From Clostridia bacterium (GTDB lineage: Bacteria; Bacillota; Clostridia; Christensenellales; Aristaeellaceae): a stretch of DNA of 34,626 nucleotides. Within the stretch, counting starts at the first letter, position 1. Every line of letters begins with the position of its first letter. The notes under the pieces were generated by a model. The model saw only the letters and a list, made by a program, of their open reading frames with translations, did not search any database and was not told where the DNA came from. The stretch spans positions 1-34,626 of the forward strand of contig JAFSGG010000081.1 in NCBI GenBank assembly GCA_017434775.1. The letters are read 5' to 3'. Shown here piece by piece: positions 1 through 34,626 of the stretch. Made by a program: the position numbers and the translations under genes.

Positions 1-323
1 GTGCGGCGGCACTGCCAGACAATAGCGTTGTGCACACACTTGCCGGTTTTCCTTTCCCACACCAGCGTGGTTTCCCGCTGGTTGGTAATGCCGATGGCCG
101 CAATTTCGGAAGGGTCAATATCCGCGTTGCGCACCGCCTGCCGCAGCGCCTCAATCTGGGAAGACAGAATATCCATGGGATCATGCTCCACCCAGCCGGG
201 CTTGGGATAAATCTGGGGAAATTCCCGGGAAGCGGCACAGAGCATGTGCCCTTCCAGATTGAAAATCACCGCCCGGGAGGATGTGGTGCCCTGGTCCAGC
301 GCCACCAGATACCGTTTATTCAC
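1..323 (-). CDS. glpK: Glycerol kinase, N-terminal part (runs off the window)
   Basis: FGGY-family kinase that phosphorylates glycerol to glycerol-3-phosphate in the cytoplasm. Only the first 107 or so codons are present; the gene continues past base 1. The translated start carries the phosphate-binding motif [15 protein letters not shown], then WVEHDP, then [17 protein letters not shown] and VWQCRRT, which are typical of GlpK and distinguish it from xylulokinase. The start is a GTG at 323-321, chosen because an AAAGGAGG site lies just upstream at about 333-340 and the family motif begins seven residues in. It is transcribed divergently from the Tyr T-box operon. No glycerol facilitator or regulator is visible. 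Confidence 0.93.
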
Positions 324-370
324 AGGCTTTGCCTCCTTTATATGAAAAACAAATTTTTCTTCTTTTCTTT

Positions 371-398
371 AGTGTATCAAAAATCCGGAATTTTTCAA
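371..398 (-). promoter_or_regulatory. Predicted sigma-A promoter for glpK
   Basis: On the minus strand TTGAAA (398-393) and TACACT (376-371) are separated by 16 bases, about 50 bases upstream of the GTG start. It lies back to back with the T-box operon promoter. No catabolite-repression operator was recognised. Confidence 0.55.
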
Positions 399-419
399 GC
401 CCTTCCGCCACTTTTCGCC

Positions 420-448
420 TTGACAGAAGGGCATATTTCCTTTATAAT
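420..448 (+). promoter_or_regulatory. Sigma-A promoter of the Tyr T-box operon
   Basis: Perfect TTGACA at 420-425 and TATAAT at 443-448 with a 17-base spacer. Transcription should begin near 455, a few bases before the T-box stem I. Confidence 0.9.
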
Positions 449-454
449 GCTCGC

Positions 455-690
455 ATGGCTGTGATGGGAAGAAGTAGCAAAGCAGAGCCGTTTCAAGAGA
501 GTCCCCGGCTGGTGGAAGGGGGCAGCGGCGCTTTTGTGAATACATCCCGGAGCCCGATACCGAACAAAGGAATTTCAGTAGGCTATCGCCGGTGCGCCGG
601 TTACAGCGCCAAGAGGGCACATTCCTGTGCCGAACGGAAGTGGTACCGCGCTCATTCGCCTTCCCTTGAGGGACGGGCTTTTTTATTTTT
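455..690 (+). promoter_or_regulatory. T-box riboswitch, tyrosine specifier (UAC)
   Basis: tRNA-sensing leader that lets transcription continue when uncharged tRNA-Tyr binds. Visible parts in order: GGGAAGAAGTAGCA at the base of stem I (466-479); the AGAGAG motif at 496-501; the GGTGGAAG apical-loop element near 511-518; GTGAA followed by TAC at 541-543 as the specifier codon; and the conserved T-box AGTGGTACCGCG at 639-650. The base after TGG in that bulge is T, which can pair with a discriminator A as in tRNA-Tyr. A terminator follows directly. The Tyr assignment comes from the position of TAC and is independently supported by tyrS downstream. Confidence 0.93.
658..690 (+). terminator. T-box regulated terminator
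   Basis: GCC-T-TCCC pairs imperfectly with GGGA-CG-GGC around a TTGA loop, followed by a T-rich run at 679-690. It follows the T-box sequence and precedes the aminotransferase RBS, so it is the conditional stop of the riboswitch. Confidence 0.8.
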
Positions 691-703
691 CAGGAGGTAT
701 TTT

Positions 704-1885
704 ATGAACATTGATTCCATTCGCTTTGCCGATCGTTTCAACGGCATTTCCGGCAGCGCCATCCGCGAGATTTTTAAGCTTCTGGCCGTTCCCGGTATGA
801 TTTCCTTTGCCGGCGGCAACCCCTCCCCCGATTTTCTGCCCGGGGAAAAGGTGGGCGAAATTGCCAACGCCCTTTTGCAGGAAAAAGGAAAAATTCTTAT
901 GCAGTACGGCGCCACGGAAGGCTACGCCCCCCTGAAGGAAAGCCTGGTTTCCTATCTGAAGGATCGCTTCTCCTTCACCTGCACGGCGGAGGAAATTCTG
1001 CCCGTCACCGGCTCCACCCAGGCCATGGATCTGCTTTGCAAGGCCCTCCTCAACCCCGGCGACAAGGTGGTCATCGAAAATCCCACTTTCCTTGGCAATA
1101 TGCAGTGCCTGAACCTGTACCAGGCAAACCTGATCCCCGTGGACAGTGATGATGAAGGCATCGACGTGGATAAGCTGGAAGAAGTGTTCAAAAACGAACG
1201 CCCCAAACTGCTTTACATCATCCCCACCTTCCAGAACCCCACCGGCCGCACCCTGTCTCTGGAGCGCCGCAAGCGTATTGCCGCTTTGGCCAGCCAATAC
1301 GGCGTGGTAGTGGCGGAAGATGACCCTTACCGTGATCTACGCTACACCGGCACAGAGCTTCCCTCCATCAAATCCTTCGATACCGAAGGCTGGGTGGCTT
1401 TCATGGGCAGCTTCTCCAAGGTGATCAGCCCCGGCCTGCGGGTTGGCTATCTGGTGGCTCACCCCAGTATCCTTCGCAAATGCACCATCGGCAAGCAGTC
1501 CACCGATGTGCACACGGCGCTTGTCAATCAGGCGGTGGTGGATCATTACCTGCGCAATCATCTCCTCATGCCCCATGTGGAAACCATCCGCAAAGCTTAC
1601 GGCGAAAAGGCCGAAACCATGCTGAACATGCTGTCCAAATGCGGCGGCGTAGCCCGATATACCAAGCCGGAGGGCGGCCTGTTCATCTTCTGCGAGCTGG
1701 AAGAAGGCAGAAATGCTACCGAGCTTCTGAAAAAAGCCGTGGAAAAGGGCGTGGCTTACGTCCCCGGCACTCACTTCTACGCCTATGGCGAACACGATAA
1801 TACCTTCCGTCTCAACTTCTCCATGCCCAGCGTGGAGCAGATCAAAATCGGCATGGAAAAGCTGAACGACGTCTTTTCAAAATAA
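704..1885 (+). CDS. PLP-dependent aminotransferase, class I (LysN / aromatic type)
   Basis: A 393-residue fold-type I aminotransferase. The PLP-binding lysine is K239 in GSFSKVISPGLRVGY. Other family marks are the VTGSTQAMDLLCKALLNPGD segment, IPTFQNPTGRTLS and the late FRLNFSMPS arginine motif. This is the group that includes 2-aminoadipate, kynurenine and branched-chain or aromatic aminotransferases, so sequence alone does not fix the substrate. Because it is the first gene behind a Tyr-specific T-box and shares the transcript with tyrS, a role in tyrosine/phenylalanine transamination is inferred. Start ATG at 704 has GGAGG at 693-697; the same frame is open further upstream, but that part is the riboswitch. 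Confidence 0.9.
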   Translation: MNIDSIRFADRFNGISGSAIREIFKLLAVPGMISFAGGNPSPDFLPGEKVGEIANALLQEKGKILMQYGATEGYAPLKESLVSYLKDRFSFTCTAEEILPVTGSTQAMDLLCKALLNPGDKVVIENPTFLGNMQCLNLYQANLIPVDSDDEGIDVDKLEEVFKNERPKLLYIIPTFQNPTGRTLSLERRKRIAALASQYGVVVAEDDPYRDLRYTGTELPSIKSFDTEGWVAFMGSFSKVISPGLRVGYLVAHPSILRKCTIGKQSTDVHTALVNQAVVDHYLRNHLLMPHVETIRKAYGEKAETMLNMLSKCGGVARYTKPEGGLFIFCELEEGRNATELLKKAVEKGVAYVPGTHFYAYGEHDNTFRLNFSMPSVEQIKIGMEKLNDVFSK

Positions 1886-1900
1886 AAGGAGTTGGTCAGC

Positions 1901-2398
1901 GTGCTAACTGTCAGAAAAATGGAATGGGCGGATGTGGATATCCTCGCCCAAATCCAGAAAGATGCTTTTGCACCCCTCTACCAAAGATTTCACGATCCTT
2001 CCAATCCCCACCTGAAGGGCAGGGCAGATATTGAACGACGGCTGGATAACCCCTGCATTCACCCCTTCACCATCGAAGAGGACGGCTGCATCGTGGGCGG
2101 CATCTGGTATATACGGAACAGAAAGCTGCTTCTGTGCGAACTGAAACCCCATGAATATTACCTGGGCCGGGTGTTCATCCGGCCGGACAGACAGGGAAAA
2201 GGTCTTGCAAAGCAGGCCATCCTGCTTTGCGAACAGCAATTCCCGGACGCCGTAAAATACTATGTGGATTTTCCCGATGTGCTGGAGAAAAACCGCCGCT
2301 GCTATGCCGGGGCCGGGTACCGCCCCACCGGCATCAAACAGGAAACGGATCCCGGCGTCATCCTGGAACTGTACGAAAAAATTGTAAAACAACCATAA
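1901..2398 (+). CDS. GNAT-family N-acetyltransferase
   Basis: A 165-residue protein with the GNAT acetyl-CoA fold. The core motif is YYLGRVFIRPDRQGKGLAKQAI, where RQGKGLA is the pyrophosphate-binding loop, followed by a C-terminal segment with RRCYAGAGYRPTG typical of the family. The acceptor substrate is unknown. GTG at 1901 is preferred over an in-frame TTG at 1892 because AAGGAG at 1886-1891 sits nine bases before it. It lies 15 bases after the aminotransferase and 16 before tyrS, so it is inside the Tyr T-box operon. Confidence 0.85.
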   Translation: MLTVRKMEWADVDILAQIQKDAFAPLYQRFHDPSNPHLKGRADIERRLDNPCIHPFTIEEDGCIVGGIWYIRNRKLLLCELKPHEYYLGRVFIRPDRQGKGLAKQAILLCEQQFPDAVKYYVDFPDVLEKNRRCYAGAGYRPTGIKQETDPGVILELYEKIVKQP

Positions 2399-2414
2399 AG
2401 GAGATTGAATCAAA

Positions 2415-3638
2415 ATGGCACATGTACTTGATACCCTCCGGGAACGCGGATTCCTGGCCCAGATCACCTTTGAAGACGAACTCTACAAGCAGCTGGAAAA
2501 GGAGCCCACCACCTTCTATGTGGGCTTTGACCCCACCGCCACCTCCCTGCATTTCGGTCACTTCATTCCGATCATTGCCATGGCCCACATGCAGCGCGCC
2601 GGCCATATCCCGATCGCCCTGGTGGGCGGCGGCACGGCCATGATCGGCGACCCTTCCGGCAAAACCGATATGCGCAAGATGATGACCGTGGAAACCATCG
2701 ACCATAACGTATCCTGCATCAAAAAGCAGATGGAACGCTTCATCGAGTTCGGCGAAGGCAAGGCCATGATCGTCAATAACGCCGACTGGATCCGCAAGCT
2801 TTCCTACATGGATTTTTTGCGGGACGTGGGTTCCCTCTTCTCCGTCAACCGCATGCTGGCTGCCGAATGCTACAAGCAGCGCATGGAGCGCGGCCTTACC
2901 CTGCTTGAATTCAACTACATGGTGATGCAGGCCTATGACTTCCTGCAGCTGTTCAAGAACCACGGCTGCCGGCTGCAGATGGGCGGCGACGACCAGTGGA
3001 GCAACATGCTGGCCGGTGCCGATCTCATCCGCCGCAAGGAACAGGAACCGGCTTTCGCCTGCACCTTCAAGCTGCTCATGAACCACGAAGGCAAAAAGAT
3101 GGGCAAAACCGAAAAGGGCGCCCTGTGGCTGGATCCCACCCTTTGCACCCCCTACGAATTTTTCCAGTACTGGCGCAATATCGCCGATGCGGACGTGGAA
3201 AAATGCCTGAAGCTGCTCACCTTCCTGCCCATGGAAGAAATCAATAAGCTTTCCAAGCTGGAGGGCAGCGCCATCAACGAAGCCAAGACGGTTCTTGCCT
3301 ACGAATGCACCAAGCTGGTCCACGGCGAAGAAGAAGCCCAGAAGGCTCAGATGGCAGCGGCGGCCCTGTTTGGCGGCGGCGCAGCGGCGGATGTGCCCAC
3401 CTTCGAATGGAAGCAGTGCGATATGGAACAGGATAACCGACTCACCACCCTGCTCCACCTGTGCGGCTTGTGCGTAAGCCGCGGCGATGCCCGCAAGCAG
3501 ATCCAGCAGGGTGCCGTGGTGATGGCGGACAACAAAGTCACCGATATCGACACCATGGTGACTGCCGATATGATTCCCACCGACGGTATTCTGCTGCGCA
3601 AGGGCAAGAAAAACTACTGCCGCGTGGTGCTCAAGTAA
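2415..3638 (+). CDS. tyrS: Tyrosyl-tRNA synthetase
   Basis: Class I aminoacyl-tRNA synthetase that charges tRNA-Tyr; 407 residues, a normal length. The HIGH motif appears as HFGH at 46-49 after [12 protein letters not shown], and the KMSKS loop as KMGKT at 228-232. The [10 protein letters not shown] segment is also characteristic. The C-terminal third is an S4 RNA-binding domain ([19 protein letters not shown] onward). RBS is AAGGAG at 2398-2403. It is the third gene behind the Tyr T-box, which is the expected feedback control, and its TAA stop overlaps the ATG of the next gene. Confidence 0.97.
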
Positions 3639-4291
3639 TGCCCGGCGATTACAAAACCTTAAAACAAGCGGCCAGCGATCAATTCATCGTGAACAAGAGC
3701 CGCTTCATCGGCTACGCCGCCCCCTGCGAAAGTGAGGAGGCGGCGCTGGACTTTTTGCGTTCCATCCGGGAAAAGCACAAGGATGCCACCCACAACTGCT
3801 ACGCCTACATCATCGGCCAGAATGCCGGCATCATGCGCTACAGCGACGACGGCGAGCCCGGCGGCACCGCAGGTATGCCCATCATTGAAGTGATGAAAGC
3901 ACGGGGCGTGGTGAACTGCTGCGTGGTGGTCACTAGGTATTTCGGCGGCATTTTGCTGGGTGCCGGCGGTCTTGTACGCGCTTACACCAAGGGCTGCGTG
4001 GTGGCGCTGAATGCGGCGCAGGTAGTCACCATGGAGGAAAGTCAGCGGATTTTGCTGGATATTCCCTACCCCATGTGGGATAAAATCAATTATCACCTGC
4101 AATCCCTGCCACAGATCACGGAGAACACCGAATTTGGCGCTTCCGTTTCCGTAACCCTTCTGGTGCGGGTAAAGGACGTGGATACCGTAATCGAAAAGCT
4201 GAACACCCTTTCCGACGGCAAGCTGGATTATTTGCCCGACGAAATTCTCCATTACCCCTGGCCGGAAGAAAGCCAGGCTGAACCGGAATAA
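3638..4291 (+). CDS. yigZ: YigZ / IMPACT-family protein (UPF0029)
   Basis: A 217-residue cytoplasmic protein of the YigZ/YvyE family. The N-terminal IMPACT domain shows the family blocks HNCYAYIIG, RYSDDGEPGGTAGMPI and VVVTRYFGGILLGAGGLVRAY; a shorter C-terminal alpha/beta domain follows. The eukaryotic relative IMPACT modulates translation control, but the biochemical job of the bacterial proteins is not settled. The ATG overlaps the tyrS stop as TAATG, which indicates translational coupling and membership of the Tyr T-box operon. A hairpin terminator follows at 4299. Confidence 0.92.
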   Translation: MPGDYKTLKQAASDQFIVNKSRFIGYAAPCESEEAALDFLRSIREKHKDATHNCYAYIIGQNAGIMRYSDDGEPGGTAGMPIIEVMKARGVVNCCVVVTRYFGGILLGAGGLVRAYTKGCVVALNAAQVVTMEESQRILLDIPYPMWDKINYHLQSLPQITENTEFGASVSVTLLVRVKDVDTVIEKLNTLSDGKLDYLPDEILHYPWPEESQAEPE

Positions 4292-4298
4292 TATAAAA

Positions 4299-4324
4299 AG
4301 CCGCCTGCATTCCTGGCGGCTTTT
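4299..4324 (+). terminator. Terminator or attenuator after yigZ
   Basis: AGCCGCC (4299-4305) pairs with GGCGGCT (4315-4321), then TTTT. The next gene starts only 22 bases later and no separate promoter was recognised, so some read-through into the S51 peptidase operon is likely. Confidence 0.75.
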
Positions 4325-4345
4325 GCCAAAACAGGAGGGATTTTT

Positions 4346-5095
4346 ATGGTATTGTTCCTCACCAGCCACATGGGCGGCAATCGCTTCCCCCCGGACGATC
4401 CGGAACCCAAGCCGGTGCTTGCGGAAAACCGCTTCGTGGAAAACCTGAAAACATACTGGCCGGAAAAAGCAAAGGTTCTGCTCATCGCCTCCGACCCCGG
4501 GGAGCATGTGGTGCTGGACGATATTGCCCGCTCCTTTTCCCACACCCTGCCCATGGCCGGGCTGCCGGTGGAATTTGTGCTGCCCTGCGATGACCGGAAC
4601 GAAGAAGCGGCAGCGGATCTTTCACATTACGATGTGATCATCCACGCCGGCGGCCATGTGCCCACCCAGAATGCTTTTTTTCACAAAATCGGCCTGAAAG
4701 AAAAATACGCAAACTATCACGGCATCGTCATCGGCATCAGCGCAGGCACCATGAACTGCGCTTCCATCGTCTACGCCCATCCGGAACTGGATGGAGAGGC
4801 CGTGGACCCGGATTACAAGCGCTATCTGCCCGGCCTGGGGCTGACGGAACACCAGATTCTGCCCCACTTCCAATACCTGCGCACCGTGTGGCTGGACGGC
4901 ATGAAGGCCATCGATCAAATCGCCTTGGCAGATAGCCGGGGGCGTTGTTTTCTCTGCCTCAACGATGGTAGCTATGCCCTGCAAAAGGACGGCAAAACCA
5001 CTGTTTTCGGCGAAGCCTATCTTTTGCAGGATGAAAAACTGACAAAGATCTGCAGCGATGACGAAAGCGTGGAATTGGAAAGGAGCAAAGCATGA
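4346..5095 (+). CDS. Peptidase S51 family protein (dipeptidase E-like)
   Basis: A 249-residue protein of the Ser-hydrolase family that contains dipeptidase E and cyanophycinase. The nucleophile elbow is GISAGTMN with S132. Upstream IIHAGGHVPTQN corresponds to the family glycine-rich loop that forms the oxyanion site, and HQILPHFQYLR supplies a candidate histidine. There is no signal peptide, so it should be cytoplasmic. ATG at 4346 follows AGGAGG at 4334-4339. Its ATGA overlap with the VOC gene starts a tight four-gene run. Confidence 0.82.
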   Translation: MVLFLTSHMGGNRFPPDDPEPKPVLAENRFVENLKTYWPEKAKVLLIASDPGEHVVLDDIARSFSHTLPMAGLPVEFVLPCDDRNEEAAADLSHYDVIIHAGGHVPTQNAFFHKIGLKEKYANYHGIVIGISAGTMNCASIVYAHPELDGEAVDPDYKRYLPGLGLTEHQILPHFQYLRTVWLDGMKAIDQIALADSRGRCFLCLNDGSYALQKDGKTTVFGEAYLLQDEKLTKICSDDESVELERSKA

Positions 5096-5442
5096 AACTT
5101 GGCGAAATTTGTTTCCTGACAAACGATGTGCCCCGGCTGGCCTCCTTTTATCGGCAGCTGCTGGGCATGGACGATGACTGTTCCGATCCCGTCCATCAGA
5201 CGCTGATTGCCGAAGAAACCATGCTCACCATCTACAACGACGGTACCCGGAAGGAAAACAATAACCATAACATGTGCATTGCCTTTACCGTGGAAAACAT
5301 GGACGATGTATATCAGCGAGTGCATGCCCTGGGTGCACAGATTCTGCAGCCTCCTGCCCGGCAGCCCTGGGGCACCGTCAACATGTGCTTTCTGGACCCT
5401 GACAACAATCAGGTATATCTGCGCTGTTTTCCAAAGGAGTAA
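5092..5442 (+). CDS. VOC-superfamily (glyoxalase/bleomycin-resistance-like) protein
   Basis: A 116-residue single-module VOC protein. It opens with LGEICFLTNDVPRLASFYRQLLGM, the usual beta-alpha start, and ends with PWGTVNMCFLDPDNNQVYL, the usual metal-ligand and closing strands. Members include glyoxalases, dioxygenases and drug-binding proteins, so no substrate can be given. The start overlaps the upstream stop as ATGA and GGAG lies inside the end of the S51 gene. Confidence 0.85.
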   Translation: MKLGEICFLTNDVPRLASFYRQLLGMDDDCSDPVHQTLIAEETMLTIYNDGTRKENNNHNMCIAFTVENMDDVYQRVHALGAQILQPPARQPWGTVNMCFLDPDNNQVYLRCFPKE

Positions 5443-5447
5443 CGAAA

Positions 5448-5981
5448 ATGAAGCTTCTTTTCACCATCGACAAAAAGAACTACAAAGAAGGGGGCACCGC
5501 TTTTGTGCGCCCCTCTGTTCGCGGCATTATTCAGAAAAACGGCCTGATCGCCATGATCCACAGCCTGAAATACGGCTACTATAAACTACCCGGCGGTGGC
5601 ATGGAAAAGGGTGAAACCCACGAGGAGACCCTCATCCGGGAAGTGGCGGAGGAAAGCGGCCTGCAGATAATCCCTGCATCTATCCGCCCCTTCGGCTATG
5701 TGAAACGCATAGAAAAAGGAAAATGGGACGATATTTTTGTTCAGGAAAATTTTTATTTCTTCTGTGATGCCAAAGACGACCTCCTGCCCCAGCAGCTGGA
5801 CGACTATGAAGCGCAGGAACGCTTCACCCTCGCTTTTGTTGCGCCCGATCAGGCCATTCCTGCCAACCGGCAGGCCATGGAAAAGTTGGCAGACGAAAAG
5901 CCTTTGTATGTCACCATGCTGGAAAGAGAAAACAGAATTCTGCAAATGATAAAAAACAAGGAGAAAGGAGATAACACATGA
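5448..5981 (+). CDS. Nudix hydrolase
   Basis: A 177-residue protein with a complete Nudix box, GGGMEKGETHEETLIREV then AEESG, which binds the divalent metal for hydrolysis of a nucleoside diphosphate linked to another moiety. The N-terminal strands (AFVRPSVRGIIQKNGLIAM) resemble 8-oxo-dGTP-type enzymes, but substrate cannot be deduced. The gene is five bases after the VOC stop and overlaps the zinc-ribbon gene by four bases. Confidence 0.9.
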   Translation: MKLLFTIDKKNYKEGGTAFVRPSVRGIIQKNGLIAMIHSLKYGYYKLPGGGMEKGETHEETLIREVAEESGLQIIPASIRPFGYVKRIEKGKWDDIFVQENFYFFCDAKDDLLPQQLDDYEAQERFTLAFVAPDQAIPANRQAMEKLADEKPLYVTMLERENRILQMIKNKEKGDNT

Positions 5982-6205
5982 AATGCCCTTATTGTGATCA
6001 GGAAATGCGGCCTGGCGTTCTGAACGGTGACGGTCGGTCTGCCGTCCGCTGGAAGGAAGGCAGCAAAAAAACTCCTTTCTGGGACAGGCTGGCAGGCATT
6101 GGTAAGGTGAAGGGGGTCAAATACAAGCTGGTATCATTTAACATGGATGCATGGTATTGCAAAAGCTGCCGGAAAATAATCATGGATGCCGAAGTGGAAG
6201 AATGA
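5978..6205 (+). CDS. Small zinc-ribbon protein (DUF6487-like)
   Basis: A 75-residue protein with CPYC near the N-terminus and CKSC near the C-terminus, an arrangement that would bind one zinc as a discontinuous ribbon. The middle carries a W-rich segment (VRWKEG, FWDRL). It resembles the PF20097/DUF6487 group of small proteins with unknown function. It is last in the four-gene run, with an ATGA overlap to the Nudix gene, and is followed by a strong bidirectional terminator. Confidence 0.78.
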   Translation: MKCPYCDQEMRPGVLNGDGRSAVRWKEGSKKTPFWDRLAGIGKVKGVKYKLVSFNMDAWYCKSCRKIIMDAEVEE

Positions 6206-6206
6206 A

Positions 6207-6235
6207 AAAAGCCTGAGGAGCTTTTCCTCAGGCTT
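6207..6235. terminator. Bidirectional terminator between convergent genes
   Basis: AAAGCCTGAGGA and TCCTCAGGCTTT form a long stem around a short loop, with A-run and T-run on opposite flanks. It serves both the zinc-ribbon gene (plus) and the methyltransferase (minus). Confidence 0.9.
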
Positions 6236-6240
6236 TCTGT

Positions 6241-6795
6241 TTACTTTTCTTCTTTTTCCTTCCGGGGCTTAAAGCCCACCAACGCACCGCACATCAGGTT
6301 CTTGCGGCAGCTGACGGCGGTGAAACCGGCCTCCTGCATAACCCGCATGATTTCCCGGCGGCTTAGGCCGCCTTCGTTCATCTGCACATGGGAAGAGGCC
6401 ATCACAAACTGACCGCCTTCATGCAGCACACGGAACGCTTCCTGAATGGCGCCGCGGATCACGTCGCCGCGCACGGCAGTGGGCAGCAGCACGATATCAA
6501 AGCTGTTGCTGCGCCAGGGAATATCATCCACCCGGCCGGAAATGACGTCCGCATCATCCAGCATTTCACGCACAGCCCGTGCCTGTTCCGGCTGTTCGCA
6601 CAGGCCGCACAGGGTGAGACGCATTTTATCATTCAGTGCACTCAGCAGCGCACCATCCACACAGGCCATATCCAGTATCTTATCATGCTCTTCCAGCATC
6701 GCCCAGCTGGTGCAGGCACGCATGGCGGCGTTCATTCTTTTTCTAACACCCAGCGCGGCCTGATAGCTGTTCAGCGTGGTGGTCTTGGTCAGCAT
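6241..6795 (-). CDS. Class I SAM-dependent methyltransferase
   Basis: A 184-residue protein with a Rossmann methyltransferase core. Motif I is weak but recognisable in KILDMACVDGALL, motif II region is LCGLCEQPEQARAV, and FDIVLLPTAVR followed by AFRVLHEGGQFVMAS match motifs IV to V of the UbiE/class I type. The substrate is unknown. ATG at 6795 has AGGAGG six to eleven bases upstream; a longer in-frame reading passes through the promoter and leader hairpin and is rejected. It is monocistronic, with its own promoter at 6851-6880. Confidence 0.75.
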   Translation of the reverse strand: MLTKTTTLNSYQAALGVRKRMNAAMRACTSWAMLEEHDKILDMACVDGALLSALNDKMRLTLCGLCEQPEQARAVREMLDDADVISGRVDDIPWRSNSFDIVLLPTAVRGDVIRGAIQEAFRVLHEGGQFVMASSHVQMNEGGLSRREIMRVMQEAGFTAVSCRKNLMCGALVGFKPRKEKEEK

Positions 6796-6814
6796 GTCAT
6801 TTCCTCCTGAAAAA

Positions 6815-6831
6815 GGGGGCAAAACCCCCTT
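6815..6831 (-). terminator. Terminator-like hairpin in the methyltransferase leader
   Basis: On the minus strand AAGGGGG, loop TTTTG, then CCCCC and TTTTT, ending just before the AGGAGG of the downstream gene. It has the form of an intrinsic terminator but lies between promoter and start codon, so it may act as an attenuator. Confidence 0.6.
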
Positions 6832-6850
6832 GGTTTTCCATTGCCACCTG

Positions 6851-6880
6851 ATTATAGCACAAAAGAGAAACAAATGTAAA
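6851..6880 (-). promoter_or_regulatory. Predicted sigma-A promoter of the methyltransferase
   Basis: Minus strand TTTACA (6880-6875), 18-base spacer, TATAAT (6856-6851). Predicted transcript start is near 6844, giving a leader of about 50 bases that contains the hairpin. Confidence 0.7.
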
Positions 6881-6983
6881 TAGATTTTGTAACATTTTCT
6901 TAAAACTTTTTATTGTTTCGAAATCTTTATAAATCCTTCCTTTCGTTATGCCTTCTGTTGTTCATTCTTTTTCAGCAAAAGAC

Positions 6984-7005
6984 CGCCAGCCCCGAAAGGC
7001 TGGCG
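6984..7005 (-). terminator. Hairpin terminator after the anti-sigma gene
   Basis: CGCCAGCC and GGCTGGCG form a perfect 8-bp stem around a six-base loop, followed on the minus strand by GTCTTTT. It ends the sigma/anti-sigma transcript. Confidence 0.7.
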
Positions 7006-7028
7006 ATCCGATTGATTTAACGGCTGTG

Positions 7029-7898
7029 TTATTGCACATTCAGCATAAACGTAACTTCCACCCGATCCACCACTTCCATATTGGCATAACGGACAAGGGC
7101 ATCCACATCGCACAGAGGACCCTGATATGCGTTCGTCCTGTCAAGGGTTTCATGCCAACCGGAGCTGATCAACACTTCATACGGTTCATCCGCAGAAACA
7201 GGGGTAAGTCCTTGGTCGTACAATGCATCAATCTCAGCCCACATCGCCAGATGATTTTCCTGATATACATCTACTGTTTTCACGCCTTGCCGGGGTTTGA
7301 GCAAGGTGATGTGCATTGTCACTTCCGCCCTCTCCCCCTTCGGAAGAGGCTGAGCAAAAATACATTCCATACCATGAATCCATTCTTCCGCTGCCAATTT
7401 TTCATTTGGAGCCTGATTTCCCACCCACATTTCTTCTATTGTGCTTCCATACTCCACATAATCCACATGCTCACCATTTACCTTCACTTCCTCACCGACA
7501 AGATAGATGGGCGTATCTGCCTGGAAGCCAATGCCTACTGCCAGGGTTTTGCCATCAAAATATGCATCCTTTACAGTGCATACATATGCATCGCTTTTCT
7601 GAACAATATCAATGGACTGCACCTGCGCTGCCAATAGCTGCGCTTCATCAGAATCCGCTTCTTTGCCAAAGAGAAACTGAATCACATAGCTGTGATTCCA
7701 TGCAAGCCCCACCAGGGAACACATCAAGATCACAATCACAAGAATCAAGCCAACGGTCCATTTCTTTTTCACTCTTTTTTCTCCTTCCCCGTGCGCCTTG
7801 TTCAGCACACGCTGTGCCAGCCAGGGATCCTCTTTCATGCCGGAGAGGGATGTTTCAAATACCTGCTGAATGATCTGCTTATTTCGGTTATCTTCCAT
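7029..7898 (-). CDS. Putative transmembrane anti-sigma factor (DUF4179-like)
   Basis: A 289-residue protein. The first 50 residues are hydrophilic and helical, then WTVGLILVIVILMCSLVGLAW forms one membrane span, then a long extracellular part of about 210 residues rich in beta strands. This N-in, one-span layout and its 11-base overlap with the ECF sigma gene match membrane anti-sigma factors of Clostridia (DUF4179/RsgI-like). The overlap suggests translational coupling, giving matched amounts of the two proteins. No carbohydrate-binding or protease motif was recognised in the external domain, so the sensed signal is unknown. Confidence 0.75.
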   Translation of the reverse strand: MEDNRNKQIIQQVFETSLSGMKEDPWLAQRVLNKAHGEGEKRVKKKWTVGLILVIVILMCSLVGLAWNHSYVIQFLFGKEADSDEAQLLAAQVQSIDIVQKSDAYVCTVKDAYFDGKTLAVGIGFQADTPIYLVGEEVKVNGEHVDYVEYGSTIEEMWVGNQAPNEKLAAEEWIHGMECIFAQPLPKGERAEVTMHITLLKPRQGVKTVDVYQENHLAMWAEIDALYDQGLTPVSADEPYEVLISSGWHETLDRTNAYQGPLCDVDALVRYANMEVVDRVEVTFMLNVQ

Positions 7899-8412
7899 CG
7901 GGTTCCCTCCTTTCCAGCATGATACGGATTTTATCCCTGGCCCGTTTTAATCGATTCGATACGGTGGAATGGGTAATACCCAGCGCCTTTGCAATGTCTG
8001 TCTCCGTCATTTCCTGCCAGTAATACAGCATGATAACCGCTTTCAGCTTTGGCGGCAGCTGCATAATATAGCACATCATATCCAGATGATTTTCATCCTG
8101 GGGCACCTGGGCAGAAAGAGGTAAATCCTCCGGTGTTATGCGCCGGTCGTTGTGACGGAACCAGGCAGAGCGCTGCATATCCCGGCAGGTATTCATGGCG
8201 ATCTGAATAAGCCAGGTTTTTTCATTGCATTCTCCCCGGAAGGCAGCCAGCGCTTTATACGCTTTCAGGAATGTTTCCTGAACAGCGTCTTTGGCGCTTT
8301 CCATATCCCTTAAATACACATAACACATGCGCAGCAACAGGCCCTGGTATTTATCCACCATGCGCTCCAATGCCTGATCCCGGTTGTTGTCCGGATCCTT
8401 GACAACATCCAT
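7888..8412 (-). CDS. ECF RNA polymerase sigma factor
   Basis: A 174-residue sigma-70 family factor with only regions 2 and 4. Region 2 is marked by LLLRMCYVYLRDMESAKDAVQETFLKAY and the following TWLIQIAMNTCRD; region 4 by LPPKLKAVIMLYYWQEMTETDIAKALGITHSTVSNRLKRARDKI split across the helix-turn-helix. ATG at 8412 has TAAGGAGGTGA upstream. It is followed directly by its probable anti-sigma factor. The regulon cannot be read from this window; a self-directed promoter is a possibility (see 8464-8491). Confidence 0.93.
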   Translation of the reverse strand: MDVVKDPDNNRDQALERMVDKYQGLLLRMCYVYLRDMESAKDAVQETFLKAYKALAAFRGECNEKTWLIQIAMNTCRDMQRSAWFRHNDRRITPEDLPLSAQVPQDENHLDMMCYIMQLPPKLKAVIMLYYWQEMTETDIAKALGITHSTVSNRLKRARDKIRIMLERREPDGR

Positions 8413-8463
8413 CCGCTGCTCACCTCCTTACCTGATGGGCTTTCTCCACCCCTCCTGCCTATA

Positions 8464-8491
8464 TAGACGATGCAACCATCCTCTTTTGTCG
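8464..8491 (-). promoter_or_regulatory. Possible ECF-type promoter of the sigma/anti-sigma pair
   Basis: Minus strand CGACAA (8491-8486), 16-base spacer, CGTCTA (8469-8464), about 50 bases before the sigma start. A CGTC-like -10 is common for ECF sigma factors of Firmicutes, so autoregulation is plausible. The -35 lacks the usual AAC core, so the call is weak. Confidence 0.3.
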
Positions 8492-8531
8492 ATCTTTTAT
8501 GGAAAAAAGTGAAAATTACATTCTCTGAACG

Positions 8532-8557
8532 AAAAAAGCCCACCGTTTGGGGTGGGC
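8532..8557 (-). terminator. metK terminator
   Basis: Minus strand GCCCACC, six-base loop, GGTGGGC, then TTTTTT. It lies 12 bases past the metK stop. Confidence 0.9.
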
Positions 8558-8569
8558 ATCATGGTTATT

Positions 8570-9742
8570 TTACAGATTGGCTTCCTTTTTCAGGGCATCC
8601 ACCATGTCGGTGCGTTCCCAGGGCAGGTCCACATCCGTGCGGCCGAAATGACCATAGGCAGCGGTCTGGCGATAGATGGGCCGGCGCAGATCCAGCCGTT
8701 TGATGATGCTATCGGGGCGCATATCAAACACCTTGGAAACCAGCTCGGCAATCTTTTCATCGGCCATCACGCCGGTGCCCCGGGTGTTCACCTGGAAGGA
8801 CACGGGCTGAGCCACGCCGATGGCATAGGCCAGGGCGATTTCGCACTGTTTAGCCAGGCCGGCAGCCACCACGTTCTTGGCCGCGTGACGGGCAGCATAG
8901 GCAGCGGAGCGGTCCACCTTGGTGGGATCCTTGCCGGAGAAAGCGCCGCCGCCGTGGGGGGCATAGCCGCCATAGGTGTCCACGATGATCTTGCGGCCGG
9001 TAAGGCCGGTATCACCGGCAGGGCCGCCCAGCACAAAACGGCCGGTGGGGTTGATGAAGTACTTGGTATCGGCCTGCAAAAGTTCCGCCGGAATCACCTG
9101 CTTGATGACGCCTTCGATCATGGCGGTTTCAATTTCTTCATGGGTCACGTTTTCATCATGCTGGGTGGAAATGACCACGGTATCCACGGCAACGGGCTTG
9201 CCATCTTCGTACACCACCGTCACCTGGCTCTTGCCATCGGGGCGCATCCAGGGGTAGGTGCCGTCCTTGCGCACTTGGGCCATCTTGCGGGTGAGCCGAT
9301 GGGCCAGGGCGATGGGCATGGGCATCATTTCCGGAGTTTCGTCGCAGGCAAAGCCAAACATCATGCCCTGATCCCCGGCGCCGGTTTCATTTTCGCTTTC
9401 TTCCCGGGTTTCCAGTGCAGCGTCCACGCCCTGAGCAATATCGGGACTCTGGTCATGTACGGCAGTGAGCACGGCGCAGGAAGCACCGTCAAAGCCCTTC
9501 TTAGCCCGGTCGTAGCCGATATCGTTCACCACTTTGCGCACCACATCCGCAATGGGCACATAGCCCTGGGTAGTGATTTCGCCCATCACCATCACAAGCC
9601 CGGTGGTGGCGCAGGTTTCGCAGGCCACGCGGCTCATGGGATCCTGTTCCAGCAGTGCGTCCAGAATGGCGTCGGAAATCTGGTCGCACATTTTATCCGG
9701 ATGGCCTTCAGTAACGGATTCGGAAGTAAACAGAGTACGCAT
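8570..9742 (-). CDS. metK: S-adenosylmethionine synthetase
   Basis: Makes SAM from methionine and ATP in the cytoplasm; 390 residues, normal for MetK. The start [21 protein letters not shown] carries the ATP-binding HPDK motif. [12 protein letters not shown] is the diagnostic central motif and [19 protein letters not shown] is the second conserved block. ATG at 9742 is chosen because AAGGAG sits about 11 bases upstream; the longer reading would run into the riboswitch terminator. Expression is controlled by a SAM-I riboswitch, so the product represses its own synthesis. Confidence 0.97.
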
Positions 9743-9791
9743 AGAGTATTTCTCTCCTTTTCTTTTGATACTGAAAGCCTTTCCTTTCCGC

Positions 9792-9825
9792 AAAAAAATG
9801 CTGCCGGTCTTCAGACAAGCAGCAT
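9792..9825 (-). terminator. SAM-I riboswitch expression-platform terminator
   Basis: Minus strand ATGCTGC pairs with GGCAGCAT, followed by a run of seven T. It lies between the aptamer and metK and is formed when SAM is bound. Confidence 0.9.
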
Positions 9826-9845
9826 GAATGATCCTTTTCTTGCGC

Positions 9846-9946
9846 CTTATCTGCCAGCGTTTATCACGCTGCTGGAATTAGCACCTTGCACATAAGTGCC
9901 GGTTGCCGGGCTTCACAGGGCCAGTCCCTCCACCACTCTGGATAAG
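9846..9946 (-). promoter_or_regulatory. SAM-I (S-box) riboswitch aptamer
   Basis: Read on the minus strand it begins CTTATC and ends GATAAG, which close P1. Between them are AGAGTGGTGGAGGGA, GGCCCTGTGAAGCCCGGCAA, and GGTGCTAATTCC, the signature blocks of the S-box aptamer including the kink-turn and the GCAACC segment. It is followed by the terminator at 9792 and by metK, the classical arrangement. Confidence 0.97.
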
Positions 9947-9964
9947 GTATTCAGTTCGGCTGGT

Positions 9965-9993
9965 ATTATACAAAAATTTCGCTTTTCTGTCAA
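9965..9993 (-). promoter_or_regulatory. Sigma-A promoter of metK
   Basis: Perfect TTGACA (9993-9988) and TATAAT (9970-9965) on the minus strand with a 17-base spacer. Transcription would start near 9958, just before the aptamer. Confidence 0.92.
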
Positions 9994-10001
9994 CAGCTTT
10001 T

Positions 10002-10898
10002 TTACCACAAAAGCATCATCAAAGGAATGGTGCCCACGCACAAAATGGTGGTCAGCGCCACGGCGCCCACGGCCAGTTCCCGGGCATGATCCGTGGAGTA
10101 TGCCGTTGCCTGCACCAGGGTATTGCTGGCCCCCGGCATGCAGCAGGCCACAAAGATGGCAGCGCCCACTTCCCCTGTCATGCCGCACAGTTTCAATACC
10201 CCCAGGCAGAAAAGGGGCATCACAATGAGCCGTAAAAAGCAGGTAAGCAGGAAGGATTTGTTTTTCAGCATGTCCACCGTGATCTTGCCGAAATAGGCGC
10301 CGGCCACCATCATGGCAAGGGGCGTGGCCAGGGCGCTCATGGCGTCCACCACGTCCACCAGCACCTTGGGCAATTGCCAGTTGAGCAGCTGCAATACCAG
10401 CGCCAGGGCAATGCCGCCCATGGTGGGGTTCACCATCTTTTTCAGCCCGGCCTTGAAATCCTTGCAGAACAGGGCCAGCGCAATGCTCCAGCTGACAATA
10501 TTGAACGCCGTCACAAACGCCACGCCGTAGCCTACCACCACGTCGCCAAAGGCCGCTTCCATCACCGGATAACCCATAAAGCCGTAGTTGGAAAGAGCCG
10601 TCAGCTGGGCAAACACCGCCCGTTCATCCTTGGGGTGCTTGCGGAAAATCAGAAAGCCGATGCCCAGCATCACGCTGGTCAGCGCCATGGAAAGGAAAAA
10701 GCAGATCAGCCAGTCCCCGCTCAGCGTACCCTGGGGCAGATGATAGAGCTTGGAAAAATTCAGGCAGGGCGTGGAAATCAAAATGACCATAGACGTGACG
10801 CTTTTCACACTGTGATCGTTCCACACTTTCCGCCAGGTCAGCAAAAAACCCAGTGCCGCCATCAGAAACAGCACCACTACCTGCTGCAATACAGCCAT
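10002..10898 (-). CDS. AEC-family transporter (auxin efflux carrier type)
   Basis: A 298-residue integral membrane protein with about ten hydrophobic spans in two halves. It starts with MAVLQQVVVLFLMAALGFLL and includes SNYGFMGYPVMEAAFG, a typical AEC segment with the helix-breaking NYGFMG, and a later GCCMPGASNTL-like motif (CCMPGASNTLVQ). Bacterial members export or import organic acids such as malate or amino-acid-like solutes; the substrate here is unknown. ATG at 10898 is preferred because GGAGG lies eight bases upstream; longer readings cross a strong palindrome. It ends nine bases before the metK -35 and no terminator is visible, so it may read through into metK. Confidence 0.85.
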   Translation of the reverse strand: MAVLQQVVVLFLMAALGFLLTWRKVWNDHSVKSVTSMVILISTPCLNFSKLYHLPQGTLSGDWLICFFLSMALTSVMLGIGFLIFRKHPKDERAVFAQLTALSNYGFMGYPVMEAAFGDVVVGYGVAFVTAFNIVSWSIALALFCKDFKAGLKKMVNPTMGGIALALVLQLLNWQLPKVLVDVVDAMSALATPLAMMVAGAYFGKITVDMLKNKSFLLTCFLRLIVMPLFCLGVLKLCGMTGEVGAAIFVACCMPGASNTLVQATAYSTDHARELAVGAVALTTILCVGTIPLMMLLW

Positions 10899-10920
10899 AT
10901 TTATCCTCCGTTCTTTTTCT

Positions 10921-10961
10921 TGGGAGGGAAGTTCTTTGGAGGCCAAAGAACTCCCCTCCCA
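10921..10961. repeat. 41-base near-perfect palindrome
   Basis: Two 19-base arms pair with a single A-C mismatch around the loop AGG (arms 10921-10939 and 10943-10961). Neither side is followed by a T-run, so it is not an ordinary terminator. On the minus strand it falls in the AEC leader. It may be a dispersed palindromic repeat; no second copy was noticed in this window. Confidence 0.7.
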
Positions 10962-11254
10962 AACCCTCCTCAAGAAAGCCGGTATTGAATAAGCTGCTTT
11001 TCTTCCATAATGAATTGCAGTCAGTATCCGAACTTTCATGGGGAGGAAAATCTGAAAATTGCAATTATCTGTGTCCCGAATCGTTTTTCACAGGGAAGTA
11101 CAGGGGAGATCCTTTTGGCTTCAAACGCGGTTTCCCCAGAAACGCTCCGACTTTCTCTTATTCTCCGCGCTCCTGTTTCTTCCTGCCAGGCGGCGCACCT
11201 TTTTTTGTCCGGAGCATAGGATGAAACTGTAAAACAGAAAGGAGTGGATGAACC
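10962..11254. other. Gene-free stretch between AEC transporter and LysM gene
   Basis: No convincing gene, RNA or promoter was recognised. It should hold divergent promoters, but only weak candidates exist. Open frames crossing it have no RBS and no family likeness. Confidence 0.5.
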
Positions 11255-11818
11255 ATGAGCGAACATGCCAATTGCGCCTATGAATACACCGTAAAGCGGG
11301 GGGACAGTTTTTATCTGATCGCCCAGAAAACCGGCATTACATTGCGGGAATTGATCGCCGCCAATCCCCAGATTCCCCCGTCCCGGCTGACGGTGGGCGA
11401 TGTGCTGTGCATTCCTTACAGCGACTGCCTGAACCAACCGGCTCAGGACCCTGCCGATACCCCCATCACCGATAATAACGCCGTCTGCCCCAATAACCGC
11501 CGGGCGGTAGTGCAGCAGGGCCAGACCGCCGCTGATTTGCAGCTGCAGTACAATCTGAGCTACTACACCCTGCAGACGGCCAACAGCGGCGTGAATCTGG
11601 ACACCATCGGCAGCGGCGATGTGCTGTGCGTGCCGGAGCAGAACACCGCCTGCCCCATCCAGCGCACGGTGATTCTGGGCGAACTGGACACCCTGCAATC
11701 CGCCGCCCTGAGCAACCGGGTTTCCGTTGCGGATCTTCTCAAAGCCAATCCCTGCATTGCCCCGGAAGATTTTGTACCCGGCACCGTCATTAAACTGCCG
11801 GACCTGCCCCAGAGCTGA
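11255..11818 (+). CDS. Triple-LysM protein without signal peptide
   Basis: A 187-residue protein that consists almost wholly of three LysM-like modules at about 9-53, 82-128 and 135-184. The first is clearest: YTVKRGDSFYLIAQKTGITL, ANPQI, then LTVGDVLCIP. The second and third end with IGSGDVLCVPE and FVPGTVIKLP. LysM domains bind N-acetylglucosamine polymers. There is no signal peptide and no membrane span, so it is either cytosolic or, as for SafA-like coat proteins of spore formers, deposited on the spore from the mother cell. Several paired cysteines are present. ATG at 11255 follows AAAGGAG by ten bases. Confidence 0.82.
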   Translation: MSEHANCAYEYTVKRGDSFYLIAQKTGITLRELIAANPQIPPSRLTVGDVLCIPYSDCLNQPAQDPADTPITDNNAVCPNNRRAVVQQGQTAADLQLQYNLSYYTLQTANSGVNLDTIGSGDVLCVPEQNTACPIQRTVILGELDTLQSAALSNRVSVADLLKANPCIAPEDFVPGTVIKLPDLPQS

Positions 11819-11829
11819 TTTACATCCCC

Positions 11830-11856
11830 AGCGCTCCCTAACGGAGCGCTTTTTTG
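11830..11856 (+). terminator. Terminator after the LysM gene
   Basis: AGCGCTCC and GGAGCGCT form a perfect stem around CTAAC, followed by six T. Confidence 0.92.
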
Positions 11857-11859
11857 TAC

Positions 11860-11888
11860 TTGAAACCGACTGTTTTTTGCGGTATGAT
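11860..11888 (+). promoter_or_regulatory. Sigma-A promoter of the isomerase/AKR/GH113 operon
   Basis: TTGAAA at 11860-11865, 17-base spacer, TATGAT at 11883-11888. Start would be near 11895. Confidence 0.75.
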
Positions 11889-11930
11889 AAATAGGAAGAA
11901 ATGATTCAACCAAAGCAGGAGGTAATTCCC

Positions 11931-12767
11931 ATGCATCCCATCCAGATTTTCGCTTTCTCCGATGAAGCCACCTGGCAGGTGGACGGGCAGATCAAGGCTC
12001 TTTTGCGCAACGAACTTCAGGGCATGGAAATCCGCGGCGTGGACAGCCAGAACATTGCCGATATTTCCCTGGAAAAAGCCAGGGAAGTACGCAAGAAGCT
12101 GGACGATAACGGCCTCTCCGTCTGGTCCATGGGTTCCCCCATCGGCAAAATCGATATTGTGAACGGCGATTTTCCTGCCCATCTGGAAAAGCTGAAGCAT
12201 GTGCTGGACCTTTCCCAGGTGCTGGGCGCAGAAAATATTCGCATGTTTTCCTTTTATATTCCCGGCAATGATTACGCCGTCTGGAAGAACAAAGTGATGG
12301 ATCAGATGGGCGAAATGCTCCGCACGGCGGAAGGAAGCGGCATCAACCTCTGCCACGAAAATGAAAAGGGCATCTACGGCGACGTGGCCGTCCGCTGCAA
12401 AGAGCTGCTGGATACCTTCCCCCAGCTGAAAAACATCTTTGACCCGGCCAATTTCATCCAGAGCGGCCAGGATACACTGGAAGCCTGGCAGCTGCTGCGG
12501 GACCGCACCCTGTACCTGCACATCAAGGATGCCCTGGCTGATGGGCGGGTGGTGCCTGCCGGCAAAGGCATCGGCAATCTGCCCTGCATCCTGAAGGATT
12601 TTATCACCTTGGGCGGCCGTCAGGTGACCATCGAGCCCCATCTTACCGTTTTCTCCGGGCTGAAGGATCTGGAACGGGCCGGGGAAGAAACAAAAATGGC
12701 CTATACCTATTCTTCCGGCGACGAAGCTTTCGATGCCGCCTGCAACGCCCTGAAAGCCTGCCTGTAA
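11931..12767 (+). CDS. Sugar phosphate isomerase/epimerase-like TIM barrel protein
   Basis: A 278-residue member of the xylose isomerase-like/AP endonuclease 2 superfamily. Metal-ligand type motifs are present: INLCHENEKGIYGD, NIFDPANFI, YLHIKDAL and a late VTIEPHL, which provide the usual Glu/Asp/His ligands. Members interconvert or epimerise sugars and polyols; substrate is unknown. ATG at 11931 is chosen over an upstream in-frame ATG at 11901 because GCAGGAGGT ends eight bases before it. First gene of a three-gene operon with an aldo/keto reductase and a glycosidase. Confidence 0.83.
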   Translation: MHPIQIFAFSDEATWQVDGQIKALLRNELQGMEIRGVDSQNIADISLEKAREVRKKLDDNGLSVWSMGSPIGKIDIVNGDFPAHLEKLKHVLDLSQVLGAENIRMFSFYIPGNDYAVWKNKVMDQMGEMLRTAEGSGINLCHENEKGIYGDVAVRCKELLDTFPQLKNIFDPANFIQSGQDTLEAWQLLRDRTLYLHIKDALADGRVVPAGKGIGNLPCILKDFITLGGRQVTIEPHLTVFSGLKDLERAGEETKMAYTYSSGDEAFDAACNALKACL

Positions 12768-12796
12768 CCGAAAATATACAAATGAGGTAACCGAAC

Positions 12797-13975
12797 ATGA
12801 TTTATTCTTCTTTTCAGAATAAACAGCTCTCCTTGCTGGGGTTTGGCGCCATGCGCCTGCCCACGAAAGACGGGCAGATTGACGAAGCCCAGGTGGCCGA
12901 TATGGTGCGCCTGGCCATGGACAAGGGCGTCAATTATTTTGATACCGCCTGGCCTTATCACGGGGGCACGTCCGAAATTGTGATGGGCAAAATCCTCAAT
13001 CAGTACCCCCGGGACACATGGTATCTGGCCAACAAATACCCCGGCCATCAGATTGCCAGCACCTATAACCCGGCGGATATTTTCGAGCAGCAGCTGAAAA
13101 AGTGCGGCGTGGATTATTTCGATTTTTACCTGCTGCACAACGTGTACGAAAATTCCATGAACGTGTATCTGGATCCCCAGTGGGGCATTATCGATTATTT
13201 CAAGGAGCAAAAGCGCCTTGGCCGCATCAAGCACCTGGGCTTTTCCACCCACGGCAGCGTGGATACCATCCGTTCTTTCCTGGATGCAGCCGGGAATGAT
13301 ATGGAATTTTGCCAGATTCAGCTGAATTATCTGGACTGGACACTGCAAAAGGCCAAAGAAAAGGTGGAACTGCTCAATGAACGCAACATCCCCGTGTGGG
13401 TGATGGAACCCGTCCGCGGCGGACGCCTGTGCAACCTGAACGAACAGGAAAACGCTGTTCTTTCCGCCCTTCGGCCGGACGAAAAGGCTCCTGCCTGGGC
13501 CTTCCGCTTTTTGCAGGAAGTGCCGGGCGTTGCCATGATCCTTTCCGGCATGTCCAATATGGATCAGATGGAAGACAACCTGAACACCTTCGAAAGCCGC
13601 CGGCCCCTTTCCGCAGTGGAAACGGAAGCCCTGCTCCGGCTGGCTGAAGGCATGAAAAACTCCATCCCCTGCACGGCTTGCCAGTACTGCACCCCGCACT
13701 GCCCCATGGGGCTGGATATCCCTCACATGATTTCCACCCTCAACGACCTGAATTTTCTTCCCTCCACCAACACCGCCATGTGGGTAGAATTCCTGCCGGA
13801 AGAAAAGAAGCCGGATGCCTGCATCGGCTGCGGTGCCTGTGCGGCCATCTGCCCCCAGAAGATTGATATCCCCGGTGCCCTGAAGGCCCTGGCTGAAAAG
13901 ATGAAGACCATTCCTTCCTGGGCCCAGATCTGCAAGGAACGGGAAGAAGCCGCCCGGAAGCTGGCCGGAAAATAA
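12797..13975 (+). CDS. Aldo/keto reductase with C-terminal 4Fe-4S ferredoxin domain
   Basis: A 392-residue protein. Residues 1 to about 270 form an AKR barrel: LGFGAMRLPT at the start, then VNYFDTAWPYHGG with the catalytic Asp/Tyr, LANKY with the Lys, and LLHNV with the His. The C-terminal part carries two cysteine clusters, CTACQYCTPHC from C292 and CIGCGACAAIC from C342, each followed by P, the 2x[4Fe-4S] ferredoxin layout. This fused type is common in anaerobic Clostridia; the substrate and the role of the clusters are not established. RBS GAGG lies eight bases upstream. Confidence 0.92.
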   Translation: MIYSSFQNKQLSLLGFGAMRLPTKDGQIDEAQVADMVRLAMDKGVNYFDTAWPYHGGTSEIVMGKILNQYPRDTWYLANKYPGHQIASTYNPADIFEQQLKKCGVDYFDFYLLHNVYENSMNVYLDPQWGIIDYFKEQKRLGRIKHLGFSTHGSVDTIRSFLDAAGNDMEFCQIQLNYLDWTLQKAKEKVELLNERNIPVWVMEPVRGGRLCNLNEQENAVLSALRPDEKAPAWAFRFLQEVPGVAMILSGMSNMDQMEDNLNTFESRRPLSAVETEALLRLAEGMKNSIPCTACQYCTPHCPMGLDIPHMISTLNDLNFLPSTNTAMWVEFLPEEKKPDACIGCGACAAICPQKIDIPGALKALAEKMKTIPSWAQICKEREEAARKLAGK

Positions 13976-14006
13976 ACAATCAAAGCGCCGAAAGGACGTT
14001 ACCTTT

Positions 14007-14969
14007 ATGTTTATCAAAGGGTTCACCTATGGTTTTGACGGCCGCCGGGGCGCATACCGCACGGAGGAAGCAGCCCTGTCCATGGAGCGGCTTGCCATGC
14101 TGGGGGGCGATTGGGCCGCCCTGGCCTTCACCGTCCATCAGGACACTTTTTATTCCACCCAGATCCGCCCGGATTACCGCTTCACCGTCACCGATAAGGA
14201 CGTGGAAACAGCGGTAAATCAGCTGCATTCCCTGGGGCTGAAAGTGTGCATGAAACCCATCGTCAACAGCCGGGACGGTGTGTGGCGCGCTCATATCCAC
14301 TTCCCTGAACGGGAATGGGGAGATAAGGATTATTGGAAGGAATGGTTTTCGTCCTACACCGCGTTCCTTTGCCATTATGCGGAAATTGCAGAAGAAACCG
14401 GATGCGAAATGTTCTGCGTGGGCTGTGAAATGCTGGGCACGGAACACAAGGAAGAATACTGGCGCAATGCCATCCAGGCTGTGCGGAGCATCTATCACGG
14501 CCCCATTGTATATAACACCAATCACGGCAAAGAATTGGGTGTAAAATGGTGGGATGCAGTGGACTATATCGGCACATCCGCCTATTACGGCGTGGGCAAG
14601 GTGCCCGGCGATACCATGGAAAACATGAAAGCCGTCTGGGATGAAAAGAAAGAGAAGCTGGCAGAACTTTCCCGGCAAAACGGTGGCAAGCAGATCATCT
14701 TCATGGAGATCGGCTGCCGAAGCGCCCGGGGTTGTGCCATGATGCCCTATGACTTCAGCCATCGGGAATTCCCCTATGATGAAGATGAGCAAGCCAATTT
14801 TTACGAATCCTGCTTCCAATCCATGTGGGATGAACCCTGGTTTGCCGGCTTTTTCTGGTGGGACTGGTATACAAAACTCCCCACCCGGGAGCCTGAAATG
14901 GGTTTCTCCATCGTGGGAAAGAAAACCGAACAGATTGTGAAACACTGGTACGCTAAAGATCGTAAATAA
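14007..14969 (+). CDS. GH113-like glycoside hydrolase, intracellular
   Basis: A 320-residue TIM-barrel protein resembling glycoside hydrolase family 113, whose characterised members act on beta-mannan oligosaccharides. The start MFIKGFTYGFDGRRGAY is followed by a barrel rich in aromatic residues. Candidate acid/base is E141 in VGCEML and candidate nucleophile is E234 in FMEIGCRS; late FFWWDWYTK is also family-like. There is no signal peptide, so it would act on imported oligosaccharides. It is last in an operon with an isomerase and a reductase. Family assignment is from recognition, not a search; another clan GH-A family is the main alternative. Confidence 0.72.
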   Translation: MFIKGFTYGFDGRRGAYRTEEAALSMERLAMLGGDWAALAFTVHQDTFYSTQIRPDYRFTVTDKDVETAVNQLHSLGLKVCMKPIVNSRDGVWRAHIHFPEREWGDKDYWKEWFSSYTAFLCHYAEIAEETGCEMFCVGCEMLGTEHKEEYWRNAIQAVRSIYHGPIVYNTNHGKELGVKWWDAVDYIGTSAYYGVGKVPGDTMENMKAVWDEKKEKLAELSRQNGGKQIIFMEIGCRSARGCAMMPYDFSHREFPYDEDEQANFYESCFQSMWDEPWFAGFFWWDWYTKLPTREPEMGFSIVGKKTEQIVKHWYAKDRK

Positions 14970-14978
14970 CCTTTCTTT

Positions 14979-15007
14979 CCTCCGGCAGAACGCCGGAGGA
15001 TTTTTTT
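14979..15007 (+). terminator. Terminator after the GH113 gene
   Basis: TCCTCCGGC and GCCGGAGGA form a 9-bp perfect stem around AGAAC, followed by seven T. Confidence 0.94.
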
Positions 15008-15064
15008 CGCCGAAACTTTTATGTAAAAAAATCGTAAAAATTTTGAAAAAAGCCGTTTTGGGCA

Positions 15065-15093
15065 TTTCAAAAGAAAAAAAACTGTTGTATAAT
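15065..15093 (+). promoter_or_regulatory. Predicted promoter of the cdaA operon
   Basis: TTTCAA at 15065-15070, 17-base spacer, perfect TATAAT at 15088-15093. The -35 is weak, the -10 strong. Confidence 0.65.
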
Positions 15094-15130
15094 AGAATCC
15101 GAAAGAAAAAGAACAGGAGGTTTATGTATC

Positions 15131-15991
15131 TTGAACGAAATTCTGGATCAGATTCAAACCTTCTTTTGGAATATCATCTACCGCCCCACCTGGGTGGATT
15201 ATCTGGATATCGGCATCATGGCGGTGCTGATTTACCAGTTGTTCCTCATCACCCGGCGCACCCGCTCCATGCAGGTATTCAAAGGCCTTTTGATGCTGGT
15301 ATTGGCCAGCTACATCAGCGAAATGCTGGGCCTGGTATCCATCAATTACCTGTTGCACAGTGTGCTGAGCAATGGTATTCTTGTGCTGCTGATTTTGTTC
15401 CAGCCGGAAGTGAAGCGTACCCTGGAACATCTGGGCCGCTCCGCCAACATGAGCCGGAATAAAGAACAGGATGAAGGTGCCACCCCCATTGAGGAGATCA
15501 CCAAATGCCTGCAGCGCCTGTCCCGTCGCCGGGTAGGCGCCCTGGTTGTAATCGAGCAAAAAACCGGCCTGCAGGAATTCATCGATACCGGTACCCGGCT
15601 GGATGCCGTCATTTCTGCCGGCCTGCTGGAAAATATTTTTGAACCCAACACTCCCCTGCATGACGGCGCCGTGATCATCCGCGGCGAGCGCATTGAAGCG
15701 GCCGCCTGCATCCTGACGCTGAGCGATAACAACGCCATCAGCTACGACCTGGGCACCCGGCACAGGGCCGCCCTGGGCGTCAGCGAAAGTACGGATGCTT
15801 TGGTACTCATCGTCAGTGAAGAGACGGGCATCATCAGCCTGGCCCAGAACGGCCGGCTTACCCGGCATCTGGACGCCGATGCCATCCGCAAAGTGCTGCG
15901 CACTGTGTATCAGCAGGAGCACACCTTCCTCTGGCGGCTGACCCATAAACAGCTGCTGCCCAAAAAGAAAGGGGGCGCACAGCATGAGTAA
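15131..15991 (+). CDS. cdaA: Diadenylate cyclase CdaA
   Basis: Membrane enzyme that condenses two ATP into cyclic di-AMP, the signal for potassium and cell-wall homeostasis. It has 286 residues. Three hydrophobic spans occupy roughly residues 20-95, then the DAC domain with the catalytic DGA motif at 178-180 (LHDGAVIIRGERI) and GTRHRAALG, where R210-H211-R212 form the second motif. The start appears to be TTG at 15131: AGGAGG at 15115-15120 lies ten bases before it and no ATG exists in frame. An out-of-frame ATG at 15124 lies between RBS and start. It overlaps cdaR by eight bases. Confidence 0.95.
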   Translation: MNEILDQIQTFFWNIIYRPTWVDYLDIGIMAVLIYQLFLITRRTRSMQVFKGLLMLVLASYISEMLGLVSINYLLHSVLSNGILVLLILFQPEVKRTLEHLGRSANMSRNKEQDEGATPIEEITKCLQRLSRRRVGALVVIEQKTGLQEFIDTGTRLDAVISAGLLENIFEPNTPLHDGAVIIRGERIEAAACILTLSDNNAISYDLGTRHRAALGVSESTDALVLIVSEETGIISLAQNGRLTRHLDADAIRKVLRTVYQQEHTFLWRLTHKQLLPKKKGGAQHE

Positions 15992-17054
15992 CCTGCCTCC
16001 TCAGGGAAAAGAATCAAAAAGCAGTTTCAAAAACGGGCTGCTGGCTGTGCTGCGCCGCATCACCCACAACTGGGGCTGGAAACTGGTAAGCCTGATGCTG
16101 GCTGTGTTCATCTGGGGCGTGCTTGTCACCCAGGATGAAGACCTGCCCCGCACCAAGCGCTTCAACGATATGAAGATCAGCATTATCAACACCCGCACCC
16201 TGCAGGAAAACGGCCTGATTGTGGTGGGCGGGCTGGATAAACTGCAGACGGTGGATATCGTAGCCCAGCTGCCGCAGAAGTATTATACCACCGCCACGGC
16301 CGACCGGTACCAGATCCGTGCCGATCTTTCGCAGATCAAAGACGTGGGCCGGCAGGAACTGACCCTCACTTCCTCTGTCGCCAACAGCAATTTCTACGGC
16401 TCCGTCGCTTCCATTTCTCCTTCCGCCATCACCGTGGATGTGGAACGCTACACCAGCCGCAGCTGGATCCCTGTCAATCTGAAAATCACCGGCAGCGCGC
16501 CGGAAGGCTACTGGGCCACTACACCCACCGTGGATCCTGCTTATGTGCAGGTGGCCGGGCCGGAATCCGTGATCCGGAGCATCGCGCAGTGCGAGGTGGC
16601 CTACGATATGGGCATGCTTTCCGCCCAGAGCGGCACCCTGCGCAACAGCCTGCCCTTCGTCTTCAAGGACAAGGACGGCAATCCGCTGGATTCCACCTAC
16701 CTCACCGTATCCAATCAAGGCATCACCATGAGCCATGTAATTGTGGAACAGAAGCTCTACCCCACCGTGCAGGTGCCCGTCAACACGCAGAGCATGCTGC
16801 TGGGTCAGCCAGCTGAAGGCTATACCGTGACCGCCATTCGTGTGGAACCTGCTTCTGTCACCATTGCCGACGACGATCTGACGCCTTACCTGGCCGAAGA
16901 TTATGCCATCTCCGTTCTGCAAAGAGCCAATATCGCCGGCGAAACCCAGACGGTTACCGTCACACTCCCCCTCAATAACCGCGGTCTTTCCCACATCAGT
17001 TCTCCTTCTGTAAACGTTACCATTGAAATCAAACCCCTGAGCGAAGCGGAGTAA
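15984..17054 (+). CDS. cdaR: CdaR, YbbR-domain regulator of CdaA
   Basis: A 356-residue protein with one N-terminal membrane span (about 33-50, WKLVSLMLAVFIWGVLV) and an extracellular region of YbbR-type beta repeats. The first is about 57-140, the second begins near RSWIPVNLKITGSAPEGY and the third near LYPTVQVPVNTQ. CdaR binds and modulates CdaA at the membrane in characterised Firmicutes. Its start overlaps the cdaA end, so the two are coupled. In many Firmicutes glmM comes next; here it does not. Confidence 0.92.
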   Translation: MSNLPPQGKESKSSFKNGLLAVLRRITHNWGWKLVSLMLAVFIWGVLVTQDEDLPRTKRFNDMKISIINTRTLQENGLIVVGGLDKLQTVDIVAQLPQKYYTTATADRYQIRADLSQIKDVGRQELTLTSSVANSNFYGSVASISPSAITVDVERYTSRSWIPVNLKITGSAPEGYWATTPTVDPAYVQVAGPESVIRSIAQCEVAYDMGMLSAQSGTLRNSLPFVFKDKDGNPLDSTYLTVSNQGITMSHVIVEQKLYPTVQVPVNTQSMLLGQPAEGYTVTAIRVEPASVTIADDDLTPYLAEDYAISVLQRANIAGETQTVTVTLPLNNRGLSHISSPSVNVTIEIKPLSEAE

Positions 17055-17058
17055 CTCT

Positions 17059-17709
17059 ATGAACAATTTTGCCGATACCCTGCTGAAAATGCTGTTCGGG
17101 TGGATGCGCACACTGATGGAAGGGGTGTGGAATGCCTTCTCCTCCGGAAGAATGCGCAATACCATCTCCTGGCTGGGCGATCATTGGCTGTGGCTGGTGG
17201 TTTTTCTGTGCATTGCCTGCACAGTGCTGGACTACTTCATCTGGTTCATCCGCTGGAAGCCTTACGTCATCTGGCGAAACAAACTGCGCCGTCTGTTTCA
17301 GGGCCGCCCTGCCCACGATGAAGAGCCGGAATATTACCTTTTCCAGCAAGGCTATGACGACGGCGTGGATATGGACCTGAGCGATATGCCCGTCCCCGCG
17401 CCTGCCGCAGCCGATGCCGAATATTTTGCCTGGCAGCAGCCGGAAACCCTCCCCCTGGAGCCTGCCAGCGAAATGGCGGAAGAAGCCTATGTACCGCAGG
17501 AAATGCCGGTCTTTATCCCGGAGCAGCCGGCCGTGCGCAATCGCCGCAGCCAACGCCATGAAAAAAAGAAATCCCGTCTGCACGGCATCCTGCCGGTAGC
17601 GGATGAAGAAAGCGAACAGCAGCTGGATGGCTTGCCCCCGGCCGTTGACAAGAACGACGCTTTCCATGCCCCTGTCTATCCCGGGCAATACAACAACCAG
17701 CAAGGATGA
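17059..17709 (+). CDS. Single-span membrane protein of unknown function
   Basis: A 216-residue protein with no family recognised. After an amphipathic N-terminus it has one strong membrane span (about 43-67, LWLVVFLCIACTVLDYFIWFI) followed by positive residues, which places the rest in the cytoplasm. The tail is low-complexity: an acidic, proline- and glutamate-rich stretch at about 90-165, a basic patch RRSQRHEKKKSR at about 176-187, then another acidic end. It sits four bases after cdaR and overlaps the methyltransferase region, so it is in the c-di-AMP operon. A scaffold or envelope role is only a guess. Confidence 0.75.
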   Translation: MNNFADTLLKMLFGWMRTLMEGVWNAFSSGRMRNTISWLGDHWLWLVVFLCIACTVLDYFIWFIRWKPYVIWRNKLRRLFQGRPAHDEEPEYYLFQQGYDDGVDMDLSDMPVPAPAAADAEYFAWQQPETLPLEPASEMAEEAYVPQEMPVFIPEQPAVRNRRSQRHEKKKSRLHGILPVADEESEQQLDGLPPAVDKNDAFHAPVYPGQYNNQQG

Positions 17710-17714
17710 TGCCC

Positions 17715-19016
17715 ATGTATTCTCTTCCTCCCGCTTTTATCGAGCAGATGCAGCGCCAATTAGGCCCTGCACTGCCCGATTTTTTGCATACGTATGATTT
17801 GCCCTATCACCGGGGTATCCGCATGCGTCCGGGTCTTGAAAAAACGGAAGATGCCCTGGAACCTGTTTCCTGGGCAGAGCATGCCTATTACCTGCCCCTG
17901 GCCAGCCAGGCCGGTGCCCTGCCCCAGCACGAAGCCGGCGCCTATTACCTGCAGGAACCCAGCGCCATGACGGCTGCCGCCGCGCTGCATCCCGAAAAGG
18001 GGGAAATTGTGCTGGATCTGTGCGCTGCACCCGGCGGCAAAAGCACCCAGCTGGCAGCTTACATGGAAGGCGAAGGGCTGCTGATCTGCAACGAACCGGT
18101 GCCCGGCCGCGCCCAGGTTCTTTCCCGAAACCTGGAAAGAATGGGCATCCCAAACGCCCTGGTCACCTGCGCTTTGCCGGAACAGATGAGCCCCCGTTTT
18201 CCAGGCTATTTTGATAAGATTCTGGTGGATGCCCCCTGCTCCGGGGAGGGCATGTTCCGCAAGCATCCACAAGCCCGGCTGGAATGGCAGCCCACCTCCC
18301 CGGAAGGCTGCGCCGAAAGGCAATTGCATATCCTGAACCATGCAGCCGCCATGCTCAAAGGCGGCGGAAAAATGGTCTACAGCACCTGCACCTTCAATGA
18401 TGTGGAAAACGAAGGGGTGGTGCAGTCCTTCCTGCACACCCATCCCGAGTTTTCCCTTTTACCTTTCTCGCTGGAAGGGTTGCCGCAAAATGACGGCACA
18501 CTACATCTTTATCCCCATGAAGTAGCCGGGGAAGGGCATTTTGTTGCCTGCTTTGTAAAGGAAGAAACACCTTGCGCAAAACGGAACGAAACGCTCTTCC
18601 TGCAGCCTCTTTCCCGGCAGGAAAAAGCGCTTGCAGCAGCCTTCCTCAACGATCATCTTCCCTGTCCGCCCGATGCCACCGGTCTTTTCGCCGGGCATGT
18701 CTGCGCTTTCCCTTCCGTTCCGCTGCCGGATATGAAAGGCCTGCGTATCCTCCGCGCCGGGCTGCAATTGGGCGATATCAAGGGCAAGCTCTTCCAGCCG
18801 GATCACGCGCTGGCGCTGGCCTGCCCTGTCTATGCCACCCATCCCGTTCCTTTTGAAGAAGCACGGCTGTATCAGAACGGCCAGGTGCTGCCCTGCCCGG
18901 ATTCCCTCTCCGGCTGGCTGTGCCCCACGCTGAATGGGCTGCAGCTGGGCTGGGGCAAGGCCAGTCAGGGACAAATCAAAAATCACTACCCAAAGGGCTT
19001 GCGCAAACCCTTGTAA
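17715..19016 (+). CDS. rsmF: RsmF/RsmB-type 16S rRNA m5C methyltransferase
   Basis: A 433-residue NOL1/NOP2/Sun methyltransferase. The SAM-binding motif is DLCAAPGGKSTQLAAYM, the substrate-binding cysteine motif is VDAPCSGEGMFRK, and the catalytic cysteine motif is YSTCTFNDVENEGVV. The C-terminal region from about residue 300 resembles the RsmF RNA-binding tail rather than the RsmB N-terminal NusB-like domain, which is absent. ATGs at 17706, 17709 and 17715 are all in frame; 17715 is preferred because AAGGA at 17702-17706 is eight bases before it. Probably last gene of the cdaA operon. Confidence 0.9.
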   Translation: MYSLPPAFIEQMQRQLGPALPDFLHTYDLPYHRGIRMRPGLEKTEDALEPVSWAEHAYYLPLASQAGALPQHEAGAYYLQEPSAMTAAAALHPEKGEIVLDLCAAPGGKSTQLAAYMEGEGLLICNEPVPGRAQVLSRNLERMGIPNALVTCALPEQMSPRFPGYFDKILVDAPCSGEGMFRKHPQARLEWQPTSPEGCAERQLHILNHAAAMLKGGGKMVYSTCTFNDVENEGVVQSFLHTHPEFSLLPFSLEGLPQNDGTLHLYPHEVAGEGHFVACFVKEETPCAKRNETLFLQPLSRQEKALAAAFLNDHLPCPPDATGLFAGHVCAFPSVPLPDMKGLRILRAGLQLGDIKGKLFQPDHALALACPVYATHPVPFEEARLYQNGQVLPCPDSLSGWLCPTLNGLQLGWGKASQGQIKNHYPKGLRKPL

Positions 19017-19022
19017 AAGCAC

Positions 19023-19047
19023 ACCGGACACAAAGTCCGGTTTTTTT
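19023..19047 (+). terminator. Terminator of the cdaA-rsmF operon
   Basis: ACCGGAC and GTCCGGT form a stem around ACAAA, followed by a run of T. Confidence 0.92.
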
Positions 19048-19051
19048 ATTC

Positions 19052-19081
19052 TCGACAAAAACAGCCTGTGTATGCTAAAAT
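19052..19081 (+). promoter_or_regulatory. Predicted promoter of the glycan-degrading genes
   Basis: TCGACA at 19052-19057, 18-base spacer, TAAAAT at 19076-19081, preceded by TGC, an extended -10. It lies 40 bases before the GH13 start. Confidence 0.6.
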
Positions 19082-19120
19082 AAAATCAGCAAAAAACCGA
19101 ACAGACAGGAGGCTTCCTTT

Positions 19121-20611
19121 ATGAAGCGGATACTGGCCCTTCTTTTGATACTCTGCTCGCTGCTTTCCCTGGCCCATGCCCTGGAAGATGACAGTTTCAA
19201 CTGGTACGAAGTTTTCGTCTATTCCTATCAGGATTCCAACGGCGACGGCATCGGCGACCTGAACGGCCTGCACAGCCGGCTGGATTATATTGAAGAAATG
19301 GGGTATGACGGCCTGTGGCTGATGCCCATCATGCCCAGTCCCAGCTATCATAAATATGACGTGATGGATTACAAAGCCATCGATCCTCAGTACGGCACCC
19401 TGGAGGATATGCGCGCACTGGTGCAGGCGTGCCACGAAAGGGGAATCCGCATCATCATCGACCTGCCGGTGAACCACACCTCCCTCCGCCATCCCTGGTT
19501 CTTACAAGCTGCGGAATCCCTGCAAAAGCGGCAGGAAGATAGTCCCTACATCGATTATTACCATTTTTCCAAGGATCCGGGTGCCAAATCCGTCCAGCTG
19601 AACGGCACCAAATGGTACTATGAAGAGCAGTTTTCCGGCGGCGGCATGCCGGACCTGAACCTGGACAATGAAGCTGTGCGCAATGAAATTCTGGATATCA
19701 TGACCTTCTGGCTTTCGGATGTGGGGGTGGACGGCTTCCGGCTGGATGCTGTAACCAGTTTCTACACCGGCGATACCATCCGAAACGTGGCCTTCCTTAA
19801 CTGGCTAAAGGAAAACGCCGAAAAAATCAAGCCCGGCAGCTATCTGGTGGGCGAAGCATGGGTGGGTCTTCCCACCATCGCCGAATATTATCAGAGCGAT
19901 ATTGACAGTTTCTTTCTCTTCCCGGCTTCTCAGGCAGAAGGCTACATTGCCAAAGTGATCCGTTCCCGGAAACCGGCAGCGGAATTCGTTAAATATTTTC
20001 AACAGGTGGAGGAAGCCATCCCCGACGGCATTCTGGCTCCCTTCATCGGCAATCACGATACCGGCCGGGCCGTAGGCAGCCTGCAGGCCCGCCAGGCGCC
20101 GGACCGGGCCAAATTTGCCGAAGGGCTCATTAACCTGATGGGCGGCAATACTTTCACCTATTACGGCGAAGAGATCGGCATGGTGGGCAGCGGCGATGAC
20201 CCCAACAAGCGGCTGGCCATGTACTGGAACGACGAAGATATGACCGCCCAACCCCCGGGCGTTACCAAACTGGAATATTTCTTTCCTTCCGTGGACGAAC
20301 AACGGCAGGATCCCCTGTCCCTGCTCAATTACTGCAAAGCCCTGAACCACATGAAGAAAAAGACCCCGGCCATTGCCCGGGGCAAAAACGAATTTATCTT
20401 TTCCGACAACACCACCTGCCTGATGAAACGAACCCTGAATGAGGACACATGCTATATCGCCGTCAATTTCTCTGCCAAAGCGGCGGCGGATATGGCGCTG
20501 CCCACTGCAGACCTGACCATTGTATCCGATCTGGAAGTGGGCACGGACAATGCCCGCCTCTCCGGCACTACCCTGACCCTGCCCCCCTATGCCATCGTAA
20601 TTCTGGAATAA
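19121..20611 (+). CDS. Secreted GH13 alpha-amylase family enzyme
   Basis: A 496-residue glycoside hydrolase family 13 protein. Residues 1-20 are a signal peptide ending LAHA; no lipobox cysteine follows, so it should be released or wall-associated. The barrel opens with DSNGDGIGDLNGL. Catalytic residues: nucleophile D209 in DGFRLDAV, acid/base E245 in LVGEAWV, stabiliser D313 in FIGNHDTGR. PVNHTS is conserved region I. A C-terminal beta domain ends at IVILE. The subfamily and exact alpha-glucan substrate cannot be fixed. It is 15 bases before the GH53 gene, so both are probably co-transcribed. Confidence 0.93.
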   Translation: MKRILALLLILCSLLSLAHALEDDSFNWYEVFVYSYQDSNGDGIGDLNGLHSRLDYIEEMGYDGLWLMPIMPSPSYHKYDVMDYKAIDPQYGTLEDMRALVQACHERGIRIIIDLPVNHTSLRHPWFLQAAESLQKRQEDSPYIDYYHFSKDPGAKSVQLNGTKWYYEEQFSGGGMPDLNLDNEAVRNEILDIMTFWLSDVGVDGFRLDAVTSFYTGDTIRNVAFLNWLKENAEKIKPGSYLVGEAWVGLPTIAEYYQSDIDSFFLFPASQAEGYIAKVIRSRKPAAEFVKYFQQVEEAIPDGILAPFIGNHDTGRAVGSLQARQAPDRAKFAEGLINLMGGNTFTYYGEEIGMVGSGDDPNKRLAMYWNDEDMTAQPPGVTKLEYFFPSVDEQRQDPLSLLNYCKALNHMKKKTPAIARGKNEFIFSDNTTCLMKRTLNEDTCYIAVNFSAKAAADMALPTADLTIVSDLEVGTDNARLSGTTLTLPPYAIVILE

Positions 20612-20626
20612 GAGGAGGAAAGAACC

Positions 20627-22546
20627 ATGAAAAAAATGCTGTTTATGCTGCTGTGCCTGATGCTCTTTGCATCCGCCGTATCTGCGGAAGAATGTTCCCT
20701 GTATATCCACAAGGTGGAAAACCTGCCGGAAGATTTTATCATGGGCATGGACGTTTCTTCCGTACTGGCACTGGAAAAAGGCGGTGTGAAATTCTATGAC
20801 CACAAGGGTCAGGAAAAAGATCTGTTTGCCATTCTGGCAGAAAACGGCATCAATTACATCCGCGTCCGGGTATGGAACGATCCTTTTGACAGCCAGGGCC
20901 GGGGTTACGGCGGCGGCAACTGCACCATTGACACCGCTGTGGAAATCGGCAAACGCGCCACAGCCCACGGCATGAAGCTGCTGGTGGACTTCCATTATTC
21001 CGACTTCTGGGCTGACCCGGGCAAGCAGATGACGCCCAAAGCCTGGGAAGGCATGCGTATCGGTCCCAAATCCGAAGCACTGTACGAATATACCCGTTCT
21101 TGTCTGCAAATGCTGAAAGATGCGGGGGTGGATGTGGGCATGGTACAGCTGGGCAACGAAACCAACGGCAAGCTCAGCGGCGAAAAAATCTGGATGAACA
21201 TCTATAAACTGATGAACGCCGGCTCCAAAGCCACCCGGGAAGTCTTCCCGGATGCCCTGATCGCCGTTCATTTCGCCAATCCGGAAAATGCAGACAGCTA
21301 TCTGACCTATGCTTCCAAGCTGGATTACTATTCCCTGGATTACGACGTATTCGGAACCAGCTATTATCCCTACTGGCACGGTTCTCTGGATAATCTGAAA
21401 AACGTGCTCACCGCCATCCAGACCACCTACGGCAAAAAGGTGATGGTGCTGGAAACCAGCTATGCTTACACCCTGGAAGACGGGGATTTCCACGGAAATA
21501 CCATCGGTGAAGGCTCCGCCATCGAAAAGCCCTATCCCTTCACCGTGCAGGGCCAGGCCAATGAAGTAACCGATGTAATCCGCGCCGTACATGAAATTGG
21601 CGGCATTGGCGTATTCTACTGGGAGGGAGCCTGGATTCCTGCCGGCGGCGCAACCTGGGAAGAAAACGCCCTGATGTGGGAAGAAAACGGTTCCGGCTGG
21701 GCAGCCTCCTCTGCCGGGGAATATGACCCCGACGATGCCGGAAAATACTATGGTGGCAGTGCCTGTGACAATCAGGCCATGTTCTCCTTTGATGGCCATG
21801 CCCTGGAAAGCCTGAAGGTATTCCGCCTGGTGCGTCAAGGCAATGAAGTACCCGTCACCGCCGATGCCATTGACGATACCACCCTGATGATCGACCTGAA
21901 CGGCGAAGTGATCCTGCCCGATACAGTGAATGCCGTGATGAACGACAATTCCCGGCAGGCGGTGCCGGTGGAATGGGAACCCTATGATGCCGCCGCCATG
22001 AAAGCCGGCGGCGTAAAAACCTACACCATCCGCGGCGTGGCGGACGGCATGCCAGCGGTGTGCCAGGTGGCCATGGTAGAATACAATTACCTGCAAAACT
22101 GGAGCTTTGAGGATGCCGATAACGGCGAATGGGTATCCGATAATCTGGGCGGCTGCGAGCAGCTGTACATCGAAGATAAGAAAACTGATTCCCTCACCGG
22201 CACAAAGCATTATCATTTCTACTCTGCCGCATCCAATACCGCCAAATTCACCCTGGAACAGGAAGTGAAGAATCTGCCCGCCGGAAAATATCGTTATGAG
22301 CTTTCCATTATGGGCGGCGACGGCGGTCAGGTGGAAATTTACAGTTACATAAAAGTAAATGGAGCGGTGGTTGCCACCCAGCCCACCACCATCACCAGCT
22401 ATAATGTATGGCACACGCCCGTCATTGAAGGCATCCATGTAACCGAGGGCGATACGGTAACCGTTGGCATTTACGTGCATTGCAGCGGCAGTGGCAACGG
22501 CGCCTGGGGCAAGATTGACGATGTAAAACTCAACAGCATGAAATGA
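20627..22546 (+). CDS. Secreted GH53 endo-beta-1,4-galactanase with accessory domains
   Basis: A 639-residue enzyme that cuts beta-1,4-galactan side chains of pectin (arabinogalactan type I). Signal peptide about 1-20 (ending VSA). The GH53 domain, about 35-400, has MGMDVSSVLALEKGG, NYIRVRVWNDPFD and LLVDFHYSDFWADPGKQ; acid/base is E178 in QLGNETNG and nucleophile E276 in VLETSYAYT. Residues about 415-485 look like a bacterial Ig-like (Big_4) domain. About 486-639 is a jelly-roll-like module starting NWSFEDADNGEW, possibly a CBM61-type galactan binder. RBS GAGGAGG lies 10 bases upstream. Confidence 0.92.
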   Translation: MKKMLFMLLCLMLFASAVSAEECSLYIHKVENLPEDFIMGMDVSSVLALEKGGVKFYDHKGQEKDLFAILAENGINYIRVRVWNDPFDSQGRGYGGGNCTIDTAVEIGKRATAHGMKLLVDFHYSDFWADPGKQMTPKAWEGMRIGPKSEALYEYTRSCLQMLKDAGVDVGMVQLGNETNGKLSGEKIWMNIYKLMNAGSKATREVFPDALIAVHFANPENADSYLTYASKLDYYSLDYDVFGTSYYPYWHGSLDNLKNVLTAIQTTYGKKVMVLETSYAYTLEDGDFHGNTIGEGSAIEKPYPFTVQGQANEVTDVIRAVHEIGGIGVFYWEGAWIPAGGATWEENALMWEENGSGWAASSAGEYDPDDAGKYYGGSACDNQAMFSFDGHALESLKVFRLVRQGNEVPVTADAIDDTTLMIDLNGEVILPDTVNAVMNDNSRQAVPVEWEPYDAAAMKAGGVKTYTIRGVADGMPAVCQVAMVEYNYLQNWSFEDADNGEWVSDNLGGCEQLYIEDKKTDSLTGTKHYHFYSAASNTAKFTLEQEVKNLPAGKYRYELSIMGGDGGQVEIYSYIKVNGAVVATQPTTITSYNVWHTPVIEGIHVTEGDTVTVGIYVHCSGSGNGAWGKIDDVKLNSMK

Positions 22547-22595
22547 CACAAAAAACAATAAAAAAACAAAAAATGTGTTTCTTGCAATTTCCCTC

Positions 22596-22624
22596 TTGAA
22601 AGATGTACAAAAAGGTGTTATAAT
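22596..22624 (+). promoter_or_regulatory. Sigma-A promoter of the importer genes
   Basis: TTGAAA at 22596-22601, 17-base spacer, perfect TATAAT at 22619-22624. This gives the binding-protein gene its own start, separate from the GH13-GH53 transcript. Leader is about 75 bases; no clear operator palindrome was recognised. Confidence 0.85.
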
Positions 22625-22706
22625 GACCATACCGACGGGGCAGTTCATCTCCGTCCAAAATAATACGGATGCGGCTGCATCCAAATATCTAAGGAGGAAC
22701 TCTTTT

Positions 22707-23912
22707 ATGAAGAAGTTCTTGGCTCTGGTTCTGTGCCTGATGATGGCGCTGTCTATGGTGGCTTGCGCCAACGCCGAAGGTTACTCCGGCGAAGTAAAAA
22801 TCTGGGTTGCCGAAAATACGGTAGACTTCACCAAGGCCCAGGTTGAAGCTTTCAAAGCTGAATATCCCGAATATGCCGGCATGACCGTTATCGTCGAACC
22901 TGTCGGCGAAGGCGATGCCGCTACCAACATGCTGACCGACGTGGAAGCCGGCGCTGACATCTTCGGCTTCGCTCAGGACCAGCTGAACCGCCTGGTTGCC
23001 GCCGGCGCCCTGGTGGAAGTTGCTCCCGAAAACGCTGAAATCATTGCTGCTGAAAACGATGCCGGTGCCGTGGGCGCCGTCACCATGGGCGATGTGATGT
23101 ATGCCTATCCCATGACCAGCGACAATGGCTACTTCCTCTACTACGACAAGTCCGTTGTCACCGATCCCACCAGCATCGAAGCCATCCTGGCTGACTGCGA
23201 AGCCGCCGGCAAGAATTTCTACATGGAAATCAACTCCGGTTGGTATCAGACCGCTTTCTTCTTCGGTGCCGGCTGCACCCTGACCTACTCCACCGACGAT
23301 TCCGGTAATCTGGTGGCCATGGATTGCAACTACGCTTCCGAAAACGGCGTGAAGGCTCTCAAGTCCATGATCAAGGTTGCCATGTCCCCCGCTTTCGTGA
23401 ACGGCTCTTCCGCTGCCAATGCCACCAATCTGGGCGCCATCGTGGACGGCACCTGGGATGCCGGTGCTGTGCAGCAGATCCTGGGCGAAAACTACGCTGC
23501 TGTGAAGCTGCCCACCGTGGACGGCTATCAGCTGGGCGGCTTCGGCGGCTTCAAGATGCTGGGTGTTAAGCCCCAGATCGACGATGCCAAGCTGGCTGCT
23601 TGCGACGCTCTGGCCCTGTACCTCACCTCTGAATCCGCTCAGACTGCCCGCTTCGAAGCCGTTGGCTGGGGTCCCTCCAACCTGAAGGCTCAGCAGTCCG
23701 AAGGCGTGAAGTCCAATGTGGCTCTGTCTGCTCTGGCTGATCAGCTGCAGTACACCATGCCCCAGGGCCAGTACCCCGGCGAATACTGGACTCTGGCCAC
23801 CGCTCTGGGCGATGACATCCTGGCCGACAAGTATGACACCTATACCGACGACCAGCTGATGGATGTTCTGGTAACCTTCCAGACCACTGCCGGCACCTAC
23901 CTCGCCAAATAA
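22707..23912 (+). CDS. Extracellular sugar-binding lipoprotein of a MalEFG-type importer
   Basis: A 401-residue family 1 solute-binding protein. The signal peptide ends SMVAC with C20 as the probable lipidated cysteine; cleavage after ANA by signal peptidase I is the alternative. The mature start GEVKIWVAEN, DIFGFAQDQLNRLVAAGAL and later GFGGFKMLGV and LTSESAQTARFEAVGWGPSN match MalE/GanS-like proteins. AAGGAGG lies 10 bases before ATG at 22707; an in-frame longer reading starts before the promoter and is rejected. Adjacent GH53 and GH13 suggest galacto- or malto-oligosaccharide cargo. Confidence 0.92.
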   Translation: MKKFLALVLCLMMALSMVACANAEGYSGEVKIWVAENTVDFTKAQVEAFKAEYPEYAGMTVIVEPVGEGDAATNMLTDVEAGADIFGFAQDQLNRLVAAGALVEVAPENAEIIAAENDAGAVGAVTMGDVMYAYPMTSDNGYFLYYDKSVVTDPTSIEAILADCEAAGKNFYMEINSGWYQTAFFFGAGCTLTYSTDDSGNLVAMDCNYASENGVKALKSMIKVAMSPAFVNGSSAANATNLGAIVDGTWDAGAVQQILGENYAAVKLPTVDGYQLGGFGGFKMLGVKPQIDDAKLAACDALALYLTSESAQTARFEAVGWGPSNLKAQQSEGVKSNVALSALADQLQYTMPQGQYPGEYWTLATALGDDILADKYDTYTDDQLMDVLVTFQTTAGTYLAK

Positions 23913-23925
23913 TCAAAGGCATAGT

Positions 23926-23958
23926 GGGCTGGAGGCAATTGCCTCCAGCCCCGTTTTT
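23926..23958 (+). terminator. Terminator-like palindrome after the binding-protein gene
   Basis: Perfect 26-base palindrome at 23926-23951 (arms GGGCTGGAGGCAA and its complement), then CG and TTTTTA. It should stop much of the transcription before the permeases and so favour the binding protein. Confidence 0.85.
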
Positions 23959-23967
23959 ATTCCTCAC

Positions 23968-24019
23968 CTCCATCACGCAGGGCACAGCCTGCACGCATGC
24001 TGTGTCCTGCGTGGTGGAG
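23968..24019 (+). repeat. Long RNA hairpin upstream of the MalF-like gene
   Basis: Arms of 21 bases (23968-23988 and 23999-24019) pair completely with two G-U pairs around a ten-base loop, CTGCACGCAT. No T-run follows. It is the second strong hairpin in this gap and may stabilise or process the permease mRNA. Confidence 0.8.
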
Positions 24020-24068
24020 CGGGCGCAACACACAATCAAGAAAAGCATTAGCAAGGGTTGGTGAAATC

Positions 24069-26771
24069 ATGAACGATCTGGACTACTTGAGGCTCTCAAA
24101 GCCTCAGAAACTCGTTCATAAACTGAAAGAATTTGTGGTAAACCTCCCCCGCCGCCTGCTGCAGGCTCTCAAAAGCTTGATCCTGTGGTTCATCGGCCTG
24201 TTCAAAGGCCTGGGCCATGGCATCATGGACCTGGTGCAGACCTATGTGCACGGGGATTGGAAAACCAAGGTTTCCTACACCATCATGGGCTTTGGCTCCA
24301 TGGCCCGCGGCCAGTGGCTGCGCGGTATTCTTTTCTTCGCATTCCAGACGGTATTCAACTGGTACATGTATGCCATGGGCATCAGCTTCCTTCAGAAGCT
24401 GGTATCGCTGGGCACGGTGGAAACCGCTACCATCAACCGCAGAACGGTTTACGGCGATAACTCCTTCCTCATTCTGCTCTATGGTGTGCTGACCATCTTC
24501 TTTGTGCTGGCTTTCCTGTACACCTGGTATGTGAATATCAAGCAGAATAAGCTGAGTGAAAAGCTGATCAAGGCCGGCAAACCCCTCAAGACCGCCAAGG
24601 ACGATTTGAAATCCATGACGGATGGTCAGTTCCACAAAACACTGCTGGCGCTGCCCACCCTGGGTGTCACCGTATTCACCATTCTGCCCATTGTGTTTAT
24701 GATTCTGGTGGCTTTCACCAACTATGACGAACAGCATCGTCCTCCGGGAAAACTGTTCTCCTGGGTTGGCACCGAAAACTTCCAGACACTGCTGGCTGCG
24801 CCTGACACTGACATGAATGTGCTGGTCCTCAACAAAACCGGCGATACCGCCTCCATTCAGCTCACTGCCTCCAACGGCGATATCCTCACCTTCAACACCA
24901 GTGATCCCGATGCCGCCACCCAGGCCCAGACGCTCACTTCCCAGCCCGTAGCCACCCTGTCCAATGCCAAGGAAGCGCCTGAATACACCGGGGATTTCGT
25001 CAGCGAACGGCATTCCTTCCAGTTGGTTGCCACCCGGCTGGATCCCATCGATTTTGAAACAGACAATATCCTCTATTCCGAAGAAAATATTGACCTGAAC
25101 ACTTTCGTTTCCGGCACGCTGACAGCGCATTTTGCTCCCGGTGAAAAGAATCTGCTGTGGCTGCAAAATGATGCCGGTCAATTCATCAGCCTGCAGATTG
25201 CCGATGCCGCTTATGCCGAACGCATCACAAACCGCATCAACGGCAAGAGCATCAAGCTGACCCTGAAAGATTCCATCCATGCCAATTTCACCCTGAACGA
25301 AGCACCGGCTGCAGTGACCCATCAGCTGATCGCCACCAAAGACGGCGTCTCCCGGAAAATGGCCGTTATTGGCTACAGCGCTTCTTCTGCCGCCGTTACG
25401 CTGGATAGCCTGATGCAGCAAAATGCCGGCATCACCCTGGAAAACGGCGTGGTGACAATTGCCGCTGCAAACGGCGATTTCATGACGCTTACGGCCGAAA
25501 ATGCTCAGGAAGCTGAGGCGCTGGTGGACTTTGTGGCCGCTGCCGCTTCGGAAACGGCCAATCCCATCGAGACGCTTTCTCTGATCTCCTTCAACAAGCA
25601 TCGCTTCACCCTGGAAATTGACGGTGCTTCCCAGCGCGTGGAAGGTTTCGCCCTTACGGCTTCCGGTGCCGATGTGACCGTAGAAAGCTTGGCGCAGCGC
25701 GAAAATGCCGTGCTCACCGTTTCCGCCGCTGATGATACCGACGGCACCACCGTCCTCACCATCACTGCCGATAACGGCGATTTCGTCACCCTGAAAACCC
25801 TGCAGGGCGACAAGGCTCATGCCATTGCCAAGGCGCATAGCGACGCTATTGCCCGTGGCGAAGCGGCTGCCAATGCCGATACTGCCGGCGAAACCGCCGA
25901 AGCCGTTCCTGCTCCGGTGATCAAACTGTCTGCCGCCGCCCTGCCCGCCTATTATGTGCTGGAAGTATACAGCGATCTGGGCGAGCCGGTCACCTTCTAT
26001 GCCAATAACATGATTTCCGTCCAGACGCCCTCCTTCGCCAACACCTTCAAGCAGGTGCTGTTCTGGACGCTGATCTGGGCCTTCTTCGCCACGTTCCTTA
26101 ACTATTTCCTGGGCATGCTGGTCGCCATCATGATCAACAAGAAGGGCATCAAGTTCAAGAAATTGTGGCGCACCATCCTGGTGATGACCATTGCCATTCC
26201 GCAGTTCATTTCCCTGCTGTATGTATCCAAGATGTTCGCCGCCGACGGCATCATCAATGGCATGCTGCAGTCCTGGGGTTGGATCAAGGACCCCCTGCCC
26301 TTCTGGACGGATCCTTCCTGGGCCCGTGTTACCATCATCGGTATCAATATCTGGATCGGCATTCCCTACCTGATGCTCATCGCCACCGGTATTCTGATGA
26401 ACATCCCGGCGGATCTTTACGAATCGGCCCGGATTGACGGCGCCAATGCCTTCCAGACCTACCGCAAAATCACCCTGCCCTACATGCTGTTTGTTACCGG
26501 TCCCTACCTGCTGACCAGCTTCACCGGCAATATCAACAACTTCAACGTGATCTTCCTTCTCTCTCAGGGCAAGCCCCTGAGCCTGGAACTGGCCGGCAAT
26601 GCCGGCAGCACGGACCTGCTGATCACCTGGCTGTATAAGATGACCGTGGACAACGGCAATTACAAACTGGCGGCCGTTATCGGCATTCTGGTATTCATTG
26701 TGTGCGCAGTGATTAACCTGATTGTCTACAACCTGATCCCGTCGGTGAAGAATGAGGAGGATTTCCAGTAA
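24069..26771 (+). CDS. MalF-like ABC permease with large repeat-bearing extracellular insertion
   Basis: A 900-residue permease, almost twice the family norm. Two to three N-terminal spans before residue 190 are followed by the span ending VAFTNYDE (about 195-219). Residues about 245-650 are an insertion without membrane spans; then come TFKQVLFWTLIWAFF and the remaining spans, with the ATPase-contact EAA loop ESARIDGANAFQTYRKITLP. The insertion contains four repeats marked by NGDILTF, DAGQFISL, NGDFMTL and NGDFVTL, whose N residues fall at 269, 367, 468 and 569. It lies in the same loop as E. coli MalF P2, which contacts MalE. ATG at 24069; the RBS is a weak AAGGG. Stop overlaps the next ATG. 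Confidence 0.92.
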   Translation: MNDLDYLRLSKPQKLVHKLKEFVVNLPRRLLQALKSLILWFIGLFKGLGHGIMDLVQTYVHGDWKTKVSYTIMGFGSMARGQWLRGILFFAFQTVFNWYMYAMGISFLQKLVSLGTVETATINRRTVYGDNSFLILLYGVLTIFFVLAFLYTWYVNIKQNKLSEKLIKAGKPLKTAKDDLKSMTDGQFHKTLLALPTLGVTVFTILPIVFMILVAFTNYDEQHRPPGKLFSWVGTENFQTLLAAPDTDMNVLVLNKTGDTASIQLTASNGDILTFNTSDPDAATQAQTLTSQPVATLSNAKEAPEYTGDFVSERHSFQLVATRLDPIDFETDNILYSEENIDLNTFVSGTLTAHFAPGEKNLLWLQNDAGQFISLQIADAAYAERITNRINGKSIKLTLKDSIHANFTLNEAPAAVTHQLIATKDGVSRKMAVIGYSASSAAVTLDSLMQQNAGITLENGVVTIAAANGDFMTLTAENAQEAEALVDFVAAAASETANPIETLSLISFNKHRFTLEIDGASQRVEGFALTASGADVTVESLAQRENAVLTVSAADDTDGTTVLTITADNGDFVTLKTLQGDKAHAIAKAHSDAIARGEAAANADTAGETAEAVPAPVIKLSAAALPAYYVLEVYSDLGEPVTFYANNMISVQTPSFANTFKQVLFWTLIWAFFATFLNYFLGMLVAIMINKKGIKFKKLWRTILVMTIAIPQFISLLYVSKMFAADGIINGMLQSWGWIKDPLPFWTDPSWARVTIIGINIWIGIPYLMLIATGILMNIPADLYESARIDGANAFQTYRKITLPYMLFVTGPYLLTSFTGNINNFNVIFLLSQGKPLSLELAGNAGSTDLLITWLYKMTVDNGNYKLAAVIGILVFIVCAVINLIVYNLIPSVKNEEDFQ

Positions 26772-27949
26772 TGGCTAAGAAGAATAACATTCCGGAAGTC
26801 GATATCCTTATTGACGAAGAAGCCGGCGTCATCCGGGAAGTGCACCCCTATGACGAAGCAATCAACAAAGCACGGCACATGCGCTCCAAGAAAGGCCATG
26901 AACGCCGGGTAAATGCATCCATCTATGCCGTGCTTATCATCATGAGCATCATCTGGCTGTGCCCCTTTGTGTTCCTGGTGCTCCAGTCCTTCCGCGGCGA
27001 AAGCGGCGGCCAGGTAGCCTACGTTTTGCCCAAGCAATGGACACTGGATAACTACGCATTTCTCTTTGAAGGCGTGGGCTTCAGCCTGCAGCTGCTGGTG
27101 AAGGATGCTGTGGCCATCATCGTCACTGCCCTCACCAATCTGGCCGGCATTCTGGGCATTGTTGCCTGCCTGCGCCGCAAGCAGAAAAACCCTCTGGAAA
27201 AGAACAAGAGCAATCTGAAACTGGCACTGCTGGTATTCGCCGTCATGATGCTGATCAACTTCATGCGCGCCGTAGATTCCACCAACTGCAATTTCGTACG
27301 CTGGTTTATCAATACCCTGACCATCGCCCTGTTCTGTTCCGTGATCCAGACCATCATGGTGCTCTCCGTTTCCTACAGCCTCAGCCGCATCCGCTTTAAA
27401 GGCCGCAAGCTGATCATGAACGTGGTGCTGGTGCTGGGCATGTTCCCTGGCTTCCTCACCATGATCGTGCTGTACTATCTGCTGAGCACCCTGGGCCTCA
27501 CCCAGGCAGGCGCTGTGCCCGGCCTGATCCTCATCTCCTGTGCCTCTTCCGGCATGGGTTACTACATCTCCAAGGGCTTCTTCGATACCATCCCCAAATC
27601 CCTGGATGAATCGGCCCGTATTGACGGTGCCACCCGTTCCCAGGTATTCCTGAAGATCATCATGCCCATGGCTAAGCCCATCGTCATCTATACCATCCTG
27701 ATGGCGTTCATGGGGCCCTGGGGCGATTATGTATTCGCTTCCTATGTGGCCTTTGGCAATCCTTCCGGCTATAACGTGGCCGTGGGTCTGTACCGCTGGG
27801 TCAACACCAATGACTATGCAGCCGCAGGCGGTATGTTCACCAAATTCTGCGCCGGCGGCGTGCTGGTGGCCATTCCCATCACCGCCCTGTTCATTGCCCT
27901 GCAGAAATACTATGTGGAAGGTGTTACCGGCGGTGCCGTAAAGGGTTAA
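26771..27949 (+). CDS. MalG-like ABC permease with extra two-span segment
   Basis: A 392-residue partner permease; typical MalG is near 280-300. First span about 52-73 (SIYAVLIIMSIIWLCPFVFLV), then the usual LDNYAFLF. Before the standard WFINTLTIALFCSVIQ there are about 75 extra residues with two hydrophobic stretches (VAIIVTALTNLAGILGIVA and LALLVFAVMMLINFM) joined by a basic loop. The EAA loop is ESARIDGATRSQVFLKIIMP, and the end VEGVTGGAVKG matches the MalG tail. It starts inside the stop of the MalF-like gene (TAATG), indicating coupling. Confidence 0.92.
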   Translation: MAKKNNIPEVDILIDEEAGVIREVHPYDEAINKARHMRSKKGHERRVNASIYAVLIIMSIIWLCPFVFLVLQSFRGESGGQVAYVLPKQWTLDNYAFLFEGVGFSLQLLVKDAVAIIVTALTNLAGILGIVACLRRKQKNPLEKNKSNLKLALLVFAVMMLINFMRAVDSTNCNFVRWFINTLTIALFCSVIQTIMVLSVSYSLSRIRFKGRKLIMNVVLVLGMFPGFLTMIVLYYLLSTLGLTQAGAVPGLILISCASSGMGYYISKGFFDTIPKSLDESARIDGATRSQVFLKIIMPMAKPIVIYTILMAFMGPWGDYVFASYVAFGNPSGYNVAVGLYRWVNTNDYAAAGGMFTKFCAGGVLVAIPITALFIALQKYYVEGVTGGAVKG

Positions 27950-28009
27950 TTCCCTGCCCGGTGCTTCATCCATTCAAGATCGAAGAATCCTATATAAGGA
28001 GGAAAAACA

Positions 28010-29134
28010 ATGGCAAGTGTTACGCTTAAAGGTGTAAAGAAAATTTACGATAATAAAGTCGTTGCCGTACAGGAATTTAACCTGGAAATCAAAGATAAGG
28101 AATTTGTGGTATTCGTCGGCCCCTCCGGCTGCGGCAAATCCACCACCCTGCGCATGATCGCCGGTCTGGAAGACATCTCCGAAGGCGAGCTGTACATCGG
28201 CGATAATCTGGTGAACGACGTGGAACCCAAGGACCGCGATATCGCCATGGTGTTCCAGAACTACGCCCTCTATCCCCACATTTCCGTGTACGAAAACCTG
28301 GCTTTCTCCCTGCGCATCCGCAAGATGGATAACGAAGAAATCCATCGCCGGGTATGCCAGGCGGCGGAGATCCTGGGCATCACCCAGTACCTGACCCGCA
28401 AGCCCAAGGCCCTTTCCGGCGGCCAGCGCCAGCGTGTGGCCATCGGCCGCGCCATCGTGCGTGAACCCGCCGTCTTCCTCATGGACGAACCCCTGTCCAA
28501 CCTGGACGCCAAGCTGCGCAACCAGATGCGCGCCGAAATCATTCTGCTGCGCAAGCGCATTGACACCACCTTCATCTACGTCACCCACGACCAGACCGAA
28601 GCCATGACCCTGGGCGATCGCATCGTCATCATGAAGGACGGCTTCATCCAGCAGGTGGGCACGCCCCAGGAAGTGTTCGATACCCCCCGCAATCTGTTCG
28701 TTGCCGGCTTCATCGGCAGCCCTCAGATGAACTTCCTCAATGCCAGGCTGGTGAAGAACGGCGCTCAGTACAGCGTGGAATTGCTGGGCACCAGCATTCC
28801 TCTGAACGAAGACCAGAGCAAAAAGCTGGCTGAAAAGAGCATTGATACCATGGATGTGATCATGGGTGTGCGCCCCGAACACACCACCGTCCGCTTCCAG
28901 GATGCCCAGAACGCCATTGAATCCACCATTTCCGTGAACGAAATGATGGGCAGCGAACTGCATCTGCACGTGAATACCACCGCTGATGACAAGGTGATTC
29001 TGCGCCTGCCCACCATCGACCTGACTGATGAACAGCGCCAGCAGCTGTCCTTTGGCAACAAGCTGTACTTCACCTTCGCCAGCAAGGTCATTCACCTGTT
29101 CAACCCCGAAACGGAAGAAAGCCTGCTGTTCTGA
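28010..29134 (+). CDS. MsmX/MalK-type sugar ABC importer ATPase
   Basis: A 374-residue ATPase that powers the importer. Walker A GPSGCGKST at 37-45, Q-loop VFQNYALYPH, signature LSGGQRQRVAIGRAIVR from 135, Walker B AVFLMDEPLSNLD, and H-loop YVTHDQTEAMT. The C-terminal third is the TOBE/OB-type regulatory domain with the family motif GVRPEH. In Bacillus one MsmX serves several sugar importers, so this may do likewise. It lies 60 bases after the MalG-like gene with AAGGAGG upstream and no separate promoter recognised. Confidence 0.95.
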   Translation: MASVTLKGVKKIYDNKVVAVQEFNLEIKDKEFVVFVGPSGCGKSTTLRMIAGLEDISEGELYIGDNLVNDVEPKDRDIAMVFQNYALYPHISVYENLAFSLRIRKMDNEEIHRRVCQAAEILGITQYLTRKPKALSGGQRQRVAIGRAIVREPAVFLMDEPLSNLDAKLRNQMRAEIILLRKRIDTTFIYVTHDQTEAMTLGDRIVIMKDGFIQQVGTPQEVFDTPRNLFVAGFIGSPQMNFLNARLVKNGAQYSVELLGTSIPLNEDQSKKLAEKSIDTMDVIMGVRPEHTTVRFQDAQNAIESTISVNEMMGSELHLHVNTTADDKVILRLPTIDLTDEQRQQLSFGNKLYFTFASKVIHLFNPETEESLLF

Positions 29135-29143
29135 TCAAACACC

Positions 29144-29173
29144 ATCCCGGATCCTGCGATCCGGGATTTTTTT
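29144..29173 (+). terminator. Terminator of the importer operon
   Basis: ATCCCGGATC and GATCCGGGAT form a perfect 10-bp stem around CTGC, followed by T-rich sequence. Confidence 0.95.
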
Positions 29174-29174
29174 C

Positions 29175-29203
29175 TTGCCATCGTGTTTTTTGCATGCTAT
29201 AAT
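29175..29203 (+). promoter_or_regulatory. Sigma-A promoter of mscL
   Basis: TTGCCA at 29175-29180, 17-base spacer, TATAAT at 29198-29203 preceded by TGC (extended -10). Confidence 0.85.
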
Positions 29204-29254
29204 AAATACAGACAAAAGAGCCGCCTGTGCGGCCATAGAAAGGGGTTCTTTATC

Positions 29255-29728
29255 ATGGGCAAGTTTATGAAGGATTTTAAGGCTTTTGCACTCAAGGGTA
29301 ACGTTGTGGATATGGCAGTCGGCGTTGTGGTCGGCGGTGCGTTCGGCAAGATCGTCACGTCTCTGGTGAATGATCTGGTCATGCCCCTGCTGTCCCTGCT
29401 CACCGGCGGCACCAATGTTTCCGGCATGTTCCTGCTGCTGAAGGCTGCCCCCGAAGGCACCGTGGTGGAAACCATTGATCAGGCCAAGGAACTGGGCCTG
29501 GCCACCTTCAACTACGGCAACTTCATCCAGACGGTGATCGACTTTGTTCTCATCGCCCTGAGCATTTTCCTGTGCATCCGCCTCATCAGCAAGCTGCACA
29601 AGAAGAAGGAAGAGCCCGCTGCTCCTGCTCCCGCTCCCCGTCTGTGCCCCTTCTGCTGCCAGCCCGTGGATGATAAGGCTACCCGCTGCCATCACTGCAC
29701 CAGCGAACTGCCCAAAGTGGAGGCATAA
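29255..29728 (+). CDS. mscL: Large-conductance mechanosensitive channel with C-terminal zinc ribbon
   Basis: A 157-residue channel that opens under membrane tension to release solutes during osmotic downshock. It begins MGKFMKDFKAFALKGNVVDMAVGVVVGGAFG, with the amphipathic N-helix and first pore helix, and the second span is about 93-113 (IDFVLIALSIFLCIRLIS). The tail after KKKEE is alanine/proline-rich and then holds a zinc ribbon, CPFC at 131-134 and CHHC at 145-148. This tail is not part of the classical E. coli channel but is seen in other Clostridia. ATG at 29255 has AAAGGGG ten bases upstream. Confidence 0.94.
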   Translation: MGKFMKDFKAFALKGNVVDMAVGVVVGGAFGKIVTSLVNDLVMPLLSLLTGGTNVSGMFLLLKAAPEGTVVETIDQAKELGLATFNYGNFIQTVIDFVLIALSIFLCIRLISKLHKKKEEPAAPAPAPRLCPFCCQPVDDKATRCHHCTSELPKVEA

Positions 29729-30357
29729 TGCAATACCGTCATTTCTTCTGGGATTTTGACGGTACACTGTACGATACATACGGTCGCATTACCCGTGCGG
29801 CGCAATATGCATTGGCTGATCTGGACCTCTCCGTGCCTTACGGAGAGGTCTATCAGCATGTAAAACGTTCGCTGCATACGGTGTACCTTCACTTCGCCCA
29901 GCCCTGCAATATCACGGAAGATACCTTTATGAAGGCGTACCGCAGCCACTCCGAAACGGAAGGGCCGGAAAGCATGTCCCTCTACCCCGGCTCCCGGGCT
30001 TTCCTGGAAAAAGTGATCGCCCTGGGCGGCCGCAATTACCTCTACACCCATCGGGGATATGACAGCGCCTTTGCCGCCCTGAACCGGGATGGCATCACAC
30101 CCCTCTTTCATGATTTTGTCACCAGCAAAGACGGCTTCCCTTCCAAACCGGCGCCGGATGCACTGCTCCACCTGACCGGAAAACATTCTCTGCCCATGCC
30201 AGCATGCATTATGATGGGTGACCGGGATATTGATCTGGAAGCAGCGAAAAACGCCGGGATGGCCGCCTGCCTGTTTGACCCGGACCATTTCTACGACAAT
30301 TATCAGACCCCGCTTCGGTTTTACACCTACGGGGATATGCAAGCCCATTTTTTCTGA
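29728..30357 (+). CDS. HAD-superfamily hydrolase (phosphatase-like)
   Basis: A 209-residue HAD subfamily IA protein. Motif I is FFWDFDGTLYDT with nucleophile D9 and D11; motif II is LYTHRG; motif III lysine lies in KPAPDALLHL; motif IV is MMGDRDIDLEAAKNAGM. Members act mostly on small phosphorylated metabolites; no substrate can be assigned. It starts at the last base of the mscL stop (TAATG), so the two are translationally coupled. Confidence 0.9.
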   Translation: MQYRHFFWDFDGTLYDTYGRITRAAQYALADLDLSVPYGEVYQHVKRSLHTVYLHFAQPCNITEDTFMKAYRSHSETEGPESMSLYPGSRAFLEKVIALGGRNYLYTHRGYDSAFAALNRDGITPLFHDFVTSKDGFPSKPAPDALLHLTGKHSLPMPACIMMGDRDIDLEAAKNAGMAACLFDPDHFYDNYQTPLRFYTYGDMQAHFF

Positions 30358-30370
30358 GCAAAATGAAACA

Positions 30371-30403
30371 GGGAACGCTTTATTGCGCATCCCTGTTTTT
30401 TTG
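30371..30403. terminator. Terminator between HAD gene and cwlD
   Basis: ACAGGGA and TCCCTGT pair around a loop, followed by seven T on the plus strand. The hairpin overlaps the last codons and stop of cwlD on the minus strand. Confidence 0.8.
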
Positions 30404-31096
30404 TTGCAACCGGATATATTCGCAAACACCGGTGCAAACGGCTTCTGCCAACCGTTTCTGATAATCAGCATCCATCAGCCATTTTGCCTCCTGCGGATTG
30501 GAAATGAAACCGCATTCAATCAGCACGGAAGGAATGGGCAGCGACAGCATGTAATAATCTCCGGCCATGGCACTGCGCACCCGAGTGGGTTGCAAACCGC
30601 CAATCAGTGCCGCCTGCAGGCAGCCTGCCAACAAGCGGCTGTCTGCATTGTTTTTTCGGTAAAACACCTGTGGGCCGGATTCTACTGCATCATGATACTG
30701 ATTCATATGGACGGAGAGCAGCAGGTCCGCATCGCCATCCTTTGCCATCTGCAGTCGTGCATCCAGATCGGGCCGTTTCCTGTCTGCGAAAGCCTTGTCC
30801 TCCATCCGGGTCATGATCACCTGTGCCCCCTGTGCTTCCAACGCGCTTTGAATCTGCAGGGCCATCCGCAAATTATACTCCTTTTCCCACAAACCACCGT
30901 TTATAGCCCGGGCGCCGCCGTCATATCCTCCATGCCCGGCATCAACCAAAATGCACAGGCCTTCCAGCGCACCGCTTTCCTCCGTGATCACCGATTCTGG
31001 CTGCCCCTCTCTTTGGTTTTTGTCCTGAACAATGCCAAAGAGGCCAATTACAATTACACCACAGAGCATAGTCCAAAAAAACACATTCCGCTTCAC
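30380..31096 (-). CDS. cwlD: CwlD-type N-acetylmuramoyl-L-alanine amidase (spore cortex)
   Basis: A 238-residue amidase_3 enzyme, the same length class as Bacillus CwlD, which removes side peptides so that muramic lactam can form in spore cortex. An N-terminal membrane/signal segment (about 5-23) is followed by VDAGHGGYDGGA with the zinc His, GLWEKEYNLRMALQ with the zinc Glu, LLLSVHMNQ with the second His, and IECGFISN with the catalytic Glu. The start is a GTG at 31096, with GGAGGGG six bases upstream. This gene is the best evidence in the window for an endospore former. Confidence 0.9.
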   Translation of the reverse strand: MKRNVFFWTMLCGVIVIGLFGIVQDKNQREGQPESVITEESGALEGLCILVDAGHGGYDGGARAINGGLWEKEYNLRMALQIQSALEAQGAQVIMTRMEDKAFADRKRPDLDARLQMAKDGDADLLLSVHMNQYHDAVESGPQVFYRKNNADSRLLAGCLQAALIGGLQPTRVRSAMAGDYYMLSLPIPSVLIECGFISNPQEAKWLMDADYQKRLAEAVCTGVCEYIRLQQKNRDAQ

Positions 31097-31114
31097 ACCA
31101 TCCCCTCCGGTTTT

Positions 31115-31141
31115 ACCCTATGCGCATCGGTTTTTGTTTAT
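31115..31141 (-). promoter_or_regulatory. Possible sigma-E-like sporulation promoter of cwlD
   Basis: Minus strand ATA (31141-31139), 16 bases, then CATAGGGT (31122-31115), which resembles the ATA-16-CATAnnnT pattern of sigma-E promoters. The implied leader is very short, about 12 bases, so the call is weak. Confidence 0.25.
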
Positions 31142-31192
31142 CCTGTCAAGTAACAAATTTCTTAAATCTTTTTTCATTTTTCCTTTTCGATG

Positions 31193-31489
31193 TTATCCAC
31201 AAAAAAATCTTAACATTTTCCGGCATTATACAGCACATACACAGGTTATTTGTGGTTTTTGACGGTTTTCCGGCTTTTTTTCACTGTATATACAGCATAT
31301 ACCCTCTGATTTATGCAAAACATGTTTTTCCCCATTATCCACAGAGTTATCCACAGTTGTCCACCAAAAAAGAGGCTGAAAACCCTTATTTCACCGTTGG
31401 ACTGTGGATAACTTTTACTTTTTTCACGTTATCCACAGTGGAAAACACGGGGTTGTTCCCGAAAATTATCCACAGTCGGCGGTGGATAA
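31193..31489. other. DnaA-box cluster, candidate replication origin
   Basis: Six perfect TTATCCACA boxes occur: plus strand at 31193, 31335, 31347, 31429 and 31466, and minus strand at 31403-31411. A seventh with one mismatch (TTATCCACC) is on the minus strand at 31481-31489, and a weaker TTGTCCACC at 31357. The surroundings are AT-rich compared with flanking genes, and no gene lies between 31097 and 31640. Density, perfect matches and AT-rich flanks are those of a bacterial oriC. dnaA and dnaN are not in the window. Confidence 0.75.
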
Positions 31490-31615
31490 AAATAGCTTCA
31501 AAAGATTAGAGGAAAGCAACAGTTTTGTAACATTTTGCTCTTGACACTCCTTTTTATTCCATATTCTGGCACAAATCAGCCGATGCATGAACCTTTCATT
31601 TTCATCTGAGTGCAA

Positions 31616-31643
31616 CAAAAAAGCAGCTCATGACAGCTGCTTA
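31616..31643 (-). terminator. Terminator of the uvrA-truA-radical SAM operon
   Basis: Minus strand AAGCAGCT and AGCTGCTT around GTCATG, followed by a T run. It overlaps the stop codon of the radical SAM gene. Confidence 0.9.
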
Positions 31644-32498
31644 AAAGAGTGAAATCTGCTGTTTGTTTTCGAAGGCATGCATATAACGGAAAATGGCGTC
31701 GTTATCGTGCATCATGCCGGTTTCTTCACAGATGCTGTGAAACAGCTGCATCAGCTTGGCCGAACAGGGGCTGGGCACCTCATAGGCATTCCCGTAGCGG
31801 CGAACATATTCCGCCTTCAGCCCGGGAAAATACCGGTCCAGTTGCTGATAATAATGCTCCCGGTTCCCGTTGCGCAGCGTCAGCCCCATCCCGAAATTGA
31901 TAACGCCCTTCACCTGAGCCTCAGCACACATCCCCAGGATGCCGATGATGTTTTCTTCCGTATCGTTGATGAAAGGTAGTATGGGGCTGAGCCACACCAC
32001 CGTGGGAATCCCGGCATCCCGCAGCTTTTTCAGTGCTTCAAAGCGTTCACTGGTTACGCTGACGTTTTGTTCTACCATCCGGCAGAGATCGTCGTCCCAA
32101 GTAGTGAGGGTCATCTGCACCACGGCTTTTGTTTTCTCGTTCATCCGCTTCAACAAATCCATGTCGCGCAACACCAGCGTGGACTTGGTCTGCAGCGCGA
32201 TGCCGAACCCGTACCGGTCGATCAATTCCAGCACGCTGCGCATGATGCCCAGTTCCTTTTCCAGCGGGATATAGGGATCCCCCATAGCCCCGGTACCGAT
32301 CATGCAGGGCTTGCGCTTGCGTTTCAGCGCATCTTCCAGCAGGGCCAGGGTATTTTCCTTTACTTCGATGTCTTCAAAATCATGCTGCATCTGATAGCAA
32401 TCGCTTCTGGCATCACAGTAAATGCAGCCGTGCTGACAACCCCGGTAAATATTCATGGACGTGGGCGTCAGAATGGATTTTGCCTGCACAAAATGCAT
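31641..32498 (-). CDS. Radical SAM protein, SPL (spore photoproduct lyase)-like family
   Basis: A 285-residue radical SAM enzyme. The cluster motif is YRGCQHGCIYCDARSD (C-x3-C-x2-C) near residue 20, and GTGAMGDPYIPLEKEL and LQTKSTLVLRD are blocks of the SplB-like/COG1533 family. It is shorter than true spore photoproduct lyase (about 340 residues), so repair of spore photoproduct is not implied; the reaction is unknown. ATG at 32498 lies three bases after the truA stop, with AAGGA inside the truA end. Last gene of a three-gene minus-strand run. Confidence 0.85.
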   Translation of the reverse strand: MHFVQAKSILTPTSMNIYRGCQHGCIYCDARSDCYQMQHDFEDIEVKENTLALLEDALKRKRKPCMIGTGAMGDPYIPLEKELGIMRSVLELIDRYGFGIALQTKSTLVLRDMDLLKRMNEKTKAVVQMTLTTWDDDLCRMVEQNVSVTSERFEALKKLRDAGIPTVVWLSPILPFINDTEENIIGILGMCAEAQVKGVINFGMGLTLRNGNREHYYQQLDRYFPGLKAEYVRRYGNAYEVPSPCSAKLMQLFHSICEETGMMHDNDAIFRYMHAFENKQQISLF

Positions 32499-32501
32499 GG
32501 T

Positions 32502-33668
32502 TTATTCCTTATCCAGGGCATATTCCACCCTTGTCAGTTCCAGGCCGGCAGCCGGAGCCGTAATGCCCAGTTCCAGCCGGTTGCCCGTTTCAATGGCCCG
32601 TGTGATGCATCCTTCATCCAGCTTGCCCTGGCCGATGTAAATCAGCGCCCCGGCAATGATGCGCACCATATTGTACAAAAACGCATTACCGTGAATTTTC
32701 AGAATTACCATATCCCCCTGCCGTTCCACCGACACCTGATCGATGGTGCGCACGGTGGTTTTGGCACTGCCGCCAGCCGCCGCAAAGGCCGCAAAATCAT
32801 GGGTGCCCAGCAGCCGCTGCGCTGCCCGGTGCATGACCTTTTCATCCAGCTGCACCGGCACATGAGCCGTCATATGGCGATAAATGGCGCTGGCATGGGG
32901 GGCGTTATGGATGCGATAGGTGTACCATTTTCCTTCCGCCTGATACCGGGCATGGAAGGTGGGCGACACCTGCCGTGCTTCCCACACCCGGATATCCGGG
33001 GGCAAAAAGCGGTTCAGCACGAAAGGATATTTTTCCGGCGGAATGGTGGCATCCGTGTCAAAATGCGCCCGCTGCCCCAGGGCATGCACGCCGGCATCGG
33101 TGCGGCTGGCGCCGGTCACACGGGTAAATTTGCCCACTGCCTTTTCCAGGGCTTCTTCCAGGGCCTGCTGCACGCTGGGGGCATTGTCCTGATACTGCCA
33201 GCCGGAATAATGCGTGCCGTCATAGCTGACGGTGAGCAGAATGCGCCGCCAGGGGCGTTCCCTGTCGATGCGTTCCATTTCGGCAAACAAAACAGGGGTA
33301 ATATCGGGATAAGTCAGGTTTTCCGGCAGGGTGTCAAAAAGCTGCACTTCCGCCATTTCAAAGTCCGGAAGCGAATCCAGCCGGGCAATATCCGCCCGGA
33401 AAGCCACGCCGCCAAGCCCTGTGCCCGTATGCACATAGTCAAACAGGGGCGTCAGTTCATACACCCCGGCGCCGCTTTCCTCCACCAGTTCCCGCCGTGC
33501 CGCCAGCAGGGGATTCTCCCCTGCCTCAATGTGGCCTCCCTGGGTTTCCCAGGTATCTCTGTCTTTATGCCGGCTGAGCAGGATTTTTCCATCCATTTTG
33601 GACAATACCACCACATAGGTATATTGTTCCAAAGAACCCAGTGGCAAAATTTTCGTCATCATTGGCAT
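32502..33668 (-). CDS. truA: Fusion protein: Nudix hydrolase + tRNA pseudouridine synthase A
   Basis: One continuous 388-residue frame. Residues 1 to about 136 form a Nudix domain with a full box, GGHIEAGENPLLAARREL then VEESG. From about 139 (RRILLTVSYDGTHYSGWQYQ) to the end is a complete TruA, which makes pseudouridine at positions 38-40 of tRNA anticodon arms; the catalytic aspartate is D191 in GASRTDAGVHALGQ. TruA is normally a stand-alone protein of about 250 residues. Start codons at 33668, 33662 and 33659 are all in frame; 33668 is taken, but GAGG spacing would suit 33662. It is three bases after uvrA. Confidence 0.9.
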   Translation of the reverse strand: MPMMTKILPLGSLEQYTYVVVLSKMDGKILLSRHKDRDTWETQGGHIEAGENPLLAARRELVEESGAGVYELTPLFDYVHTGTGLGGVAFRADIARLDSLPDFEMAEVQLFDTLPENLTYPDITPVLFAEMERIDRERPWRRILLTVSYDGTHYSGWQYQDNAPSVQQALEEALEKAVGKFTRVTGASRTDAGVHALGQRAHFDTDATIPPEKYPFVLNRFLPPDIRVWEARQVSPTFHARYQAEGKWYTYRIHNAPHASAIYRHMTAHVPVQLDEKVMHRAAQRLLGTHDFAAFAAAGGSAKTTVRTIDQVSVERQGDMVILKIHGNAFLYNMVRIIAGALIYIGQGKLDEGCITRAIETGNRLELGITAPAAGLELTRVEYALDKE

Positions 33669-33671
33669 GCC

Positions 33672-34626
33672 TCACAAAATATCCCGCAGGAATTGGCCGG
33701 TATAGCTGCTTTCCACCATGGCTACCTCTTCCGGCGTGCCTTTCGCCACCACCGTTCCGCCCGCATCGCCGCCTTCCGGCCCCAGATCGATGATATAGTC
33801 CGCCGTCTTGATCATATCCAGATTGTGTTCAATCACCAGCACCGTATTGCCGGCGTCCGTCAGCCGCTGCAGCACCTTTACCAGCCGGTTCACGTCGTCC
33901 ATATGCAGACCAGTGGTGGGTTCGTCCAGCAGAATCACCGTTTTGCCGGTGGCACGGCGGCTCAGCTCCGTAGCCAGCTTCACCCGTTGGGCTTCACCGC
34001 CGGACAAAGTGGTGCTGGGCTGACCCAGATGCATGTACCCCAGGCCCACGTCATACAGCGTCTGCAATTTCTGCATGATGGCGGGGTGATTCTCAAACAC
34101 CCGCATGGCTTCCTCCACCGTCAAATCCAGCACATCCGCAATGGAAAGTCCCCTATACTTTACTTCCAGGGTTTCCCGGCTGTAACGCTTGCCATGGCAC
34201 ACTTCGCAGGGCACATAAATATCCGCCATGAAGTGCATTTCAATTTTCAGCAGGCCGTCCCCGGAGCAGGCTTCGCACCGGCCGCCCTTCACATTGAAGG
34301 AAAAACGATTTTCCTTGTATCCGCGAATCTTGGCTTCCGGCAGCTGGGCAAACACCCGGCGGATCTGGTCAAACAATCCGGTATAGGTAGCCGGATTGGA
34401 ACGGGGGCTGCGGCCAATGGGCGATTGATCAATATTGATGATCTTATCCAGCTTTTCAACGCCCAAAATGCCGTCATAGTCCGCCTTCCGTGGCCGGGCA
34501 CGATTCAACTGATGGGCCAGCGCACCATAAAGAATGGCGTTCACCAGGCTGCTCTTGCCGCTGCCGGAAACGCCCGTCACGCAGCACAGAACGCCCAAAG
34601 GAAATTCCACATCGATATTCTTCAAA
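33672..34626 (-). CDS. uvrA: Excinuclease ABC subunit A, C-terminal part (runs off the window)
   Basis: DNA damage sensor of nucleotide excision repair. The last 318 residues are present. Visible: Walker [11 protein letters not shown] of the second ATPase half, zinc finger CEAC...CEVC, the signature [15 protein letters not shown] and Walker [13 protein letters not shown]. It ends [12 protein letters not shown], typical of UvrA. The 5' end lies past base 34626, so the leftmost in-frame TTG is not a true start. The stop TGA is three bases before the Nudix-TruA gene, so the two are in one operon. Confidence 0.97.

Follow-up and report, generated by a model that had tools for sequence, protein, structure and literature searches.

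Based on box counts, comparisons across related genomes and strand-corrected skew analyses, we propose that the DnaA-box array ahead of the cwlD-like gene is best read as an extra-origin DnaA-box cluster. It appears to lie upstream of a sigma-E-like cwlD promoter and may serve control of cwlD, DnaA availability, or both. Very probably the array is not oriC, and replication starts elsewhere, beside dnaN. The window, i.e. the whole stretch of DNA analysed (34,626 nucleotides), represents the entire contig C71 of a 2.26-Mb genome that is divided into 124 contigs and 77% complete.

The array spans 31193-31489, where six perfect TTATCCACA boxes and one near-match, TTATCCACC, are packed into 297 bases, a recount that agrees with the first-pass annotation (Table 1). 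Additional two-mismatch boxes are located at 31311, 31326, 31357 and 31437. The surrounding gap (31097-31640), previously described as AT-rich, gene-free and some 540 bases long, indeed measures 544 bases and has a G+C content of 38%, compared to 54% in the window. With up to one mismatch allowed, the window contains 20 boxes as compared to 5.8 expected, and seven of the 20 fall in the 297 bases of the array. The complete genome listing comprises 53 perfect boxes, versus 13 matches of a reversed control pattern, and the array is the densest perfect-box cluster, with at most two perfect boxes per 300 bases elsewhere; it also ranks first in each of the four genomes with a complete box listing (G000, G001, G024 and G008). 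A rough Poisson estimate from the density of the other 47 boxes yields approximately 2e-12 chance six-box clusters per genome, in line with the earlier remark that perfect boxes should be rare by chance in so short a stretch. The fragmented, incomplete assembly might raise suspicion of an artefact. However, that the array is an artefact or a chance cluster is hardly credible given this expectation, and is refuted by its conservation across the genus, where it is present in all 27 assemblies with cwlD.

Table 1. Features of the array-bearing gap and its flanks (positions in the window).
Feature	Position	Strand	Remarks
CwlD-like N-acetylmuramoyl-L-alanine amidase gene (Amidase_3)	30380..31096	-	constant neighbour of the array
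Conserved sigma-E-like element ahead of cwlD	31115..31149	-	TTGACA, then GGATAAA-N14-CATAGGGT
Outlying perfect box TTATCCACA	31193..31201	+	142 bp ahead of the box pair
Tandem perfect-box pair TTATCCACAgagTTATCCACA	31335..31355	+	12 bp apart (starts 31335, 31347)
Inverted perfect box TTATCCACA	31403..31411	-	56 bp beyond the pair's second box
Perfect box TTATCCACA	31429..31437	+	
Perfect box TTATCCACA	31466..31474	+	
One-mismatch box TTATCCACC	31481..31489	-	
TTGACA on the far side	31541..31546	+	possibly a rightward-promoter remnant; TTGACA in this region in 20/27 genus genomes
Terminator-like hairpin closing the radical SAM gene set	31621..31642	-	1 found, 1.1 expected by chance
Radical SAM protein gene	31641..32498	-	adjoins the gap on its far side here; most genus contigs examined have another gene in this place

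A cwlD match was obtained in 27 of the 29 genus genomes searched (this genome counted), and in all 27 an array is located upstream of it, with 3-6 perfect boxes and 5-11 at up to one mismatch. The core geometry is recognisable in 25 of these arrays, being absent from L032 (G022) and L043 (G007). Within the 25, the 12-bp tandem pair is found in 22, as is an outlying box 142-164 bp ahead of the pair. The distance from the pair to the inverted box, sought by script within 40-62 bp of the pair, is 56 bp in 19 arrays, 54-55 bp in four and 46-47 bp in two, and the next direct box follows the inverted one after 26-28 bp (19 arrays) or 18-19 bp (six arrays). The 47-bp spacer displays a mean pairwise identity of 43% (19 sequences), versus 25% when shuffled. 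Hence, the box distance is held more than the spacer sequence, as expected of a protein complex.

The association extends beyond the genus. In a survey of 90 genomes of the family, 27 matching genomes lay outside the genus, of which 24 loci were read, and six more matches lay inside it. At 19 of the 24 loci the 600 bp upstream of cwlD contain at least three boxes with up to one mismatch, and box density upstream of cwlD is 7.2 per kb, versus 0.22 in the remainder of the loci; the other five loci have fewer than three boxes, four of them none. In other families, at least three boxes precede cwlD at 3 of 7 loci, and to these is added G031, also of another family, whose cwlD array has five perfect boxes. 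A strict array pattern yielded two matches in 396 genomes of the order, both within the genus, in a sample that included three genus members only, among them G001, which was not matched. Arrays were located by searching with cwlD, so that arrays at other loci would escape detection, and the array-cwlD linkage may reflect common descent.

The first-pass annotation had favoured a candidate or relocated oriC and named a secondary DnaA-binding locus as the alternative. It is the alternative that is supported, with the origin signature found at dnaN and an array without trios. Upstream of dnaN on contig C64 (approximately 997-1027), CTA repeats flank a TA-rich stretch, with the box-like TTTCCACAG alongside, a pattern resembling the basal unwinding system of B. 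subtilis and C. difficile oriC2 as outlined in published work (PMC6669920, PMC7561715). Like Firmicutes origins with such a system (B. subtilis incC, C. difficile oriC2), the array is a cluster of DnaA boxes that includes a close tandem pair; unlike them, it lacks a strict DnaA-trio repeat; the trios of this lineage are at dnaN. A dnaN match was obtained in 21 genus genomes, and 16 of these loci were read; 13 contain a 9-base trio repeat and three a 6-base repeat only, and neither the 9-base repeat nor even the 6-mer CTACTA is present in any of the 27 cwlD arrays. The combination of trios with an AT-rich unwinding element by the boxes, as in Firmicutes-type origins, is thus missing at the arrays. 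A looser trio pattern was replaced by the strict repeat because it discriminated poorly, with one array, L032, showing five in a row (a length attained in 1% of shuffles) and runs of 2 to 5 at dnaN loci. In G031, CTACTA is frequent, with 16 copies in 20 kb and one of them inside the array, and the origin was therefore placed by skew in that genome. CTACTA also occurs in nine of 31 further cwlD loci (24 of the family, 7 of other families), a count covering the whole locus irrespective of placement relative to the boxes.

The genes for the initiator and the clamp have parted in this lineage. The only strong dnaA match of the genome (C120:429-1787; two weak ones lie elsewhere) encodes a DnaA with N-terminal, AAA+ and box-binding domains all present and is preceded by two perfect boxes. 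With dnaN in C64:1-1100 and the array on C71, the array has no direct dnaA or dnaN linkage of the Firmicutes oriC type in this fragmented genome. C64 is 9,687 bases long, with aldo/keto reductase-like, argC-like and argJ-like genes upstream of dnaN (named by eye), and none of its frames was recognised as dnaA. The two genes reside on different contigs in all 20 genus genomes matching both; where they share a contig, they are approximately 47 kb apart in G059 (same family; dnaN by eye) and 39 kb in G031, and matches to both lie within about 1.5 kb in G025, G026 and G038, which belong to other families. The separation in the genus, G059 and G031 implies that the lineage has lost the adjacency of dnaA and dnaN, and the origin signature has remained with dnaN after the parting. 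In the open-access literature, we found nothing on a Christensenellales replication origin with dnaA. We also note a repeat of approximately 260 bases, 75% identical, between C120:1-382 (contig start after dnaA) and C64:1738-2099 (upstream of dnaN).

Raw skew around the array was set aside because gene orientation and replication are mixed in it, and third-codon-position skew, split by gene strand, was used as the measure. On C64, the GC skew changes sign, from -0.063 across the 1 kb available toward dnaN to +0.050 across 8.6 kb in the other direction. In the near-closed G059, raw skew along contig C3 (3.97 Mb) is positive in all 20-kb samples at 0.21-2.12 Mb and negative in every sample at 2.31 Mb and onward as well as within 1-20 kb; the strand-corrected skew is about zero at 3.57 Mb, and a single 10-kb bin just short of the contig end has a positive value. 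Over a stretch joined to run from -40 kb to 200 kb, the cumulative skew reaches its minimum at 63.3 kb, beside dnaN and recF (by eye) and approximately 1.4 kb from a trio-like motif. The cwlD boxes of G059, at 2.834 Mb, are more than 1 Mb from this minimum even if C3 is circular, and the skew on their two sides is -0.093 and -0.082 raw, or -0.134 and -0.114 strand-corrected. The same contig harbours a further cluster at 191277-191420, in which seven near-consensus boxes, one of them perfect, occur within 400 bases, some 127 kb from the skew minimum. In G031, the cumulative minimum (15,181 in the 90 kb fetched) coincides with the dnaN upstream region and its trio-like repeats, with the cwlD array 10 kb off. 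Hence, neither genome has its skew minimum at the array.

An origin signal elsewhere, with dnaN-linked boxes, had been named beforehand as the observation that would speak against an origin at the array. It is largely borne out, by dnaN-linked boxes with trios on C64 and by skew minima beside dnaN in G059 and G031. Within the genus, where all genomes seen are fragmented, the case is weaker, and the pooled skew at the array is itself origin-like. Over 15 genus contigs, the strand-corrected skew within 20 kb of the array is -0.027 (95% interval -0.054 to 0.005) toward cwlD and +0.079 (0.056 to 0.099) in the opposite direction. This change, such as an origin would produce, is larger than that at dnaN, -0.018 (-0.050 to 0.019) and +0.031 (0.003 to 0.058); the dnaN set comprises eight of eleven genus contigs, G007, G023 and G001 having been dropped as no dnaN frame was found by script. 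Individually, six genomes (G001, G014, G002, G019, G022, G018) show significantly positive values on the far side of the array and two (G021, G017) significantly negative ones, and the window alone among the genus genomes is significantly negative on the cwlD side. Significant opposite signs on both sides were detected in no genus genome, at the array or at dnaN, many array contigs having one short side; at dnaN, significance on both sides was reached in none. The sign changes at dnaN in G020, G021, G003 and G059, and does not in G012 and G006. In G021, it shifts from -0.048 (interval spanning zero) to +0.148 at dnaN, and at the array it is the same on both sides, -0.073 over 12 kb (interval spanning zero) and -0.045 over 75 kb. 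Since G021 and G059 keep one sign across the array, the pooled pattern is not proof of an origin. The array of G466 carries little weight because the first values, +0.058 and +0.067, shifted to +0.089 and +0.006 (raw +0.036 and +0.042) when the rest of the contig was added.

It is very improbable that the array constitutes the origin itself or, in a bipartite arrangement, the half rich in boxes, set apart from an unwinding half at dnaN. Such an arrangement could account for the number of boxes and their fixed geometry, for the pooled skew change, for the G031 array being just 10 kb from the dnaN origin, and for G012, where dnaA and the array share a contig at a distance of approximately 31 kb. 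Nevertheless, it conflicts with the absence of strict trios from every array, with the skew signs of G059 and G021, and with the own genome, in which trios, TA-rich element and skew change are all at dnaN. While the array is very unlikely to be an unwinding site, it may be close to the origin in some species.

The cwlD-like protein belongs to Amidase_3, and its best NCBIfam match is CwlD at 168.5 bits, under the curated cut-off of 221.55. Of the flanking genes as first named, cwlD is thus upheld as to domain and best match, but not at the level of the cut-off. Most long operons on both flanks had been described as transcribed toward the cluster, which is true for the radical SAM-truA-uvrA set but not for cwlD itself, which reads away from the gap. 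In the interval between array and cwlD, TTGACA is present in all 27 genus genomes, and CATA follows 21-22 nt beyond it in 26 of 27. Sigma-E promoters have the arrangement GCATATT-N14-CATA. Judged by the published -35 ATA motif and the -10 consensus, the element ahead of cwlD is sigma-E-like and could be a sigma-E promoter; the strict sigma-E pattern is found at 5 of 27 genus loci, as compared to at most one in shuffles, and a scan for sigma-70 promoters was uninformative (2 matches versus 1.7 expected). In B. subtilis and C. difficile, cwlD is likewise an amidase gene and under sigma-E control (PMC517825, PMC3789822). The array is situated about 44-340 bp upstream of the promoter-like element, placing the boxes within the promoter region of a gene, as in DnaA-regulated promoters of the sda type. 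No published link between cwlD and DnaA boxes was found in the open-access literature searched. Alignment of the genus sequences reveals a near-palindrome, AAAAgT-TgAACTTTT, directly adjoining the TTGACA ahead of cwlD (within 31097-31192 of the window), possibly the site of another regulator.

On the opposite flank, the first gene varies among the genus contigs while cwlD remains, which identifies cwlD, the gene with which the arrays were searched, as their constant partner. A divergent gene for a protein of approximately 178 amino acids comes first in 8 of 15 contigs, and in a ninth (G021) behind one intervening frame. For the G001 copy (C43:6351-6887, L137), neither Pfam nor NCBIfam gave a significant match, and dusB comes after it. 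The radical SAM gene takes this position in the window, G024, G008 and G015, a pyrG-like gene in G017 and a sugar-kinase-like gene in G013 (the latter two named by eye); no gene was assigned for G012 and G018. The hairpin closing the radical SAM gene set is weak evidence, as its occurrence matches chance expectation (Table 1). Next to the radical SAM gene, the window encodes a TruA with an N-terminal NUDIX domain as a single 388-residue protein (32502-33668), and a 386-residue frame with a similar N-terminus is present in G024 (by eye).

DnaA bound at the array might control the divergent far-side gene, with dusB next to it where checked, instead of cwlD, the site in the window being a remnant. 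The rightward TTGACA of most genus genomes and the prevalence of the 178-residue gene as nearest neighbour are compatible with this, but the window has kept six perfect boxes despite its different neighbouring gene set, and the array is also kept in G017 and G013 beside yet other neighbours, making such a role very improbable. Considerably more plausible, if still short of probable, is that the array serves purely as a sink for DnaA or a timing site, comparable to the B. subtilis clusters or E. coli datA and keeping bound DnaA off oriC, and that its proximity to cwlD is an accident of descent. TTWTNCACA occurs six times exactly, and 13 times with up to one mismatch, in the array gap (544 bases), versus two and nine times in the region upstream of dnaN (560 bases), so that near-consensus boxes outnumber those at dnaN. 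In B. subtilis, joint removal of six such clusters leads to early initiation, yet the same review calls their role in initiation not significant (PMC5295017). Furthermore, a sink has no need of fixed spacing, which is nonetheless kept while the spacers diverge, and the array remains by cwlD though the far-side gene differs.

Among known systems, the array shares with the B. subtilis clusters (sda-yqeG, ywlC, ywcI-vpr, gcp-ydiF, trmE and yydA) an intergenic position, many near-consensus boxes in a short region, and a location away from the unwinding site of oriC. It differs in its locus, in being one dominant cluster rather than one of six, and in being a predicted DnaA-binding site. Several of the B. 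subtilis clusters are in promoter regions, and one activates the sporulation inhibitor gene sda (PMC4447404, PMC5295017); the main text of PMC4447404, a study of DnaA binding in B. subtilis, makes no mention of cwlD. The datA and DARS loci of E. coli are also non-coding, with several boxes and away from oriC, but these act with IHF and Fis on the nucleotide state of DnaA.

The likeliest function, which we hold with middling confidence from the conserved sequence pattern, is that of a DnaA complex controlling the cwlD region. The seven boxes are very probably occupied by DnaA in a cooperative manner, which would give a complex of fixed geometry approximately 44-340 bp upstream of the sigma-E-like promoter. 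Acting on the control region, this complex would make expression of the putative spore-cortex amidase follow DnaA and thus the state of replication, and the same boxes may keep DnaA off the weaker-boxed oriC at dnaN, with a possible influence on the timing of initiation. A more tentative and on balance doubtful reading is that DnaA in this lineage directly gates a sigma-E spore-cortex gene, the complex upstream of cwlD tying cortex modification to the state of replication of the mother-cell chromosome. If true, this gating would parallel, at a late stage, the DnaA-sda link by which B. subtilis guards its entry into sporulation.

In conclusion, a genome's densest DnaA-box cluster is not necessarily its origin, and box counting could mislead, the risk of misplacement being greatest in fragmented assemblies where dnaA has left dnaN. 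If the link to cwlD is functional, DnaA would be tied to a late sporulation gene in uncultured Clostridia.
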